The notes under the pieces: model-generated | Database searches by the model: none | What the model was told of the DNA's origin: nothing | What the model saw: only the letters and a program-made list of their open reading frames with translations | In this document: positions 1-64,000 of the stretch, one piece after another | Layout: each line of letters begins with the position of its first letter | How positions within the stretch are numbered: position 1 is the first letter of the stretch | From: Celeribacter ethanolicus | GTDB lineage: Bacteria > Pseudomonadota > Alphaproteobacteria > Rhodobacterales > Rhodobacteraceae | Length of the DNA stretch: 64,000 nt | Direction: 5' to 3' | Assembly: GCF_001550095.1 (NCBI RefSeq) | Contig: NZ_LRUC01000010.1 | Location: forward strand, 186,001 to 250,000 | Position numbers and translations under genes: made by a program

Positions 1-2319
1 GAACGGATCCTCCGGGAACACGCCCTGTTGCACATAGGCGTTCATGAAGCGCCCGGCATCGTCGCGTGACAGGCCGTAGGCCATCTGCGTCAGGTCGTTG
101 GTGCCGAAAGACAGGAAAGCCGCGTTCTGAGCAATGTCACCGGCCCGCAGAGCCGCACGCGGGGTCTCGACCATGACGCCGAGCCGATAGGTGAACTCCG
201 CCCCGGTCTCGTTGCGCACGGCAGCGGCCACCCCGTCGATCTGGGTTTTCACCAGTTCGACTTCGCGTTTCGCGGAGACCAGCGGGATCATGATCTCCGG
301 CACCACGGGCGCGCCGTGTTTCGACGCCTCGATGGTGGCCTCGAAAATCGCGCGGGCCTGCATCTCGTAAATCTCAGGGAAGGTGATGCCAAGCCGAACG
401 CCCCGCATCCCCAGCATCGGGTTGAATTCCGACAGCCATTCGATCCGGCGGGTCACGTCGGAGAGCGGCAAGTCGAGCGCCTCGGCCAGTTCCTTGGCCC
501 CTTCGCGGTCCGAAGGCAGGAATTCGTGCAACGGCGGATCGAACAGGCGAATGCAGACCGGCAAGCCTTCCATGATACGAAAAAGCTCAATGAAGTCAGA
601 CCTTTGCATCGGCAAAAGCCGTGCGATCGCCTCCGCCCGATCCTCATGTTTCGCGGCAAAGATCATCTCCCGCATCACGGTCAGACGGTCGCCTTCGAAA
701 AACATGTGCTCGGTCCGGCAGAGCCCGATGCCCTGGGCCTTGAAATTACGCGCCACCGCAGCGTCCGACGGCGTGTCGGCATTGGCGCGGACCCCGATAT
801 CGCGGATCGCATCGGCCCAGTCCATCAGCGTCACATACCAGTGGTCCTTCACCGGCGGCAAAAGCCGCACCGCCCCCAGCAACGCCTCGCCTGCGGACCC
901 GTCGAGCGTGATCACATCGCCCTCTTCAAGCTTGCGCCCGTCTTCGAGCGTCAGCGTGCGTTCGCGGGAATTGATCCGGATTGAGGCGCCAACCACACAG
1001 GGCATGCCAATGCCCCGCGCGATCACCGCCGCATGCGAGGTCACCCCACCGCGCTCGGTCAGGATTCCGACCGAGGAATGCATGCCGCGAATGTCTTCCG
1101 GCGTGGTTTCACGCCGCACCATGATACAGGGCTCCCCGCGCGCTTCATAGGTCTGCGCATCGGTGGAGTTGAACACGATCCGCCCGACCGCCCCGCCCGG
1201 TGAGGCGGCGATCCCTTTGGCCAGCACATCACGGCTGTCCGTGGGATCGACCTGCTGGTGCAACAATTCGGTCAGCGACCGCGCCGGCACACGCAGGATC
1301 GCCTCTTCACACGGAATGATCCCGTCCTCGGCCAGTTGCACGGCGATCCGCAACGCCGCGCGCGATGAACGCGGCACACGCACGGCGTCGAGCACGAAAA
1401 GCTTGCCCTCGGAAATGGTGAACTCGACCTGCATCTCCTCGCGCAGACGCACCCGGCAGAGCCGTGTCATCTCCACGAGCTTGGCGAACAGGTCCGGCTG
1501 CGCCTCCTCGAGAGACTCGCCCCGCTCGTCCTTCGAGAGATAGAGCACGCCGCTGGCCCCCTTGCCGAGCGCGGCGCGCCCCTGGGCCTGACGCAGGTAG
1601 CGCCCCTTGATCACCGGTGCGCCGGTCTGCTCGTCGACAAGTTGCACCACGCCCGCACCGCTCTCCCCCGGTCCAAGGCCCAGCGCCATACTTTGCACGA
1701 TCAGCCCGAGCCCGGCATCGGCGGGCGCGCCTTTCGCCTGACGCAGAAGCCGCGCGGTCGTGCCCTCCCAGGCCCGCGCCATGGAGCGCAGCACCTGGCC
1801 GAGCTGATGAGCCGGGTCTTGTGGAAACGGATCGCCGGTCTCGTCCTCATGCGCCTCGAGCGCGGATTTCAGCGCCTCATGCACCGGCACGGAGGCGTCG
1901 AATTCGAAGAGTTCCGGGTCGAGACGTTCGACATGCACGGCAAAGGCCTGCACGAACCGCAGATACAGCGCATCCGCCGCTTCCGCCCCATGGCTTTCGG
2001 TGAGCTCCGCGTGACGGGCGTCATTCATCCCGATATTGAGGATCGCGCCCGGTCCGCCCCAATCCGGGTCCTCAGACGAAGGCCGCACGGACAACAGGGG
2101 TGTATCACCGAAGACACGCAAAAGCGCCTTTTTGTCAAAGGCTTGCCCCTCCGCAAGGCGATGTACCGCATCGAAGGACAGGGCGACGGTTTCCGGCACA
2201 GGGAGATCGAGACGAATGAGCCGTTGCAGGCATTTCGCCCGCCCGCCATGGGTATTGACCGCGATCGGAGCGACGCGGCGAATGCGGGTGAACCCGAGGA
2301 TGTCGCTCTCTTGCTGCAC
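1..2319 (-). CDS. ppdK: Pyruvate, phosphate dikinase-like PEP-utilising enzyme, partial (3' end outside window)
   Basis: Family reaction: interconversion of pyruvate + ATP + Pi with PEP + AMP + PPi. The frame is open from a GTG at 2319 to the window edge, giving about 773 residues; the end of the PEP/pyruvate barrel, with the expected catalytic Cys, is missing. GGGAGGT lies 6 bases before the GTG. The phosphohistidine motif GGVTSHAAVIARG is intact (His about residue 429), and the barrel motifs LCRTEHMFF and SFGTNDLTQ follow. The N-terminal ATP-grasp part is unusual. Classical PPDK has Q-D-x-E-F and Q-T-R, but here the frame reads MQVEF and LDAVR; the opening KGANL-type loop is GGRAKCL. It follows glyS after 133 bases on the same strand and may share its transcript. 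The family call is firm, but the exact nucleotide chemistry is uncertain. Confidence 0.8.
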   Translation of the reverse strand, partial: MQQESDILGFTRIRRVAPIAVNTHGGRAKCLQRLIRLDLPVPETVALSFDAVHRLAEGQAFDKKALLRVFGDTPLLSVRPSSEDPDWGGPGAILNIGMNDARHAELTESHGAEAADALYLRFVQAFAVHVERLDPELFEFDASVPVHEALKSALEAHEDETGDPFPQDPAHQLGQVLRSMARAWEGTTARLLRQAKGAPADAGLGLIVQSMALGLGPGESGAGVVQLVDEQTGAPVIKGRYLRQAQGRAALGKGASGVLYLSKDERGESLEEAQPDLFAKLVEMTRLCRVRLREEMQVEFTISEGKLFVLDAVRVPRSSRAALRIAVQLAEDGIIPCEEAILRVPARSLTELLHQQVDPTDSRDVLAKGIAASPGGAVGRIVFNSTDAQTYEARGEPCIMVRRETTPEDIRGMHSSVGILTERGGVTSHAAVIARGIGMPCVVGASIRINSRERTLTLEDGRKLEEGDVITLDGSAGEALLGAVRLLPPVKDHWYVTLMDWADAIRDIGVRANADTPSDAAVARNFKAQGIGLCRTEHMFFEGDRLTVMREMIFAAKHEDRAEAIARLLPMQRSDFIELFRIMEGLPVCIRLFDPPLHEFLPSDREGAKELAEALDLPLSDVTRRIEWLSEFNPMLGMRGVRLGITFPEIYEMQARAIFEATIEASKHGAPVVPEIMIPLVSAKREVELVKTQIDGVAAAVRNETGAEFTYRLGVMVETPRAALRAGDIAQNAAFLSFGTNDLTQMAYGLSRDDAGRFMNAYVQQGVFPEDPF

Positions 2320-2370
2320 TGCGGCACCTCCCTTTGGCGGCACGCTACGCCCCAAGAGGACGTGAGCGCA

Positions 2371-2388
2371 ACCGTTAACCTTAACGGT
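2371..2388. promoter_or_regulatory. Perfect inverted repeat upstream of the ppdK-like gene
   Basis: ACCGTTAA and TTAACGGT form 8-base arms around a CC centre. The repeat is 52 bases upstream of the GTG of the ppdK-like gene and inside the 133-base gap after glyS. Size and place suit a dimeric repressor or activator site; no regulator is encoded beside it. The rest of the gap (2320-2452) shows no gene. Confidence 0.4.
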
Positions 2389-2452
2389 CCTCAGAATTCG
2401 CGGGAAACCGTTGCCGCTAGGTTAACACGACAACGGAGGATCTGTGAACGGA

Positions 2453-4681
2453 TCAGCTCTCGATCCGGGTCAGATCGGCCACCGACAGGCAGATCTCGCG
2501 AATCCGGCCCAGAAGGTTGAGCCGGTTGCGCCGCACGATGTCACTGTCGGTGTTGATCTGCACCGCCTCGAAGAACGCATCAACGGAGGGGCGCATATCG
2601 GCCATGGCGGACATGGCGGCGGTGAAATCTTCTGCCTTCATCGCCGGTTTGATCTCCTCGGACGCGGTATCCAAAGCGGCGAACAGCGCTTTTTCTTCGT
2701 CCGTTTCGGCAAATTTCACATCCGGGCCGAAGGAATATTCGACACCGTCTTTTTCCTCGGCCTGTGTCAGGATGTTGTTGGCGCGTTTGAAGCCCTGGAT
2801 CAGGTTGGTGCCATCCTCGGTGTCGAGCATCGCCTGCAACGCACGGGCGCGTTTCACCAGCAGCGTGATGTCGTCATTGCCCGGCATCGCCAGACAGGCG
2901 TCGATCACGTCGTGGCGAATGCCCTCGTCGCGCAGGAAGACCTTGAGACGGTCGTGGAAGAAAGAAAGGAGATCGTCGGACGTGTCCGGCACGGAGCCCG
3001 CGACGGTTTTGACCTCGTCTTTCTGCGTTTCCGTGAGCTTGTCGGAAATCGCGTCAAAGGCCGCGCCAAAGACGCCATGTTCGGCGATCTCGTCGAGGAT
3101 TTCTTTCAGCGTGTCGATGATACCGTCATTCTCATCCGCCGCGGCGATTTTATGTGCCAGAAGCTGGGCATCAATAAAACGATCAAGGCTCATGCGCACG
3201 TCATTGGTGATCAACAACCGGATTACCCCAAGCGCCGCGCGACGCAGCGCAAACGGGTCTTTCGAGCCCGTGGGCTTCTCGTCGATGGCCCAGAAGCCGG
3301 TCAGCTTGTCGAGTTTGTCGGCCAGAGCGACCGCCACGGACACCGGTTCGGTCGGCACATCGTCACTTGGACCAAGCGGAGAATAATGGTCGCGGCAGGC
3401 GTCTGCCACGGCGTCGGACAGACCCGCTTTCTTGGCGTAATAGCGGCCCATGACACCCTGCAACTCGGGGAATTCGTAGACCATCTCGGAGGAGAGATCG
3501 GCCTTGGCCACTTTCGCGGTCAGTTCCGCCTCACCGGCCTCGGCGCCGACGATGGGCGCGATGTCGGCAGCCAGAGCGGCGATGCGGGCGATGCGCTCGG
3601 CCTCAGAACCGAGTTTGTTGTGGAAGGTCACGTTGGCGAGCGGCGCGGACATGGCTTCCATGCCTTCGCGTTCGACCGTGCGCACGTCGTTTTCCCAGAA
3701 GAATTTCGCATCCGACAGACGCGCGGACAGCACCTTTTGGTTCCCTGCCAGAATGGTCGCGCCATTGTCGGCGGTCTCGCGGTTGGCGACGGTGACGAAT
3801 TTCTCGATCCGTCCGGTTTTCGGGTTCTTCACGGAGAAGAATTTCTGGTGCTCGCGCATACTCGTCTGCAAAACCTCCGGCGGCAAGCCGAGGAAATCTT
3901 CACCAATCTCGCCCATCAGCACAACAGGCCATTCGACCAGACCGGCCACCTCAGAAAGAAGCCCTTTGTCTTCAACGACCTCCAGCCCCTGCGCAAAGGC
4001 CTGGTTGGTGGCATCGTGCCAGATGTGATCGGCGCGCTCTTGCGGATCGAGCACGACAAAATTCTGTTTCAGCTTGGCAGCGTAATCGTCGAAAGACGTC
4101 ACCTTGAAGCTGCCTGCGGACATGAAACGATGGCCCCAGACGGTGTTGCCGGAGGTGATGCCGTCGATGTCGAGGGGCACAACCTCGGCGCCATCTTCGC
4201 GGGTCATCAGGCAGACAATCGAATGCAGCGGACGCACCCATTTGAGGCTGCCCGCGCCCCAGCGCATGGATTTTGGCCAAGGGAAATTGCGCACGGTGGC
4301 CTCAAGCACCTCGGCCACGATCTCGGCGGCCGGACGCCCCGGCTTGGTGATCTTGGCGAAATAGACCTGACCTTTTTTCTCGTCGCGAATTTCAAGATCG
4401 TCTTTCGTCACCCCGGCCCCGCGCAGGAAGCCTTCCAACGCTTTTTCGGGTGCGTCCACACGCGGACCTTTGCGCTCTTCGACCGTGGTGGGCGAGGCGT
4501 CCAGAAGCCCCTCGACGGACAGCGCCAGACGACGCGGCGTCGCAAACGCGCCGGCGGAGGCATAGGTCAGACCGGCCTCGACAAGACCGTTCGTCACCAG
4601 AGATTTCAGGTCCTCGGAGGCACGTTTCTGCATCCGGGCCGGGATTTCTTCGGAGAAAAGCTCGATCAGCAAGTCAGCCAT
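2453..4681 (-). CDS. glyS: Glycyl-tRNA synthetase beta subunit
   Basis: Beta subunit of the alpha2beta2 bacterial glycyl-tRNA synthetase, needed with GlyQ for charging tRNA-Gly in the cytoplasm. The product is 742 residues, somewhat longer than the roughly 690 of E. coli GlyS. The N-terminus MADLLIELFSEEIPARMQ is the family's typical LxEIxxEExP start. The C-terminal part contains [16 protein letters not shown], typical of the HD-like/anticodon-binding half. The ATG at 4681 is 3 bases after the stop of the DUF6446-like gene, so it is part of a glyQ-DUF6446-glyS operon. No frame damage is seen. Confidence 0.96.
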   Translation of the reverse strand: MADLLIELFSEEIPARMQKRASEDLKSLVTNGLVEAGLTYASAGAFATPRRLALSVEGLLDASPTTVEERKGPRVDAPEKALEGFLRGAGVTKDDLEIRDEKKGQVYFAKITKPGRPAAEIVAEVLEATVRNFPWPKSMRWGAGSLKWVRPLHSIVCLMTREDGAEVVPLDIDGITSGNTVWGHRFMSAGSFKVTSFDDYAAKLKQNFVVLDPQERADHIWHDATNQAFAQGLEVVEDKGLLSEVAGLVEWPVVLMGEIGEDFLGLPPEVLQTSMREHQKFFSVKNPKTGRIEKFVTVANRETADNGATILAGNQKVLSARLSDAKFFWENDVRTVEREGMEAMSAPLANVTFHNKLGSEAERIARIAALAADIAPIVGAEAGEAELTAKVAKADLSSEMVYEFPELQGVMGRYYAKKAGLSDAVADACRDHYSPLGPSDDVPTEPVSVAVALADKLDKLTGFWAIDEKPTGSKDPFALRRAALGVIRLLITNDVRMSLDRFIDAQLLAHKIAAADENDGIIDTLKEILDEIAEHGVFGAAFDAISDKLTETQKDEVKTVAGSVPDTSDDLLSFFHDRLKVFLRDEGIRHDVIDACLAMPGNDDITLLVKRARALQAMLDTEDGTNLIQGFKRANNILTQAEEKDGVEYSFGPDVKFAETDEEKALFAALDTASEEIKPAMKAEDFTAAMSAMADMRPSVDAFFEAVQINTDSDIVRRNRLNLLGRIREICLSVADLTRIES

Positions 4682-4684
4682 GGG

Positions 4685-5212
4685 TCAGTTTCCTTCAGGG
4701 GCGGGCGGACAGCCCGCAGGCGCGGGTTTGCCGTCGAATACGGCCTCCCCGCAACGGTTAGCTTGGGTCCAGGCATAGCCGTGGCCGTCGGGATAAACGG
4801 CAATCACACGGTCGAAGCCATAGGTGATATTCTCTTCGCCCAGAAAGGCGATGGCACGCCCCGCCTCGAGATCGGCCCCGATACGTTTCGCGTCGAAACA
4901 CGAAAACCACGAGGGCGCGATCAGCGGCGACGGGCGGTCGTAGGGCTGGAAGGTCTCGGTCATCATCGCCACGGAAAGCGGCGTGGTGAAACAGGCCCGG
5001 AACTTGAGCGGCGAGGTGTCGGCGTCGATCCCTTCGAAATCCTCGGCCAGAATGTCCTCGGACAGGCCTTCAAAGCTGGTCGCACGGATCGCGGCGGCAG
5101 GCGCCGAGGCATCCAGCCGGTCGTAATATGCATAGACCTGCGTGTAATACAGACCCGCTCCGAACACGAGTGCGAGCACGACGATGAACCCTGCGATCAG
5201 CTTGCCATTCAT
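4685..5212 (-). CDS. DUF6446-like membrane-anchored protein between glyQ and glyS
   Basis: A protein of 175 residues with one N-terminal hydrophobic segment (about residues 5-23, [20 protein letters not shown]), so probably an anchored periplasmic protein. The soluble part has four Cys, in RACFTT, WFSCFD, NRCGEA and AGCPPA, a pattern compatible with two disulfides. The ATG at 5212 overlaps the glyQ stop by four bases (ATGA) and the gene ends 3 bases before glyS, so the three are translated together. I recall proteins of this kind in the same slot in other Rhodobacteraceae (DUF6446). Function is unknown; the position implies co-expression with glycyl-tRNA synthetase rather than a shown role in it. 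Confidence 0.8.
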
Positions 5213-6177
5213 GCGCTCTCGACCTCGGGCGCGGTGTCCGGCGTCCAGCCGCCCGCCGTGGTCTGCACGAAGGCGTCGGCACAGGCCTTGGCCAGGGCCC
5301 GCACGCGCCCGATATAGGCCTGCCGTTCGGTCACCGAAATCACGCCGCGCGCGTCCAGCAGGTTGAAGATATGCGACGCCTTGATGCATTGATCATAGGC
5401 CGGATGCGCCATGACGATGCGCTTGCCGGTCTTCGGATCAATCTGCGCCTGATCCAGAATGGCGTGGCATTCCTTCTCGGCATTGACGAAATCCGACAGC
5501 AGTTTCTCGGTGTTGGCCACGTCGAAATTGTGCCGGGAATATTCTTCCTCGGTCTGTTTGAACACATCGCCATAGGTCAGCGGGATCGGCGATTGCGGAT
5601 CGTTGAACGGCATGTTCATCACATGGTCGATGCCGAGAACGTACATCGCCAAGCGTTCCAGACCATAGGTCAGCTCGCCCGAAACCGGTTTGCAATCATG
5701 TCCGCCGACCTGTTGGAAATAGGTGAACTGCGACACTTCCATGCCATCGCACCACACTTCCCAGCCAAGCCCCCAGGCGCCCAGCGTCGGGCTTTCCCAA
5801 TCGTCTTCCACGAAACGGATGTCATGCAGATCGGTGTCGATGCCGATGGCCTTAAGGGACCCGAGATAGAGATCCTGCAAATCCGGCGGCGACGGTTTGA
5901 TCAGCACCTGGTACTGATAGTAATGCTGCAAGCGGTTCGGGTTCTCGCCATAGCGCCCGTCGGTCGGGCGGCGCGACGGCTGCACATAGGCCGCCGCCCA
6001 GGCGTTCGAGCCCAGAGAGCGCAGCGTCGTCGCCGGGTGGAACGTCCCCGCACCGACCTCCATGTCATAGGGTTGCAGGATCGCGCAACCTCGCGAGGCC
6101 CAGTAGCTCTGGAGCCTCAGGATGATCTCCTGAAACGACCGCGGTTTCTCGACATTTTCGGAGGGGGACAGGGACAT
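5209..6177 (-). CDS. glyQ: Glycyl-tRNA synthetase alpha subunit
   Basis: Catalytic alpha subunit of the heterotetrameric glycyl-tRNA synthetase. The class II core is clear: [17 protein letters not shown] near the start, then [35 protein letters not shown] and the acidic [16 protein letters not shown] segment. The length of 322 residues is close to the family's roughly 300, with a short C-terminal tail. I chose the ATG at 6177 (MSLSPSEN); an in-frame TTG lies five codons upstream at 6192. It is first in the glyQ-DUF6446-glyS operon, which reads away from the gene at 6417. Confidence 0.96.
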
Positions 6178-6416
6178 GGGGTCTTTCGCCAATTCTGCTG
6201 TTCAAACGCGGGCTCATCCCTAGCGAGGCCCGGCGGGGGCGTCAATGACAAGGCGGGCCGCGACGCCCCCGAGCGCCAATTTCCCGGCAGTTTTACATCA
6301 CAAGCCCGCCATTTGCCCTCTTGCCGCCCCACAGCATGTTGACCTTCACGTCAAACCTGTTTTCTTAAGCCGCAATATAAGGGCCGAAGGGCCCGCAAGA
6401 CATGTAAAGGGTTTTC

Positions 6417-8192
6417 ATGAAAAGGTCTCTCGCCGTTGCCCCGCTGGGGCTCGCCGCCACGCTATTGCTGTCCACGGCTCTTCATGCCGAACAATGGATT
6501 CAGATCGAAGCGCAACCCTCCCTCACCGAGGCCACCGAGGCCGCGCGCGGCTATGCCGGACGTCTGCCGAATGTCGTGGGCTTCGAGCTTCCGGGTCGTT
6601 GGAACGCCATCGCGCTTGGTCCCTATGCGACCGAGGCCGAGGCCGAAGCGGCCCGTCTGACGCTGCGCGCGCAGGGGCTGATCCCCGGCGACAGCTACCT
6701 GACCGACGGCGGCCAGTATCGCCAGCCGTTCTGGCCGGTGGGCGCGACGCTTTCCACCCTGCCCCCTGCGACGACACCGGAAGTCTCAGCCCCCGGAGCG
6801 ACCGAGACCGCCATGCCCGCCGAAGAGATGCCCACGGAAGCATTGCCCATGGCCCTCCCCGACGAGACCCCGGCCCAGGCCCGAGCCTCCGAACGCGCGC
6901 TCAGCCGCGAAGACCGCGAGGCGCTTCAGACCGCGCTGAAATTCGCGGGCGTTTACAATTCCGGCATCGACGGCGCTTTTGGCCCCGGCACGCGCCGCGC
7001 CATGTCCGACTGGCAGGCGATGAAGGGCTATGACATCACCGGCGTGCTGACCACGCAGCAACGTGCCGAGGCCCTCGGGGCCTATCAGGCCGTGATCGAC
7101 AGCCTCGGCATGGCGCCGGTGGCCGACGAGGTGGCGGGGGTGACGATTTCCCTGCCTCTGGGGCTTGTGGAATTCGACGCCTACGCACCGCCCTTTGCGA
7201 AATACAAATCCAAGGACGGCTCCGGCGTTCAGGTCATGCTGATTTCGCAAACCGGCGACGAGGCCACTTTGGGCGGGCTTTACGAAATCATGCAAACGCT
7301 TGAAATCGTGCCCATGGACGGACCGCGCACGCGTGACAACCGCTCTTTCAGCCTCACCGGCACCAATGCAGAGATCACGTCGCACACCGAGGCGCGTCTG
7401 GTGAACGGCGCGGTCAAGGGCTGGACCCTGATCTGGCCGACGCCGAAGACCACCGATGATCAAACCCGGCACCAGATGGCGCTGGACGCGATGAAATCCA
7501 GCTTCGCCACGCTCGACGGCGTTCTGCCCGACGCTTACGGCGAAGGGGCCGCGCAGGACATCGACCTTCTGGCCGGGCTCGACATTCGCCGCCCCGAAAA
7601 GGCAGGCTCCGGCTTTTACGTCGATGACAAGGGCGCGGTTCTCACCTCCGCCGAACTTGTCGCCTCCTGCGCCAAGATCACCATTGACGACGGCTATGAG
7701 GCCACCGTCACCGCGACCGAGGACGGCATGGCGCTTTTGACCCCGGTCGAAACCCTTGCCCCCCTGAGCGTCGCCAAGTTCGACAGCCAATTGCCGCGTC
7801 TGCAATCCGAGGTCTCGGTGTCGGGCTATGCCTATGCCGGTCGCCTCGATGCGCCGACGCTCAATTATGGCCTCATGGCCGAACACAAAGGCCTGTCGGG
7901 CGAAGAGGACCTTCTGCGTCTGGCGATGACCACGCTTCCGGGCGAGGCCGGTGGGCCGCTTCTGAACTCCTCCGGGGCTGTGATCGGAATGCTCGCGGCC
8001 AAAGACGCCATCCCCGAGGCCCAGGCCCGCAGCCTGCCCGAGGATGTGGCCTTTGCCTATGACATGGAAAAGATCGCGGGCTTCCTGTCGGGTCATGGCG
8101 TCACCGTCTCGGCCTCCGACAGCGCCACCTCCGACACCGATCTGGTGCGCATCGGACGGGACCTCACGGTTCTGGTAAGCTGCTGGAACTGA
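6417..8192 (+). CDS. Secreted peptidoglycan-binding protein with degenerate trypsin-like domain
   Basis: The 591-residue product begins with a signal peptide (cleavage likely after ALHA, residue 24). A SPOR-like segment follows (residues 25-100, with WNAIALGPYATEAEAEAA), then a Pro/Ala/Glu linker. A peptidoglycan-binding type 1 domain lies at about residues 165-215 (LQTALKFAGVYNSGIDGAFG). The C-terminus, from about residue 390, has the fold signature of trypsin-like proteases (GSGFYVDDKGAVLTSAELVASC ... GEAGGPLL). However, the usual TxAHV His is Glu413 and the nucleophile Ser of GxSGGP is Ala511. The domain is therefore probably non-catalytic. It is monocistronic, and a terminator follows. 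It is probably a periplasmic binding or scaffolding protein. Confidence 0.82.
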   Translation: MKRSLAVAPLGLAATLLLSTALHAEQWIQIEAQPSLTEATEAARGYAGRLPNVVGFELPGRWNAIALGPYATEAEAEAARLTLRAQGLIPGDSYLTDGGQYRQPFWPVGATLSTLPPATTPEVSAPGATETAMPAEEMPTEALPMALPDETPAQARASERALSREDREALQTALKFAGVYNSGIDGAFGPGTRRAMSDWQAMKGYDITGVLTTQQRAEALGAYQAVIDSLGMAPVADEVAGVTISLPLGLVEFDAYAPPFAKYKSKDGSGVQVMLISQTGDEATLGGLYEIMQTLEIVPMDGPRTRDNRSFSLTGTNAEITSHTEARLVNGAVKGWTLIWPTPKTTDDQTRHQMALDAMKSSFATLDGVLPDAYGEGAAQDIDLLAGLDIRRPEKAGSGFYVDDKGAVLTSAELVASCAKITIDDGYEATVTATEDGMALLTPVETLAPLSVAKFDSQLPRLQSEVSVSGYAYAGRLDAPTLNYGLMAEHKGLSGEEDLLRLAMTTLPGEAGGPLLNSSGAVIGMLAAKDAIPEAQARSLPEDVAFAYDMEKIAGFLSGHGVTVSASDSATSDTDLVRIGRDLTVLVSCWN

Positions 8193-8225
8193 GCCCCGGC
8201 AAAACGGTCCACTGAAACGATCCAC

Positions 8226-8253
8226 GAAACCCCGCCTCCTCCGGCGGGGTTTC
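8226..8253. terminator. Bidirectional Rho-independent terminator
   Basis: An 11-bp stem GAAACCCCGCC/GGCGGGGTTTC with a 6-base loop, followed by ATTTTTC on the plus strand. It lies between the convergent genes ending at 8192 and 8252 and touches the stop codon of the minus-strand gene. Confidence 0.85.
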
Positions 8254-8977
8254 ATTTTTCTGAGGCCACCGCACGCCGCAACAGGTTGAGCGCCGCCTGA
8301 TCCGCCTTGCCCTTGGTCAGCCAGGCGAGCGCAAAGATCCAGATCCCCAAGGCCTCGCCCCAGAACACCAGATTATGCGCCGCGACAAACGCCTCCGCCC
8401 CGCCCCAGCGCGCCATGGCAAAAGCTCCGGCGATCCCTGCCAGAGCCACGAGAATGCCATAGCCGCAGGCCTTGTAGATATAGGGACGCACGCGGCTTTC
8501 GGTCTTGGGGAATTGCACGAGGCAGAAGACGACTAGGCAGAGGAAAAACACCAGCGCCGAGATATTATGCACCCAGGAGGACCCGCCAACACCGATCAGC
8601 TTTTGTGTCACCGTTTCCTCCGGCGGCATACACTGCGCCATGCCCTCCGGCGGGATGCAATCGGCCAGCGATGGGAAGAAGGCCACGAGCAGCGCGGACA
8701 TCCCCGCGACCGAGGCCAGCACCTGATCGGAGAAGGTCTCGTCCGAGCGGCGCGGATAGCCTTTGTAGGTGATCAGGAACACGCCAATAGCGGCGAGCGA
8801 TCCGGTGAACACCTCGCGCAGAGGCGAGAAGAAGAAATTCGACACGCTGTCACGCAAAGCATGTTCGAGCCCCATGCCTCCGACGATCAGCACGGCCGGC
8901 AGAAACAAGGCGATCACGCCCAGCGCCTGCCGCACCCGGTAGAAGCTCATCACATGCGGATCACTGTCGTCACCCAT
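8252..8977 (-). CDS. Multi-pass inner membrane protein of unknown function
   Basis: About 241 residues with six likely membrane segments (for example ALGVIALFLPAVLIVGG, EVFTGSLAAIGVFLITY, NISALVFFLCLVVFCLV, ALGIWIFALAWL). A short loop carries two CxP-type cysteines (DCIPPEG, QCMPPEE). A Gly-Ser-rich GVGGSSWVHNISA stretch is followed by positively charged ends, suggesting a cytoplasmic C-terminus. The start at 8977 (MGDDSDPH) has AAAGGGA 6 bases upstream; ATG 8983 and TTG 8992 are alternatives. It lies 31 bases after trkH on the same strand, so the two are probably co-transcribed. I do not recognise a named family with certainty. Confidence 0.7.
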   Translation of the reverse strand: MGDDSDPHVMSFYRVRQALGVIALFLPAVLIVGGMGLEHALRDSVSNFFFSPLREVFTGSLAAIGVFLITYKGYPRRSDETFSDQVLASVAGMSALLVAFFPSLADCIPPEGMAQCMPPEETVTQKLIGVGGSSWVHNISALVFFLCLVVFCLVQFPKTESRVRPYIYKACGYGILVALAGIAGAFAMARWGGAEAFVAAHNLVFWGEALGIWIFALAWLTKGKADQAALNLLRRAVASEK

Positions 8978-9008
8978 GGCCATCCCTTTCAACGCGCGGT
9001 TGAACGGA

Positions 9009-10457
9009 TTATGCCCGCCAGAACCGGATCGTGAAAAGAGCGAAAACCGACATGACTTCGAGCCGTCCGATCAGCATGGCGACGGCCAGGATCCATTTCG
9101 CCGGATCGTTCACCGTCTCGAAATTCCCCGAGGGTCCGATGATGTCGCCAAGCCCGGGGCCCACACAAGCCAGTGCGGTCGCAGCGCCTGAAACGGCGGT
9201 GATGAAATCCAGCCCGGTGGCGGCCAGCAGCACCGAGGTGATGCCCAGCGTGACGATGAAAAACGAAAAGAACGCCATGACGGAGGACAGCACGTCCTCG
9301 GTCACCGGGTGGCCCTGATAGCGCGGGGTAAAGACGCCGTTGGGGCTGTGGATCTTGCGGATTTGCGCCCGCATCGAGGCCCAGAGGAGCTGATAGCGGA
9401 AGACCTTGACCGAACAGGCGGTCGAACCCGCGCAGCCCCCGATCAGGCCGATGAAGAAGAACGCCACCGCCGGGAAAGCCCCCCAGAGCTGATAGTCGGT
9501 CGAGGCATAGCCCGTGCCGGAAATGATCGAGGTGACGTTGAACAGACCTTCGCGGAAGGAATGCTCGAAATGGTCCTGATTCACCACCAGACGGTAGACG
9601 GCGAACGCGATGGTCAGACCGAAAATGATGATCAGGTAAGCATGAATCTGCGTGTCGCGCCAAAAGGGTTTGGCCGTGCCCGCGATCAACTGAACATACC
9701 GCACAAAGGGCAGAGAAGCGAGGATCATGAAGAAGGAAGACACATATTCGGCCGGTCCCTGAAAGGCCCCGAAAGAGGCGTCCCGGGTGGAGAACCCGCC
9801 GGTCGAAAGCGTCGTCAGCGCATGGTTGAGCGCATCGAAAATGTTCATCCCCACAAGCACATAGCCAAGGAAACAGGCCACCGTCAGGGCAATGTAGATG
9901 ACCGAGATCCGCGCCGCGATCTCCCCCGCGCGCGGCAGGACCTTGCCGTCGGTGTCGAAGGCTTCGGAGCGGAACACCTGCATGCCGCCGACCTTGAGTT
10001 CCGGCAGGAACACCATGGCGACGACGATGATGCCGACGCCGCCGAACCATTGCAGCATCGAGCGCCACAACAGGATGCCCGCTGGCAGGTCGTCGAGGCC
10101 GGAGAACACCGTGGAACCGGTGGTGGTCATGCCCGACATCGCCTCGAAAAACGCATCTGTCAGGTTCGCCTCGGTCGCGCCGAGCATGAAGGGAATACCA
10201 CCGAACAGCGGCAGGATGAGCCAGATCAGCGTGGTCAAAAGGAACATCTGCTGGATCGACAGGCCCTGTTGCTGCCCGTTCTGGGTGGCAAGCGCCAGGG
10301 CCGCGCCGACCACGAAGGTGATGACACCGGCACGAAAGAACACATGCCATTCGCCCGACCCTGTCGAGAGGTCCACCGCCATGGGAATCGCCATCGTCAG
10401 GCCGAGAAGGCCGACGAGCGTTCCGATCACATATCCCACTGGCCTCAAATCCGTCAT
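9009..10457 (-). CDS. trkH: Trk-type potassium uptake protein, membrane subunit
   Basis: Pore-forming TrkH/KtrB family subunit that brings K+ across the inner membrane, normally gated by the cytoplasmic TrkA, which is not in this window. The product has 482 residues and the expected fourfold M1-P-M2 repeat. The four selectivity-filter loops can be seen: MTTTGSTV, LSTGGFST, ISGTGYAST and ACVGPGLGD. The start MTDLRPVGYVIG runs straight into the first membrane helix. The membrane protein at 8252 follows closely, while folE2 ends 80 bases upstream. Confidence 0.93.
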   Translation of the reverse strand: MTDLRPVGYVIGTLVGLLGLTMAIPMAVDLSTGSGEWHVFFRAGVITFVVGAALALATQNGQQQGLSIQQMFLLTTLIWLILPLFGGIPFMLGATEANLTDAFFEAMSGMTTTGSTVFSGLDDLPAGILLWRSMLQWFGGVGIIVVAMVFLPELKVGGMQVFRSEAFDTDGKVLPRAGEIAARISVIYIALTVACFLGYVLVGMNIFDALNHALTTLSTGGFSTRDASFGAFQGPAEYVSSFFMILASLPFVRYVQLIAGTAKPFWRDTQIHAYLIIIFGLTIAFAVYRLVVNQDHFEHSFREGLFNVTSIISGTGYASTDYQLWGAFPAVAFFFIGLIGGCAGSTACSVKVFRYQLLWASMRAQIRKIHSPNGVFTPRYQGHPVTEDVLSSVMAFFSFFIVTLGITSVLLAATGLDFITAVSGAATALACVGPGLGDIIGPSGNFETVNDPAKWILAVAMLIGRLEVMSVFALFTIRFWRA

Positions 10458-10537
10458 GGCGCCAAGGCTTGGCCGGGCTTGGCCGGCAAGTCAAGCGCAC
10501 CCGTCACGTAAAGAGGTCGCAGGCCCGTGTTTGCGAC

Positions 10538-11641
10538 TCAGCCGATGTGGAACAGGGTCGAAAACAGCTTCGGGTCGAGACTTTGCGCGGCGAAAGTCTC
10601 GCCCTCCGTCAGCACCGACACCGCATCGTGGGAATGCAGGCTTTCCTGATGCGAAGCGATCACCCGGAAGTCTCCGATGCGCCGGTCGTTTTCGAGCACT
10701 TCGGAAAACAGCCGCGCGGCATCCTCGACAAAGATCGGATTGGCGGCGTTCAACTCGGCAAAGGCCTGTTCATCCTCGCGCTTGACCATGACCTGGGTCT
10801 CGGTCGGGATCGCACGGCGACACAGGTCGATCAGATCCTCGAACCAGAGTGTGTCCTGCCGGTTCTTCACCTCGACCGAAATCCGCGCCACGGAGCGCTG
10901 CGAATGCGGTGTGGCCAGTTGATGCCGCGTGCGGCGGGCATGTTCGGAAAGTTCAAGCGAACAGGGGCAAGTGGAGCTGTAGACATAGTCCAGGTGCATG
11001 ATTTCTTTCATTTTCCCGCCCTGCTCCACCAGTTCTAGGGCAATGTCGTAATACTGGTAGCCCGCAAGACCCGAGCGCAAAGAGCGGCGTTTCACCGGGA
11101 AGGAAAACCGCATCTGGATACGCGCATCGAAGCTTTCGAGATCGCTCTGATAATCCCTGAGCGCCGCCTCGATCACATCGAAAGAAAAGCTCCGCTCCGC
11201 GTGTTTGTAGAACGAGCGCATGATCCGGGACATGTTGATGCCCTTTTTCTCCGCCTCCAGGGACACGGTGCCGGTGACGGAAGTTTCGAGCGTCAAATCT
11301 CCGTCGTCGCGGGTCTTGAACCGGATCGGCAGGCGGAAATTCGAGATGCCGACATGCTGGATCTGCCGTTTTGCCCCTTTGATCAGGCTTTCCGGCCCGT
11401 TCTGCAAATCCGGCAGGCCTTCCTTATAGGCCTCCGAGACCTCGAAATCTTCGGGGTAGGCGCGGCGCAGCGCCGGGTAATTGGCGAAATCGTCAGCCTC
11501 GGGCAGAAGCCGTGCAATGGCCGGGTCGAGCTCTGCCACTTCGGTCGGCGACGCGCCCTTGGCCCAGTCGCGCAGGATCGCAAGAGCGGCCTCGGCGGCC
11601 GCCCTGTCGTTCTTTTCGAGATCGCTCGTCTGCATGTTCAT
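10538..11641 (-). CDS. folE2: GTP cyclohydrolase I, type IB
   Basis: Converts GTP to dihydroneopterin triphosphate, the first step of tetrahydrofolate (and in some bacteria queuosine) synthesis. The product has 367 residues. The FolE2 signature is present: STCPCSLELSEHARRTRHQLATPH, with the catalytic Cys and the metal-site His and Glu residues of the COG1469 family. The start ATG at 11641 has GGAAGGGG 7 bases upstream; upstream in-frame alternatives are less well placed. In many bacteria folE2 backs up the zinc-dependent FolE under Zur control, but I found no convincing Zur box here. It follows metZ after 89 bases. Confidence 0.92.
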   Translation of the reverse strand: MNMQTSDLEKNDRAAAEAALAILRDWAKGASPTEVAELDPAIARLLPEADDFANYPALRRAYPEDFEVSEAYKEGLPDLQNGPESLIKGAKRQIQHVGISNFRLPIRFKTRDDGDLTLETSVTGTVSLEAEKKGINMSRIMRSFYKHAERSFSFDVIEAALRDYQSDLESFDARIQMRFSFPVKRRSLRSGLAGYQYYDIALELVEQGGKMKEIMHLDYVYSSTCPCSLELSEHARRTRHQLATPHSQRSVARISVEVKNRQDTLWFEDLIDLCRRAIPTETQVMVKREDEQAFAELNAANPIFVEDAARLFSEVLENDRRIGDFRVIASHQESLHSHDAVSVLTEGETFAAQSLDPKLFSTLFHIG

Positions 11642-11730
11642 CCGCAAACCCCTTCCATTTGGCCCTCATATAGGAGGTTCTCAAGGATTTACCAATACGA
11701 AGGAAACTTGCGCCAGGATCAAACCCTACC

Positions 11731-12945
11731 TCAAACCGCTTCGAGCGCGTTCAGGATATCCGCGATGATGTCATCCGTATCCTCGAGCCCCATCGACAGC
11801 CGCACCAGCCCGTCCGTGAGGCCGAGCTCCGGCCGTTTTTCCACCGGCACGTTCTTGTGCGTGGTGGTGCAGGGGTGGGTTGCAATGGATTTCGCATCGG
11901 CGAAGTTGTTCGAGAGCGTAAACACCTCGAGCGCATTGAGAAATCTGAACGCCGCGTCCTTGCCGCCCTTGAGATCGACGGTGATCACGGTCCCGGCGGC
12001 CTCCGATTGCGAAATCGCGAGATCGTATTGCGGATGGGACTTATAGGCCGGATAGCGCACGGAAGCGAGCGCGGGATGGCCGTCGAGCGCCTCACAGAGC
12101 TTCATCGCCGTCGCGGCCTGTTGCCGCACGCGCAGGTCGAGCGTGTCGAGGGACTTAAGCTGAATCCAGGCGTTGAAGGGCGAAATCGCCCCGCCGGTGT
12201 GTTTGATATACATCTCCACCGGGCCGCGGATCAGTTCCTTGTCACCGGCGATGATGCCGCCCAGACAGCGCCCCTGCCCGTCCACATGTTTCGTGGTCGA
12301 ATAGATGATCAGATCCGCTCCGCTCTCCTTGGCGTAGGAGAAAATCGGCGTGCACATGGCGTTGTCCACCACGACCAGCGCCCCCACCGCATGGGCCAGT
12401 TCAGACACCGCCTTGAGGTCGATGACCTCAAGCGTCGGGTTCGAAATGCTCTCGCAGAACACCGCTTTGGTGTCGGGCCGGATCGCCGCCTTCCATTCGT
12501 CGAGGTTCTTGCCATCGACCAACGTGGTCTCCACCCCGAATTTCGGCAGCACTTCGGTGACGATGTAGAGGCAAGAACCAAACAGCGCCTTCGAGGACAC
12601 CAAATGATCGCCCGCCTTCAGGACCGACATCAGTGCGCCCGCGACGGCGGCCATGCCCGAAGCGGTGGCAAAGGCGTCCTCGCAGCCCTCGATCGAGGCC
12701 ATCCGGTCCTCGAACATCCGCGTCGTCGGATTGCCGTAACGGGCGTAGATGAATTCGTCCTCGCCCTGATCGACAAAACGCGCTTCCGCCGCCTCCGCCG
12801 TGTCGTAGACAAAGCCCTGCGTCAGAAACAACGCCTCCGACACTTCCCCATATTGCGAACGACGGACGCCATCGTGGATGAGTTTGGTCCGGGTCTTCCA
12901 AGTGTCTTTGAACTGGTTCGATTTCGACTGGTCTGCCTTGGTCAT
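11731..12945 (-). CDS. metZ: O-succinylhomoserine sulfhydrylase
   Basis: PLP enzyme of the Cys/Met metabolism family that makes homocysteine directly from an activated homoserine and sulfide. The product has 404 residues. The PLP lysine motif is SGADLIIYSTTKHVDGQGR, and the substrate-site YARYGNPT and TASGMAAVAGAL stretches are intact. The ATG at 12945 (MTKADQSK) has AAAGGGA 6 bases upstream. A longer open frame reaching 13074 would translate the riboswitch and is not used. Control by SAM through the SAM-II element directly upstream fits the methionine pathway. The exact acyl donor (succinyl or acetyl) is inferred from the family. Confidence 0.93.
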   Translation of the reverse strand: MTKADQSKSNQFKDTWKTRTKLIHDGVRRSQYGEVSEALFLTQGFVYDTAEAAEARFVDQGEDEFIYARYGNPTTRMFEDRMASIEGCEDAFATASGMAAVAGALMSVLKAGDHLVSSKALFGSCLYIVTEVLPKFGVETTLVDGKNLDEWKAAIRPDTKAVFCESISNPTLEVIDLKAVSELAHAVGALVVVDNAMCTPIFSYAKESGADLIIYSTTKHVDGQGRCLGGIIAGDKELIRGPVEMYIKHTGGAISPFNAWIQLKSLDTLDLRVRQQAATAMKLCEALDGHPALASVRYPAYKSHPQYDLAISQSEAAGTVITVDLKGGKDAAFRFLNALEVFTLSNNFADAKSIATHPCTTTHKNVPVEKRPELGLTDGLVRLSMGLEDTDDIIADILNALEAV

Positions 12946-13029
12946 GTGATCCCTTTCGCCATTCCTAATCCCCATTCGATCAAGGGCTGGGGCACGGCGG
13001 GTTCTGACCAACCCGGCGTCTCGTCCTGA

Positions 13030-13083
13030 CCTCTTTAGCGGAGTTTTTAACGTGGCCCGCAATCCGGAGAACAAATCGCCACA
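13030..13083 (-). promoter_or_regulatory. SAM-II riboswitch upstream of metZ
   Basis: On the minus strand, GTGGC (13082-13078) pairs with GCCAC (13056-13052) to form P1. The loop holds the conserved GATTTG and GGATTGC segments. P1 is followed by GTTAAA and, ending at 13030, GCTAAAGAGG, the SAM-II 3' consensus that carries the Shine-Dalgarno-like AGAGG. A CGGA/TCCG pairing between loop and tail supplies the pseudoknot. SAM-II RNAs are known from alphaproteobacterial metA, metX and metZ leaders, where SAM binding shuts expression off. Here the element is 85 bases before the metZ ATG, so control may act on transcription or on mRNA folding rather than by covering the metZ RBS itself. Confidence 0.9.
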
Positions 13084-13221
13084 TGGGGCGTGGGGTACAA
13101 ATCCTGCGACATTCTGTCAACTGCGCCCGCCCCCGTTAACAAAGATTCACCGCCCTGTCGCAGCATCGTGACACTCCCGGCGCATCTTCGCGCGCGAGCA
13201 GAGCCATCAAAGGCGGGTCCC

Positions 13222-14151
13222 ATGCCCCTTGTGAAGATCAATGCCGACGGTCCCTTCTTGCCGCCCGACACCCGTGAGCGGTTGCGTCAGGCCCTCGACG
13301 CCACGCCTGCGGGCGCGCCTGTGGTGATCTGTATCCATGGTTACAAGTTCTCTCCCCATGTGCCGGCGCATGATCCGCACGACCACATCCTCGCCCTCGA
13401 CCCCGGGCTCACCTCCCGCAAGGTGCTGAGCTGGCCGCGCGCGCTTGGCTTTGGCACCGGGACGGCACAGGAAGGCCTGTGCATCGCGCTCGGCTGGGAG
13501 GCGCGCGGCACGATCTGGCAGGCCTATGACATGGCGCGTCAGACCGGGGAGGCGCTGGCCCGTCTGATCTGGAAGATGGACCGCCCCGTGCAACTCATCG
13601 GCCATTCGCTCGGCGCGCGGGTGATCCTTTCCGCCCTGCCCCGTCTGCCCGCCGTGGCAGTACGGCGCGCGATCCTGCTGGCCGGGGCAGAATTCCGTTC
13701 CGTCGCGTACCATGCTCTGGACAGCGAGGCCGGGCGCACGGTGGAAATCCTCAATGTCACCTCACGGGAAAACCGGCTCTACGACCTGATGTTCGAGATG
13801 GCCCTGCGGCCCGATCACGGAGCGTCGCGTGCGCTCGGGGCCGGGCTTGGCGCGCTGCGGCGCAACTGGTGCGATCTGGCCATCGACAATGTCCGGGCAC
13901 GCGCTGTGCTCGACCGGCTCGGCTATCCGATTCCCGCCCCCGACCGGCGCGTGTGCCATTGGTCGCCCTATCTGCGCGCGGGGCTGTTCGACCTCTACCG
14001 TGTGGCCCTGCGCACGCCAGAGCGTCTGCCGCTCGCGCTGTTGCAGGACGAATTGCAGTCGCTCACACTCCAGGCCCCGCCCCGATCACGATGGCGTGCG
14101 CAAGAATCTGTCGCTTCGCCCTTGTCCTTTTCGCGCAAAGCGTCATCCTGA
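13222..14151 (+). CDS. Alpha/beta hydrolase
   Basis: A 309-residue soluble protein with an alpha/beta hydrolase core. The oxyanion-side motif is VVICIHGYKFSP (about residue 38), and the nucleophile elbow is LIGHSLGARVIL. The HxxSP-type IHGY and the PHDPHD stretch recall DUF900/esterase-like enzymes that act on acyl esters, but the substrate cannot be read. The start ATG at 13222 (MPLVKINADG) has AAGGCGGG about 4 bases upstream; in-frame codons before it overlap the region divergent to metZ. A GST and a second hydrolase follow in the same direction. Confidence 0.8.
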   Translation: MPLVKINADGPFLPPDTRERLRQALDATPAGAPVVICIHGYKFSPHVPAHDPHDHILALDPGLTSRKVLSWPRALGFGTGTAQEGLCIALGWEARGTIWQAYDMARQTGEALARLIWKMDRPVQLIGHSLGARVILSALPRLPAVAVRRAILLAGAEFRSVAYHALDSEAGRTVEILNVTSRENRLYDLMFEMALRPDHGASRALGAGLGALRRNWCDLAIDNVRARAVLDRLGYPIPAPDRRVCHWSPYLRAGLFDLYRVALRTPERLPLALLQDELQSLTLQAPPRSRWRAQESVASPLSFSRKASS

Positions 14152-14191
14152 CGCGCATCCAACAACCGGATGACTGCACGGGCCCTGACAG

Positions 14192-14908
14192 ATGATCGAA
14201 ACCCCCATCACGCTTTACTACTGGCCGACGCCGAACGGCTGGAAAATCTCCATCGCACTCGAGGAGATGGACCTGCCTTACGAGGTGAAACTCGTGAACA
14301 TCGGCAAGGGCGAACAATTCGACCCCGCGTTTCTCAAGATCGCGCCGAACAACCGTATGCCCGCAATTGTCGACCCGGAAGGCCCCGACGGGCGGCCGAT
14401 CTCGATTTTCGAGAGCGGCGCGATCCTGCAATATCTCGCGCGCAAGCATGACAAGTTCTATGGCGGCGGCGAACGCGACCGCACCGTGGTCGATCAATGG
14501 CTGATGTGGCAGATGGGCGGGCTTGGCCCGATGGCCGGCCAGGCACACCACTTCCTGAGCTATGCGCCCAATATGGAGCCTCCGAACGATCTGCCCTATG
14601 CCAAGACCCGCTATCGCAGCGAGGTCGCCCGGCTTTACGGCGTGCTCGACCGGCGGCTGGCCGAAGAGGAATTCGTGGCGGGCGACTTCTATTCCATTGC
14701 CGATATGGCGATCTGGCCCTGGGCCTCTCTGTGGGAGAAACAGGAACAGACGCTCGATGACAAACCGCATCTGAAACGCTGGATCGCGCGCATCGCCTCG
14801 CGTCCCGCCGTGCAGCGCGGGCGCGCTCTGGCCGCGGAAAAACGCACGGACGCGGCGCAGGACAAGGATGCGCAGAAGGTGCTGTTCGGCCAAGGGGGAC
14901 AAAAGTGA
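14192..14908 (+). CDS. Glutathione S-transferase family protein (YfcG/YghU type)
   Basis: 238 residues with a thioredoxin-like N-terminal domain (LYYWPTPNGWKISIALEEM) and the cis-proline loop NNRMPAIVD. The glutathione gamma-glutamyl contact IFESGAILQYLARK and an all-helical C-terminal domain follow. The TPNGWK start, with Asn in place of a catalytic Ser/Cys, matches the Nu-class disulfide-bond oxidoreductase group. The expected role is glutathione-dependent thiol/disulfide chemistry in the cytoplasm. Its stop overlaps the GTG of the next gene (GTGA), so the two are translated together. The RBS is weak. Confidence 0.87.
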   Translation: MIETPITLYYWPTPNGWKISIALEEMDLPYEVKLVNIGKGEQFDPAFLKIAPNNRMPAIVDPEGPDGRPISIFESGAILQYLARKHDKFYGGGERDRTVVDQWLMWQMGGLGPMAGQAHHFLSYAPNMEPPNDLPYAKTRYRSEVARLYGVLDRRLAEEEFVAGDFYSIADMAIWPWASLWEKQEQTLDDKPHLKRWIARIASRPAVQRGRALAAEKRTDAAQDKDAQKVLFGQGGQK

Positions 14909-16026
14909 TTCTCACCCGGCGGGAGATGGTTCTGGGGGGCGGCGCGCTCGCGTTGAGCGGCTGTTCCCCCCCGAAGATGACCATCCCACCGGATCTCGCA
15001 GAAATCCCCGTCGCGCGGCAGCGGGAGCTTTTGGTGGTGACCAACCGGCAGGTCTCCGCCACGCAAGGCATCGAGTTCGACAGCCAGAGGTCGGACAAGA
15101 TGTTCTATTGCGACTACGGGATTTCCGTCCCGGAGGACCGCAAGCCGGGAGAGTTTTCATTTCCGAGAACCCGGCTCGACCCGAAACGCGAGTTCTTCGT
15201 CACCGAGAGCACGCATTTCGATGCGGAGCGCGCGTTTCTCGACCGCCTCGACACCCGGCTCGCCAGCCTCCCACAGGGAGAGCGCAATGTCGTGCTTTTC
15301 GTGCATGGCTACAACGTCTCCTATCCCGGCGCGGTGTTTCGCGCGGCACAGATCGCCACGGATTTCAACCTGACCCAACCGATGGTCCTGTTCTCATGGC
15401 CCTCCGCCGGGCGGCTGTCGCGCTATGCCTACGACCGCGATTCCGTGCTCTACGCCCGCACGGCGCTGGCCGAGACCCTGCGCCTGCTGAGCCGGAGCCG
15501 CGCCGAGAATGTCATGTTGCTCGCGCATTCCATGGGCGGGCTTCTGGCGATGGAGGCGGTGAAACGGCTGGCGCTCGAAAATGACCGGCGCACACTGTCG
15601 CGGCTCAATGGCGTGGTTCTGGTGCAGCCCGACATCGACGTCGATCTTTTCCGCCGTCAGGTGATGGATCTGCGCCCCCATGATGTGGATCTGGCGGTCT
15701 TTGCCTCGCGCCGGGACCGCGCACTCAAGCTTTCGGCGGTGCTGACCGGTGGGCATCCACGGGTCGGCGAAGCAGAGAATATCGAAGAGCTGCGACGGCT
15801 TGGCGTGGTGGTGATCGACACGTCCCACGCACCGAAAGGCGATCCGCTCGGCCATATGGCCCTGATGCGCTCGCCCGCACTTCTGGCGATGATCGCCTCG
15901 GGAGAACTGGTGGAACGCATCGTCTCGGGCGCGCCCGGGCAGGACATCCTGATCGACGGGCTGAGCCTCACCGGCAAGGCAGCGCTGGCGGTGGCGTACC
16001 TGCCCTATACGCTGACCGGAAGCTGA
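14905..16026 (+). CDS. Lipoprotein alpha/beta hydrolase (DUF900 type)
   Basis: 373 residues starting at a GTG that overlaps the GST stop by four bases. The N-terminus has twin Arg (LTRREMVLGGGALALSGC) and a lipobox LSGC, so it is a lipid-anchored protein, possibly exported by Tat. The hydrolase core has VVLFVHGYNVSYPGAV, the DUF900 HGYN motif, and the nucleophile elbow LLAHSMGGLLAM. The catalytic His is likely in DPLGHMALM. The family is widespread and its substrate unknown. Pairing with the soluble hydrolase at 13222 and the GST suggests a shared detoxification or envelope role, which is inference. Confidence 0.82.
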   Translation: MILTRREMVLGGGALALSGCSPPKMTIPPDLAEIPVARQRELLVVTNRQVSATQGIEFDSQRSDKMFYCDYGISVPEDRKPGEFSFPRTRLDPKREFFVTESTHFDAERAFLDRLDTRLASLPQGERNVVLFVHGYNVSYPGAVFRAAQIATDFNLTQPMVLFSWPSAGRLSRYAYDRDSVLYARTALAETLRLLSRSRAENVMLLAHSMGGLLAMEAVKRLALENDRRTLSRLNGVVLVQPDIDVDLFRRQVMDLRPHDVDLAVFASRRDRALKLSAVLTGGHPRVGEAENIEELRRLGVVVIDTSHAPKGDPLGHMALMRSPALLAMIASGELVERIVSGAPGQDILIDGLSLTGKAALAVAYLPYTLTGS

Positions 16027-16029
16027 GAG

Positions 16030-16659
16030 CTATTCCGCCGCATCCTTGTCGGCGGCTTTCTCTTCGGTCGAATGCCGTGCCATAAGCCCTGACTGGCTCA
16101 TGAAAAACGCAAGCATGGCGATGGGCAGGCCGAAGGTCTTGAACTTGACCCAAGCGTCCGTGGTCATCGTGCGCCAGATCGCCTCGTTAGCGACGGCCAG
16201 CCCAAAGAAGAACAGCATCATGCGGAATTCGAGCTTGCGCCACCCCTCGGCATCCAAGGGCATGACCTCGCCCAGAACCAGCGAGAGATAGCTTTTCGAG
16301 CGCAACAGGCCGAGGCCCAGAATGGCGCCGAACATGATGTAGATCATCGTCGGCTTCATCTTGAAGAAGCGCTCGTCATTGAGCCAGATCGTCAGCCCGC
16401 CGAACACCACGACCAGCACCAGCGTCATGATCTGCATCGCCGACAGCTTGCCGGTGAGTTTCCACAGCGCAAGGGTCGACAGTGCCAGAAGCGGGATGAA
16501 TACGGCCGTCATGACAACGAAACCGGAATAGTCCGCCCCTCCGATCAGGAACGTATGATCCCTGAGTGCGATATAGCCCGCAAAAAACGCAAGGATCGGC
16601 CCCATTTCCAGAGCCGGCTTGATCCAGGGTTTCATCTGCTTCTCAGGAGTCTCGGACAT
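16030..16659 (-). CDS. yciB: YciB/IspZ-type inner membrane septation protein
   Basis: 209 residues with five to six membrane helices. Family-typical stretches are FAGYIALRDHTFLIGGADYSG near the N-terminus and WLNDERFFKMKPTMIYIMFG in the middle. EAIWRTMTTDAWVKFKTFG near the C-terminus is the strongest YciB mark. In enterics YciB helps envelope integrity and septation; its molecular activity is not settled. It begins 11 bases after the DMT transporter gene and is probably in its operon. The tail is charged (STEEKAADKDAAE). It ends 3 bases from the convergent lipoprotein hydrolase gene. Confidence 0.9.
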   Translation of the reverse strand: MSETPEKQMKPWIKPALEMGPILAFFAGYIALRDHTFLIGGADYSGFVVMTAVFIPLLALSTLALWKLTGKLSAMQIMTLVLVVVFGGLTIWLNDERFFKMKPTMIYIMFGAILGLGLLRSKSYLSLVLGEVMPLDAEGWRKLEFRMMLFFFGLAVANEAIWRTMTTDAWVKFKTFGLPIAMLAFFMSQSGLMARHSTEEKAADKDAAE

Positions 16660-16670
16660 GCGTTTACCTC

Positions 16671-17573
16671 TCAGCCACCCATCTCAACTATGACCGCGCC
16701 GAGCGCAATCAAGGCCATGAGGGACAATCTTCTCGGCCCCACCTTTTCGCCCAGCACAATCCAGCCGATGAGCGCGGCAAAGACGGTGGAGGTTTCCCGC
16801 AGCACGGCGGCCTCGCCCACGTTGTCGAGCCGGGTCGCCAACATGATACAGCCGAAGGAGAAATAGGCCACGATGCCGCCGAAGAAGCCCTTGACCGCCA
16901 GAGGGCCGAGCGCCGGTTTGTATTCCATATTCTTGTAGCGCAGAAAGGCCACCACCGGCATCACCAGCCCGTCGAGGAAGAAGAACCACGCGAGGAAGGT
17001 GAACGGATCAGCGGTGGACCGGATGCCGTAAGCGTCATAGGTGGTGTAAAGCGCCACGAAAGCGCCGGTCAGAACCGCGAGCATCAGGGCGGGCACCATG
17101 GTATCGCGCCCGACCGTGATGGTGCGCAGGTTGTAGAGCGCCAGCCCGAAGATGCCGGAGATCAGCACCAAGACGCCGAGCCACTGCACCAGCGTGAAAT
17201 GTTCGCCGAACACGAAGCCCGCACCGATCACCGCAAAGAGCGGCCCGGAGCCGCGCACCACGGGGTAAACGACCGTATAGGCGCCCTTAGTGTAGGTGTA
17301 GCCCTGCGCGATCTTGTAGCCCATATGGATCAGGAACATGCCCGCAAAGATGATCCACATATGCGGTTCCGGCCATGGCACGACGAACAGCGCGAAGGGC
17401 GCCGCCATGATGCAATAGAAGAAATCCATCGCGCCGCGTGACAGCCAGGGATCGTGCCGTCCCTTTTGCAACGCACCGAACAGCGCATGCAGGAACGCCG
17501 CCATCAGCGCCAGAATCAGCGCCGCGTGATGGCCCGTTTCGGTGCCTTCGAGGGACAGGATGAAATCGCTCAT
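16671..17573 (-). CDS. EamA/DMT superfamily transporter
   Basis: 300 residues with ten predicted membrane segments in two EamA repeats. The second-repeat end AALIGWIVLGEKVGPRRLSLMALIALGAV contains the typical LGExxGxRR turn. Such proteins export or exchange small metabolites across the inner membrane; the substrate cannot be inferred. A second, divergent family member is at 36711. It is co-directional with yciB downstream (11 bases). Confidence 0.87.
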   Translation of the reverse strand: MSDFILSLEGTETGHHAALILALMAAFLHALFGALQKGRHDPWLSRGAMDFFYCIMAAPFALFVVPWPEPHMWIIFAGMFLIHMGYKIAQGYTYTKGAYTVVYPVVRGSGPLFAVIGAGFVFGEHFTLVQWLGVLVLISGIFGLALYNLRTITVGRDTMVPALMLAVLTGAFVALYTTYDAYGIRSTADPFTFLAWFFFLDGLVMPVVAFLRYKNMEYKPALGPLAVKGFFGGIVAYFSFGCIMLATRLDNVGEAAVLRETSTVFAALIGWIVLGEKVGPRRLSLMALIALGAVIVEMGG

Positions 17574-17641
17574 GCCTTCCTGCTATCCCTCGCCCCCTGA
17601 CAAGTCCAGAGCGTGAAACTGCACAGCAACCTGCGCATCGC

Positions 17642-18457
17642 TCAGGAGGACCGGTCGCGCAGGTGTCGCTCCAGTCGCCGGAGCGCCAGAGATAGCGAGA
17701 TGGTCATCATCAGATAGAGAAGCGCGACCACATTATAGGTCTCGAAATAGCGAAAATTGCCCGCGGAGGTCACCTTGCCCAATTGCGTGATGTCGGTCAC
17801 GCCCAGAACGGACACGAGTGAGCTGTCCTTGATCATGGCGATGAAATCATTGCCCAATGGTGGAAGCACCGTGCGCAGCGCCTGCGGGAAAATGATCAGG
17901 CGAAAGCGCAGCCAGCCGTTGAGACCGAGCGCCTCGGCGGCCTCGATCTGGCCCTTGTCGACGGACAAAAGCCCGGCGCGAAACACCTCGGCGATGAAGG
18001 CGGAATAGCCGATGGTCAGCGCAATGATCGCCCGCCACATCAGGGAAAAATCCCGCGTGCGGAGCGGATCGAAGCCCAAAGGCACGGTGATGGAATTCAC
18101 CGCCGTGACCACCATCGGCGCAATCACAAAGGCCACATAGAGCAACAAAACAAGGATCGGCACACCGCGCACCACCTCGGTGTAAAACCGCGCGATCTGG
18201 CGCAGAACGATAAAACGCGACAGCGAGGCGGTGGCGAGCAACAGTCCCAAAACGATGGCCAGAGCAAAGGCCACAAGCGTGACGAAGACCGTCACCCAGA
18301 TGCCTTTCGACAATGTTGTCAGGACTTTGGCGTATAGATCATCGGCGATCACCCGGTAAAACAGGTAACCGCCCAAGAGGATCAGCGCCACAAGCCAATA
18401 GGGAAAGTCTTTCGACCCGTCCGCCGGTTTGCGCAATCGGGTCTTCGCAGGTCGCAC
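17642..18457 (-). CDS. Amino-acid ABC transporter permease (HisM type)
   Basis: 271 residues with a cytoplasmic N-terminus rich in Arg/Lys and five or more membrane helices. The EAA loop, EAAEALGLNGWLRFRLIIFPQALR, is where the ATPase docks. It starts with GTG at 18457, 3 bases after the stop of the binding protein gene, with AAGG upstream. It would move a polar amino acid across the inner membrane. No ATP-binding subunit is encoded next to it, so the pair must borrow an ATPase from elsewhere, possibly the one at 51116; that link is speculation. Confidence 0.9.
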   Translation of the reverse strand: MRPAKTRLRKPADGSKDFPYWLVALILLGGYLFYRVIADDLYAKVLTTLSKGIWVTVFVTLVAFALAIVLGLLLATASLSRFIVLRQIARFYTEVVRGVPILVLLLYVAFVIAPMVVTAVNSITVPLGFDPLRTRDFSLMWRAIIALTIGYSAFIAEVFRAGLLSVDKGQIEAAEALGLNGWLRFRLIIFPQALRTVLPPLGNDFIAMIKDSSLVSVLGVTDITQLGKVTSAGNFRYFETYNVVALLYLMMTISLSLALRRLERHLRDRSS

Positions 18458-18460
18458 GCC

Positions 18461-19255
18461 TTATTCACCCATCTTGTAGTCGAGGAACCATTTGGTATTG
18501 AGCGCGTCGAGCGTGCCGTCGTCCTTCATCGCGGCAATCGCCGCGTTGATCGGATCGACCAGATCGGAGCCTTTCGGGAAGATGAAGCCGAAATCCTCGG
18601 TGCCGAGTTTCTCGCCCACGATCTTGAGCGCCCCGTCCGAGGCCGCGACATAACCATGGCCCGCCGTGCCATCGGTCAGCACCAGATCGACATCCCCCGC
18701 ACGGAGCGCCTGCACACAGGCACCGAAGGTCTCGAACAGCTTCACCCGCGGGTTCGCCTCGTTGCCGTCGAGCACATCATAGACGCCCACGTAAAACGGC
18801 GTGGTGCCGGGTTGGGCGGCAAACAACAGGTCCGGATCGGCGGCAAAAGAGGCGGCATCGGTGAACCGCGTCTCATCGCCCCGCACCAGCATGACCATCT
18901 CGGAACGCATGTAGGCATCTGAGAAATCGACCATTTCGGCGCGATCCTCGCGGATGGTGATGCCGGTCATACCCATGTCGTACTGGCCTTCGGAGACCGC
19001 CGGGATCATCGCGTCCCAGGAAATGTTCTCATAGTCCAGAGTCGCGTTCAGCCGCTTGGCGATCTCCACCATCGCATCGTATTCCCAGCCCACGGCCGCG
19101 CCCGAGCCGTCGATGAATTGCAAGGGCGGATAGGCGTTTTCCGTCACAACGACGATCTCGCGTCCGCCCAGATCGGGCAGGTCAGCGGCAAAGGCGGCGG
19201 TCAGAGGTGCGGAGAATGAGACAGCGGCAAGCGCCAGAGCGGAAAGGATTTTCAT
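18461..19255 (-). CDS. Amino-acid ABC transporter substrate-binding protein
   Basis: 264-residue periplasmic binding protein of family 3. The signal peptide ends near AAFAADLPD (cleavage about residue 23). Ligand-side motifs are [28 protein letters not shown] and [21 protein letters not shown], the last including the Arg that usually binds the substrate carboxylate. Internal Cys is single (FGACVQAL). It is co-translated with the permease at 17642. The likely substrate is a polar amino acid or its derivative; which one cannot be read. Confidence 0.9.
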
Positions 19256-19357
19256 GAACGACTCCCTGAGATGTTTCCCCGGAGCTTAACCTCTCCGCCC
19301 GCTTTGGCAACGGATCGCCCCGCCCCGGTGCACGGCCCCGCTCGGGCTGCCCGAAAT

Positions 19358-19789
19358 TCAGGCGGCGCGCGGGCCGTCGCCGCGCATCAGCCCCGGCATA
19401 TCGGAATAGGGGTTGGGCACCAGCATGCCGTCGGTCGCTTCGATAAACGCATAGGCCGGATCGAGATAGCCCGCGTTGATCAGCGCCTCTTCAAGCGTGC
19501 GCACCACGAAATCGGTGCGATATTCCGGCAAAACGCCCATGCCCCAGATCCGCGCCGGGCGATCTTCGCGCTCCGGATCTACGACAAGCATCGCCGTGCC
19601 GACAAGGCGCGGCCCATCGACCACAACCATCTCGGAATAGAGTTCGCGATCCTCGGGCCAGTCCTCGCCGGTTTCCTCCGGGCAGACCGGATAATCGAAG
19701 AACAATTCCTGCATGGCCTCGCGCCGGGCCACGGGATCGCCGCCCGACACCCAACTGTTCGGGCCGATTGCGTGCAGAATTTCGAGCAT
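19358..19789 (-). CDS. Small protein of unknown function, translationally coupled to ftsY
   Basis: 143 residues, acidic, without signal peptide or membrane segment. It has PVCPEETGEDWPEDRELYSEM in the middle and a predicted alpha/beta pattern. The start ATG at 19789 overlaps the ftsY stop (TGATG), with GGAGG just upstream, so ribosomes finishing FtsY can reinitiate here. I do not recognise a family; the WGMGVLPEYR stretch resembles part of an acetyltransferase fold only weakly. The conserved-looking coupling suggests a real gene. Confidence 0.7.
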   Translation of the reverse strand: MLEILHAIGPNSWVSGGDPVARREAMQELFFDYPVCPEETGEDWPEDRELYSEMVVVDGPRLVGTAMLVVDPEREDRPARIWGMGVLPEYRTDFVVRTLEEALINAGYLDPAYAFIEATDGMLVPNPYSDMPGLMRGDGPRAA

Positions 19790-21072
19790 CAAACCTCCAG
19801 ACCCATCAGGGCCGCGGCAAATTCCTCGGGATCGAAGGGCGCAAGATCGTCGATCTGTTCGCCCACCCCGATCGCATGGATCGGCAGACCGAATTTATCG
19901 GCCAGGCTCACCAGAACGCCGCCCCGCGCGGTCCCGTCGAGTTTCGTCATCACGAGGCCGGAGACATCCGCGAGTTTCTGGAAGGTCTCGACCTGCGAAA
20001 GTGCGTTCTGCCCTGTCGTGGCGTCGAGCACAAGCAGAGTGTTGTGCGGCGCGGTTTCGTCCTTCTTGCGGATCACCCGGACGATTTTCGCCAGCTCCTC
20101 CATAAGATCCTGCCGGTTCTGCAACCGCCCCGCCGTGTCGATCATCAAAAGATCCGCGCCGCTTTCCTGCGCCTTCGTCATCGCATCGAAGGCAAGGCTC
20201 GCCGGATCGGATCCCTCGGGCGCGGTCAAAACCGGCACACCGGCGCGCTCGCCCCAGACCTGCAATTGTTCGACGGCGGCGGCGCGGAAGGTATCGCCCG
20301 CCGCGATCACAACCGACTTGCCCGCCGCCTTGAACTGCGAGGCGAGCTTGCCGATGGTCGTCGTCTTGCCGGAGCCATTGACCCCCACGACAAGCACCAC
20401 CTGCGGCGTTTTCCGGTAAAGCGGCATCGGTTTCGCCACAGGCTCCATGATCCGCGCCACTTCGCGCGCCATCAGCCGCTTGATCTCCTCGACCGACAGC
20501 TTCTTGCCATAACGACCTTCCGCCATGGCGGCGGTCACGCGCATGGAGGTCTCGACCCCCATGTCAGCGGTGATCAACAGCTCTTCGAGCTGTTCCAGCA
20601 TGTCGTCATCGAGTACCCGGCGGGTGACGGTCTTTTGCTCTTTCCGGCCCAGGAGCCGCCCGAGGAAACCCGGTTTGACCGTCTCAGCCGGGGCTTCGAT
20701 CACATCCTCGACGGGAATTTCGGTCGGAATTTCAAACGGCACCTCAGTCGGCTGCTCCGCAGGCATTTCGACCGGCGCAGGCCTCACATCCGGCTCCGGC
20801 GTGACCGGCAGTTCCTGCGGCACATCGACAGGCTGGTCCTCCGGAAGCGGCTGAGGCACGATTTCCGGATCGGGGTGCGGCTCAGGAACAACCTCCGGCT
20901 CAGGCTCAGGAACCGGTGCGGGTTCGGCCTTCGGCGTTCCGGACGTTTCCTCGACAAAGGCCTCCTCGATACCGCTTTCCGCGCCGCCATCCTCGACAAT
21001 GGCTTCCAACCCCTCGTCGATCTTCGACGAGGATTTCATCAGACGGGATTTGAGTTTCGAAAAAAGCGACAT
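19789..21072 (-). CDS. ftsY: Signal recognition particle receptor FtsY
   Basis: GTPase receptor that docks SRP-ribosome complexes at the inner membrane. 427 residues. The N-terminus MSLFSKLKSRLMKSSSK is a short basic amphipathic helix. A Pro/Glu-rich acidic linker follows (about residues 48-118, with PEPEPE-like repeats). After that comes the NG domain: N part from GFLGRLLGRKEQK, G1 VVGVNGSGKTTTIGKLA, G2/insert DTFRAAAVEQLQVW, G3 DTAGRLQNRQDLMEEL and G4 TKLDGTARGG. The ATG at 21072 has GGAGG 4 bases upstream; an open frame extends upstream to 21156 but lacks that RBS. It is coupled to the small gene at 19358. Confidence 0.96.
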   Translation of the reverse strand: MSLFSKLKSRLMKSSSKIDEGLEAIVEDGGAESGIEEAFVEETSGTPKAEPAPVPEPEPEVVPEPHPDPEIVPQPLPEDQPVDVPQELPVTPEPDVRPAPVEMPAEQPTEVPFEIPTEIPVEDVIEAPAETVKPGFLGRLLGRKEQKTVTRRVLDDDMLEQLEELLITADMGVETSMRVTAAMAEGRYGKKLSVEEIKRLMAREVARIMEPVAKPMPLYRKTPQVVLVVGVNGSGKTTTIGKLASQFKAAGKSVVIAAGDTFRAAAVEQLQVWGERAGVPVLTAPEGSDPASLAFDAMTKAQESGADLLMIDTAGRLQNRQDLMEELAKIVRVIRKKDETAPHNTLLVLDATTGQNALSQVETFQKLADVSGLVMTKLDGTARGGVLVSLADKFGLPIHAIGVGEQIDDLAPFDPEEFAAALMGLEV

Positions 21073-21136
21073 GGGGCCTCCGTTCCTGTCGTCACTTAAT
21101 GAGTCTCTCCCCAAGAAGAAAGCCCCCAGCGCACGC

Positions 21137-21754
21137 TCAAAGGACAAAGGCGCCAAGGATCAGCGCCTGTGCCGCAACATAGAGCAGCCAGAGCACATAT
21201 CCTGCCCATGTGCTCAGCGCCCGCATCTTCCCCAGCCGGAACATCTGAATCGCGAGGATCAGGTCGGAGGCGACGAAAGCCACCGCGCCGAGACTGGCGA
21301 AACGCAGTTCTGCGGGCAGGTTCACCGCCGCCACCGCCATGGCGCAGATCAACAGCACATAGATGCGCACCGGGGCCTTGAGCGCGCCGGTGTGTGGCGT
21401 GAGCCAGACCTCCGTCGAAAGTGCCAGCGCGACAAAGGGCAACACGGTCCAGAGCGCAAGATTTTCCACATGCCCGACGAACAGCCCGAGGTAACAGAGA
21501 TGCCCAAGCGCGAAGCCGATCAGCCCGATGAGAAACGCCCGCTCACCGGGCCGCGACAGCGCCCAGTCGCCAAAGGCCGAGAGCGCCAGCCCGGCAATCA
21601 GCAAAAGCGGCGCATGTGACAGACCCGCGATCACGGCAAGCAGGGCAACCGGCAGGGTCTTGATCCCGCTGCGCCAGAGCGCGGGCGGCTGCGACGACAG
21701 GGGCACGTAACTCAGCGCGAAAATCGTCGCGACACCCCAAAGCCACATCTCCAT
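21137..21754 (-). CDS. YhhN family membrane protein (lysoplasmalogenase type)
   Basis: 205 residues, seven to eight membrane segments. Family marks are ALSAFGDWALSRPGERAFLIGLIGFALGH and, near the end, FVASDLILAIQMFR, which hold the conserved Asp pairs (D in FGDW and ASDL). The family includes human TMEM86 lysoplasmalogenase; bacterial roles are poorly known. The start at 21754 (MEMWLWG) has AGGGG 4 bases upstream; a GTG at 21772 is a longer alternative. It lies directly upstream of ftsY on the same strand. Confidence 0.83.
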   Translation of the reverse strand: MEMWLWGVATIFALSYVPLSSQPPALWRSGIKTLPVALLAVIAGLSHAPLLLIAGLALSAFGDWALSRPGERAFLIGLIGFALGHLCYLGLFVGHVENLALWTVLPFVALALSTEVWLTPHTGALKAPVRIYVLLICAMAVAAVNLPAELRFASLGAVAFVASDLILAIQMFRLGKMRALSTWAGYVLWLLYVAAQALILGAFVL

Positions 21755-21839
21755 ATCGCCCCTGCCTTTCACTGTTTTCGCTTTTGCAGCGAAAAATTCC
21801 CCGTTCTATAGTCACTTTAACCCGACAGGAGCCGCCGGA

Positions 21840-22895
21840 ATGCAGAAAACCACGCATATCGTTCGTTTTTTTGCCGTCACCACGCTCGCGCCCGTCGTGC
21901 TTCTGACGCTGGGGGCCCTGTTCGGCGGGGTTTGGGCCGTGGCCGGATTTCTCTACATGACGGCGCTGGCCTATGCGCTGGATCAACTCATCGCGCTGGC
22001 CACGCAGCCGGAAAACCCGGAGGCCGAATTTCCCGACGCCAACGCGCTGTCCGCGATACTGGCGCTCGCGCATTTCGCGCTTTTGCCGCTCGCGGTCTGG
22101 GCGCTGTCGAATGGGCAATTCGCATTTTGGGAAAGGGTCTTCGTGTTCTTCGGCATGGGGCTGTTCTTCGGACAGGTGTCGAATTCCAATGCCCATGAGA
22201 TGGTTCACCGCTCCGACCGGACGCTGCGCCGTCTCGGCACATGGGTCTATATCACACTCCTGTTCGGCCATCACGCAACCGCGCATGTGCGGGTCCATCA
22301 TCGCTATGCCGCCTCGCCCGAGGACCCCAATTCCGCGCCTCTGGGCATGAGCTATTACCGCTTTCTGCCGCGCGCCTGGTTCGGGTCTTTCAAAGCCGGA
22401 CTGCGCGCCGAAAACGCCATGCGCCAACGCGCCGGATCGACCGATCTGCACCCCTATGCGCTCTATCTCGGGGGCGCTGTCGCCTGTCTGGGGCTGGCCT
22501 TCGTCATTGGCGGTTTGACCGGCGTTTTCAAATACATCCTTCTGGCGGGATATGCCTCCGCCCAACTCATGCTGTCGGATTACGTGCAGCATTATGGCCT
22601 CCGTCGGCGCGAAATTTCAGAGGGCAGATACGACCCCGTTGGCCCGGAGCATAGCTGGAACAGCCCGCAATGGTTCACCTCGCTTCTGATGCTCAATGCC
22701 CCGCGTCATTCCGATCACCATGCGCACCCGATGAAGCCCTATCCGGCACTTAAAATCACCGACGAGATGCCACAACTACCACGATCTCTTCCCGCGATGG
22801 CGACGCTGGCGCTGATCCCGCCCTTGTGGCGCAAGGTGATGGACCCGCGTGTGGCGCGGCTCGTTCCAATGCGCGGGAGCCCCCCTGAGGCTTAA
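21840..22895 (+). CDS. alkB: Alkane 1-monooxygenase-like membrane di-iron hydroxylase
   Basis: 351 residues, shorter than classical AlkB of about 400. Membrane-bound fatty-acid-desaturase superfamily protein. The histidine boxes are complete: NAHEMVHRS, FGHHATAHVRVHHRYAAS (with PEDPNSA after it), LSDYVQHYG and NAPRHSDHHAHP. These bind the di-iron site that hydroxylates terminal methyl groups of alkanes or alkyl chains. No rubredoxin or rubredoxin reductase lies beside it. GGAGCCGCCGGA precedes the ATG. The stop codon lies inside a CtrA-type box. Confidence 0.88.
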   Translation: MQKTTHIVRFFAVTTLAPVVLLTLGALFGGVWAVAGFLYMTALAYALDQLIALATQPENPEAEFPDANALSAILALAHFALLPLAVWALSNGQFAFWERVFVFFGMGLFFGQVSNSNAHEMVHRSDRTLRRLGTWVYITLLFGHHATAHVRVHHRYAASPEDPNSAPLGMSYYRFLPRAWFGSFKAGLRAENAMRQRAGSTDLHPYALYLGGAVACLGLAFVIGGLTGVFKYILLAGYASAQLMLSDYVQHYGLRRREISEGRYDPVGPEHSWNSPQWFTSLLMLNAPRHSDHHAHPMKPYPALKITDEMPQLPRSLPAMATLALIPPLWRKVMDPRVARLVPMRGSPPEA

Positions 22896-22906
22896 CCATT
22901 TGTTAA
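22892..22906. promoter_or_regulatory. CtrA-type box (TTAA-N7-TTAA)
   Basis: TTAACCATTTGTTAA matches the TTAA-N7-TTAA recognition pattern of the alphaproteobacterial cell-cycle regulator CtrA, including the TTAACCAT half-site. It begins in the alkB stop codon and lies 45 to 59 bases before the ATG at 22951, a usual place for CtrA activation of that gene. Confidence 0.5.
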
Positions 22907-22950
22907 GAACGTGAATGGTGCAAAACCCGCCGATATGACATGGTTACCGC

Positions 22951-23346
22951 ATGATGACTCGCCTGCTCTTCGCCCCGCTCCTGTGCCTCTGCGCCGCGCC
23001 CCTGATCGCCGATCCGCTGTCCGGTGCGGAATTCGAGGCCTATGCCACCGGCAAGACCCTGACCTTCGCCGAGGACGGTCAGCCCTATGGCGCAGAGCAA
23101 TACCTGCCGGGCAAACGGGTGCGTTGGGCCTTCGATCAGGACACCTGCAAGGAAGGTATCTGGTACGAGCAGGATCAGAACATCTGTTTCGTCTATGAGG
23201 ACGGGCTGATGCCGCAATGCTGGCAATTCTTCATCGAGAGCGACAAGCTCAAGGCCGTGTTCCAGGGCGAAAGCGGCACCGAGCTTTACGAGGCCTGGAC
23301 CTCCGACGGCCCGCTGGCCTGCATGGGACCGCATATCGGGGTCTGA
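22951..23346 (+). CDS. Small periplasmic protein of unknown function
   Basis: 131 residues with a signal peptide (MMTRLLFAPLLCLCAAPLIA, cleavage after about residue 20). The mature part has four Cys, in DTCKEG, NICFVY, PQCWQF and LACMGP, so two disulfides are likely. An aromatic-rich core (GIWYEQDQNICFVYEDG) suggests a compact beta fold. I do not recognise the family beyond its likeness to small secreted proteins of Rhodobacteraceae. A CtrA-type box lies upstream, so cell-cycle or envelope-related timing is possible. Confidence 0.72.
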   Translation: MMTRLLFAPLLCLCAAPLIADPLSGAEFEAYATGKTLTFAEDGQPYGAEQYLPGKRVRWAFDQDTCKEGIWYEQDQNICFVYEDGLMPQCWQFFIESDKLKAVFQGESGTELYEAWTSDGPLACMGPHIGV

Positions 23347-23357
23347 TCCCGCCCTTC

Positions 23358-24935
23358 TCAGAACAGGCTGCCCTGCTCCGGTTTGTCCTTCGGCGCTCCC
23401 TTCGGGGCGCGCGGTTTGGCGGGTTTGGGCGGGGTCGCAACACCGCTCCCGATCCGCACACGCCCGTCGGCAAACTGCACCTCATGCATACGGCCCGCGT
23501 CTTTCGACGAGGTGACGACCCCCCCCTCCGCATCGCGCACCACCGCGTAGCCGCGTTTCAGGGTTTCCTCATAGGACAGCGCAGAGAGCAGCCCCGCCCG
23601 CTGATCGAGAGCCGCGCGCCAACGATGCGTCTGGCCTTGGGCTGCGCGGGCGAAGCGATCCGAAAGCTGCGTCATATCGCGACGCGCCTGAGCCGTATTG
23701 CGCGAAATAGTGGCGGGAGAGAGTCGTGCCGCGAGCCGATCGAGATCGCGCCGGTGTTGCCCCGTCCCGCGCGCCAGAGCCGGAGCGAGACGTGTCGAGA
23801 GAGACGTCAGCCGATCCCCTTGCGCCCGCATCCGGCTCTGCAACATCGCGGGACGCAGAACCGTCGCCGCTTCCGAAAGCTTGAGCCGCCGGTTGCGCAC
23901 GCTGTTAATCAGCGCCTGCGTGAGCCGCAAATCCATCTGATCGACCCGCTGCCGTGGCCCATCGAGCAAGCGCTCTTTCGGCGGCAAAGCCCGGCTCAGA
24001 TCGCGCAGCCGTTGACGCCGAAGCTCGACACCACTGTTCAAAGCCCGCTCCATCCGGGCACGCAGTTCCTGCACCGTCACCCACAATTCGCGTCGCACCG
24101 GCACGGCCAGTTCGGCGGCGGCGGTGGGCGTGGGCGCGCGACGATCCGAGGCAAAGTCGATCAGCGTCGTATCGGTTTCGTGGCCCACCGCAGAGATCAG
24201 CGGTATCTCGGACGCGGCGGCGGCGCGCACCACGATTTCCTCGTTGAAGCCCCAAAGGTCCTCGACCGATCCGCCGCCGCGCGCGACGATGATAAGATCG
24301 GGGCGCGGGATGTCGCCGTCAACCGGCAGAGCATTGAACCCCCTGATCCCGTTCGCAACCTCTTCCGCGCATTTCTGCCCCTGAACCGCCACCGGCCAGA
24401 TCAAAACATGGCGCGGAAACCGGTCGCTCAGCCGGTGCAAAATATCGCGGATCACCGCCCCCGAGGGCGAAGTCACCACCCCGATCACCTCCGGCAGCCA
24501 CGGCAGGGGTTTCTTGCGCGCCGCATCAAAAAGCCCCTCGGCAGCCAGCGCCTTTTTGCGCTTTTCCAGCATCGCCATCAGCGCGCCCGCCCCCGCAGGC
24601 TCCACATTGTCGACGATGATCTGATAGCGCGACCCGCCGGGGAAGGTCGTCATCCGCCCCGTCGCGATCACCTCCATCCCCTCTTCGGGCTGAACCTCCA
24701 TCCGCGCGACCTGACCTTTCCAGCTCACCGCATTGATCACCGATTTCTCGTCCTTGAGATCGAAATACAAATGCCCCGAGCGCGGTCGTGACACGCGCCC
24801 CACCTCGGCGCGCACCCGCACATAGCCGAACTCGCCCTCGATCATCGCCTTCACCGCGCCCGAAAGCTCGGAAACGGTAAACTCCGGGGCGTTGGAAGTG
24901 CCTTTCGGGCTGTCATCCTCGAAAAGATCGGACAT
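23358..24935 (-). CDS. xseA: Exodeoxyribonuclease VII large subunit
   Basis: Large subunit of exonuclease VII, which with XseB degrades single-stranded DNA. 525 residues. The OB-fold N-terminus is seen in [20 protein letters not shown] and [15 protein letters not shown]. The catalytic domain has [32 protein letters not shown] and [27 protein letters not shown]. A long coiled-coil segment (about 290-440) and [17 protein letters not shown] follow. The protein ends in a Lys/Pro-rich tail closing with QGSLF, which fits the beta-sliding-clamp binding consensus. XseB is not in the window. The gene is convergent with the small gene at 22951. Confidence 0.94.
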   Translation of the reverse strand: [525 protein letters not shown]

Positions 24936-25022
24936 CTTCTGTCTCCGGCGGCTGCTCGTGCTTGTGTCAAACTCGCGCTGACCTTAGAACGCGCGCAACC
25001 AAAGGTGAAGCGGAGAGGCGCG

Positions 25023-26288
25023 ATGAACATTCTGATCCTTGGCAGCGGCGGGCGTGAACATGCCTTGGCCTGGGCGGTGATGCAGAACCCGAAATGCGAC
25101 AAGCTGATCGTGGCGCCGGGCAATGCGGGCATCGCGAAAATCGCCGAATGCGCGTCTTTTGACATTAACGATGGTCCGGCTGTGGTGGCCTTCGTCGAGG
25201 AAAACGCGATTGATTTCGTGATCATCGGCCCGGAAGCGCCCCTGGCCGCAGGCGTCGCCGACGATCTGCGCGCGGCGGGCATCCTGACCTTTGGCCCGTC
25301 CAAAGCGGCGGCCCAGCTTGAGGCCTCGAAAGGCTTCACCAAAGAGATTTGCGACGCTTCGGGCGCGCCGACCGCTGGCTATGCGCGCTTTGACGATGCC
25401 GAGGCCGCCAAGGCCTATATCCGCGACCAAGGCGCGCCGATCGTGGTTAAGGCCGACGGTCTTGCCGCCGGTAAAGGCGTGATCGTCGCAATGGACGAGT
25501 CGACCGCCTTGGAGGCCATCGACGACATGTTCGGCGGTGCCTTCGGTGGCGCAGGTGCGGAGGTCGTGATCGAGGAATTCATGGAGGGCGAAGAGGCCTC
25601 CTGGTTCATCCTGTGTGACGGCGAAAACGTCTTGCCCATCGGCACGGCGCAGGATCACAAGCGCGTGGGCGACGGTGATACCGGCCTCAACACCGGCGGC
25701 ATGGGCGCCTATTCCCCCGCGCCGGTGATGACCGACAGCGTCATTCAGAAAGCCATGGACGAGATCGTCAAACCGACCGTCGCCGAGATGGCGAAGCGCG
25801 GCATGCCCTATCAGGGCGTGCTCTACGCCGGCTTCATGATCAAGGACGGCCAGCCGCGCCTTGTGGAATACAACTGCCGTTTTGGCGATCCAGAATGTCA
25901 GGTGCTGATGATGCGTCTGGGCGCGCAGGCGCTCGACCTGATGCTCGCGACCGCCGAAGGCACGCTGGATCAGGCCAGGGTGAACTGGGCCGACGATCAC
26001 GCGATGACCGTTGTGATGGCCGCGAACGGTTATCCGGGCAGCTATGAAAAAGGCTCTATGATCAAGGGGCTGGATGCCCTGCCCGAGGATTCGAAAAACA
26101 TGGTCTTCCATGCGGGAACATCGCTGAAAGACGGCCAGATCGTCGCCTCCGGCGGGCGTGTCCTCAATGTCACCGCGCGCGGCGACAGCTTGCAGGAAGC
26201 CCGGGATCGCGCCTATGCGATGATCGAGAGCATCGACTGGCCCGAAGGGTTCAACCGCTCGGACATCGGCTGGCGGGCGCTGAAGTGA
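25023..26288 (+). CDS. purD: Phosphoribosylamine-glycine ligase
   Basis: Second step of purine synthesis: phosphoribosylamine + glycine + ATP to GAR. 421 residues. The start MNILILGSGGREHALAWA is the family's Rossmann-like N-terminus. FVIIGPEAPLAAGVADDL, the ATP-grasp part GAPIVVKADGLAAGKGV, and the metal site LVEYNCRFGDPECQVL are all intact. The ATG at 25023 has GGAGAGG 4 bases upstream. The downstream region is a long non-coding stretch. Confidence 0.96.
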   Translation: MNILILGSGGREHALAWAVMQNPKCDKLIVAPGNAGIAKIAECASFDINDGPAVVAFVEENAIDFVIIGPEAPLAAGVADDLRAAGILTFGPSKAAAQLEASKGFTKEICDASGAPTAGYARFDDAEAAKAYIRDQGAPIVVKADGLAAGKGVIVAMDESTALEAIDDMFGGAFGGAGAEVVIEEFMEGEEASWFILCDGENVLPIGTAQDHKRVGDGDTGLNTGGMGAYSPAPVMTDSVIQKAMDEIVKPTVAEMAKRGMPYQGVLYAGFMIKDGQPRLVEYNCRFGDPECQVLMMRLGAQALDLMLATAEGTLDQARVNWADDHAMTVVMAANGYPGSYEKGSMIKGLDALPEDSKNMVFHAGTSLKDGQIVASGGRVLNVTARGDSLQEARDRAYAMIESIDWPEGFNRSDIGWRALK

Positions 26289-26312
26289 TCCGGTTAAATA
26301 ATCTGGCCGCGG

Positions 26313-26327
26313 TTAAACCGATGTTAA
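26313..26327. promoter_or_regulatory. CtrA-type box (TTAA-N7-TTAA)
   Basis: TTAAACCGATGTTAA, 25 bases after the purD stop, matches TTAA-N7-TTAA. Nothing downstream codes until 26875 on the other strand. If functional it would serve the possible small RNA that ends in the terminator at 26437-26461. Confidence 0.45.
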
Positions 26328-26349
26328 CCTTACCCGTGGCATAACCATG

Positions 26350-26462
26350 CTGCGAACTGCACCAAAGGCTCGAATGGCCCTCCGGTTTGGAACTTCGGTG
26401 TAAAAGCCCGAGCAAGGCTGTCGCGACAGATATTGGGGCGCGCTCGAACGGCGCGCCTTTTC
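26350..26462 (+). ncRNA. Possible small RNA between purD and purU
   Basis: A stretch of about 110 bases begins after a CtrA-type box and ends in a good intrinsic terminator. It contains several self-complementary parts: CCAAA/TTTGG, GCTCG/CGAGC and the palindrome CTGTCGCGACAG. It has no convincing coding frame. The start is a guess: no strong -10 is visible, and CATAAC at 26340 is the nearest candidate. It could instead be the 3' UTR of purD, with the terminator serving purD. I do not recognise an RNA family. Confidence 0.35.
26437..26461 (+). terminator. Rho-independent terminator downstream of purD
   Basis: Stem GGCGCGC/GCGCGCC around loop TCGAACG, followed by TTTT. It ends either the purD mRNA or the possible small RNA. 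Confidence 0.8.
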
Positions 26463-26514
26463 TGTTGTGCCGTTTCGCAGCCATAACGCTCACGCCCACA
26501 CACACTCATTATCC

Positions 26515-26532
26515 GTGGGGGCCGGCCCCCAC
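26515..26532. repeat. Perfect 18-base GC-rich palindrome
   Basis: GTGGGGGCC is followed directly by its reverse complement GGCCCCCAC. It stands 2 bases before the left arm of the 26-base inverted repeat. No T-run follows, so it is not a standard terminator. Confidence 0.6.
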
Positions 26533-26534
26533 TC

Positions 26535-26746
26535 CCCCGGGATATTTGAGGACAAAAGAAATCCCATTAAGCCCAAATTAACCTTGGTGCTTTTATCTGG
26601 AACCACGGTACAGGCGGGGACGCCGATGACCGTGACGGAAGAAGCCCTCTGTTCCAGATCATGGGACAAAGGGGTACGCCGAGGCCTCAGAAAAGCGTTG
26701 GCACGGATGAGGGCGCGTGCTTCTTTTGTCCCCCAATATCCCGGGG
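26535..26746. repeat. Inverted pair of 26-base dispersed repeats
   Basis: The left arm 26535-26560 begins CCCCGGGATATTTGAGG and ends CAAAAGAA. The right arm 26721-26746 is its reverse complement with two mismatches; 160 bases lie between them. The interior has no supported gene. Both arms belong to the same short-repeat family as the copies at 48174 and 60293. The pair could fold as a long-range stem or mark a small non-autonomous element. The rest of the purD-purU gap (26747-26874) holds a hairpin and no gene. Confidence 0.6.
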
Positions 26747-26750
26747 TTAG

Positions 26751-26775
26751 CTTGGCGCGGGGACCCCGTGCCAAG
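26751..26775. repeat. Stem-loop without T-run
   Basis: CTTGGCGCGGGG and CCCCGTGCCAAG pair over 12 positions with one G-T around a single A. It lies just after the right arm of the dispersed repeat. A terminator role for purU, which ends at 26875 on the minus strand, is possible but no T-tract follows. Confidence 0.45.
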
Positions 26776-26874
26776 TGAGGGGCAGCCCTCTTCTCAACCG
26801 CAACGCTTAAGTGCTTCTTACCCGGCCCTCGCATGTGCGCGCGGGCGTTCAATCCGGCAAAGCCGGACTGGCTC

Positions 26875-27759
26875 TCACCCCATTCTCTCCGAGGCATAGC
26901 TGCCCGGAGACGCCGGAAACACCACCGTCTTGTTGCCGTTGATAAACGCCCGGTGATGGATATGCGCATGGATCGCACGCGACAGCACCTGCGCCTCCAC
27001 ATCACGGCCCAGAGACACGTAATCCTCGGGCGATTGCGCATGGGTCACGCGGATCGTGTCCTGTTCGATGATCGGCCCCTCATCGAGATCGGCGGTCACG
27101 TAATGCGCCGTTGCTCCGATCAGTTTCACGCCCCGCTCGAACGCCTGTTTATACGGGTTCGCGCCTTTGAAGCTTGGGAGGAAAGAGTGGTGGATATTGA
27201 TGATCCGACCGGACATTCTCTGACAAAGCCGATCAGAGAGGATCTGCATGTAGCGCGCCAGAACGACAAGCTCCGCACCGCTCTCCTCGACGATCTCCAA
27301 AAGGCGCGCTTCGGCCTGCGGCTTGTTCTCCTTGGTCACGCGCACCTGATAAAACGGGATGTCATGGTTCACCACAAGCTTTTGATACTCCATGTGATTG
27401 GAGACCACGGCGACGATGTCGATGGGCAGCGCGCCGATCCGCCAGCGGTAGAGAAGATCGTTGAGACAATGCCCGAAACGGGACACCATGATCACGACCT
27501 TCATCTTTTTCGCCTCGTCATGCACCGCCCATGTCATCTCGAAAGTCTCTGCAACGGGGGTGAATTCCGCGACAAGATCCGCGCGCGTCAGCCCCTTTTC
27601 GGAGACGAAACTGACACGCATGAAGAACCGATCCGTATCGGGATCGTCGAACTGTGCGGAATCGGTGATGTTGCATCCCAGTTCGGCGAGCTTGCCGGAA
27701 ATGGCGGCGACGATACCGCGTTTCGAAGGGCAGGTGACGGTCAGGACATGCGAGGTCAT
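26875..27759 (-). CDS. purU: Formyltetrahydrofolate deformylase
   Basis: Hydrolyses 10-formyl-THF to THF and formate, balancing one-carbon units and feeding formate to purine synthesis. 294 residues. An N-terminal ACT domain (HVLTVTCPSKRGIVAAISGKLA) senses Met/Gly in known homologues. The formyltransferase fold has VVSNHMEYQKLVVNHDIPF, the catalytic INIHHSFLPSFKGANPY and ATAHYVTADLDEGPII, with the active-site His and Asp. The downstream gap to purD holds repeats. The ATG at 27759 opens the ACT domain directly. Confidence 0.95.
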   Translation of the reverse strand: MTSHVLTVTCPSKRGIVAAISGKLAELGCNITDSAQFDDPDTDRFFMRVSFVSEKGLTRADLVAEFTPVAETFEMTWAVHDEAKKMKVVIMVSRFGHCLNDLLYRWRIGALPIDIVAVVSNHMEYQKLVVNHDIPFYQVRVTKENKPQAEARLLEIVEESGAELVVLARYMQILSDRLCQRMSGRIINIHHSFLPSFKGANPYKQAFERGVKLIGATAHYVTADLDEGPIIEQDTIRVTHAQSPEDYVSLGRDVEAQVLSRAIHAHIHHRAFINGNKTVVFPASPGSYASERMG

Positions 27760-27882
27760 AGCGGGCCTTTTCTTGGTTCCGACGCGAAGTCTTGCCGTGT
27801 CGCAGGCCGCAGCGCCAGAGGCAAAACGACAGGTTTCCAGCCAGGGCGCGGGTCGATCAGCGGCGGAAGTTTCCGAAAGGCG

Positions 27883-28610
27883 TCAGTTGCACGCCATATG
27901 GGACGCAAAGCTCGCAGCCCCCGCGTAGCGGGCCACAGGCGTTGCCATCAAGCCGCCGTTTTCCCAGCGGGTTGCCATGATCTGCGTCCAATCCGCATCG
28001 GCGGTCAGGATCACCGGCGCCTGCCCCGAACAGGCGCGCACACCGCCCTCAATCCGGTCAGAACCGAGATGATGGTTGGTCAGCCCGCCCAGCCGGGCTG
28101 TGGGCACGAGCATCCCCTCCCCCGTCAGATCGACCGGCAAAAGCACCAGCTCTTTGAACAAATGCGGACGGTCGACATAGGCCACCTCATCCACCCCGTC
28201 GCCATCGAAATCAGCAATCCCGGCGATGGCGAGCCAGCGATGCGGCTGACCGATCGGCGCGCTGGCCTTGGCGGGGACGAGGCGGTCTTGGCCGTCGAGC
28301 GTCCAAACCTGAACCCAGGCGCCCGTCGCAAAGCCGCTGACCACGGACACGACCTCGGGCCGCCCGTCACCATCGAAATCATGGAGGCGCGGCGCGGTAT
28401 CTTCGAACACGCTTTTTTTGAAAAAGGCTTCGCGCGTGGTGCCGTCATCCAGCGTGACCACCATGCGGGCATATTCACCGTTCTTCACCGCACCGTGGCC
28501 ATAGGCCGTAGTCGGCTCCGCGTAATGCGCCCCGGTAATCCGGGCGGCACAAAGCGGACTGGCAACAAACGGACTGGCCGCCAGCATAAGCAAGGCGACC
28601 AGTCTCAGCA

Positions 28611-28611
<1 letters not shown>
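27883..28611 (-). CDS. Secreted FG-GAP/VCBS-type repeat protein
   Basis: 242 residues with a signal peptide (cleavage after about SPLCA, residue 22). Two calcium-binding integrin-like repeats are evident: HDFDGDGRPEVVSV and ADFDGDGVDEVAYV. The spacing fits a partial beta-propeller. Cys occur late (RACSGQ, HMACN). The start ATG overlaps the ferredoxin stop (TGATG), so the two are co-translated although one is exported and the other cytoplasmic. Function unknown. Confidence 0.8.
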
Positions 28612-29177
<566 letters not shown>

Positions 29178-29193
29178 TCACAAGAGCAGAGCC

Positions 29194-29721
29194 ATGTCCC
29201 GAAAGAGCCCCCCGTTGCGCCTGACGCTTGTCCTGATGAGCGCCCTTTTGTCGGCCTGTCAGATGAGTGCACCCGACACCGAGATTCTGCGCGCCGCCGA
29301 TACGCCGGGCGCACCGCCGGGGGCCGATCCGGAGGCCTGTTACGCCCGTCATGTGACGCCAGCGATCATCGAAACGGTCACCGAACATGTCATGGTGCAG
29401 CCGCCGCAGATCGACAGCTCGGGCGCAGTCGCCTACCCGGCAGTTTACCGCACCGAAACCCGTCAGGAAATCGTGCGGGAACGCAAGGAGCTGTGGTTCG
29501 AGACCCTCTGCCGGGAGGACTGGACGCCCGAATTCATTGCCTCGGTCCAGCGCGCGTTGCAGGTGCGCGGGTATTTCCAGGGGGCTGTGAACGGCAAGAT
29601 GGACCATGCCACCCGTCGCGCGATCCGCGCCTATCAGCTCGAGCAAGGGGTGAACAGCGAGGTGCTTTCCATCGCCGCCGCGCGTCAGTTGGGCCTCAAG
29701 GAAGTGCCCCGCGAGGAGTGA
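29194..29721 (+). CDS. Peptidoglycan-binding lipoprotein
   Basis: 175 residues with a lipoprotein signal (LRLTLVLMSALLSACQ, lipobox LSAC). A mid region with ACYARHVTPAIIETVTEHV is followed by a paired-Glu/Arg segment. A C-terminal PG_binding_1 domain lies at about residues 112-170 (VQRALQVRGYFQGAVNGKMD, then TRRAIRAYQLEQG). The likely role is an outer-membrane or periplasmic anchor to the cell wall. The ATG at 29194 was chosen because the lipobox then sits at the normal distance; a longer frame to 28921 runs over the ferredoxin promoter. A terminator follows. Confidence 0.85.
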   Translation: MSRKSPPLRLTLVLMSALLSACQMSAPDTEILRAADTPGAPPGADPEACYARHVTPAIIETVTEHVMVQPPQIDSSGAVAYPAVYRTETRQEIVRERKELWFETLCREDWTPEFIASVQRALQVRGYFQGAVNGKMDHATRRAIRAYQLEQGVNSEVLSIAAARQLGLKEVPREE

Positions 29722-29757
29722 CACGGCCACGAGACGGCAAAGGAGATCCGACAAAGG

Positions 29758-29784
29758 AAAAGGCGGCCCGGGGGGCCGCCTTTG
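29758..29784. terminator. Rho-independent terminator
   Basis: AAAGGCGGCC pairs with GGCCGCCTTT around a short G-rich loop. It lies between the lipoprotein gene and the convergent degP gene and can serve both, since T or A runs flank both sides. Confidence 0.8.
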
Positions 29785-29807
29785 TCATTCACAGATGAGA
29801 GGCGGGT

Positions 29808-31277
29808 TTACTCGCCAACCCCCAGCGCCACGAAACGCGGCTCGCCGGCGCGGCGGACCAGAAGCAGCACGGTCTTGCGCCCGGCTTCCTTGGCCTCGTC
29901 GACACGCGCTTCGAGATCGCTGAGGCTCGTCACCTTCTGCTGACCGGCCTCGGTGATCACGTCACCGGCACGCAGCCCTTTGGTATAGGCCTCGGAGGTT
30001 TCGTCCACTTCGACCACGGCCAGACCGTCAGTGCCCGCCGAGACGCCAAGCTGTTCACGCAGCGTGTCGTCGAGCGGTTGCAGGGTCATGCCCATCATCT
30101 GCACGGTTTCCGGCGCTTCTGCGGCGGGATTGTCCTCCGGGAAAGCGGTGTTTTCGGCCTCTTCGCGACGGCCCAATGTGACCATCAGGGTCTGGGTCTT
30201 GCCATCGCGGAACACCACGATGCGCACGGCCTTGCCCACTTCGGTCTCACCCACGGTACGCACCAGCTCGCGGGTGTCTTTCACATCCTTGCCATCGAAG
30301 GACAGGATGACGTCGCCGCTTTCGATGCCAGCTTCTTTCGACGGGCCTTCCGGCACATCGGTGACCAGCGCCCCTTTGGCGGCGTCGAGCCCCATGGCCT
30401 CGGCCACATCGTCGGTCACGTCCTGAATGCGAACGCCCAGCCAGCCGCGACGGGTCTCACCGAACTCCTTGAGCTGATCGACCACTTTGGAGACCACATT
30501 CGAGGCCATCGAGAAACCGATGCCGATGGAGCCGCCATTGGGCGAGAGGATCGCGGTGTTCACGCCGATCACCTGACCGTCCATGTTGAACAGCGGCCCG
30601 CCGGAGTTGCCGCGGTTGATGGCGGCGTCGGTCTGGATGTAATCGTCATAAGCGCCCGACAGAGCCCGACCGCGTTGCGACACGATGCCTGCGGAGACGG
30701 AGAAGCCCTGACCGAGCGGGTTGCCCATGGCCATGACCCAGTCGCCCACACGGGCCACATCACTGTCGCCGAAGGGTACGAATTTCAGCGGCTTGTCGCT
30801 GTCGACCTTGAGCACGGCAATGTCGGTTTTCGGATCGGTGCCCACCAGTTTCGCCGGAAGGGTGAAGCCTTCGAAGAACTCGATCTCGATCTCGTCGGCA
30901 CCTTCGATCACGTGGTTGTTCGTGACGATATAGCCGTCTTCGGAAATGACGAATCCGGAGCCCAGCGCCTGCGACCGGCGCGGGCCACCCTGACCGTTAC
31001 GATCCATGAAATCACGGAAGAAATCTTCGAACGGTGAGCCTTCCGGCACGATCGGTTGTTGATCGGTGGAGGCCTCGACCACGGTCGTGGTGGTGATATT
31101 CACCACGGCGGGGCTGACCTTTTCGGCGAGATCGGCAAAGGTTTCCGGCGCCCCGCGCGCCTCTGCGGCGACGGATTGGAACATCAGTGCAACCGTGGCG
31201 ATCAGGGCGAGGAAAAGCGCTCGCAGATCGGTGCGGGACATGCCCAGGGGAAGGGAAACGGCGCGAGCCTGTGTCAT
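29808..31277 (-). CDS. degP: Periplasmic serine protease DegP/HtrA family (Do-like)
   Basis: 489 residues. The signal peptide ends near SVAAEARG. The trypsin-like domain has all catalytic residues: His in TNNHVIEGA, Asp in KTDIAVLKV, Ser in GNSGGPLF. Two PDZ domains follow (GWLGVRIQDVTDDVAEAMGL and MMGMTLQPLDD onward). Such proteases remove or refold misfolded envelope proteins. The ATG at 31277 has GGAGG 11 bases upstream; further in-frame sequence upstream lacks signal-peptide character. It follows hflK-hflC-DUF2065 on the same strand after a 212-base gap, so it may have its own promoter there. Confidence 0.93.
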   Translation of the reverse strand: MTQARAVSLPLGMSRTDLRALFLALIATVALMFQSVAAEARGAPETFADLAEKVSPAVVNITTTTVVEASTDQQPIVPEGSPFEDFFRDFMDRNGQGGPRRSQALGSGFVISEDGYIVTNNHVIEGADEIEIEFFEGFTLPAKLVGTDPKTDIAVLKVDSDKPLKFVPFGDSDVARVGDWVMAMGNPLGQGFSVSAGIVSQRGRALSGAYDDYIQTDAAINRGNSGGPLFNMDGQVIGVNTAILSPNGGSIGIGFSMASNVVSKVVDQLKEFGETRRGWLGVRIQDVTDDVAEAMGLDAAKGALVTDVPEGPSKEAGIESGDVILSFDGKDVKDTRELVRTVGETEVGKAVRIVVFRDGKTQTLMVTLGRREEAENTAFPEDNPAAEAPETVQMMGMTLQPLDDTLREQLGVSAGTDGLAVVEVDETSEAYTKGLRAGDVITEAGQQKVTSLSDLEARVDEAKEAGRKTVLLLVRRAGEPRFVALGVGE

Positions 31278-31489
31278 CGGTATTCGGTCCTCCGTATGGA
31301 TGCGCGAGGATCTCGGCCCCACGCGACAACTGCCTTTTCGGGGTACAGATAGGGGCCATGCGGCACAACTCAAACCCTGTCGCGCCCAGTCAACAGCATG
31401 TGAGCGGGGTGTGACAAGGAGAAAGGCCTCCGGTTTGCGGGGAATTCCGGCAGGAGGGTGACGGAAGACGGGAATGACACGCCCGCCCC

Positions 31490-31687
31490 TCAAAGGCCGA
31501 GCCAGCGCCGCCCCAGCGCCACCAGCAGCACGCCCAGAGCCAAAGCCACCAAGCCGATGGCGCGGCATGTCGCGGGCGGCACTTCCGCAAACGCGCGCAC
31601 GACGTCCTCCAAACGCGAAGGGGCCAGTGCAAGCACCAGCCCCTCCACACAAAGCACCAATCCCACAGCGAGGATCAGAAATGCCAT
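31490..31687 (-). CDS. DUF2065 small membrane protein
   Basis: 65 residues with two membrane helices (LILAVGLVLCVEGLVLALAP and AIGLVALALGVLLVALG) joined by a short charged loop, the DUF2065 pattern. It begins directly at the hflC stop with no gap. In many proteobacteria this gene sits next to hflC, suggesting a link to the FtsH-HflKC complex, though its function is not known. Confidence 0.85.
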   Translation of the reverse strand: MAFLILAVGLVLCVEGLVLALAPSRLEDVVRAFAEVPPATCRAIGLVALALGVLLVALGRRWLGL

Positions 31688-32563
31688 TTACTTGCCCTGA
31701 TCGGACTTAAGATAGTCAAAGAACTCGCTGTCCGGCGACATCACCATGGTAGTGTTGGACCCTTGCAGACCCGCACGGTACGCGTCGAGCGAACGATAGA
31801 ACTCGAAGAAATCCGGATCCGCGCCGTAAGCTTCGGCATAGATGCGGTTTTTCTCCGCATCCGCCTCACCGCGGGTGATCTCGGCCTGCCGGCGCGCATC
31901 GGATTCAAGCTCGACCACGGTCCGGTCGGCCTGCGCCCGCACGCGCTGCGCGGCCTCTTCCCCCCGCGCCCGCTCGTCGGCAGCTTCGCGTTCACGTTCC
32001 GCACGCATCCGCGCAAAGGTGGCCTCAAGGTTCTGGTCCGGCAGGAAGGTCTGTTTCAGACGCACGTCCACGATGTCGACGCCGAGAGAGGCGGCCTCTG
32101 CACGGGCCTGATCGCGGATGCGACGGGCCAGTTCGGCACGGTCGGCGGAGATCACCGTGTTCGAGGTGACCGTATCCGCACCGAGCACTTCGCGAAGCTG
32201 CGCGTTGAGGATGCCTTTCAGACGATCTTCGGCAAACCGCACACCGCCGGTGGACACGGCCTGACGGAAACGCACCACGTCGGCAATCCGGTAACGCGCG
32301 AAGGCATCGACCAAAAGACGACGGTCATCCGAAGGCGTGACCTCGATTTCCGGGGTCTCGAGCGACAGGATACGGTCGTCGTAATAGACCACTTCCTGAA
32401 TGAACGGGATTTTGAAGGCGAGACCCGGCTCTTCCTTGACGGATTTGATCTGGCCGAATTGCAGCACCAGCGCCTTTTGGCGTTCATCCACGATGAACAG
32501 CGAGGACATCACCAGAACCAGCGCCACAAAAAGGACGGCGAAAAGAATGGGAAGTTTCTTCAT
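31688..32563 (-). CDS. hflC: Protease modulator HflC
   Basis: 291 residues. One N-terminal membrane helix (ILFAVLFVALVLVMSSLFIV) followed by an SPFH/band-7 domain (RQKALVLQFGQIKSVKEEPG, DVRLKQTFLPDQNLEATFARM). A long helical, Arg/Glu-rich region is typical of HflC. With HflK it forms a large periplasmic cage around FtsH and limits its proteolysis of membrane proteins. The ATG overlaps the hflK stop (TGATG). Confidence 0.94.
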   Translation of the reverse strand: MKKLPILFAVLFVALVLVMSSLFIVDERQKALVLQFGQIKSVKEEPGLAFKIPFIQEVVYYDDRILSLETPEIEVTPSDDRRLLVDAFARYRIADVVRFRQAVSTGGVRFAEDRLKGILNAQLREVLGADTVTSNTVISADRAELARRIRDQARAEAASLGVDIVDVRLKQTFLPDQNLEATFARMRAEREREAADERARGEEAAQRVRAQADRTVVELESDARRQAEITRGEADAEKNRIYAEAYGADPDFFEFYRSLDAYRAGLQGSNTTMVMSPDSEFFDYLKSDQGK

Positions 32564-33723
32564 CAGTTCGCCCCCTCAGTCGATTTCTTCAACTCGTTCA
32601 AGGGCAGGTAGGGCACAACGCCCTGACCGTTGCCGCTTTCGTCGAGGATGATCTTGTCCATCCCGCCATAGACCTCTTCGAGGGCTTCGAGATAGAGACG
32701 TTTACGGGTCACATCCGGCGCGTTCTTGTATTCCTCAAGCACGGCGGTAAAGCGGCTGGCCTCACCTTCGGCGGCATTGACCACCTGCGCCCGATAACCT
32801 TCGGCCTCTTCGACAATCTGCGCCGCGGTCCCGCGCGCACCGGCGAGAACCCGGTTGGCGTAAGCATCGGCCTGACGTTCGAGACGATCCCGTTCCTGCT
32901 CTGCAGCCTGCACGTCGCGGAAGGCATCAATCACCTCACCCGGCGGGTCGGCTTTGTCGAGGTTGACGCGGATCACGGTGATGCCGCTGTCATAGCTGTC
33001 GAGCGTCGACTGGATCAGGGTCATCGCATTATCGGCGATCAGACCCCGGTCACGGTTCAGAATCGGCGCCAAGGTCGAGGCCGCGATGATTTCGCGCATC
33101 GAAGCCTCGGACACCGCCTGCACCGTTTGGCGCGGATCGCTGAGGTTAAACAGGTATTTCGCCGGATCGTTGATGTTCCAGACCACCTGAAAATCAATAT
33201 CGACGATATTGGCATCGGTCGTCAGCATCATGCCGGTGCTGCCCTGACCGGCGGAGCCGACATTCTCGGTGCGTTCGCCCGTAACGATGACTTTTTCGTA
33301 GCTCACAAGCGGCCAGGGGGCGAAGTTCAGACCCGGCTGACCGATCTTGTAGAACTCACCGAGGAACAGTTCGACCGACTGTTCTTCCGGTTTCACGGTA
33401 TAGAAGGAGGAAAAGGCCCAAAGACCGATGGCGCCCAGCACGACAAGACCGATCGTGCCCTTGTTGAACCCCGGACCGCCGGCTCCAGAGCCGCCGGAAC
33501 GGCCCGTGCCGCCACCTTTGCCGCCCATCAGGACCTTCAGGTATTCGTTGCCCTTGTTGAGCATCTCGTCGATCTCGGGAATTTGCGGCTGATCGCCGGG
33601 GCGGCGACCGTTGTTGTCCCGCCCGTTGCCCCGGTTGTCACCGCCGCGGTTGTCTCCTCCGCTGGGTCCCGTCGGTCGGTTGCCACCGCCGCCGCCCCAG
33701 GGACCGCCATTGTTGCTGGCCAT
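32563..33723 (-). CDS. hflK: FtsH protease activity modulator HflK
   Basis: 386 residues. The N-terminus is Gly/Asn/Pro-rich (MASNNGGPWGGGGGNRP) with a low-complexity region to about residue 85. One membrane helix (IGLVVLGAIGLWAFSSFYTV) and an SPFH domain (SVELFLGEFYKIGQPGLNFA, VVWNINDPAKYLFNLSDP) follow. I chose the ATG at 33723; an ATG three codons upstream (33732) sits closer to the AAAGAGG RBS and is possible. It is first gene of hflK-hflC-DUF2065(-degP). Confidence 0.94.
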   Translation of the reverse strand: MASNNGGPWGGGGGNRPTGPSGGDNRGGDNRGNGRDNNGRRPGDQPQIPEIDEMLNKGNEYLKVLMGGKGGGTGRSGGSGAGGPGFNKGTIGLVVLGAIGLWAFSSFYTVKPEEQSVELFLGEFYKIGQPGLNFAPWPLVSYEKVIVTGERTENVGSAGQGSTGMMLTTDANIVDIDFQVVWNINDPAKYLFNLSDPRQTVQAVSEASMREIIAASTLAPILNRDRGLIADNAMTLIQSTLDSYDSGITVIRVNLDKADPPGEVIDAFRDVQAAEQERDRLERQADAYANRVLAGARGTAAQIVEEAEGYRAQVVNAAEGEASRFTAVLEEYKNAPDVTRKRLYLEALEEVYGGMDKIILDESGNGQGVVPYLPLNELKKSTEGAN

Positions 33724-33825
33724 TAAGGTCATTTCCTCTTTATACGTATGGGTCCGACCCGGCAGGCAAAATGCCGTCGGGTCGAGGCTCGGTTTCAACC
33801 TGTTCCTTCCGGGGCGGATTTTCAA

Positions 33826-33846
33826 GGGTGCGAGAGGGTCGCACCC
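33826..33846 (-). terminator. Stem-loop downstream of gor
   Basis: GGGTGCGA and TCGCACCC pair around a GAGGG loop, 22 bases after the gor stop on the minus strand. The tail is TTGAAAATCC, only weakly U-rich, so termination strength is uncertain. Confidence 0.5.
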
Positions 33847-33867
33847 CGCCTTTCTCGCCCGTTCCGG

Positions 33868-35229
33868 TCAGTTATGAACGCGGGTCGGCGTTTTCATCAG
33901 GACAATCTCTTCCGCCATGGTCGGGTGCACCGCCACGGTGGCGTCGAAATCTTCCTTGGTCGCGCCCATTTTCACCGCCACGCCGGCAAGCTGGATCATC
34001 TCGCCCGCATGCGGCGCAATGATGTGACAGCCAAGCACCTTGCGCGTCGTCTGACACACGATGAGCTTGAACATCACGCGCTCGTTCTTGTCGATGAAGC
34101 TGTTCTGCATCGGGCGGAAAGCGGCGGTATAGACCTCGACCGGGCCTTCTTCGCGCGCCTGCTCTTCGGTCAGACCCACCGCGCCGTATTCCGGCTGAGT
34201 GAAGATTGCCGAAGGCACATTGCTGTGATCCGGCGTCATCGGATTGCCCTTGAACACGGTCTCGTGGAAGGCCACCGCCTCGCGGATCGCCACCGGCGTC
34301 AGTTGAATGCGGTCGGTCACATCGCCCACGGCAAAGATCGAGGGAATGTTGGTCTGGCTGTACGCATCGACCTTGATCTCGCCATGGCGACCAAGCTCGA
34401 CACCGGCGTTTTCAAGACCAAGCCCCGCCGTCGCCGGTTTGCGCCCGGTGGCGTAGAGCACCACGTCGAACGTGGCCTCGCGCCCATCGGTGGTCTTGGT
34501 CCAGATGCCGTCCTTGCGCTTTTCAAGCCGCTCGATATCGGTTCCGACATGCAGGTTGATCCCCTGCCCCGAGATCAACTCGGCAATATGGCCGCGCGCC
34601 TCGTCGTCGAAGCCCCGCAGAATTTGCGCGCCGCGATAGACCTGCGTCACTTCGGAGCCCAGACCGTTGAAAATACATGCGAATTCACAGGCGATATAAC
34701 CGCCTCCGACGATCAGGATCTTCTTCGGCAACTCGGGAATGTCGAAAATCTCGTTCGAGGTGATCGCATGCTCGATCCCCGGCGTCTGCTCCGGCACGAA
34801 GGGCGTACCGCCCACGGCCACGAGGATATGTTTCGCCGTTTTCTCGGTGCCATCGGCCAAAGTGACCGTATGCGCATCCTTGACGGTGGCACGCTGATGC
34901 AGAATCTCGACACCCGCCGCATCCGCGTTCCTGGTGTAGATGCCTTCGAGACGGGACAGTTCGGCCTTGAGCTTTGCCTGAAAGCTCTTCCAGTCGAACT
35001 TGCCGAGCTTGATGTCCCAGCCGTATTTCCCGGCCTCATCGGCGGCGGCGGCATATTGCGAGGCGAAGACCATCAGCTTTTTCGGGACACAGCCGCGAAT
35101 GACACAGGTGCCGCCCATGCGGAATTCCTCCGCCATGGCGACCTTCTGCCCGCCAGCCGCCGTCAGACGCGCCGCCCGCACCCCGCCCGAGCCACCACCG
35201 ATCACGAAGAGATCATAGTCGAAATCCAT
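33868..35229 (-). CDS. gor: Glutathione-disulfide reductase
   Basis: FAD- and NADPH-dependent reduction of GSSG in the cytoplasm. 453 residues. FAD-binding VIGGGSGGVRAARLTAA, redox pair GGTCVIRGCVPKK, NADPH-binding IVGGGYIACEFACIF, second FAD motif IFAVGDVTDRIQLTPVA, and the C-terminal active-site VAVHPTMAEEIV are all present. It partners with the GST at 14192 only in a general sense. It lies after rpiA with a probable terminator between. Confidence 0.95.
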   Translation of the reverse strand: MDFDYDLFVIGGGSGGVRAARLTAAGGQKVAMAEEFRMGGTCVIRGCVPKKLMVFASQYAAAADEAGKYGWDIKLGKFDWKSFQAKLKAELSRLEGIYTRNADAAGVEILHQRATVKDAHTVTLADGTEKTAKHILVAVGGTPFVPEQTPGIEHAITSNEIFDIPELPKKILIVGGGYIACEFACIFNGLGSEVTQVYRGAQILRGFDDEARGHIAELISGQGINLHVGTDIERLEKRKDGIWTKTTDGREATFDVVLYATGRKPATAGLGLENAGVELGRHGEIKVDAYSQTNIPSIFAVGDVTDRIQLTPVAIREAVAFHETVFKGNPMTPDHSNVPSAIFTQPEYGAVGLTEEQAREEGPVEVYTAAFRPMQNSFIDKNERVMFKLIVCQTTRKVLGCHIIAPHAGEMIQLAGVAVKMGATKEDFDATVAVHPTMAEEIVLMKTPTRVHN

Positions 35230-35297
35230 CTGTCCCGCCTTTTTGGAAGAATTCTAAAGTCGTGGGTAGATGTAGGGGCTTTGGAGCCAAAGGAAAA

Positions 35298-35318
35298 CCC
35301 CGCGCAAGCTGCACGGGG
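35298..35318 (-). terminator. Rho-independent terminator downstream of rpiA
   Basis: On the minus strand CCCCGTGC and GCGCGGGG pair (one G-T) around AGCTT, followed by TTTTCCTTT. It lies between the rpiA stop and the gor start. Confidence 0.7.
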
Positions 35319-35346
35319 TCTTTGCAAAATCACAGGAACGGCAGGT

Positions 35347-36132
35347 TCAGTCCAGATCGGCGAAAATGTTTTCGCTCTCCTCAAATTCGACCTGATCCTC
35401 GCTCTCCTCGCCGGAGATAATATCGCGCACCGTCACCCGTCCGTCGCCATGGCCGATGATCACCTTGTCGCAAATGTCGATGAACAGCCCGTTTTCCACC
35501 ACGCCAGGGATTTGATTGAGCACAAGTGCGAGCTGCCGCGCGTTGCCGATGCGCTGGAGGTGCAAGTCGATGATGTGATTGCCCTCGTCGCTCACATAGG
35601 CCGCATCGCCGCTCATCCGAAGCGTCGATTGCTGGCCCAGCACATCCATCGCCACCAGCGTTTCCTCCACCAGCGCCTTGGTGGTTTGCCAGCCAAACGG
35701 GATCACCTCGACCGGAAGCGGGAAATGCCCGAGCGTCTCCACCCGTTTCGACACGTCCGAGATGACGATCATCTGATCCGACGCCGTGGCGACAATCTTT
35801 TCCTGCAAAAGCGCGCCGCCGCCGCCCTTGATCAGGTTCAGTTCCGGGTCGAATTCGTCGGCGCCGTCGATCGTCAGATCGAGCCATTTCGCCTCGTCGA
35901 GAGACACCACCCGGATACCCTGTTGCCGGGCCAGTTCCGCCGTGCGCGACGAGGTCGGCACACCGATGATGTTGAGCCCTTCCTCGCGCACCATATCGCC
36001 CAGAAGCCGCACCATCCAGGCCGCCGTCGATCCGGTGCCAAGCCCGAGCTTCATGCCGTCCTCGACATAATCCAGCGCCTTTCTGGCGGCCACGAATTTG
36101 GCGGTATCAATCGGCGACAGCGTATCGGACAT
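35347..36132 (-). CDS. rpiA: Ribose-5-phosphate isomerase A
   Basis: Interconverts ribulose-5-P and ribose-5-P in the pentose phosphate/Calvin routes. 261 residues. Phosphate-binding GLGTGSTAAWMVRLLGD, then TIDGADEFDPELNLIKGGGGALLQEKIV with the catalytic Asp/Glu/Lys set, and GVVENGLFIDICDKVIIG near the end. The tail is acidic (GEESEDQVEFEESENIFADLD), beyond the usual family end. The ATG at 36132 follows GGGGAAA; an open frame to 36177 is a weaker start. rpiB, an unrelated isozyme, is at 46508. Confidence 0.94.
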   Translation of the reverse strand: MSDTLSPIDTAKFVAARKALDYVEDGMKLGLGTGSTAAWMVRLLGDMVREEGLNIIGVPTSSRTAELARQQGIRVVSLDEAKWLDLTIDGADEFDPELNLIKGGGGALLQEKIVATASDQMIVISDVSKRVETLGHFPLPVEVIPFGWQTTKALVEETLVAMDVLGQQSTLRMSGDAAYVSDEGNHIIDLHLQRIGNARQLALVLNQIPGVVENGLFIDICDKVIIGHGDGRVTVRDIISGEESEDQVEFEESENIFADLD

Positions 36133-36303
36133 GACGATTTCCCCAGGGCGCAACTCAGGCGCAACACGTTCAGGCATGGCAGGTTCAGCGGCATTTATAG
36201 GCCGCGTGCGACCATTTGGATAGGCGAAATCCGGGGCTTGCGGCTGGACAGCGCGGCTCTACGACGTAAATGATCGAGTAAGGGGGATGTGTTAGAAAAC
36301 GTG

Positions 36304-36672
36304 ATGACGGACCGGATGTCGAAATATCTCCACCTCGCCCTCGGATGGCTCTGCGTGCTCCTGGGCGCCATCGGTGCAGTGCTGCCGGTCATGCCGACGA
36401 CCGGCTTTCTCATCCTTGCCGCGTTCTTTTTCACCAAGGGCTCGCCACGGCTGCGGCAATGGTTGCTCGATCATGCGCATTTCGGCCCGCCGATCCGTGC
36501 ATGGGAGGAAACCGGTGCGATCCCGCGACGGATCAAATGGGTTTCAATCTCCATGATGATGCTGAGTTTTCTGCCGACAACACTGATGGGCGTGTCCTGG
36601 CCCTGGATCGCGCTGCAGGCGGTGCTGATCGCCCTAGGCGCGCTCTATATTCTGACCCGTCCGGACGCCTGA
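36304..36672 (+). CDS. DUF454 (YbaN-like) membrane protein
   Basis: 122 residues, four membrane segments. The DUF454 marks are ALGWLCVLLGAIGAVLPVMPTTGFLIL, AAFFFTKGSPRLRQWLLDHA and FGPPIRAWEETGAIPRRIKW, the conserved core of YbaN. Function is unknown; some homologues neighbour apt/priA. The start is uncertain: ATG 36304, GTG 36301 and GTG 36289 are in frame, and AAGGGGG lies at 36280-36286. A DMT transporter follows after 38 bases. Confidence 0.87.
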   Translation: MTDRMSKYLHLALGWLCVLLGAIGAVLPVMPTTGFLILAAFFFTKGSPRLRQWLLDHAHFGPPIRAWEETGAIPRRIKWVSISMMMLSFLPTTLMGVSWPWIALQAVLIALGALYILTRPDA

Positions 36673-36710
36673 GCCCTTGCGCCGGGCGCGGATCCCACCG
36701 ACAAGGGCGC

Positions 36711-37646
36711 ATGACACAGCGCCCGACCTCCGCAGAAGACCGCCCCCTGTTCGGCATGATGATGATGCTCGGCTTTTGCGCCGTGGCACCTGTCATCGAC
36801 GTCTTCGCAAAGCTCGCTTCGGCGCATCATGCGGTCGGTCAGATCACCGCCGGGCGGTTCGTTGTGCAAGGCGCGATTCTGCTGCCCATCGCGCTCTGGC
36901 TTGGCCTGCCGCTTGTCATGTCACGACGCGACGCCGCTCTGATCTTCCTGCGCGGGCTGCTCACGCTGGCGGCCACCTTTTCTTTCGTCTGGGCCGTGTC
37001 GATCATGCCTTTGGCCGATGCGCTGGCGATCACCTATATCGAGCCCTTCATCCTGCTGCTGTTCGGCTGGGCCCTGTTCGGCGAAGAGGTTGGCCCGCGA
37101 CGGCTCATCGCTTCGGTCACCGGCTTTGTCGGCGTGCTGATCGTGGTACGCCCGGGGCTTCTGGCCTTTGGCAGCGCAGCGCTCCTGCCGCTGGCGGCCG
37201 GGTTCTTCTTCGCCTGCTACATGCTGGTGACGCGTGCGCTGCGTCATTACGACCCGGTCGCGCTTCAGGCCTCGACCGCCATTGCGGCGCTGATCGTCGC
37301 ATGGCCGCTCCTCGTCATCTTCGACGGGACGGGCGGGCCGCTCGATCCGAGCTGGCCCACGGGGTGGGACTGGCTCTGGCTGGCGGGGGTCGGTGTCGCC
37401 GCGACCATCTCTCACCAGGGGCTAACGCTCGCCCTTCGCCATGCGCCTTCGGCCACGGTCGCGCCTCTGGGTTATCTGGAGCTTGTGTTCTCGACGCTGG
37501 CAGGGCTTCTCGTCTTTGGCGACTTCCCTGCCCCCGTGGTCTGGCTCGGCATTGCGATCATCGTCGCCTCGGGGCTCTACATCATCCACCGCGAGCGAGT
37601 GAACCGGCGCAAACCTGCGATCCCCGCCGACCCCAACGCGGTTTAA
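36711..37646 (+). CDS. EamA/DMT superfamily transporter
   Basis: 311 residues, ten membrane segments. First EamA repeat has AKLASAHHAVGQITAGRFVV and ADALAITYIEPFILLLFGW followed by FGEEVGPRR. The second ends in VAPLGYLELVFSTLAGLLVFGD. Export of a small metabolite is expected; identity unknown. The ATG follows AAGGGCGC. The stop codon overlaps that of thiN on the other strand (shared TTAA at 37643-37646), so the two are tightly convergent. Confidence 0.88.
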   Translation: MTQRPTSAEDRPLFGMMMMLGFCAVAPVIDVFAKLASAHHAVGQITAGRFVVQGAILLPIALWLGLPLVMSRRDAALIFLRGLLTLAATFSFVWAVSIMPLADALAITYIEPFILLLFGWALFGEEVGPRRLIASVTGFVGVLIVVRPGLLAFGSAALLPLAAGFFFACYMLVTRALRHYDPVALQASTAIAALIVAWPLLVIFDGTGGPLDPSWPTGWDWLWLAGVGVAATISHQGLTLALRHAPSATVAPLGYLELVFSTLAGLLVFGDFPAPVVWLGIAIIVASGLYIIHRERVNRRKPAIPADPNAV

Positions 37647-38329
37647 CCCCAGTCAGGCGCCGCCACGAGCCGGGCGATCAGCTCCTGCCCCAACATATCA
37701 CGCGGCAGAATCACCATCATGCCCGGCGCATCGAACCACAGATCCACCTGCCTGCCGTCGGCCCTGTTCGACGTGCCGACCCGCCCGTCGGGAGCAAAAC
37801 CGATCCCCTCGATCGGCCAGCACAACCCGTTGGACCGCCCCGACACGGGCCCCATCGGAAAGAGCGAAACGCGATCTCCGGGCCGGGTCGCCAGACACAA
37901 CGCGGGCGGGGCCATGAAACAGAGGTCGTCCTCGCCGAGAATGATGCAGCGCCGGTCCGGGAACCGCGCCAATGTCGCATAGACCGACAGCTCATGGTCG
38001 ATCCGTGCACCGGTGAAACCGACGCCAAGGATCATCGGCGCGCGCACCCGCATCAGTGCCTTTTCGAAATCCGTGCTGTCCTGTTCGGGAATGTGAAACA
38101 ATCGCTCCGCTGCGATCCGAGCGCGACTCTCCGCTCCCAGACTGTCGAAATCTCCGATCACGCAATCCGGCATATGCCCGAGCGCCAACGCCTTGGACGC
38201 CCCGCCATCGGCGGCAACGAGCTTTGGCGCGAAAGACAGCGCCTCGGTGAGACGATCGGCCCGCACGGCTCCGCCGCCCAGCAAAGTGACGTTTTTTCGA
38301 GTGTTCAGAATGGGTTCAATGGATTTCAT
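37643..38329 (-). CDS. thiN: Thiamine pyrophosphokinase
   Basis: Makes thiamine diphosphate from thiamine and ATP. 228 residues. Marks are KLVAADGGASKALALGHMPD, VIGDFDSLG, PEQDSTDFEKALMR and GFTGARIDHEL, the TPK active-site set, followed by the beta-rich C-terminal domain (LFPMGPVSGRSNGLCWPI). I chose ATG 38329 (MKSIEPIL); GTG 38335, two codons upstream, is 8 bases from AAGAGG and equally plausible. No TPP riboswitch is seen in the 134-base divergent gap. The gene may support salvage of thiamine. Confidence 0.9.
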   Translation of the reverse strand: MKSIEPILNTRKNVTLLGGGAVRADRLTEALSFAPKLVAADGGASKALALGHMPDCVIGDFDSLGAESRARIAAERLFHIPEQDSTDFEKALMRVRAPMILGVGFTGARIDHELSVYATLARFPDRRCIILGEDDLCFMAPPALCLATRPGDRVSLFPMGPVSGRSNGLCWPIEGIGFAPDGRVGTSNRADGRQVDLWFDAPGMMVILPRDMLGQELIARLVAAPDWG

Positions 38330-38463
38330 GACCACTTCGTTAACCTCTTTGCCATATTTTGGACAGGAAAAGATCACGACCATTTCCCGGTTTTGTTCCG
38401 ATTTGCGAACCAATTCATGGTAAACAAGAGACTGCTGAGCAAGTGCAGAAAGTGAGTATTGGC

Positions 38464-40749
38464 ATGGTGAGTGACAGTAAAATTCTGACCGTATCCTACG
38501 GAACTTTCTCCTGTACGCTGGAGGGATTTGACGATCCGTTCAACACGATGCGGTCCATCGCGGAATATTTCCGCGACCTCGCCGCAGACGATCGCTATTT
38601 CGGCGCGGAACCGCCGACCCCCGATCCACAGATGCTGAGCTCCATTGCCGAAAAGGAAATCCAGCGTCGGGTGGAGGCCCGCATGCAGGAAGGCGGTCTG
38701 GTGCTGCGTCAAATGGAGCAGGATCAGCGTGCCCGGCCCATGGCTGCCCCCGTGACGGATACGTCGCAGCCCGCTGCCGCACCGGTCATCGCAGAAGCCC
38801 CCGCGCCTGAGACGAAACAACCGAGCGTTCCGGCCCGCGACACCGTTTCCGAACCTGCGCCAGTCGAGACGTCCAAGCCGCAACCGGCGAGCTCCAAGGC
38901 AGCTCTGGCCGGAACTCTGGCCGGAAGCTCGATTGCCGACAAGCTCGAACGCATCCGTGCGGCCGTGGCGCAACGCAATCAGGCCGATTTCGCCGAGGAT
39001 CAGAATGCCGCGATGAATTTTGCCGGGACCGCCCTGCATGAGCGTTTCGAGGAAGAACTCGTCGAAGAGACCGAAGCGGCGCGGGACGACGTCCCCGTGG
39101 CAGAGGCGACGCCGGTTTCCGAAATCGTACCGGAGATCGAAGAAAGCGCAGCGGAAGACGAAGTCGTGACACCGGAGGCCGAAGCGGCCACCGAGGACGT
39201 GGTCGAGGCAGGGAACGATCTGGCCGAAGTCACGCTCGCAGATGCCCCCCCCTCCGACGCCCCCGAAGAGGCCGACGCCGGGAAACCCTCGCGCATCGCC
39301 GCACCGTTTCAGGAAGCCGCCGCAATCATCGCGGAAATGAACGGCGACATTGCCGACAGCGCAGAGAACGAGGCCCTTGAAGAGAGCACGGACGCCATCG
39401 CGGACGCGATCACAGGCATCGAAACTGCGAGCGAAACCGGGGAAGAGCCCTACGAAGACACCCCGGCGATCGAAGAGATGGCTACGGACCTGTCCCCGGA
39501 AACGGACGAAGACGTCACGCTCGGCAATGTGCTCTCCTCTCTGCAAGTCTCGGAGGAGGCAGCGGAAGAGGCAGGCGAAATCGCCGATGAGATCGCCAAC
39601 GCGGCGGACAACGATGCCGAACGGCACGAGATGGACCCCAATCTCGCCGCCGACATCGCCGAAGCCACGCGTCCGGTCGAGACCGCCGAGGACGAGGCCG
39701 GCCCCGCCATCAACGAACCGCTCCAGCGTGTTCGCGCTCGTGTGGTGAAGATGCGCCGCGCCGATTTCGAGGCGAAAACCGCAGAGGAAGAGCCGGTTGC
39801 GAATGAAGAACCGGTTGAAGAGGCCGCTTCCAACGAGGCACCCGAAGCGCTGACCGAAACCCTGCGCCGTGAGCTTGGTTCCTCGTCTCTCGATGCCGAA
39901 GACGAAGACGAGCTGATGCGCGAGCTGGCCGAGGTTGCCATCGCCGCCGAGGTCGAGGAAGACGGCGAGATCGAGAAAGACATCGAAGACGAGGCCCCCG
40001 CCGCGCTCTTCGCCGAGGGGGACGAGACCGAGGACGACAGCGACACGCGCAATGTCTTCGACACCTCCGATGCCTCGATGTCGCGCCTGATGGATGAGGC
40101 CGACCGCGAGATGGCCAAGGGCGAAAACACCCGCCGCCGCAACGCGATCCAGCATCTGAAAGCCGCCGTGACCGCGATCCGCGCCGAGAAAAGCGAAAAA
40201 GGCGATGTCGCCGAGGAAGACGAAGCCGAGGTCTACAAGGAAGATCTCGCCCGCGTCGTGCGCCCCCGCCGTCCCGAGGGTGCCGGTCAGACGCGTCGGC
40301 AACTGCCGCCGCTGATGCTGGTGTCCGAACAACGCATCGACACGCCGAAAGACCTGCCGAATGGTGCCAACATCACCCCGGTACGCCCGCGCCGCGTGTC
40401 CCGCGCGGCTCTGGCGGTGCAGGAAACCGAAGCGCTCGACACGGTCGAAGAGATCAGCACAACCGCGCCCGACACCGGCGTCACCTTCGCCGACTTTGCC
40501 GAAGCCCAAGGGGCCGAGAGCCTTACCGATATTCTCGAAGCCGCCGCAGCGTTTTCGAGTTTCGTCCAGGGCCGCGAAACGGTGACCCGGCCGCAGATCA
40601 TGCATCTGGCGAAAGCGGCGATGCCGGAGGATGTGCCGGTCGAGGAACGTCTGCGCTCCTTCGGGCAGCTTTTGCGTCAGGGCAAGATCCGCAAGCAAAG
40701 CCGGGGCCAGTTCACAGTGGCAGACACGACGCGGTTCAAGCCGCAATAA
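38464..40749 (+). CDS. Large acidic protein with conserved ends, function unknown
   Basis: 761 residues. Residues 1-85 form a compact-looking domain (ILTVSYGTFSCTLEGFDDPF, then MRSIAEYFRDLAADDRYFG). Residues of about 90-610 are dominated by Glu, Ala, Asp and Val with Pro, an intrinsically disordered or loosely helical acidic region. It holds a few islands such as SIADKLERIRAAVAQRNQADF and RVRARVVKMRRADFEAKT. From about 670 a folded C-terminal domain appears (GVTFADFAEAQGAESLTDIL, then EERLRSFGQLLRQGKIRK), which resembles a winged-helix. There is no signal peptide or membrane segment. I do not recognise a named family. A strong terminator follows. Confidence 0.85.
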   Translation: MVSDSKILTVSYGTFSCTLEGFDDPFNTMRSIAEYFRDLAADDRYFGAEPPTPDPQMLSSIAEKEIQRRVEARMQEGGLVLRQMEQDQRARPMAAPVTDTSQPAAAPVIAEAPAPETKQPSVPARDTVSEPAPVETSKPQPASSKAALAGTLAGSSIADKLERIRAAVAQRNQADFAEDQNAAMNFAGTALHERFEEELVEETEAARDDVPVAEATPVSEIVPEIEESAAEDEVVTPEAEAATEDVVEAGNDLAEVTLADAPPSDAPEEADAGKPSRIAAPFQEAAAIIAEMNGDIADSAENEALEESTDAIADAITGIETASETGEEPYEDTPAIEEMATDLSPETDEDVTLGNVLSSLQVSEEAAEEAGEIADEIANAADNDAERHEMDPNLAADIAEATRPVETAEDEAGPAINEPLQRVRARVVKMRRADFEAKTAEEEPVANEEPVEEAASNEAPEALTETLRRELGSSSLDAEDEDELMRELAEVAIAAEVEEDGEIEKDIEDEAPAALFAEGDETEDDSDTRNVFDTSDASMSRLMDEADREMAKGENTRRRNAIQHLKAAVTAIRAEKSEKGDVAEEDEAEVYKEDLARVVRPRRPEGAGQTRRQLPPLMLVSEQRIDTPKDLPNGANITPVRPRRVSRAALAVQETEALDTVEEISTTAPDTGVTFADFAEAQGAESLTDILEAAAAFSSFVQGRETVTRPQIMHLAKAAMPEDVPVEERLRSFGQLLRQGKIRKQSRGQFTVADTTRFKPQ

Positions 40750-40766
40750 AACCGTTTAAAGACAAT

Positions 40767-40798
40767 GAAAAAGGCCGCCCCGAGAGGCGGCCTTTTTT
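40767..40798 (+). terminator. Rho-independent terminator
   Basis: AAAAAGGCCGCC/GGCGGCCTTTTTT around a CCGAGA loop, directly after the acidic protein gene. It abuts the stop codon of the convergent DUF2842 gene and may also act on it. Confidence 0.9.
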
Positions 40799-41030
40799 AT
40801 ACGTTACGGTCGTCGGAGGCATCCGGGTCGGGTTGACCGATGCCCTTGAACACCGCCTTGAGCGGAAAGGCCCAAAGCACGCCGAGCCCGACATAGACCG
40901 CCAGTTCCATCCAAAGCCCCGGCCGGTCGATCCAGTTCATGAGGGTCACGGCCATCACGATATAGAGCGGCAGGCCGAGCACCAGCACCAGAAGCGCCAG
41001 ACGCCTGCGTGCCTTGTAGGACAGCGCCAT
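40797..41030 (-). CDS. DUF2842 small membrane protein
   Basis: 77 residues with two membrane helices (LALLVLVLGLPLYIVMAVTL and MELAVYVGLGVLWAFPLKAV), a basic N-terminus (SYKARRR) and an acidic tail (DPDASDDRNV). This matches DUF2842 of alphaproteobacteria. It follows purA after 13 bases on the same strand and is probably in its transcript. Function unknown. Confidence 0.85.
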   Translation of the reverse strand: MALSYKARRRLALLVLVLGLPLYIVMAVTLMNWIDRPGLWMELAVYVGLGVLWAFPLKAVFKGIGQPDPDASDDRNV

Positions 41031-41043
41031 CAGACCACGCCCC

Positions 41044-42339
41044 TCAGTCGGCGAACGGGTCGGTGACGAGGATGGTGTCGTCGCGCTCGGGCGAGGTGGA
41101 CAGAAGCGCCACCGGGCAGTCGATCAGTTCTTCGACGCGCTTGACGTATTTGACGGCGTTGGCAGGAAGATCGTTCCAGCTCCGCGCGCCTTCGGTCGAC
41201 TCGGACCAGCCGGGCATTTCCTCGTACACGGGCGTGCAGCGGGCCTGATCTTCGGCGGCGAACGGCAGGTAATCCAGCACTTCGCCATCGAGTTCGTAGC
41301 CGACGCAGATTTTCAGCGTCTCGAAGCCGTCCAAAACGTCGAGCTTGGTAAAGGCGATGCCGGTCACGCCGGAGGTGGCGCAGGTCTGGCGCACGAGGGC
41401 GGCGTCAAACCAGCCACAGCGGCGTTTGCGGCCCGTCACCGTGCCGAACTCATGACCGCGCGTGCCGAGACGGTTGCCGTCCTCGTCGAGAAGCTCGGTC
41501 GGGAACGGGCCTTCCCCCACGCGCGTGGTGTAAGCCTTCACGATGCCGAGCACATAGTCGATGGAGGTCGGGCCGATGCCGACGCCGGTGGCCGCCTGAC
41601 CGGCGATCACGTTCGAGGAGGTCACGAACGGATAGGTGCCGAAGTCGATGTCCAGAAGCGCGCCTTGGGCGCCTTCGAACAGGATGCGCTTGCCGGCTTT
41701 GCGTTGCTCGTTCAGCACCTTCCAGACCGGACCGGCATAGGGCAGGATTTCCTTGGCGATCGCTTTGAGATCATTGAGCAAACGCTCACGGTCCACCGGC
41801 TCGATGCCAAGCCCCTTGCGCAGCGGATCGTGGTGCTGAAGGGCGCGGTCGACGCGCGCTTCGAGCGTGGCTTCGTCGGCGAGATCGGCGACGCGGATGG
41901 AGCGACGGCCCACTTTATCCTCGTAAGCCGGGCCGATGCCACGACCGGTGGTGCCGATCTTGGTGCCTTTGGAAGCGGCCTCTTCGCGGGCGCGGTCCAG
42001 CTCGCCGTGGATCGGCAGGATGAGCGGGGTGTTCTCCGCGATCATCAGAGTTTCCGGCGAAATATCAACGCCTTGCTCACGAATTTTGGCGATCTCGTTG
42101 ACGAGGTGCCACGGGTCGAGCACGACCCCGTTGCCGATCACCGACAGCTTACCGCCGCGCACAACGCCCGAGGGCAGCGCGTTCAGCTTGTAAACCTGGT
42201 TGTTGATGACAAGCGTGTGGCCAGCGTTGTGACCGCCCTGAAACCGCGCGATGATGTCCGCGCGCTCCGAGAGCCAGTCCACGATCTTGCCTTTCCCCTC
42301 GTCACCCCACTGGGCGCCGACAACGACGACATTAGCCAT
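41044..42339 (-). CDS. purA: Adenylosuccinate synthetase
   Basis: GTP-dependent ligation of IMP and aspartate, first committed step to AMP. 431 residues. The P-loop-like [19 protein letters not shown] with catalytic Asp, the catalytic His in [32 protein letters not shown], the switch [23 protein letters not shown] and [19 protein letters not shown] are all intact. The ATG at 42339 follows AAGGAC; upstream open sequence to 42579 belongs to the divergent ada region. Intergenic 42340-42547 holds the divergent promoters, with no clear boxes. Confidence 0.96.
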
Positions 42340-42547
42340 AATGAGTCCTTTGGATTGGATGAAGCCCGGAGCTGTATAGCGATCCGTGTCGGGCGATGAA
42401 ACCGAAAACTGCGCTGTTTGGACCGGTCGGCAAAGCGTCGGATTTGCGTCGGACTTTTGTCGGCCCCCGACACGCACCGCACGAGAGCGAAAATCGACGC
42501 CGCTTTCCCGGCGGACAGGCGCGCGCATTGCCGCTACACTTTCCCGC

Positions 42548-43633
42548 ATGACACTTTTCGATCTTCCCGACGCCGACACGCTCTATCAAGCGCTCCTCGC
42601 CCGCGACCCGTCTTACGAGGGCCGCGCCTGGGTGGGTGTGACCTCGACCGGCGTGTTCTGCCGCTTCACCTGCCCCGCGCGCAAACCGAAGCCCGAGAAC
42701 TGCCGCTGGTTCGACAGCCTCGGGGCCTGCATCGAGGCGGGGTTCCGGCCCTGCAAACGCTGCCAGCCCCTGAAGGCCGCGACGGATGCGGAGCCGGTGA
42801 TCGAGGAGTTGCTCACCGCGCTCGGGGAACGCCCGGAGCATCGCTGGTGCGAGGCGGACGTAACCGCGATGGGATACGACCGGGGCACGGTGCGCCGGGC
42901 GTTCAAACGGCATTTCGGGATGAGCTTTCTGGAGCTTGCTCGGCTGGAACGGCTCCGGCGGGGGTTTGAAGTAATGAGCGAGGGCGGTACGGTGTTGGAA
43001 GCCGGGCTTGAGGCGGGGTTCTCGTCGGCCTCGGCATTCCGGGCGCGGGTGGGCGCACTTTTGGGGATGGCCCCCGGTACGCTGAGTGCCGATCCGCTGT
43101 TGAGCATCGACTGGATCGACACGCCACTGGGGCCGATGATCGCGGTGGCGGATGACCGCCGCCTGCATCTTCTGGAATTCATGGACCGCAAGGCGCTGCC
43201 GACCGAGCTGCGGAAACTCGCGGAGGCGGCAAAGGGACGGCTTGGGTTCGGGCGGACGGCGATCCATGACCAGACGGCGCGGGAATTGACGGCGTATTTC
43301 GACGGCAAGAGGACCGTGTTCACCGTCCCGCTGGCCTATCACGGCAGCGGGTTTTATGGACAGGTCTGGGACGCATTGCGCGAGATTCCGGCGGGCGAAA
43401 CCCGCAGCTATGGCGCGCTTGCGGACGAGATAGGACGGCCCACGGCGAGCCGGGCCGTGGCGCGGGCCAACGGGGCGAACCAAATCGCGATTCTCATTCC
43501 CTGCCATCGGGTGATCGGCACGGACGGATCGCTGACCGGCTATGGCGGCGGATTGTGGCGCAAGCAGCGGCTTTTGGAGATCGAGACGGATTATGCCCGC
43601 GCGGCGAGAACAGAGAGCGTATCCCAGCCATAA
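42548..43633 (+). CDS. ada: Bifunctional Ada-type methylation repair protein/regulator
   Basis: 361 residues. An N-terminal Ada zinc domain has the methyl-acceptor Cys set ([19 protein letters not shown], then RPCKRCQPL) that takes methyl groups from phosphotriesters. An AraC-type helix-turn-helix follows ([20 protein letters not shown]). The C-terminus is O6-methylguanine-DNA methyltransferase, with active site [20 protein letters not shown]. It is the classic adaptive-response activator and repair enzyme. ATG 42548 was chosen; the RBS is weak. Its last 43 bases overlap the convergent GNAT gene. Confidence 0.93.
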
Positions 43634-44136
43634 GCGACCTCGTCGATCCCAGCTTCGGGGCGCGAGTCGATCCGCTCGGCGACCTGTTTCCCGCCCAAAG
43701 CCTCGTAGAATGCGCGCGCCGGCATGTTCTCCGTCAACACCCAAAGGGCGGCGGCCTCATGCCCCATGGCTCGAAGCGCCTGAGCGCCCCTGGCCATCAA
43801 CGCAGAGCCGAGGCCTTGGCGCGGGGAGGCGACGTAAATCGCCGAAAATTCACCGGCGAAATCGTTGACGAGATCGGCGTTGCGCTGATCGCCACAGGAG
43901 AGAAAGCCCGCGACAGTATCGTTTTGCACCGCAACAAAAACCGCCCCTCGCCCCGAAGCTTCATAGCTGTCGATGATTTTCACCCAGCCTTTTTCCCGAT
44001 CCGGCACTGTCATCCGGTCAATGAGTGCATCGGGCAAGAGGTCGCGATAGGCAGAGCGCCAGACGGCGACCTGAACCTCGGCAATCGGCAAAGCGTCCTG
44101 ACGCGTGGCGGGGCGGATGAAAAATGTCTCGGTCAT
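43591..44136 (-). CDS. GNAT family N-acetyltransferase
   Basis: 181 residues. The GNAT fold is seen in FFIRPATRQDALPIAEVQVAVWRSAY at the N-terminus, AVFVAVQNDTVAGFLS (beta 2-4), and the acetyl-CoA motif A IYVASPRQGLGSALMARGAQAL. ENMPARAFYEALGGKQVAER follows. The substrate is unknown. The C-terminal 43 bases lie opposite the end of ada, so the two mRNAs overlap tail to tail. Confidence 0.88.
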   Translation of the reverse strand: MTETFFIRPATRQDALPIAEVQVAVWRSAYRDLLPDALIDRMTVPDREKGWVKIIDSYEASGRGAVFVAVQNDTVAGFLSCGDQRNADLVNDFAGEFSAIYVASPRQGLGSALMARGAQALRAMGHEAAALWVLTENMPARAFYEALGGKQVAERIDSRPEAGIDEVAYGWDTLSVLAARA

Positions 44137-44270
44137 GGGGGCAGAATGCGCAAGCCTGCCGGAAACACAAGTCCCGGCGGTTTTGTCCGGCCCATCGGGC
44201 CAGATCAGGGTTGCGCGAGATCATGAGACCCCTTAAGTAGCCCCATCGTACGACCTCAAAGGCCTGATCC

Positions 44271-44636
44271 ATGGAAAATGTCATTCTCGTCATCCACCTG
44301 ATCCTCGCGCTCTGCCTCATCGGCATTGTGCTCTTGCAGCGATCCGAGGGTGGCGGTCTTGGCATGGGCGGTGGCGGCGACGTCATGACGGGCCGGGCTG
44401 CGGCCACGGCGCTGAGCAAGCTGACCTGGCTGTTCGCCATCGGCTTTATCATCACCTCGGTGACCCTGACGGTTCTGGCGCGCAAGGATGCGGCAGCCAC
44501 CTCCGTGATGGATGGGGTCACCACCGAAGAAACCGTACCGACCGAAGACACCACGCCCCCGGCCCTGCCGTCGGGTGCCGATCTTCTGCCGCCGGCGTCG
44601 ACAGATGCGCCGGTTGCGCCGCCGCGCGCCGACTGA
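44271..44636 (+). CDS. secG: Protein translocase subunit SecG
   Basis: 121 residues. Two membrane helices (VILVIHLILALCLIGIVLLQ and LTWLFAIGFIITSVTLTVLA) flank the conserved RSEGGGLGMGGGGDVMTGRAA loop, diagnostic of SecG. It assists SecYEG export at the inner membrane. The C-terminal tail is Thr/Pro/Ala-rich and longer than in enterics, common in alphaproteobacteria. It lies upstream of pyrG, with a palindrome between. Confidence 0.93.
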   Translation: MENVILVIHLILALCLIGIVLLQRSEGGGLGMGGGGDVMTGRAAATALSKLTWLFAIGFIITSVTLTVLARKDAAATSVMDGVTTEETVPTEDTTPPALPSGADLLPPASTDAPVAPPRAD

Positions 44637-44665
44637 TCTTTCCAAAGATTAACAAAACCTTGAGA

Positions 44666-44688
44666 GTTGAGGGGAAATTCCCCTCAAC
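44666..44688. repeat. Perfect palindrome in the secG-pyrG gap
   Basis: Arms of 11 bases, GTTGAGGGGAA and TTCCCCTCAAC, around a single A. It starts 30 bases after the secG stop and has no T-run after it. It could be a weak secG terminator or a protein-binding site for pyrG. The remaining gap to pyrG (44689-44851) shows no gene. Confidence 0.65.
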
Positions 44689-44851
44689 ATGTTGCGGTTT
44701 GGTTGCGCGGGGTGGCCGAATCTGTTATTTCTTAAATCCCGTGAACCACGTTGTTTCGAGCAGGGGCCAACCGGTCGATAAGATCGGATAAATTGGCTTT
44801 TGGAGCGGCGTAAGACAAGAATTCAGACTATCACGGGAGCCTCTCCAGCCC

Positions 44852-46495
44852 ATGGCACGCTATGTCTTCATCACCGGCGGTGTTGTTTCTTCGCTTGGGA
44901 AAGGTCTCGCATCGGCCGCCCTCGGCGCTTTGTTGCAAGCGCGCGGCTACTCGGTGCGTTTGCGCAAACTCGACCCTTACCTGAACGTCGACCCCGGGAC
45001 GATGAGCCCGTTCGAGCATGGCGAGGTCTTCGTGACCGATGACGGGGCGGAAACCGATCTGGACCTCGGCCATTACGAGCGGTTCACGGGTGTTTCGGCG
45101 CGCATGACCGATTCCGTCTCTTCCGGGCGCATCTACACCAATGTTCTCGAAAAAGAGCGGCGCGGCGATTACCTCGGCAAGACCATTCAGGTCATTCCGC
45201 ACGTCACCAACGAGATCAAGGATTTCATCGAGATCGGCGACGACGAGGTCGATTTCATGCTTTGCGAAATCGGCGGCACGGTGGGCGACATCGAGGGCCT
45301 GCCCTTTTTCGAGGCCATCCGTCAGTTCGCTCAGGACCGCCCGCGCGGTCAGTGTATCTTCATGCATCTGACGCTATTGCCGTACATTGCGGCCTCCGGC
45401 GAGTTGAAGACCAAACCGACGCAGCACTCCGTCAAGGAGTTGCGCACCATCGGCCTCCAGCCGAACGTGCTGGTCTGCCGCTCCGAACATCCGATCCCGG
45501 AAAAGGAACGCGAGAAGATCGCGCTGTTCTGTAACGTCCGCAAGGAGGATGTGATCGCGGCCCCGGATTTGAAATCCATCTACGAAGCGCCTTTGGCCTA
45601 TCACCGCGAGGGGCTGGATCAGGCCGTGTTGGACGCGTTCAACATCGCCCCCGCGCCGAAGCCGGACCTGTCGGTCTGGCATGATGTGGCGGACCGGATC
45701 TTCAACCCTGAGGGCGAGGTCAAGGTCGCGATCGTCGGCAAATACGTGCAGCTCGAAGACGCCTATAAATCCGTGAGCGAAGCCCTCACCCATGGCGGCA
45801 TGGCCAACCGGGTGAAGGTCAAGGTCGAGTGGGTCGATGCGGAGACCTTCGAGCACGAAGACCCCGCCCCCTATCTCGAAGGCTTCGACGCCATCCTCGT
45901 GCCCGGGGGTTTCGGCGAGCGCGGCACGGAAGGCAAGATCAAGGCGGCGCAATTCGCCCGCGAGCGCAAGGTGCCCTATCTCGGAATTTGTCTCGGGATG
46001 CAGATGGCGGTGATCGAAGCGGCGCGGCATCTGGCCGGGATCGAGAGCGCGGGCTCCGAGGAATTCGACCACGAAGCCGGCAAGAAACGGTTCGAGCCGG
46101 TGGTTTACCACCTCAAGGAATGGGTGCAGGGCAACCACACCGTGCAGCGCAAGGCGGATGACGCCAAGGGCGGCACGATGCGGCTTGGCGCCTATACCGC
46201 GAGCCTCAAGCCAGGCTCGAAAGTGGCGGAAATCTACGGCTCGACCGAGATCGAGGAACGCCATCGCCATCGCTATGAGGTGGACATCAAGTACAAGGAC
46301 AAGCTGGAGGCCTGCGGGCTGGTGTTCTCGGGCATGTCGCCGGACGGGCGCCTGCCGGAGATCGTCGAGGCCAAGGATCACCCGTGGTACATCGGCGTGC
46401 AATATCACCCGGAGCTGAAGTCGAAACCCTTCGCCCCCGCGCCGCTGTTCCGCGATTTCATCCGCGCCGCGAAAGAAAACTCCCGTCTGGTGTAA
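44852..46495 (+). CDS. pyrG: CTP synthase
   Basis: Makes CTP from UTP, ATP and glutamine. 547 residues. The synthase domain has [39 protein letters not shown] and [20 protein letters not shown]. The class I glutaminase domain from about residue 290 has VPGGFGERG, the nucleophile in [16 protein letters not shown] and the His/Glu of [12 protein letters not shown]. The product is complete, with family-usual length. rpiB follows 12 bases downstream. Confidence 0.97.
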
Positions 46496-46507
46496 GGACC
46501 GTCCCAA

Positions 46508-46957
46508 ATGACTGACAACAAACGCATCGCGCTGTCTTCCGACCACGCCGCCATCGAGCTGCGTCAGGCCATTGCCGCCCATGTGGCAAGCCTCGGTTGG
46601 GAGCCGGTGGACATCGGCCCGACCACACCGGAGAGCACGCATTACCCGAAACACGGCGAAGCGGCAGCGAAACTCGTGGCCTCCGGCGATTGCCATCTGG
46701 GCATCATCCTTTGCGGCACGGGTCAGGGCATCATGCTGGCCGCGAACAAGGTCAAGGGCATCCGCTGCGGCGTCTGCTCGGAGGCCTATTCCGCCAAGAT
46801 GCTGCGCCAGCACAACGACGCCAACATGCTGTCCATGGGATCGCGGGTGATCGGCGAAGGGCTTGCGCTCGACATCGTCGAGGCGTTCCTGTCGGCAGAG
46901 TTCGAAGGCGGCCGCCATGGCACGCGGGTCGATATGATCATGGAGATCGAGGGGTAA
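46508..46957 (+). CDS. rpiB: Ribose-5-phosphate isomerase B
   Basis: 149 residues of the RpiB/LacAB family. Marks are IALSSDHAAIELRQAIAAHV, DIGPTTPESTHYPKHGEAAA, IILCGTGQGIMLAANKVKGIR (catalytic Cys) and AYSAKMLRQHNDANMLSMG. It performs the same reaction as RpiA but is not homologous. It is located 12 bases after pyrG, so the two are probably co-transcribed up to the terminator at 46981. Confidence 0.94.
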   Translation: MTDNKRIALSSDHAAIELRQAIAAHVASLGWEPVDIGPTTPESTHYPKHGEAAAKLVASGDCHLGIILCGTGQGIMLAANKVKGIRCGVCSEAYSAKMLRQHNDANMLSMGSRVIGEGLALDIVEAFLSAEFEGGRHGTRVDMIMEIEG

Positions 46958-46980
46958 GACCCTCGCTCAAACCGGATTCG

Positions 46981-47007
46981 AAAAAGGCGCCTCTCTGGGC
47001 GCCTTTT
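46981..47007 (+). terminator. Rho-independent terminator after rpiB
   Basis: AAAAGGCGCC/GGCGCCTTTT around TCTCTG, followed by GCG. It lies between rpiB and the convergent gene ending at 47025. Confidence 0.85.
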
Positions 47008-47024
47008 GCGTTGCTTCAGCCGCC

Positions 47025-47372
47025 TCAGGCTTTGACGTAGACCCAGGCCGTTTTCCCGGAGCAGAGCCCCACTTCGATCCGCGTGTAATCGGACACCTCA
47101 TAGCGATCCGCCGCCGCAAGCTCGCTTTCGGTGATCTCGAACACCATGCCCTCGACCCGATCCGACGGATCTGCCGACGGCATCACGACGGGATGGAACC
47201 GCTCACCGCTCTTTTCCAGCACCTCGGGATCGGTGATCTCGATCATCTCCTTGCGAAACCCGGGCATCGCATCCGTCTCGCCGTTCAACAGGCGCCCGAA
47301 AGAGGAAAGCTGCACCGGCTCGAGTTGCAGGGTGCCATAGGAAAACAGCAATACGTTTCGGGGGGCGGTCAT
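47025..47372 (-). CDS. Gamma-glutamylcyclotransferase/AIG2-like protein
   Basis: 115 residues. The fold's phosphate-like loop LLFSYGTLQLEPVQLSSFG, the conserved Glu region VEGMVFEITESELAAADRYEV and YTRIEVGL match the GGCT/AIG2 family. Members act on gamma-glutamyl amines or peptides, but many are uncharacterised. ATG 47372 was chosen; a longer frame to 47435 has no good RBS. It is 75 bases downstream of the PaiB-like gene. Confidence 0.85.
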   Translation of the reverse strand: MTAPRNVLLFSYGTLQLEPVQLSSFGRLLNGETDAMPGFRKEMIEITDPEVLEKSGERFHPVVMPSADPSDRVEGMVFEITESELAAADRYEVSDYTRIEVGLCSGKTAWVYVKA

Positions 47373-47447
47373 GACAGGCTCTCTCTGAAAAAATGAAACT
47401 GCCAGCGCTCTACAAATGCGCGGACGGGGGCGCAAGCCGGTTCTGCG

Positions 47448-48077
47448 TCACTCCCCCTCCGGGAAACTCGCCAGAGCCTGCGCCAGATCGACGCCCTGCT
47501 CGCCCGAGGCCATCAGTCCCGCATAGGTGCCCTGCCGGTCTTCAAGGCTCTTGTGCTGGTTCACCTTCCACTTGCCCTCCAACCGCTCCGGCACGAAACG
47601 CAGCCCGACGATGCCGCGTTTCAGAGCGGCGACATAAGGCACGGGGGCATCCGCCACCGACCAGGGCTCCGCGCGGCCCGCCTCGTGCCGGTCGGTCAGC
47701 GCATCGAGATGTGCGCCCAGCCCCTCCGCGTCATTGAACGTCTCGAAGGCGCCATGGGCATGGACCACGATATAGGCCCAAGTCGGCACGACTTTGCCAT
47801 GCTCCTGTTTCGACGGGTAAAACGACGGCGAAATATAGGCCTGCGGTCCCTGAAAGATCAGAACGGAGCGCGCGCCCGCCAGTTTCCAGTGCGGATTTGC
47901 GCGCGCCAGATGGGTCTCGATCACCGACGCCCCGCCCTCCTCCCGCACCACAACCGGCACATGGCTGACCTCGATCCCCGCCTCATGCGGCGTGACAAGG
48001 GCCGCAAAGCCGATCTCCGTCATGACATGGCGCAGAACCTCGGGATCGTCGATGGCGGAATTGTTCGGTCGGTACAT
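47448..48077 (-). CDS. FMN-binding negative transcriptional regulator (PaiB family)
   Basis: 209 residues. The N-terminus MYRPNNSAIDDPEVLRHVM and the FMN-fold segments (AALVTPHEAGIEVSHVPVVV, ETHLARANPHWKLAG, ISPSFYPSKQEHGKVVPTWAY) match PaiB proteins, first named as regulators of sporulation/degradative genes in Bacillus. KWKVNQHKSLEDRQG near the C-terminus is a family hallmark. AGGAG lies 6 bases before the ATG. Enzymatic versus regulatory role is unsettled. Confidence 0.88.
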   Translation of the reverse strand: MYRPNNSAIDDPEVLRHVMTEIGFAALVTPHEAGIEVSHVPVVVREEGGASVIETHLARANPHWKLAGARSVLIFQGPQAYISPSFYPSKQEHGKVVPTWAYIVVHAHGAFETFNDAEGLGAHLDALTDRHEAGRAEPWSVADAPVPYVAALKRGIVGLRFVPERLEGKWKVNQHKSLEDRQGTYAGLMASGEQGVDLAQALASFPEGE

Positions 48078-48173
48078 GGCGGTCTCCTGTTGCCCCGACC
48101 TAACACGCCTGCCACCGGACCGCACATGTTTTTGCCGCTGGCAGAAAGGTGCACGCAGGAAAAGCACCGAGCG

Positions 48174-48204
48174 CCCGTTTCCTTTGTGCCGCAAATACTC
48201 AAAA
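48174..48204 (-). repeat. Copy of a short dispersed repeat
   Basis: On the plus strand it reads CCCGTTTCCTTTG, a 6-base spacer, then AAATACTCAAAA. The copy at 60293 has the same two blocks with a 7-base spacer. It sits just after the lrp stop, between lrp and the PaiB-like gene. Confidence 0.65.
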
Positions 48205-48209
48205 CCGGT

Positions 48210-48653
48210 TCAGCCGCGCAGGTCCTTGGGGCTTTCCATCACGATGTAGGAGGTGATCGAGGCCACGTTCGGCACGGTCGCCAGGACCTCCGTATGAAAG
48301 CGCTTGTAGGCCTCAAGCCCCGAGGTCTCGATCCGCAGGAGATATTCGAAGGCGCCCGCGATGTTATGGCATTCCTTCACTTCGAACGCCGCCTCCATGG
48401 CGCGCTCGAAGCCCTTTTGCGCCTCCTTGCTATGGGCGGAGAGGCCAACGGCGATATAGGTCACGAACCCGCGTCCGGTCTTTTGCGGATCGGTCACGGC
48501 GCGGTAGCCTCGGATCACGCCGGAGCGTTCCAACTCACTGACCCGACGCGAGGTGGCGGAAGGCGACAGGCCGACGCGCTCGGCAAGTTCGAGGTTGCTT
48601 TGCCGCCCGTCGCGCGACAGTTCGCGCAATATATCTTCGTCAATACGATCCAT
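48210..48653 (-). CDS. Lrp/AsnC family transcriptional regulator
   Basis: 147 residues. An N-terminal helix-turn-helix (MDRIDEDILRELSRDGRQSN, then LSPSATSRRVSELE) and a C-terminal RAM/ligand domain (VTYIAVGLSAHSKEA, HNIAGAFEYLLRIETSGLEA). These bind DNA as octamers and sense amino acids. It is divergent from a LysE-type exporter, with 110 bases between, and is the probable regulator of that exporter. The start ATG 48653 is at the HTH; upstream frame to 48749 overlaps the shared promoter. Confidence 0.93.
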   Translation of the reverse strand: MDRIDEDILRELSRDGRQSNLELAERVGLSPSATSRRVSELERSGVIRGYRAVTDPQKTGRGFVTYIAVGLSAHSKEAQKGFERAMEAAFEVKECHNIAGAFEYLLRIETSGLEAYKRFHTEVLATVPNVASITSYIVMESPKDLRG

Positions 48654-48763
48654 GGCCGTGATTTCGTGCAATTTTTTGATCTTCAGAACGATCTTTGCAC
48701 GGTCATTGCGCCGGAGGAAGGCTAATTTCACCGGTATGTGTTCTGGCATGGAAACTCACCGGC

Positions 48764-49357
48764 ATGGATATGACGCTCTTTCTCGCGCTTCTCGCTTTCG
48801 GCTTCGTCACCTCGGTGACACCGGGACCGAACAATCTTATGTTGCTGGCCTCGGGCGCGAATTTCGGCATCCGCCGCAGCCTGCCGCATATGTTTGGCAT
48901 CGCCTTCGGGTTCACGCTGATGGTGTTCATCGTGGGCCTTGGGCTTGCGGAAGCCTTCGAGACCTTCCCGGTGCTGCGGCAGGTGATGATGGTCGTGGCG
49001 GTGCTTTATATGCTGTGGCTGGCGTGGAAGATCGCGCATGCCGCAGCCCCCGGAGAGAAAGAAGCGACGGGCAAGCCGCTCAGTTTTTTGCAGGCGGCGG
49101 CGTTCCAGTGGGTCAATCCGAAAGCCTGGATCATGGCGATCAGCGCGCAGACCAATTACGCGCAGGACACGACATGGCTTGCTGCGGGGATCGTCGCTTT
49201 CGGATTTCTGCTGATGAACCTGCCGGCGATTTCGCTCTGGGCCTGGCTCGGGCAGGAAATCCGCCGTTTTCTGACCAATCCGCGGCGTTTGGTGGCGTTT
49301 AACTGGACGATGGCGGCACTTTTGGTCGCGTCCTTGCTGCCGATCCTTTTCCATTAA
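48764..49357 (+). CDS. LysE/RhtB family amino-acid exporter
   Basis: 197 residues, six membrane segments. The family signature VTPGPNNLMLLASGANFGIRR near the N-terminus and FQWVNPKAWIMAISAQTNYA in the middle are diagnostic. It exports an amino acid or related metabolite. The divergent Lrp-type gene suggests induction by its substrate. ATG 48764 is preferred for its membrane-proximal start. Confidence 0.92.
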   Translation: MDMTLFLALLAFGFVTSVTPGPNNLMLLASGANFGIRRSLPHMFGIAFGFTLMVFIVGLGLAEAFETFPVLRQVMMVVAVLYMLWLAWKIAHAAAPGEKEATGKPLSFLQAAAFQWVNPKAWIMAISAQTNYAQDTTWLAAGIVAFGFLLMNLPAISLWAWLGQEIRRFLTNPRRLVAFNWTMAALLVASLLPILFH

Positions 49358-49443
49358 GAAACCGTCATATATGAGTGGTTAAAGCGGCGAGGCATTTGCG
49401 CCGCCGATGGCGGATTTCAAGAGACGGGAGGCAGGAGCGTATC

Positions 49444-50355
49444 ATGAGCTTTGACAAGGATGCCCAGGACTGGCTGGAAGCGGAACTCGCGGACACGCTG
49501 GACGAGGAATGGGAGATTGAGCTCGAGGATTCGATCCTGTCGCGGGAGATCAAGAAGATTTACCAGAAAGAGCATCCGGATATGCTCGAACGGTCGATCT
49601 ATTTCCGGGAATTGCTGCGGCTTCAGGCGGAGCTGATCAAGTTCCACGACTGGGTGCAGGAGACCGGACAGAAGGTCGTGGTGCTGTTCGAAGGGCGCGA
49701 CTCGGCGGGCAAGGGCGGCGTGATCAAGCGGATCACCCAGCGGCTCAACCCGCGCGTGGTGCGTGTGGTGGCGCTTCCGGCGCCGTCGGATCGCGAGAAA
49801 TCGCAATGGTATTTCCAGCGCTACGTGCCGCATCTTCCGGCCGCGGGCGAGGTCGTGTTGTTCGACCGCTCGTGGTACAACCGGTCGGGTGTCGAGCGGG
49901 TCATGGGCTTTGCCGATGAGGATCAGGTCGAACAGTTCTTTCAGGACGTTCCGGAGTTTGAGCGGATGCTGGTGCGCTCCGGCATCAAGGTGGTGAAATA
50001 CTGGTTCTCGATCACCGACGAGGAACAGCAAATGCGCTTTCTGATGCGCATTCACGACCCGATGAAACAGTGGAAACTCTCGCCGATGGACCTGCAATCG
50101 CGCATCCGTTGGGAGGATTACACCAAGGCCAAGGAAGACACGTTCTTCCGCACCAATATCCCGGAAGCGCCATGGTATATCGTTGAAGGCAACGACAAGA
50201 AACGCGCGCGTTTGAATTGCATCGACCACCTCTTGTCGCTGTTCGATTATCACGAGATCCCGCATGATGAGATCCACCTGCCGGAACGGATCTACAAGAA
50301 GGATTACGAACGCGCCGTGCTGCCGCCAGAGCTTTACGTGCCGAAGAAATATTGA
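49444..50355 (+). CDS. ppk2: Polyphosphate kinase 2
   Basis: 303 residues. Uses polyphosphate to phosphorylate nucleotides. Walker A VVVLFEGRDSAGKGGVIKR, LNPRVVRVVALPAPSDREKS, Walker B with lid VVLFDRSWYNRSGVERVMGF and EEQQMRFLMRIHDPMKQWKLS are present, matching class I PPK2 (ADP or GDP acceptor). ATG 49444 is preceded by GGAGGCAGGAG. The N-terminus is acidic (EAELADTLDEEWEIELED). It is not linked by operon to the PHA genes. Confidence 0.93.
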   Translation: MSFDKDAQDWLEAELADTLDEEWEIELEDSILSREIKKIYQKEHPDMLERSIYFRELLRLQAELIKFHDWVQETGQKVVVLFEGRDSAGKGGVIKRITQRLNPRVVRVVALPAPSDREKSQWYFQRYVPHLPAAGEVVLFDRSWYNRSGVERVMGFADEDQVEQFFQDVPEFERMLVRSGIKVVKYWFSITDEEQQMRFLMRIHDPMKQWKLSPMDLQSRIRWEDYTKAKEDTFFRTNIPEAPWYIVEGNDKKRARLNCIDHLLSLFDYHEIPHDEIHLPERIYKKDYERAVLPPELYVPKKY

Positions 50356-50454
50356 GCCGCAAGGCTGGACGCAGGGGCGCGCGCGTGCCACCACGCTAAA
50401 ACGTGATACACGCGGAGGCTTCCCCGCCGCCGCGCCCTGCCCTATATCGGTCTC

Positions 50455-50895
50455 ATGTTCGGCGATTTTCTCAAAACCCTGCTGCAACCGCAGCCTGCCC
50501 AGCTTCCCGATGCGGACGCGCGTCTGGCCTTGGCCGCACTTTTGGTGCGGGTGGCCCGCGCCGATGGGCGCTATGCCCCGGAAGAGGCGGAACGGATCGC
50601 GAAAGTTCTGATGAGCCGCTACGCGCTGTCGCCGTTCGAGGCGGCGAAGCTCCGGGGCGAGGCGGAGCAGTTGGAGTCGGAAGCCCCCGACACCGTGCGC
50701 TTCACCCGTGCCATCAAGGAGGCGGTGCCGTTCGAAGAACGGATCGGCGTGCTGGAGGGGCTCTGGTCCGTGGTTCTCGCCGATGGCAAGCGTGACGAGG
50801 GTGAAGACGCGCTTTTGCGGCTGGTGTCGAACCTTCTGGGTATCAACGATCGCGACAGCGCCTTGGCTCGCCAAAGGATCGAGGCGCGACAGTAA
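50455..50895 (+). CDS. TerB-like domain protein
   Basis: 146 residues, all helical. The metal-binding TerB core is seen in ALAALLVRVARADGRYAPEEAERI and VLEGLWSVVLADGKRDEGEDALLRLVSNLLGI, two repeats with ADG motifs. TerB was named for tellurite resistance but many members act in general stress or membrane processes. No other ter genes are present. The 220-base gap to 51116 holds only the TTTGATCAAA palindrome. Confidence 0.85.
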   Translation: MFGDFLKTLLQPQPAQLPDADARLALAALLVRVARADGRYAPEEAERIAKVLMSRYALSPFEAAKLRGEAEQLESEAPDTVRFTRAIKEAVPFEERIGVLEGLWSVVLADGKRDEGEDALLRLVSNLLGINDRDSALARQRIEARQ

Positions 50896-51032
50896 CCCGC
50901 CTGACGTCGGGGAATCGTCGCCGCGCGTTTCTGCCTGCATGATCTCCCGAATTGCCCGTTTCATGAGCCTTACTGCCCTTTAACGGGACAAAGCACGCGC
51001 TTTTCGCCCAAGGGCTGTGCGCCGCCCCGCGA

Positions 51033-51042
51033 TTTGATCAAA
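51033..51042. promoter_or_regulatory. Palindrome TTTGATCAAA upstream of ABC operon
   Basis: This 10-base palindrome is AT-rich in a GC-rich region and lies 73 bases before the ATPase ATG. An identical copy is at 55780, in front of the amidotransferase gene. It is a candidate operator of the cluster; no regulator is assigned. Confidence 0.5.
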
Positions 51043-51115
51043 ACTCGGGCAGAACCCCACGGCACTTCGCCGTTCATTGTTGCATCTGCTGAAAGTTTAG
51101 CCCTAACTCTTGGCA

Positions 51116-51907
51116 ATGTTGACCAATAACTCAAATCCCGCGACGCCCGTCATCGAGATCCGTGACCTGCACAAGGCCTACGGCGATCTCGAGGTTCTCA
51201 AGGGCGTGTCCATGACCGCCCCGCGCGGCCATGTGACCTCGCTTATCGGCTCCTCCGGTTCGGGCAAATCCACGCTTCTGCGCTGCGCCAACCTGTTGGA
51301 GGACAGCCAGCGGGGCGAAATTCTGTTCGAGGGCGAACCGATTTCGTGGAAGGGCGAGGGGCTGCATCGTCGCCCGTCTGACCCGAAACAGGTGATGCGC
51401 ATCCGCACCAACCTGTCGATGGTGTTCCAGCAATTCAATCTCTGGGCGCATCTGACCGTGCTTGAGAACGTCATGGAAGCGCCGATCACGGTGCTGGGTC
51501 GCGACCGCAAGGAGGTCGAGGGAAAGGCGCGGATGTATCTCGACAAGGTGGGCATCGGCGACAAATGCGACGTTTACCCGGCACAGATGTCCGGCGGGCA
51601 GCAGCAACGCGCGGCGATTGCGCGGGCGCTCTGCATGGAGCCGCGCGCACTTTTGTTCGACGAGCCGACCTCGGCGCTCGATCCGGAGCTTGAACAAGAA
51701 GTGATCAAGGTGATCAAGGCGCTGGCGGAAGAGGGCCGGACGATGATCATCGTGACGCACGACATGCGCATGGCCTCCGACATCTCGGACCATGTGATTT
51801 TCCTTCATCAGGGGCTGATCGAGGAAGAGGGACATCCCTCCGACCTGTTCGGCGCCCCGAAATCCGAACGCCTGAAACAGTTCCTGAGCGCGACTGTTCC
51901 GGCCTAA
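51116..51907 (+). CDS. Polar amino-acid ABC transporter ATP-binding protein
   Basis: 263 residues. Walker A LIGSSGSGKSTLLRCAN, Q-loop VFQQFNLWAHL, signature MSGGQQQRAAIARAL, Walker B ALLFDEPTSALDPEL and switch His VTHDMRMASD are intact, in the HisP/GlnQ/EhuA style. It powers the two permeases downstream. The ATG at 51116 was chosen; TTG 51110 is in frame. It is first in the ABC-GS operon. It may also serve the ATPase-lacking pair at 17642-19255, which is speculative. Confidence 0.94.
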   Translation: MLTNNSNPATPVIEIRDLHKAYGDLEVLKGVSMTAPRGHVTSLIGSSGSGKSTLLRCANLLEDSQRGEILFEGEPISWKGEGLHRRPSDPKQVMRIRTNLSMVFQQFNLWAHLTVLENVMEAPITVLGRDRKEVEGKARMYLDKVGIGDKCDVYPAQMSGGQQQRAAIARALCMEPRALLFDEPTSALDPELEQEVIKVIKALAEEGRTMIIVTHDMRMASDISDHVIFLHQGLIEEEGHPSDLFGAPKSERLKQFLSATVPA

Positions 51908-51940
51908 CCACAATCTGCGCTGACTATTGGGGAGTACCAC

Positions 51941-52654
51941 ATGAAGAAGATCCTTCTTTCCGCCGCCGCCCTGGCTTTGCTGGCCGGTGCAGCAAGCGCC
52001 GAGACCGTGCGTCTGGGCACGGAGGGCGCCTACCCTCCGTACAACTACATCGACGACAACGGCGAAGTGGCCGGGTTCGAACGCGTGCTGGGCGATGAGC
52101 TTTGCAAACGTGCCGAGCTTGAGTGCACCTGGGTGACCAACGACTGGGACAGCATCATCCCGAACCTGCTCTCCGGCAATTACGACACGATCATCGCCGG
52201 CATGTCGATCACCGACGAGCGCAAGGAGAAGGTGGACTTCTCGCAGAACTACACCCCGCCGTCGGCCTCCGCCTATGCGGCGATGAGCGAAGGCGTGGAT
52301 GTGGACGGCGGCATCGTCGCGGCGCAGGCCTCCACGATTCAGGCCGCGCATGTGGTGGAAACCGGTGCGACCCTGCTTGAATTCCCGAACTTCGAGGACA
52401 GCGTCGCCGCCGTGACCTCCGGCGAGGCCGATGCGGTTCTGGCCGACAAGGACACGTTGATGCCGGTCGTCGGCGAAGGCACCCTGATGTTCGTGGGCAA
52501 AGATGTTCCGCTCGGCGGCGGCATCGGCATGGCCTTCCGCAAATCCGACCCGGAGCTGCGCGCCAAATTCGACGCGGCGATCCAGTCCATGAAGGACGAC
52601 GGCTCCCTGAACGCGCTGATCAAGGAATGGCTCGAAGACAGCCCGACCTTCTGA
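51941..52654 (+). CDS. ABC transporter substrate-binding protein
   Basis: 237 residues, family 3. Signal peptide KKILLSAAALALLAGAASA (cleavage after residue 20). VRLGTEGAYPPYNYIDDNGEVAGFE, TIIAGMSITDERKEKVDFSQNY (substrate Arg/Asp region) and ADAVLADKDTLMPV are typical of arginine/ornithine/lysine or opine binding proteins. GGGGAG lies 8 bases before the ATG. The ligand cannot be read but must suit the downstream ligases. Confidence 0.93.
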   Translation: MKKILLSAAALALLAGAASAETVRLGTEGAYPPYNYIDDNGEVAGFERVLGDELCKRAELECTWVTNDWDSIIPNLLSGNYDTIIAGMSITDERKEKVDFSQNYTPPSASAYAAMSEGVDVDGGIVAAQASTIQAAHVVETGATLLEFPNFEDSVAAVTSGEADAVLADKDTLMPVVGEGTLMFVGKDVPLGGGIGMAFRKSDPELRAKFDAAIQSMKDDGSLNALIKEWLEDSPTF

Positions 52655-52795
52655 TCGGACCTTCCGAGGCGGGGCGTTCGCGCCCCGCCACACGTCCCCC
52701 TGCCCAACAGGTGTCCCATCTTTTCCTATTGCGCCGATCCTGACACGCTCGACCGCCTGCATTGGCTGAGCTGTTACCTGACGACCGGGAAGCAT

Positions 52796-53608
52796 ATGGC
52801 TTTCTACACCTCCTTCGGGACGGTGCTTTTGCTTCTGGCCGTGACCGCGCCGCTGGCGCTGGCCTTCGGCTTTGCTGCCGCCGCCGGATCACGGTCGCAT
52901 TTTTTCCCGCTGAAATGGCTGTCGAACATCTACATGGCCATCGTGCGCGGCGTGCCGGACATCGTGTTTTTCCTGTTTTTCGTCATCGCCCTCGATCAGG
53001 CCTTCGAATGGACGCGGCATCAGGTGCTCTGTCCCGACTGGGATCAGCCGATCCGGCAGGGCAATGATTTCATCGTCTGCCCGGCGGCCAAGCTGCCGCT
53101 GAATTCCGCGCCCGAGATCTATCACCAGATTTACGGCTTCGGCCTTGCCGTGCTGACCTTTGCCATCGTGTTCGGCGCCTTTGCGGGCAATGTGCTGGCG
53201 GGCGCGTTCAAGGCGGTGCCGCATGGTCAGATCGAGACGGCGGAGGCCTATGGCATGACCAAGCGCCAGACGTTTTGGCGCATCATGGTGCCGCAGATGT
53301 GGACCTATGCGATCCCCGGCCTGTCGAACCTCTGGATGGTGCTGATCAAGGCCACGCCTTTGCTGTTCCTGTTGGGGGTCGAGGATGTGGTCTATTGGGC
53401 GCGCGAGCTTGGCAACACCAAGACGGCGCGGTTCACCGATTATCCCCATGGCGACTGGCGGGTGTATTATTTCTTCGGGCTTTTGGTGTTCTACCTGCTG
53501 TTTACGAAAGTCTCGGAGATTGTGCTCGCCCGGATCACCCGCAAACTGTCGCGCGGTCAGGCCACCGCCGCCGGTGAGGCGATGCGCAAAGCGGGGGCCA
53601 CGGCATGA
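52796..53608 (+). CDS. ABC transporter permease (first)
   Basis: 270 residues from the first canonical start. Several membrane helices; an insert with RHQVLCPDWDQPIRQGNDF may be periplasmic. The EAA loop is IETAEAYGMTKRQTFWRIMVPQM. The frame is open upstream of 52796 and reads FSYCADPDTLDRLHWLSCY, protein-like and similar in place to the 35-residue leader of the sister permease. The true start may therefore be a non-standard ATC at 52718, 4 bases after AGGTG. Its stop overlaps the next start (ATGA). Confidence 0.9.
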   Translation: MAFYTSFGTVLLLLAVTAPLALAFGFAAAAGSRSHFFPLKWLSNIYMAIVRGVPDIVFFLFFVIALDQAFEWTRHQVLCPDWDQPIRQGNDFIVCPAAKLPLNSAPEIYHQIYGFGLAVLTFAIVFGAFAGNVLAGAFKAVPHGQIETAEAYGMTKRQTFWRIMVPQMWTYAIPGLSNLWMVLIKATPLLFLLGVEDVVYWARELGNTKTARFTDYPHGDWRVYYFFGLLVFYLLFTKVSEIVLARITRKLSRGQATAAGEAMRKAGATA

Positions 53609-54411
53609 GCTGTTCCGAAACGCTTGCAAGCTATGCCTTCCGGTCGCTGGGCTATGGCGAACGCCGCCTGCCGACCACGGAAATCACGCTCTGCGATCAG
53701 GTGACCCTGATCGGATCGGGGATGATCTGGAACATCTATTTCGGGATTCTGGCGATCCTGCTGGGGTTCTTCACCTCGCAGGCCTTGGCGCTGGCGAAGA
53801 CCTCTTCCAATCCGCTGATCCGCAAACCCGCCGAATGGTTCATTTTCGTGTTCCGCGGCTCGCCCTTGTTCATCCAGTTCTTCTTTGCCTATTTCCTGTT
53901 CCTGACGATCAAGCAATCGGTGCCGATGCTGAGCAATCTGACGAACGCATGGCTGGGGGCGGCGATCGTCTTGTGGTTCAACACCACGGCCTATTCCGCC
54001 GAGATTTTCTATGGCGCGCTGATGGCGATCCCCAAAGGCGATCTCGAGGCCGCCGATGCCTATGGCTTTACCGGGTTCAAACGCTTCCGCCGGATCGTCT
54101 GGCCGACCATGATGCGGCTCGCCTGGCCCGCCTATACGAACGAGGCGATTTTCATCTTCCACTCGACAACGCTCGTGTTCCTCTCCGGTTTCCCGGCCTT
54201 GCAGCAAAAGGGCGACGCCCTTTATTACGCCTCCTATTTTGCCGACAAGACCTTCAACCCGTTCATCCCCTACCCGATCCTCGCGGGCTATTTCGTCGTG
54301 GCGACGCTCTGCATCATCACGGTCTATGGCCTGATCGGAAAGCGGCTGAACCGCCACCTTCCGCAACCTCGCCAGAAACGGCCCCGGATGCTGGCGCAAA
54401 TCTTTCGTTAA
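53605..54411 (+). CDS. ABC transporter permease (second)
   Basis: 268 residues. Short leader (MSCSETLASYAFRSLGYGE), then membrane helices such as IYFGILAILLGFFTSQALAL. The EAA loop is LEAADAYGFTGFKRFRRIVWPTM. It pairs with the permease at 52796 to form the heterodimeric channel. It begins inside the stop of the first permease and ends 9 bases before the first ligase gene, so one mRNA is likely. Confidence 0.93.
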   Translation: MSCSETLASYAFRSLGYGERRLPTTEITLCDQVTLIGSGMIWNIYFGILAILLGFFTSQALALAKTSSNPLIRKPAEWFIFVFRGSPLFIQFFFAYFLFLTIKQSVPMLSNLTNAWLGAAIVLWFNTTAYSAEIFYGALMAIPKGDLEAADAYGFTGFKRFRRIVWPTMMRLAWPAYTNEAIFIFHSTTLVFLSGFPALQQKGDALYYASYFADKTFNPFIPYPILAGYFVVATLCIITVYGLIGKRLNRHLPQPRQKRPRMLAQIFR

Positions 54412-54420
54412 TGGTGTCTC

Positions 54421-55764
54421 ATGACTTCCCCCCACAGCTGGCTTGCCCAGAATCCCGACGTTAAAACCATCCGCATCGCGGCGGCTGACCTCAACGGTCA
54501 GGCCCGTGGCAAGCGCATGTCCGCGCGCTATGCCGACAAGGTGGAAACCGAGGGCACGCGCTTTCCCCTCTCCGTTCTGAACCTCGACATCTGGGGCGAG
54601 GATATCGAGAACAGCCCGCTGGTATTCGAGAGCGGCGACAAGGACGGGGTTTTGCTGCCGACCGAGCGCGGGTTCATTCCGATGCCCTGGCTCGAAGGGC
54701 CGACGGCGCTGTTGCAGATGTGGATGTTCCATGAGGACGGGCGGCCATTCGATGGCGATCCGCGTCAGGTGCTGGCGCGTGTGCTGGAGCGTTACAAGGC
54801 CAAGGGGCTGACCCCTGTTGTGGCGACCGAGCTGGAATTCTACCTTGTCGATGACAGTTCCCGTCAACTGCGCGTGCCGCGCTCGCCGCGCTCTGGCAAA
54901 CGCCGTCCGGGGGCGGAGACGCTGGCGCTCCGGGCGCTCGACTCGTTTGACCGGTTCTTCACCGATCTCTACGAGGCCTGCGAGGCGATGGACATCCCGG
55001 CGGATACCGCGATTTCCGAGGCGGGTCTCGGGCAGTTCGAGATCAACCTCGTGTATTCGCCCGATGCGCTCAAGGCCGCCGATGACGCGTGGCTGTTCAA
55101 ACTGATGGTCAAGGGGCTGGCGCGCAAACATGGCTTTGCCGCCTCCTTCATGGCGAAACCCTACGACGAATATGCCGGCAACGGCATGCACACCCATTTC
55201 TCGATGCTCGATGAGAACGGCGACAATATCTTTGACGATGGCACGGCCGCAGGCACGGATATGATGCGCCATGCGATTGCCGGGTGCCTTGCGGCGATCC
55301 CGGCGTCGACCATCCTGTTTGCACCGCATGGCAATTCCTATGACCGTCTGGTGCCCGGGGCGCACGCGCCGACCCGGATCTGCTGGGGCTATGACAACCG
55401 CACGGCGGCGGTGCGCGTGCCGGGCGGCTCGCACAAGGCGCGGCGGATCGAACACCGGGTGTCGGGCGGCGATGTGAACCCGCATCTGATGATCGCGGCC
55501 ATCCTTGGCGCGGCTTTGATCGGCATGGAAGACAAGATGACAGCCCCGCCACCGATCACCGGCAATGCCTATGCACAGGAATTGCCCGAGATGCCAGGCG
55601 ACTGGGGCACGGCGATTGCCGAGTTCGAAACCTCGGAGATGATGCGCCGCATCTTCCCGGCGGAACTGATCCAGAACCTGACGCTGACCAAACGTCAGGA
55701 GCTTCGCGACTGGATGGAGCTGACCCCCGAGGAGCAGGTGGAGCTTTATCTGGACACGGTCTGA
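54421..55764 (+). CDS. Glutamine synthetase-like ligase (PuuA/GlnA3 type), first copy
   Basis: 447 residues of the GS superfamily, ATP-dependent gamma-glutamyl-amine ligase type. N-terminal beta-grasp ends near TAL. Catalytic segments are VVATELEFYLVD, SEAGLGQFEINLVYS, GNGMHTHFSM, APHGNSYDRLVPG and RRIEHRVSGGDVNPHL, so metal, ATP and glutamate ligands are kept. It lacks the GS-I adenylylation-loop tyrosine context. Putative role: joining glutamate to an imported amine. A second GS-like gene is at 56567. Confidence 0.88.
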   Translation: MTSPHSWLAQNPDVKTIRIAAADLNGQARGKRMSARYADKVETEGTRFPLSVLNLDIWGEDIENSPLVFESGDKDGVLLPTERGFIPMPWLEGPTALLQMWMFHEDGRPFDGDPRQVLARVLERYKAKGLTPVVATELEFYLVDDSSRQLRVPRSPRSGKRRPGAETLALRALDSFDRFFTDLYEACEAMDIPADTAISEAGLGQFEINLVYSPDALKAADDAWLFKLMVKGLARKHGFAASFMAKPYDEYAGNGMHTHFSMLDENGDNIFDDGTAAGTDMMRHAIAGCLAAIPASTILFAPHGNSYDRLVPGAHAPTRICWGYDNRTAAVRVPGGSHKARRIEHRVSGGDVNPHLMIAAILGAALIGMEDKMTAPPPITGNAYAQELPEMPGDWGTAIAEFETSEMMRRIFPAELIQNLTLTKRQELRDWMELTPEEQVELYLDTV

Positions 55765-55779
55765 GCGGCCCCCGATGTT

Positions 55780-55789
55780 TTTGATCAAA
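55780..55789. promoter_or_regulatory. Palindrome TTTGATCAAA upstream of amidotransferase gene
   Basis: Identical to the site at 51033. It lies 83 bases before the ATG at 55872 and 16 bases after the first ligase stop. It suggests a second promoter under the same regulator within the cluster. Confidence 0.5.
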
Positions 55790-55871
55790 TTTCTGCGCTT
55801 TGCCGCCTGCCCTCTTGTCGGGTGCGCGGCGAAGCGCTAGCGTCGGATCATTCCAAAGCTCTTGGTGACTT

Positions 55872-56564
55872 ATGAAACTCGGCATTCTGCAATGCGGACA
55901 CGCGCCCGACCCCGTCGCGCAAATTCACGGGGATTTTCCACTGATGTTCAAACGGCTCTTCGACCGGCCAGATTTTTCCTATGAGGCCTGGGACGTCGAG
56001 CACATGGATTTCCCGAAAGGCCCGGAGGATGCCGACGCCTGGCTTTTGACCGGCTCGCGCCACGGGGCCTATGAGGATCATCCGTTCATCAAACCGCTCG
56101 AAGCGCTGATCCGCGACATTCATGCCTCCGGCCGACGCATGACCGGGATCTGTTTCGGCCATCAGATCATCGCCACGGCGCTTGGCGGCACGGTGGAGAA
56201 ATTCAAAGGCGGCTGGGCCGTCGGACGGCAGGCCTATGACATCGCGCCTCTGGGGCCGATCCATCTCAATGCCTGGCATCAGGATCAGGTCACGACGCTG
56301 CCCGAAGGAGCCGAAGTTCTGGGCGGCAACGCGTTCTGCGAAAACGCGGCGCTGGTCTATGGCGACAGCATCCTGACCATTCAGCCCCACCCGGAACTGA
56401 GCAATCCGATCATCGCCGATTACATTTCCTCGCGCATGGGCAATCCGGCCTATCCGCTCGCGCTCATGGAACGGGCGCAGGAAGAGAACACACTGCCCAC
56501 CGACGACAAACGCTTTGCCGATCTGATGGTGGATTTTCTGACCCGCGGCCGGGAGGCGCTTTGA
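55872..56564 (+). CDS. Class I glutamine amidotransferase-like hydrolase
   Basis: 230 residues. The nucleophile elbow MTGICFGHQIIATALGG has the catalytic Cys, and TIQPHPELSNPII supplies His and Glu. LLTGSRHGAYEDHPFIKPL is the usual oxyanion-side loop. The protein stands alone, not fused to a synthase, so it may hydrolyse a gamma-glutamyl intermediate, as PuuD does in putrescine breakdown, or supply ammonia to a ligase. It is 2 bases upstream of the second ligase ATG. Confidence 0.88.
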   Translation: MKLGILQCGHAPDPVAQIHGDFPLMFKRLFDRPDFSYEAWDVEHMDFPKGPEDADAWLLTGSRHGAYEDHPFIKPLEALIRDIHASGRRMTGICFGHQIIATALGGTVEKFKGGWAVGRQAYDIAPLGPIHLNAWHQDQVTTLPEGAEVLGGNAFCENAALVYGDSILTIQPHPELSNPIIADYISSRMGNPAYPLALMERAQEENTLPTDDKRFADLMVDFLTRGREAL

Positions 56565-56566
56565 CC

Positions 56567-57919
56567 ATGGAATTTCTCGACAAACTGCCGCAGGCGGCGC
56601 TGGACTTTATGGACGGGCGCAAACTCGACGAGGTGGAATGCATCGTCGCCGACCTGTCCGGCATCGCGCGCGGCAAGGCCATGCCCGCGATGAAATTCGA
56701 AAAGCAAAAGCATTTCTACCTGCCGAACTCGATCTTCTTGCAGTCGATCAACGGCGACTGGGTGGAAGATGCGGATGCGCCCTTCACCGAACCGGACATG
56801 GTTCTGGTTCCGGATTTCGAGACCGCGACCGCTGCCCCCTGGACCGCCGACTGCACGCTTCAGGTCATTCACGATGTGCTCGATCAAAGCGGCCAGATGG
56901 TCCCGGTCGCGCCGCGCAACGTGCTGAAACGCGTGGTGCAGCTTTATCACGAACAGGGCTGGGACCCGATCGTGGCGCCCGAAATGGAGTTCTTCCTCGT
57001 CGCGAAGAACACCGATCCGAACCAACCCGTCGAACCGCCGATTGGCCGCACGGGTCGCCGCGCGGCGCAGCGGCAGGCCTATTCCATGTCGGCGGTCGAT
57101 GAATACGGGCCGATCATTGACGACATTTACGACTTTGCCGAAGCGCAGGGGCTGGAGATCGACGGCATCCTGCAAGAGGGCGGCGCCGGGCAGATCGAGA
57201 TGAACCTGCGCCATGGCGATCCGGTGAAACTGGCCGATGAGATGTTCTATTTCAAACGGCTCATTCGCGAGGCCGCGCTACGTCACGATTGTTTCGCGAC
57301 TTTCATGGCGAAACCCATTCAGGACGAGCCGGGTTCGGCGATGCACATCCACCATTCGGTGGTGGACATCAACACGGGCGAGAACATCTTTTCCAACCCG
57401 GACGGATCGGAATCCGAGGCCTTCCTGCATTTCATCGCGGGGCTGCAAAACCACCTCGCCTCCACGATTGCGATCCATGCGCCCTATGTGAACAGCTATC
57501 GCCGTTACGTCCGCGATTTCGCCGCGCCGATCAACCTCGAATGGGGCCGCGACAACCGCACCACCGGGCTGCGCGTGCCGATCTCCGGCCCCGAGGCGCG
57601 GCGCATCGAGAACCGCCTGCCGGGGATGGACGTCAACCCCTACCTGTCGATTGCCGCCTCGCTGGCCTGTGGGTATCTCGGCCTCATGGAACGGCGCGAA
57701 CCGCGGGCGGAATATGTCGGCGACGCTTACGATTCCGCCGAGGGCATCCCGGAAACGCTCGCCTCCGCACTCGACCTGCTCGAAGGCGCGACACAGATGC
57801 AGGAGGTCTTGGGCAAGGACTTCGTGCGGGTCTACACCACTGTGAAACGGGCCGAGAACGAAGCTTATCTTCAGGTCATTTCCCCCTGGGAGCGCGAGCA
57901 TCTTTTGCTCAACGTGTGA
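56567..57919 (+). CDS. Glutamine synthetase-like ligase, second copy
   Basis: 450 residues, same superfamily as the protein at 54421 but only moderately alike. Active-site marks are IVAPEMEFFLVA, QEGGAGQIEMNLRHG, PGSAMHIHHSV, VNSYRRYV and RRIENRLPGMDVNPYL. The ATG at 56567 is used; a TTG at 56561 overlapping the preceding stop is an alternative. A terminator follows. Two ligases in one cluster suggest two amine substrates or two steps. Confidence 0.88.
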   Translation: MEFLDKLPQAALDFMDGRKLDEVECIVADLSGIARGKAMPAMKFEKQKHFYLPNSIFLQSINGDWVEDADAPFTEPDMVLVPDFETATAAPWTADCTLQVIHDVLDQSGQMVPVAPRNVLKRVVQLYHEQGWDPIVAPEMEFFLVAKNTDPNQPVEPPIGRTGRRAAQRQAYSMSAVDEYGPIIDDIYDFAEAQGLEIDGILQEGGAGQIEMNLRHGDPVKLADEMFYFKRLIREAALRHDCFATFMAKPIQDEPGSAMHIHHSVVDINTGENIFSNPDGSESEAFLHFIAGLQNHLASTIAIHAPYVNSYRRYVRDFAAPINLEWGRDNRTTGLRVPISGPEARRIENRLPGMDVNPYLSIAASLACGYLGLMERREPRAEYVGDAYDSAEGIPETLASALDLLEGATQMQEVLGKDFVRVYTTVKRAENEAYLQVISPWEREHLLLNV

Positions 57920-57939
57920 GCCAAATCACAGACCAAGAC

Positions 57940-57965
57940 AAAGGGGGCCGATGCGCCCCCTTTTT
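57940..57965 (+). terminator. Rho-independent terminator
   Basis: AAAGGGGGC/GCCCCCTTT with loop CGATGC, then TTTTT. It ends the ligase operon. Confidence 0.85.
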
Positions 57966-58083
57966 CGCACGCATTTCCATGAAGCTTTTGCGAAATTTCG
58001 CCTGCCGCCCGGCGAGGGAGTAGATTTCCGACCTCACAACACTTACAGTTATTCTGAAAGAAGAATTTCAAAAAGGTGAAATC

Positions 58084-59286
58084 ATGAGTCTCGGGCCCAA
58101 TGTCTACGACGCCGAACCGATCCCCGAAGAAGCGCGCGAGATTGTCGAACAGCTTCTGAGCTCGGGCGATCTGTTCCGCTACACCGCGCCGGGCAATGCG
58201 CCCGTGACGCTGTTGGAGCGCGAATTCGCCGAGATGCTGGGTGCGAAATACGCTCTTGCCGTGGCCTCCTGCTCCGCCGCGCTGTTCCTGTCGCTCAAGG
58301 CGCTGAACCTGCCGCGTGACGCCAAGGTTCTGATCCCGGCCTTCACCTTTGCCGCCGTGCCCTCCTCCATCGTGCATGCCGATTGCAAGCCGGTTCTGGT
58401 CGAGTGCAATGACAATTACCGGATCGACCTCGACGATTTCCACGCCAAGATTGAAGAGGCCGATGCGGTGATGATTTCCCACATGCGCGGCCATACCTCT
58501 GACATGGATGCGATCAAGGCCGCCTGCGACGCCAAGGGCATTCCGCTCATCGAAGACGCCGCCCACTCGCTCGGCACCGTCTGGGACGGCCAGAACATCG
58601 GCACCATCGGTAAAATCGGCTGTTTCTCTTTCCAGTCTTACAAGCTTTTGAATGCCGGCGAAGGCGGGATCATGATCACCGACGATCCCGAAATCATGGC
58701 CCGCGCCGTGATTATGTCTGGCGCTTACGAACACAACTGGGCGAAGCACAACCCACAGCGCGACAATGCGCTCTCCGCCGAATTCGCCAAGTGGCAAAAC
58801 CAACTGCCGCTCTACAACACCCGGCTGTCGAACATGTCCGCCGTGCTGGTGCGCCCGCAGTTGAAAGAGGTGCCGCGCCGTGTCGCCGATGGGCGTCGCA
58901 ACCACGATTACACCGCCGCGCGTCTTGAAACCTCGCCGCATCTGACCGTGCCCGCGAAGCTCGACAAGGAGCTGCGTGCGCCGGACAGCCTCCAGTTCAA
59001 CCTCGTGGACTTCTCCCGCGAAGAGGCGCTGGCCTTCCAGAGCGCCGCCAAAGCGCGCGGTGTGTCCGTTCAGGTCTTTGGCCTCTCGACCGACAACGCC
59101 CGCGCCTTCTGGAACTGGCAGTTCCTGGGCGAAACGCCCGATCTGCCGAAAACCCGCGAGATGCTGTCGAAAGCCTGCGACACCCGGCTTCCGGCGCGTT
59201 TGACCGAAGAGGATTGCGACTTCATCGCCGACGCACTTCTGGCCGCGGCCGGAGAGGTCAAGGGCGTGCGGGTCGCGGCGGAATAA
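58084..59286 (+). CDS. DegT/DnrJ/EryC1/StrS-type PLP aminotransferase
   Basis: 400 residues. PLP-binding segments are AVASCSAALFLSLKALNL, LIPAFTFAAVPSSIVHADCKP, LIEDAAHSLGTVWDGQ, and the Schiff-base lysine at about residue 187 in FSFQSYKLLNAGEGG. Family members transaminate sugars or small ketones. AAGGTG precedes the ATG. It follows the ligase operon after a terminator, so it has its own promoter; connection to the cluster is by place only. No sugar-nucleotide genes are near. Confidence 0.88.
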   Translation: MSLGPNVYDAEPIPEEAREIVEQLLSSGDLFRYTAPGNAPVTLLEREFAEMLGAKYALAVASCSAALFLSLKALNLPRDAKVLIPAFTFAAVPSSIVHADCKPVLVECNDNYRIDLDDFHAKIEEADAVMISHMRGHTSDMDAIKAACDAKGIPLIEDAAHSLGTVWDGQNIGTIGKIGCFSFQSYKLLNAGEGGIMITDDPEIMARAVIMSGAYEHNWAKHNPQRDNALSAEFAKWQNQLPLYNTRLSNMSAVLVRPQLKEVPRRVADGRRNHDYTAARLETSPHLTVPAKLDKELRAPDSLQFNLVDFSREEALAFQSAAKARGVSVQVFGLSTDNARAFWNWQFLGETPDLPKTREMLSKACDTRLPARLTEEDCDFIADALLAAAGEVKGVRVAAE

Positions 59287-59340
59287 GCCCACCCTGCTCC
59301 GCAAGACTTTGACGCCTTCCCACCGGGGAGGCGTTTTGCA

Positions 59341-60285
59341 TTACAGAATCTTGAGATAGCCGCCGAGCCACGGATAGGTCGCAACCATTGGATCGACCAC
59401 CTGCGCCTGCAACAGCGGAACGAGTTGATCGGCCACTTCACGCGCCATTTCCGACATGCCGTCGTGGCGCACGGTCAGCGAGATTTGCCGCGACAAGGGC
59501 GCGACCGGAAGGGGAATGGCCTCGATCTGGTCGGCATAGCGTCCGGCGTTGAGCACCCCCAGAGAAGACAGGATCGTCCAGCCCGTGCCGCCCGCCACCA
59601 TGGCGATCATCGCGCGGTAACTGTCGAGCTCGAAGCGATGAGTGAGCGTCATGCCCTGCACTGCCAGATGTTCGGCGAGCATCCGTCCCATGGCATGGCG
59701 GCGGGTGTACTGGATCAGCGGCAGCTCCTTCACCGCCGCATGGCGCCCTTTCGGCACCACGGCCACGAACGGATCCTGCAACAAGGGATGGCTCTCCGAC
59801 CAGTCCCCACCGTCACTGAGTTCGGCGGCGACGATCACATCGAGCGCACGGTTTTCCAGCCGGTCGAGCAACCGGTGCGACGGACCGGTCTCAAGCTCGA
59901 AGCGGGTTTCGGTGAGACGATCCGCCATCTGGGTGATCAGCAAGGGGGTCACGGAGGATTCGAAATCCTCCACCATGCCGAGACGCAATTGCGCGAGATG
60001 GCTCAGATCCAGCCCGGCGATCTCGGAACGCGCACGGGCCGCTTCGAGCAGGATGCTCTGCGCCCGGCGCCGCAGAACCCGGCCCGCAGGCGTCAGCGAC
60101 ATCGGCCGTTCACGACGGTTGATCAGTTCGGTGCCCAGCGCGGTCTCCAGATTGGAGATCTGTTGCGACACCGCAGAGGGCGAGGCACCGAGACGCTTGG
60201 CAGCCGCGGACACGGAGCCCTCCTCGGAGACGGCGAGAAACACCTCGACACCCCAAAGCGTCAAACGTCCGACCTTGTCGCTCAT
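59341..60285 (-). CDS. LysR family transcriptional regulator
   Basis: 314 residues. The winged HTH is at residues 10-70 (WGVEVFLAVSEEGSVSAAAK, then SAVSQQISNLETALG). The effector domain follows from about residue 95 (LRLGMVEDFESSVTPLLI). It is convergent with the DegT gene and is the only classical regulator beside the ABC-ligase cluster, so it may control it. LysR sites are usually T-N11-A, and the TTTGATCAAA palindromes do not match this well. A dispersed-repeat copy lies directly upstream. Confidence 0.92.
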   Translation of the reverse strand: MSDKVGRLTLWGVEVFLAVSEEGSVSAAAKRLGASPSAVSQQISNLETALGTELINRRERPMSLTPAGRVLRRRAQSILLEAARARSEIAGLDLSHLAQLRLGMVEDFESSVTPLLITQMADRLTETRFELETGPSHRLLDRLENRALDVIVAAELSDGGDWSESHPLLQDPFVAVVPKGRHAAVKELPLIQYTRRHAMGRMLAEHLAVQGMTLTHRFELDSYRAMIAMVAGGTGWTILSSLGVLNAGRYADQIEAIPLPVAPLSRQISLTVRHDGMSEMAREVADQLVPLLQAQVVDPMVATYPWLGGYLKIL

Positions 60286-60292
60286 GATGCCC

Positions 60293-60324
60293 CCCGTTTC
60301 CTTTGCTGATCCAAATACTCAAAA
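60293..60324 (-). repeat. Copy of a short dispersed repeat upstream of LysR gene
   Basis: CCCGTTTCCTTTG, a 7-base spacer, then AAATACTCAAAA; 25 positions are identical to the copy at 48174. Here it overlaps the RBS region of the LysR gene. Confidence 0.65.
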
Positions 60325-60341
60325 AAGCTCACAGAAAAAAG

Positions 60342-60366
60342 AAAACCCCGCAGGTTGCGGGGTTTG
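60342..60366 (-). terminator. Rho-independent terminator after phaR
   Basis: On the minus strand AAACCCCGCA/TGCGGGGTTT around ACC, followed by TCTTTTTTCTG. It ends phaR before the LysR gene. Confidence 0.85.
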
Positions 60367-60386
60367 TCCGGGGTCATGTGGCGCGA

Positions 60387-60926
60387 TCACGACAGCTTGG
60401 ACAGCTTTTCCTGAAGCTCAGCGAGCTGCTTCTTGATCTCGCCGAGATCTTCGCCCCCTTCAGGCGTGTCCTGTTTCGGTGAGGACCAGTTCTTGCCCAT
60501 GCCGCCGGTCATCGCCTTCAGGAAGGCCTCCTGCTGGGCCTGAAGCGCTTCGAAACCGGGAATTTGCGGCATTTGCGTGCCGAAATTCTGCATCATCTGC
60601 TCCTGACCCTGCCGCAGCATGTCGAAGCTCTGCGCCAGAAACTGCGGCACGACGGATTGGATGTCGGTGGTGTAGCTGCGCACGAGATCGGTCAGCACGC
60701 CCAGAGGCAGCACACTTTCCCCACGGCTTTCGTGTTCGGCGATGATCTGCAACAGGTACTGGCGCGTGAGATCGTCACCGGATTTCAGGTCCACGATCTG
60801 CACGTCGCGGCCCTCGCGGATGAAACCCGCGATGTCTTCGAGTGTGACGTAATCGGAGGTCTCCGTGTTGTAGAGACGTCTCGAAGCATAGCGTTTGATC
60901 AGCAAAGGATCTTTCTTGTCGGCCAT
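60387..60926 (-). CDS. phaR: PHA synthesis repressor PhaR
   Basis: 179 residues. The N-terminal DNA-binding domain (LLIKRYASRRLYNTETSDYV, then LEDIAGFIREGRDVQIVD) and the PHB-accumulation domain (SGDDLTRQYLLQIIAEHESRGE) are diagnostic. The C-terminus is Gln/Glu-rich and ends in a coiled-coil (LGEIKKQLAELQEKLSKL). PhaR binds PHA granules and, when granules are scarce, represses phaP and itself. The ATG at 60926 follows GGGAGGGG. A TGC-rich half-conserved site lies upstream at 61084. The 335-base gap to phaP holds this site and a terminator. Confidence 0.94.
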   Translation of the reverse strand: MADKKDPLLIKRYASRRLYNTETSDYVTLEDIAGFIREGRDVQIVDLKSGDDLTRQYLLQIIAEHESRGESVLPLGVLTDLVRSYTTDIQSVVPQFLAQSFDMLRQGQEQMMQNFGTQMPQIPGFEALQAQQEAFLKAMTGGMGKNWSSPKQDTPEGGEDLGEIKKQLAELQEKLSKLS

Positions 60927-61083
60927 TTGGGCTCCCCTCCCTAAGGCGTTTCCTGCGAACACGCCGCCGGTTTTTCTCGCCGGAATGTCCCGTCGGAGTT
61001 TTTATCGAATGTCCGGAATTCCCGGAAAACGTCGTCAGCGGTTCACAAACAGGGCGTCTTCCCATCCGGGGCAGACGCCGTAT

Positions 61084-61094
61084 TGGCAATGCAG
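61084..61094. promoter_or_regulatory. PhaR-type site upstream of phaR
   Basis: TGGCAATGCAG resembles CTGC-N3-GCAG, the TGC-rich inverted repeat described for PhaR of Rhodobacter/Paracoccus, with one arm imperfect. It is 158 bases upstream of the phaR ATG, which would fit autoregulation. Confidence 0.4.
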
Positions 61095-61182
61095 CAAGCC
61101 TATGCGAGCGATTTTTCAAAAGCAAAAGAAATCAGGATGTTTTTGTTACCGCAACCAGAAGAACCGCTTTTGCAGATGCGAA

Positions 61183-61209
61183 AACGGGCCCCGCAGATGG
61201 GGGCCCGTT
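61183..61209 (-). terminator. Rho-independent terminator after phaP
   Basis: AACGGGCCCC and GGGGCCCGTT pair around about 7 bases; on the minus strand the tail is TTCGC after GTT. It lies 53 bases after the phaP stop. Confidence 0.75.
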
Positions 61210-61261
61210 CATGATCCACGTTTCTAGGGAGGAGGAGAAACGCGGAGAGGTAAGGGATGCC

Positions 61262-61705
61262 TTACTTCGCAGTCGCTTTTTTCGCGGCTTTGGTCATCTC
61301 GTCCGTCGCTTTTTTCGCGGCGGCGGTCATGTCTTCGCCCATGTCCTTGCCGGCAGCCAGAACCAGCTCGATGGTTTCCATCTGGACTTTTTTCGCGACT
61401 TCGGCAAAGGCGGCCATGTTCTCGGCGGCCATTTCGGCCTGAACGGAGGCGAACTCGGTCAGCGCCTTGGTGTAATCGGCGGGTTCTTCCTTGACGGCGG
61501 TCATGTCGGAGACTTTCGCCAGGGTGTCCTTGGTCCATTTGGACGACAGCTCGGTGGATTTCTCGGCGGCTTCGATGGCCACTTTCGAGAGTTTTTCGGC
61601 GAAAGACGCCTGGGTTTTGAAGCTTTCCTGCATCGCGGACATGTCGAGCGGGAAGTTGCCCATCATGTCTTTCATCATCTTGGTGAAATCGTCGGTCTTG
61701 GCCAT
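61262..61705 (-). CDS. phaP: Phasin
   Basis: 147-residue, highly helical, Ala/Lys/Glu/Met-rich protein with no signal peptide, typical of granule-coating phasins. MAKTDDFTKMMKDMMGNFPL and AMQESFKTQASFAEKLSKVA begin it, and the C-terminus is AAKKATDEMTKAAKKATAK with Lys-Ala repeats. It coats PHA granules and controls their number and size. The ATG at 61705 has AGAAGGA upstream. Between phaR and phaC with PhaR-type sites in the promoter, the assignment is strong. Confidence 0.9.
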   Translation of the reverse strand: MAKTDDFTKMMKDMMGNFPLDMSAMQESFKTQASFAEKLSKVAIEAAEKSTELSSKWTKDTLAKVSDMTAVKEEPADYTKALTEFASVQAEMAAENMAAFAEVAKKVQMETIELVLAAGKDMGEDMTAAAKKATDEMTKAAKKATAK

Positions 61706-61804
61706 GTCACATATCCTTCTGGCTTTGGGTGCGAAAGCGGCCCGTTCCGGGTTTTCGCTGGTGATGCGCGCTTTGGCATCATGCCTTTGCTGCGCTTGCC
61801 ATAG

Positions 61805-61833
61805 AATATGCATGCCGCGCCGCAGAAAATCAA
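61805..61833 (-). promoter_or_regulatory. Predicted phaP promoter
   Basis: TTGATT (61833-61828) and CATATT (61810-61805) are 17 bases apart, a good sigma-70 type pair. It is flanked by TGC-rich repeats: CTGCACTGCAG just upstream and GGCAAGCGCAGC at the expected transcript start. Confidence 0.6.
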
Positions 61834-61843
61834 GAGATTTATG

Positions 61844-61854
61844 CTGCAGTGCAG
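61844..61854. promoter_or_regulatory. PhaR-type operator of phaP
   Basis: CTGC-AGT-GCAG is an exact CTGC-N3-GCAG inverted repeat of the type bound by PhaR in Rhodobacter/Paracoccus. It is 11 bases upstream of the -35 of phaP. It also lies 38 bases from the phaC stop. Confidence 0.6.
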
Positions 61855-61891
61855 AAATATACCCAAAACGACGCAGTCCCAGACGGTTATC

Positions 61892-63709
61892 TCAGGGCGT
61901 CGCCGTCATCTTCACATAGGTGCCGGGGGCCGGAGCGAGAATCTCCCGTCCCGAATCGCCCGGAACCCGCGCAGGCACCATCTTGCCCGACTTCGGTTTG
62001 AGCCAGGCCTCCCAGGTCGGCCACCACGAGCCCTTGTGAAACTCCGCCCCGGCCTGCCAGTCCTCCGGCGACAGGGTCATGTCCGGGTTGGTGTAATGGC
62101 CGTATTTGCCTTTCGAGGGAGGGTTGACGATCCCGGCGATATGACCGCTTTCGGAAAGGAGGAAGGTCTTGTTCTTCGAGCCCATCTGACGGATGCCGTT
62201 GTAGGAGCTTTTCCACGCCGCGATGTGATCGGTCTCGCAGCCGATGGCGCAGAGCGGCACATTGACCTCGGAGAGATGCACGGTGGTGCCGCAGACCTTA
62301 TAGCCCACGGTGGCGAATTCGTCGCGCTGGGTCAGACCGCGCAGGTATTCCACCGCCATCTTTCCGGGAAGGTTCGTGGCATCGCCGTTCCAGTACAGAA
62401 GATCGAAGGCGGGCGGCGCCTCCCCCATCATGTAGCTGCGGATCGCGGGCTGATAGATCAGGTCGTTCGAGCGCAGATAGGAGAAGGTGCGGTTCATGTA
62501 GAGCGATTTCATGAGACCGGTCCGCTTCGCCTCCGCCTCGATCGCATCGACGAAATCGTCATCGAGGAAGACCCCGAATTCGCCCTGATCGGAGAAATCG
62601 GTCAGCGTGGTGAAGAAGGTGGCGGATTTGACCGAGCTGTCCTTGCGTTGCTTCATCAGCGCCAGTGTCAGCGACAGGGTCGTGCCCGCGATGCAATACC
62701 CGATGACGTTGATCTTCGGCTCGGAGGTGATCTCCTTGACCTGTGCGATGGCGGTGAGGAAGCCTTCCTCGACATATTGGTCCATGCCGACCTCGGCATA
62801 GCCCTCGTTCGGGTTGACCCAGGAAACGACGAAGACGGTATAGCCCTGATCGACGATCCACTTGATCAGCGAATTCTGTTCGCGCAGGTCGAGAATGTAG
62901 AATTTGTTGATCCAGGGCGGGAAGAGCAGAAGCGGAATCTTGTGCACCGTTTCGGTCGTCGGCGCATATTGGATCAGTTCGAACATCCGGTTACGGAACA
63001 CCACGGAGCCCTCCGTCGTGGCGATGTTTTCGCCCAGTTTGAAGGCCTCCTTGTTGGCGAGATTGACGACCAGCTCGCCGTGGTGATCCTCCAGATCGCG
63101 CACCAGATTCTCGAGCCCTTTCACGAGGCTTTCGCCCTCGGTCTCCACCGCATGCTGAAGCGCATCCGGGTTGGTGGCGAGGAAATTCGTCGGTGCCATC
63201 ATGTTGATGAGCTGCTTGGTGAAATAATCCACCCGCTTGCGGTCGTGCCCGTCGAGAAGTTCGAGATCACTCACCGCCTCATGCAGGGCGTCCGAATTCA
63301 TCAGATATTGCTGTTTAAGGAAGTTGAAGAACGGGTTCGTTTCCCAGAGCGGGTTGGCGAAGCGGCGGTCCTTCGGCGTCTCGTCGGGCGGCGGGGACAG
63401 ATTGCCCTGCGCAAGACGGTTCTGTGCCTCGATGTAATGCTTGAGGGTCTTGCCCCAATAGCCCACCTGATGCTCGATGACCCGGGCCGGGTTGTTCATC
63501 ATCTCGGCCATGTAGGCACTCGCGGCCTTGACGAAAAGCTCCTGCCCCGGCCCCTGCAGGGCGGGGGGAATCGGTTTCTTTTGTGCAAGCGCAGCAGCCA
63601 GCCGGGACGACAATTCCTCAATCTTCAGGATATTGGCGTTGAGTTTGTCCAGATCCAACGTCTTTTCAACTGTGTTCTCAGGCGTTTTAACAGCTCCGTC
63701 CCCTGTCAT
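61892..63709 (-). CDS. phaC: Class I polyhydroxyalkanoate synthase
   Basis: Polymerises hydroxyacyl-CoA to PHA on granules. 605 residues. N-terminal PhaC_N region (PARVIEHQVGYWGKTLKHY, FNFLKQQYLMNSDALHEAV), then the alpha/beta core. The lipase-like box INVIGYCIAGTTLSLTLAL has Cys for the usual catalytic nucleophile, Asp is in CAIGCETDHIAAWKSSY, and His in LLSESGHIAGIVNPPS. The ATG at 63709 has GGAGG 7 bases upstream. It lies upstream of phaP on the same strand and is divergent from phaZ. Confidence 0.95.
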   Translation of the reverse strand: MTGDGAVKTPENTVEKTLDLDKLNANILKIEELSSRLAAALAQKKPIPPALQGPGQELFVKAASAYMAEMMNNPARVIEHQVGYWGKTLKHYIEAQNRLAQGNLSPPPDETPKDRRFANPLWETNPFFNFLKQQYLMNSDALHEAVSDLELLDGHDRKRVDYFTKQLINMMAPTNFLATNPDALQHAVETEGESLVKGLENLVRDLEDHHGELVVNLANKEAFKLGENIATTEGSVVFRNRMFELIQYAPTTETVHKIPLLLFPPWINKFYILDLREQNSLIKWIVDQGYTVFVVSWVNPNEGYAEVGMDQYVEEGFLTAIAQVKEITSEPKINVIGYCIAGTTLSLTLALMKQRKDSSVKSATFFTTLTDFSDQGEFGVFLDDDFVDAIEAEAKRTGLMKSLYMNRTFSYLRSNDLIYQPAIRSYMMGEAPPAFDLLYWNGDATNLPGKMAVEYLRGLTQRDEFATVGYKVCGTTVHLSEVNVPLCAIGCETDHIAAWKSSYNGIRQMGSKNKTFLLSESGHIAGIVNPPSKGKYGHYTNPDMTLSPEDWQAGAEFHKGSWWPTWEAWLKPKSGKMVPARVPGDSGREILAPAPGTYVKMTATP

Positions 63710-63728
63710 CACGCATCCTCCCAATATT

Positions 63729-63755
63729 TTGCACTTGCAGCACTGCGGTTTGCTG
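63729..63755. promoter_or_regulatory. TGC-rich PhaR-type region in the phaC-phaZ gap
   Basis: TTGC-ACTT-GCAG (63729-63740) fits CTGC-N4-GCAG with one mismatch, and CTGCGGTTTGCTG follows from 63743. It sits 20 to 46 bases before the phaC ATG and could serve phaC and the divergent phaZ. The rest of the gap to 63900 shows no gene. Confidence 0.45.
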
Positions 63756-63900
63756 TAAGAATATATTCATCACGATAACGTCAGAGTGCGCCCGTGGGAA
63801 GGCCGATCGAGATGGCACAGAGTCCCACATGAGACGAGAGGACCGCCCCGAAAGGCGCGGTCGGATCAGACGCAGCCCTGGACGTCCAAAGGAGATGCAC

Positions 63901-64000
63901 ATGCGCTACATGGCCACCTACGACATGATGGAAACGATCCGCAACACGAACCAGTGGCTCGGCGCCTCGGCGCTGGCGCTTGGCTCCTACCCGGCGGTGG
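63901..64000 (+). CDS. phaZ: Intracellular PHA depolymerase, partial (5' end only)
   Basis: Only the first 33 codons are in the window (MRYMATYDMMETIRNTNQWL, then GASALALGSYPAV). The beginning resembles the N-terminus of PhaZ-type intracellular depolymerases next to phaC in Rhodobacteraceae, as I recall them. AAAGGAG is 6 bases before the ATG. Divergent position from phaC supports the call; the catalytic part is not visible. Confidence 0.7.
   Translation, partial: MRYMATYDMMETIRNTNQWLGASALALGSYPAV

Follow-up and report, generated by a model that had tools for sequence, protein, structure and literature searches.

In the Puu pathway, PuuA reportedly glutamylates putrescine, PuuB and PuuC oxidize the product and PuuD hydrolyzes it. 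The ligase, DAO-type oxidase, aldehyde dehydrogenase, hydrolase and PuuR-like regulator of the Escherichia coli puuPADRCBE system are all represented in the genome of Celeribacter ethanolicus, but here they are split over two loci and an ABC importer replaces PuuP. One of these loci lies on the window, a stretch of 64,000 nucleotides. The spuI-spuABC and pauA/pauB/pauC/pauD genes of Pseudomonas aeruginosa and Pseudomonas putida share with this genome ligases of the SpuI and SpuB positions, a probable PauD2-like hydrolase and, in relatives of our strain, a probable PauB-like oxidase; an aminotransferase resembling SpuC, encoded here at the second locus, is also shared. The Pseudomonas system differs in having a SpuDEFGH (Pot type) transporter, where a HisJ-type amino-acid transporter is found here, and a PuuD-type hydrolase, SpuA, where we find a class I amidotransferase; moreover, our first ligase is only distantly SpuI-like. 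We consider it reasonably probable that the cluster is a Rhodobacteraceae-wide operon for catabolism of amines by gamma-glutamylation, whose oxidase is on another contig in this strain. It would represent a variant of the PauA/PauB/PauD route that is spread through the family and divided here between two loci, with a putative amine substrate. The genes are annotated as 'glutamine synthetase' and 'amidotransferase', and we found no description of such a cluster among the titles and opening lines of abstracts listed by our literature searches.

The cluster consists of seven genes on the forward strand (51110-57919). None of the seven reading frames is interrupted, and each matches a named family; the original prediction of a complete ABC transporter leading, with short gaps or overlaps, into two glutamine-synthetase-like ligases and a stand-alone class I amidotransferase is confirmed. 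Its start at 51033 lies upstream of the first listed start of the ATPase, a TTG at 51110. The ATPase (51110-51907; PF00005) is HisP-like, HisP being its best NCBIfam profile with 330 bits, under the cut-off of 466. It is followed by a periplasmic binding protein of the LAO/HisJ type (51941-52654; PF00497, SBP_bac_3) and by two PF00528 permeases, one HisQ/ArtQ-like (permease A, 52718-53608) and one HisM/ArtM-like (permease B, 53605-54411). The first ligase, GS1 (54421-55764), the amidotransferase, GAT (55872-56564), and the second ligase, GS2 (56561-57919), complete the cluster. The two permease genes overlap by 4 bases, as do those of GAT and GS2; the remaining gaps are short.

Both ligases belong to PF00120 (Gln-synt_C). 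As originally predicted, their metal, ATP and glutamate motifs are intact when aligned with the GlnA of this genome and with PuuA, using catalytic roles that we take to be those of these residues. The flap glutamate of GlnA is replaced by His315 in GS1 and by Ala in GS2. GS1 is 36% identical to E. coli PuuA, and GS2 shares 51% and 49% identity with the ligases found at the SpuB position in two Pseudomonas-like genomes. Placement of both ligases among ordinary GlnA proteins would have spoken against the original prediction. In a tree of 63 rows with GlnA, they fell outside GlnA and within a PuuA/SpuI/SpuB-type group, GS1 with the PuuA/SpuI-position ligases (support 100/100) and GS2 with the SpuB-position ligases (98/98); E. 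coli PuuA was the sole characterized row in these trees and the Pseudomonas-like rows were identified by spu gene order. The grouping was repeated in 59 rows without GlnA. Both ligases also stood apart from another ligase of this genome, taken as GmaS from its neighboring genes. By bits, GlnA is the best NCBIfam profile for both (217 and 254), far below its cut-off of 429; a different protein of this genome matches PF00120 more strongly (449 bits), and we take it as the genome's own GlnA. On tree position and these scores, we rejected GlnA as the identity of either ligase. Nor are they filed as PuuA proper, because they score 186 and 185 bits with the gamma-glutamylputrescine synthetase model NF045547, under its cut-off of 650. 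We infer that GS1 and GS2 are amine gamma-glutamyl ligases of the PuuA/PauA type.

GAT has a PF00117 domain and keeps the triad Cys94, His173 and Glu175 by motif position. The original prediction drew a comparison with the Puu pathway, whose hydrolase is PuuD, and counted a hydrolase as present here. Identity of GAT with PuuD was rejected: blastp of GAT against E. coli PuuD gave no match at an E value of 1e-5, and GAT resembles PauD2 instead. Its best NCBIfam profile is PRK05665 (125 bits, cut-off 309), and in a Pseudomonas-like genome the GAT homologue begins with the residues to which the start of the P. putida pauD2 primer translates. GAT is a probable gamma-glutamyl hydrolase.

The cluster had been described as lacking an oxidase and an aldehyde dehydrogenase. 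For the oxidase this is correct within the window, where tblastn with the oxidases of relatives gave chance-level matches only; a decayed oxidase between GS2 and the DegT gene downstream was rejected on the same result. It is not correct for the genome, and a pathway devoid of these two enzymes is not supported. In relatives, the gene following GS2 is an FAD oxidase (PF01266 was matched in the three relatives' genes scanned), present in 51 of the 60 family loci read, and the genome of our strain carries both enzymes on another contig (C41). On that contig the oxidase is accompanied by an aldehyde dehydrogenase and by SpuC-, PuuR-, GabT- and GabD-like genes. The dehydrogenase scores 313 bits with the PuuC model (cut-off 850), other dehydrogenase models matching better, and the PuuR-like protein reaches 130 bits where its cut-off is 211. 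Identity of the oxidase to E. coli PuuB is 43% in one relative, 39% for the copy of this genome and 31% in another relative; among NCBIfam profiles, not a PuuB model but that of L-pipecolate oxidase AmaA scores best, at 164 to 231 bits and under its cut-off of 600. Among 120 family genomes, a PuuB-like oxidase was present only within 6 kb of the GAT match in 73, only elsewhere in 36, at both places in 2 and at neither, at the threshold used, in 9. In four of the 36 'elsewhere' cases (G013, G014, G060 and G094) the oxidase shares a contig with the GAT match, at a distance of 6.6 to 10.3 kb, and at least one further case (G088) reflects an apparent contig break. All eight untruncated family loci without the oxidase come from genomes that carry it elsewhere. 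We fetched 20 elsewhere loci, from 19 of the 36 'elsewhere only' genomes and one of the two with both; in 13 the oxidase had a GS2-like ligase, a SpuC-like aminotransferase or both as neighbors, and in 7 it had neither. This in-or-out distribution is a direct and testable link between the cluster and a polyamine/GABA locus, and we infer that the oxidase and aldehyde dehydrogenase of C41 act in this pathway.

The closest PDB entry to the binding protein is 3i6v from Silicibacter pomeroyi (68% identity), whose ligand we take to be lysine. In alignment the binding protein has R94 and D169 as alpha-amino-acid anchors and E28 as the side-chain acid. These residues correspond to Asp/Glu at position 11, Arg at 77 and Asp at 161 of LAO, in a numbering that we partly presume; LAO mutants are named in PDB titles. 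E28 and R94 are invariant and D169 is at least 90% conserved in alignments of 35 and 33 sequences. The fold predicted with a 33-row alignment reached a pLDDT of 91. The cargo is likely to be a basic amino acid, because the anchors for the alpha-amino and alpha-carboxyl groups are kept and because of the identity to 3i6v. The protein resembles 3i6v and the LAO/HisJ binding proteins in fold and anchor residues, but its genetic setting here is not just an amino-acid uptake operon, since it includes ligases of the glutamylation type.

The pathway may run as follows. The HisJ-type transporter would import a basic amino acid or a close relative, and an amine would be made from this cargo or taken up with it. 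GS1 and GS2, to judge from their clade and flap residue, would join the gamma-carboxyl of glutamate to this amine, for which a diamine or polyamine is the likeliest candidate. The PuuB/PauB-like FAD oxidase would convert the glutamylated product to an aldehyde and the aldehyde dehydrogenase would convert this to an acid; GAT would then strip off the glutamate, the role ascribed to PauD2, and GabT and GabD would lead to succinate. Of the original idea of a gamma-glutamylation catabolic cluster, the core is upheld by the ligase clade and by conservation in the family, while a route lacking the oxidation enzymes is not, and membership of the DegT enzyme is doubtful. A point against the pathway as outlined is its amino-acid type of transporter, as uptake of cadaverine, putrescine and spermidine in R. 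pomeroyi is by potFGHI (PMC10130141).

Conservation of the gene order beyond this strain, which the original prediction proposed to check, was observed in two samples, both non-random and with identity thresholds for gene labels set by ourselves. Of 60 family loci, 44 have the transporter, GS1, GAT and GS2 side by side; these 60 were chosen among the 119 genomes with a GAT match, for the most part in descending order of GAT score and avoiding short contigs. The four parts are likewise together in 49 of the 64 long named loci among the best 80 GS1 matches of at least 592 confirmed. The cluster is not due to chance, because the same genes recur across the family, nearly always in the same order (one locus, L036, is rearranged). 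For this abundant bacterial family the cluster probably belongs to core nitrogen and carbon metabolism, since the four-part set is present in most fetched loci and a GAT match in 119 of 120 family genomes, the weakest of these matches being distant and perhaps another gene.

These data also bear on a possible, though less favored, alternative in which two independent units with no shared substrate lie side by side, namely the importer with GS1 and a SpuB/PauB/PauD2-like polyamine unit of GAT, GS2 and oxidase. Ten Paracoccus and three Thioclava loci (13 of the 64 long named loci) have the transporter and GS1 but no GAT, GS2 or oxidase in the flanks covered, 9 kb either way, and 8 of the 60 family loci have no labelled GS1; the seven genes are therefore not one obligate unit. 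Furthermore, GAT, GS2 and oxidase occur without GS1 in four loci (L047, L053, L064 and L075) and are kept together at a second locus in P. denitrificans. Against two separate units stand the frequency of the four-part set in both samples and the position of GS1, which lies between the transporter and GAT in nearly all loci having these genes together.

An unlikely alternative is that the acceptor of GS1 is not a decarboxylated diamine but the basic amino acid (lysine, ornithine or the like) in the form in which it is imported. The anchors for the alpha-amino and alpha-carboxyl groups kept by the binding protein speak for it. In addition, GS1 tracks the transporter even without adjoining GAT and GS2, and one plasmid cluster pairs a GS1-like ligase and a PuuB-like oxidase with a binding protein annotated for lysine/arginine/ornithine. 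However, we know of no ligase of the PuuA/SpuI/SpuB group with an alpha-amino acid as acceptor, and a free-standing candidate decarboxylase of this genome (PF02784, 380 amino acids) could make a diamine. Slightly less probable still is the full form of such a route, undescribed so far as we found, in which a basic amino acid would be imported, gamma-glutamylated as such and then oxidized and released by GS2, oxidase and GAT; if true, a gamma-glutamyl route for basic amino acids would be common to Rhodobacteraceae.

Action on an aromatic or short monoamine, in the manner of GmaS, IpuC or aniline ligase, is improbable. The ligase superfamily has a broad substrate range, but the GmaS-like ligase of this genome stands apart from GS1 and GS2 (in trees built without IpuC or aniline ligases). 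The oxidase, for its part, is accompanied here by SpuC-, PuuR- and GABA-pathway genes, and 13 of the 20 other loci fetched pair it with SpuC- or GS2-like genes. That either ligase, or both, should be a normal glutamine synthetase acting on ammonia, as their best profile by bits might suggest, is highly improbable given their low GlnA scores, their distance from the genome's own GlnA in the tree and the loss of the flap glutamate.

Returning to the favored amine-catabolic operon, a terminator-like hairpin with a T run (57940-57965, forward strand; MFE of -18.1 kcal/mol, z of -3.3) lies directly 3' of GS2; it is absent from the pattern-scan listing. Hairpins 3' of GS2 are also found in L189 and L190, so that GS2 and DegT are separated in this way in the three Celeribacter genomes examined. 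The DegT-family aminotransferase (58084-59286, forward strand; PF01041), which keeps the motif with its presumed PLP lysine, had been suggested as a possible member. Its membership is doubtful, and we rejected it as an obligate member on the hairpin and on its patchy presence (37 of the 60 family and 25 of the 64 long named loci). A convergent LysR regulator follows (59341-60285, reverse strand; PF00126/PF03466), labelled in 10 loci of each sample. Upstream, relatives have a PF12974 gene between TerB and the ATPase; it was rejected as an essential part, as some 215 bases separate TerB from the ATPase here, and a single query of this genome, run without a positive control, gave no match to it. 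Within the transporter, the conserved N-terminus of permease A is encoded upstream of the listed ATG (52796), from an ATC at 52718, which is probably its start. ATT or ATC start codons were seen for this first permease in 38 of 128 orthologues.

The seven genes, encoding an ATPase, a binding protein (SBP), two permeases (PermA and PermB), a glutamine-synthetase-like ligase (GS1), a class I amidotransferase (GAT) and a second such ligase (GS2), are contiguous on the + strand of the window (51110-57919), as judged by reading frames and profile matches; the predicted association of a transporter with two ligases and an amidotransferase is real. Sequence comparisons make it fairly likely that this cluster is a PauA/PauB/PauD2-like variant of gamma-glutamylation, fed by an importer of the basic-amino-acid type, which is family-wide and is split here between two contigs. 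A literature search at the level of titles and abstract openings found no publication naming the cluster.

Phylogeny sets both ligases apart from GlnA, with PuuA/SpuI/SpuB-type rows. In a 63-row tree, GS1 fell in a 33-row group (support 100/100) with E. coli PuuA, SpuI-position ligases and ligases adjoining PuuB/PuuC-like genes, while a 25-row group (98/98) united GS2 with the ligase adjoining a SpuC-like gene in two Pseudomonas-like genomes. GlnA, a GmaS-like ligase and three others lay outside both groups; the first two have long branches and might be falsely drawn together, and both groups were recovered when four long rows, including GlnA, were removed. Identification of the Pseudomonas-like loci relied on their arrangement of genes (two binding proteins, SpuC, SpuB, a PuuD-like SpuA and a divergent SpuI, as in locus L295), which agrees with a published title that speaks of 'divergent spuABCDEFGH-spuI operons'. 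Catalytic residues are retained in the alignment of GS1 and GS2, and the flap glutamate, which handles ammonia in GlnA, is replaced by His in GS1 and by Ala in GS2. A profile search of the same assembly (4.2 Mb, 52 contigs) gave five PF00120 matches: one protein (449 bits) was taken as GlnA, and another adjoins methylamine-type genes, the GmaS-like label coming from these neighbours. The fifth ligase (491 aa; L105, contig C41:7000-25000) has a long branch and is flanked by TRAP-transporter-like genes. Among the matches listed, the nearest named relatives of GS1 were from Celeribacter neptunius and Celeribacter sp. PS-C1 (both 92%), in a search that may omit records very close to the window.

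GAT matches were present in 119 of 120 family genomes (E 1e-20; identity down to 39%); in a phylum-level sample of 299 genomes, 63 had a match (1e-18). The gene-order cluster is conserved beyond this strain: 60 family loci, mostly those with top GAT scores, contained the complete four-gene transporter in 52, GS1 in 52, GAT in 59, GS2 in 56 and all four components in 44, and the full set occurred in 49 of the 64 named loci spanning at least 17.9 kb (from the best 80 of at least 592 by GS1 alignment). Another 13 of these 64 had the transporter and GS1 alone (10 Paracoccus, 3 Thioclava), and P. denitrificans carries GAT-GS2-oxidase at a site apart from transporter-GS1. The operon is, therefore, composed of two modules, transporter-GS1 and GAT-GS2-oxidase, which in most cases are joined. 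The DegT aminotransferase gene, present in 37/60 family loci, was originally considered a possible member. A hairpin with a T run directly 3' of GS2 parts it from DegT in the window (z -3.3), as do hairpins in the Celeribacter loci L189 and L190 (z -4.0 and -2.9), so that DegT is probably a separate unit in this genus. The hairpin in the window was not listed by a terminator pattern scan, in which terminator-like sites were no commoner than in shuffles (8 versus a mean of 8.7). By label count (two members scanned), a PF12974 (phosphonate-binding-like) gene sits between TerB and the ATPase gene in 35/60 family loci (range L037-L095; e.g., L039:3233-3949) and is absent at the equivalent place in the window. 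A Pseudosulfitobacter plasmid (NZ_CP086932.1, L119) has a parallel cluster of two GS-like ligases, a PuuB-like oxidase, a gamma-glutamyltransferase and a lysine/arginine/ornithine-type binding protein with permeases.

The original prediction reported neither an oxidase nor an aldehyde dehydrogenase; both are encoded on contig C41 of this genome. An FAD oxidoreductase is present in 51 of the 60 family loci, usually with GS2 on one side and DegT on the other. All three oxidases scanned matched PF01266, three copies shared 43, 39 and 31% identity with E. coli PuuB, and the best NCBIfam model was L-pipecolate oxidase, with a score under cut-off. The gene is absent from L189 and L190, as it is from the window, where no relic was found. 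A class III aminotransferase and an aldehyde dehydrogenase are encoded in one row with the C41 oxidase (55% identity to the L066 gene, 39% to that of L037); the aminotransferase is 65% identical to the one adjoining a SpuB-type ligase in a Pseudomonas-like genome. Nearby are a PuuR-like regulator (130 bits versus a cut-off of 211) and a GABA transaminase and succinate-semialdehyde dehydrogenase, both exceeding a cut-off. A search of the 120 family genomes with this oxidase (E 1e-100) found it only near GAT (within 6 kb of the best match) in 73, only elsewhere in 36, a count inflated by contig breaks in some cases, in both places in 2 and in neither in 9; four of the 36 were on the GAT contig, 6.6 to 10.3 kb off. 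Among the nine family loci missing the oxidase, one is truncated by a contig end, and all eight other genomes (G007, G010, G031, G036, G038, G053, G076, G089) have it elsewhere. As placement is near-exclusive, this pattern argues that cluster and elsewhere oxidases would serve the same step. In 13 of 20 elsewhere loci (19 of the 36 and one of the two with both), a GS2-like ligase and/or SpuC-like aminotransferase adjoins the oxidase, with a second PuuA- or GS1-like ligase in 6 of these 13 and a GAT-like gene within the fetched stretch in 5; the other 7 of 20 had neither neighbour. The SpuC-oxidase pairing fits the published description of PauB and SpuC as alternative deaminases of the gamma-glutamylation pathway (PMC10606097). 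Locus L299 (Pseudomonas-like G177) has a second SpuB-type ligase with a pair of PuuB-like oxidases and a polar-amino-acid ABC transporter as its flanking genes, an arrangement that echoes the association in the window.

The best NCBIfam model for GAT was PRK05665 (125 bits, below the cut-off of 309). A cadaverine to 5-aminovalerate route was built with P. putida spuI, spuC, kauB and pauD2, the last described as a 'glutamine amidotransferase class I' (PMC8274714). The pauD2 primer printed there opens, in our translation, the frame MSLRICI; in the GAT homologue of locus L164, this peptide occurs at an internal Met, close to where the longest frame starts. The SBP aligned best with 3i6v of Silicibacter pomeroyi (68% identity; rmsd to the predicted SBP model 1.3 A) and next with LAO-type proteins; E28, R94 and D169, which correspond to LAO D11, R77 and D161, show either complete or at least 90% conservation across sets of 35 and 33 sequences. 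These similarities and residues point to a basic alpha-amino acid, not a polyamine, as the putative cargo. In R. pomeroyi, polyamines are taken up through potFGHI (PMC10130141), and lysine can be broken down via saccharopine and lysine dehydrogenase routes (PMC4334477). The genome encodes two PF02784 proteins, one a stand-alone decarboxylase candidate of 380 aa, and a profile search gave no PF01276 match.

The conserved start of PermA in the window has no ATG, GTG or TTG; the codon is ATC (52718-52720). Among 141 loci searched, 131 matched (window included) and 128 were readable, orthologues from L036-L095 and L189-L268 among them: ATG 85, ATT 23, ATC 15, GTG 3, TTG 1 and GCG 1. Of the 38 ATT/ATC loci, 32 lacked any usual in-frame start codon further upstream. 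A strong Shine-Dalgarno-like 4-mer lay 5 to 14 bases upstream in 26/38 ATT/ATC versus 6/85 ATG loci (Fisher P 3.6e-12, ignoring kinship and with the second of two motif sets tried). Control starts were ATG 115 and GTG 3 for GAT (n=118), and ATG 94 and GTG 1 for SBP (95 aligned of 128); GS1, GS2, the ATPase and partly PermB were unusable as controls because their N-termini vary. The recurrent AUU/AUC starts of PermA orthologues are possibly regulatory.
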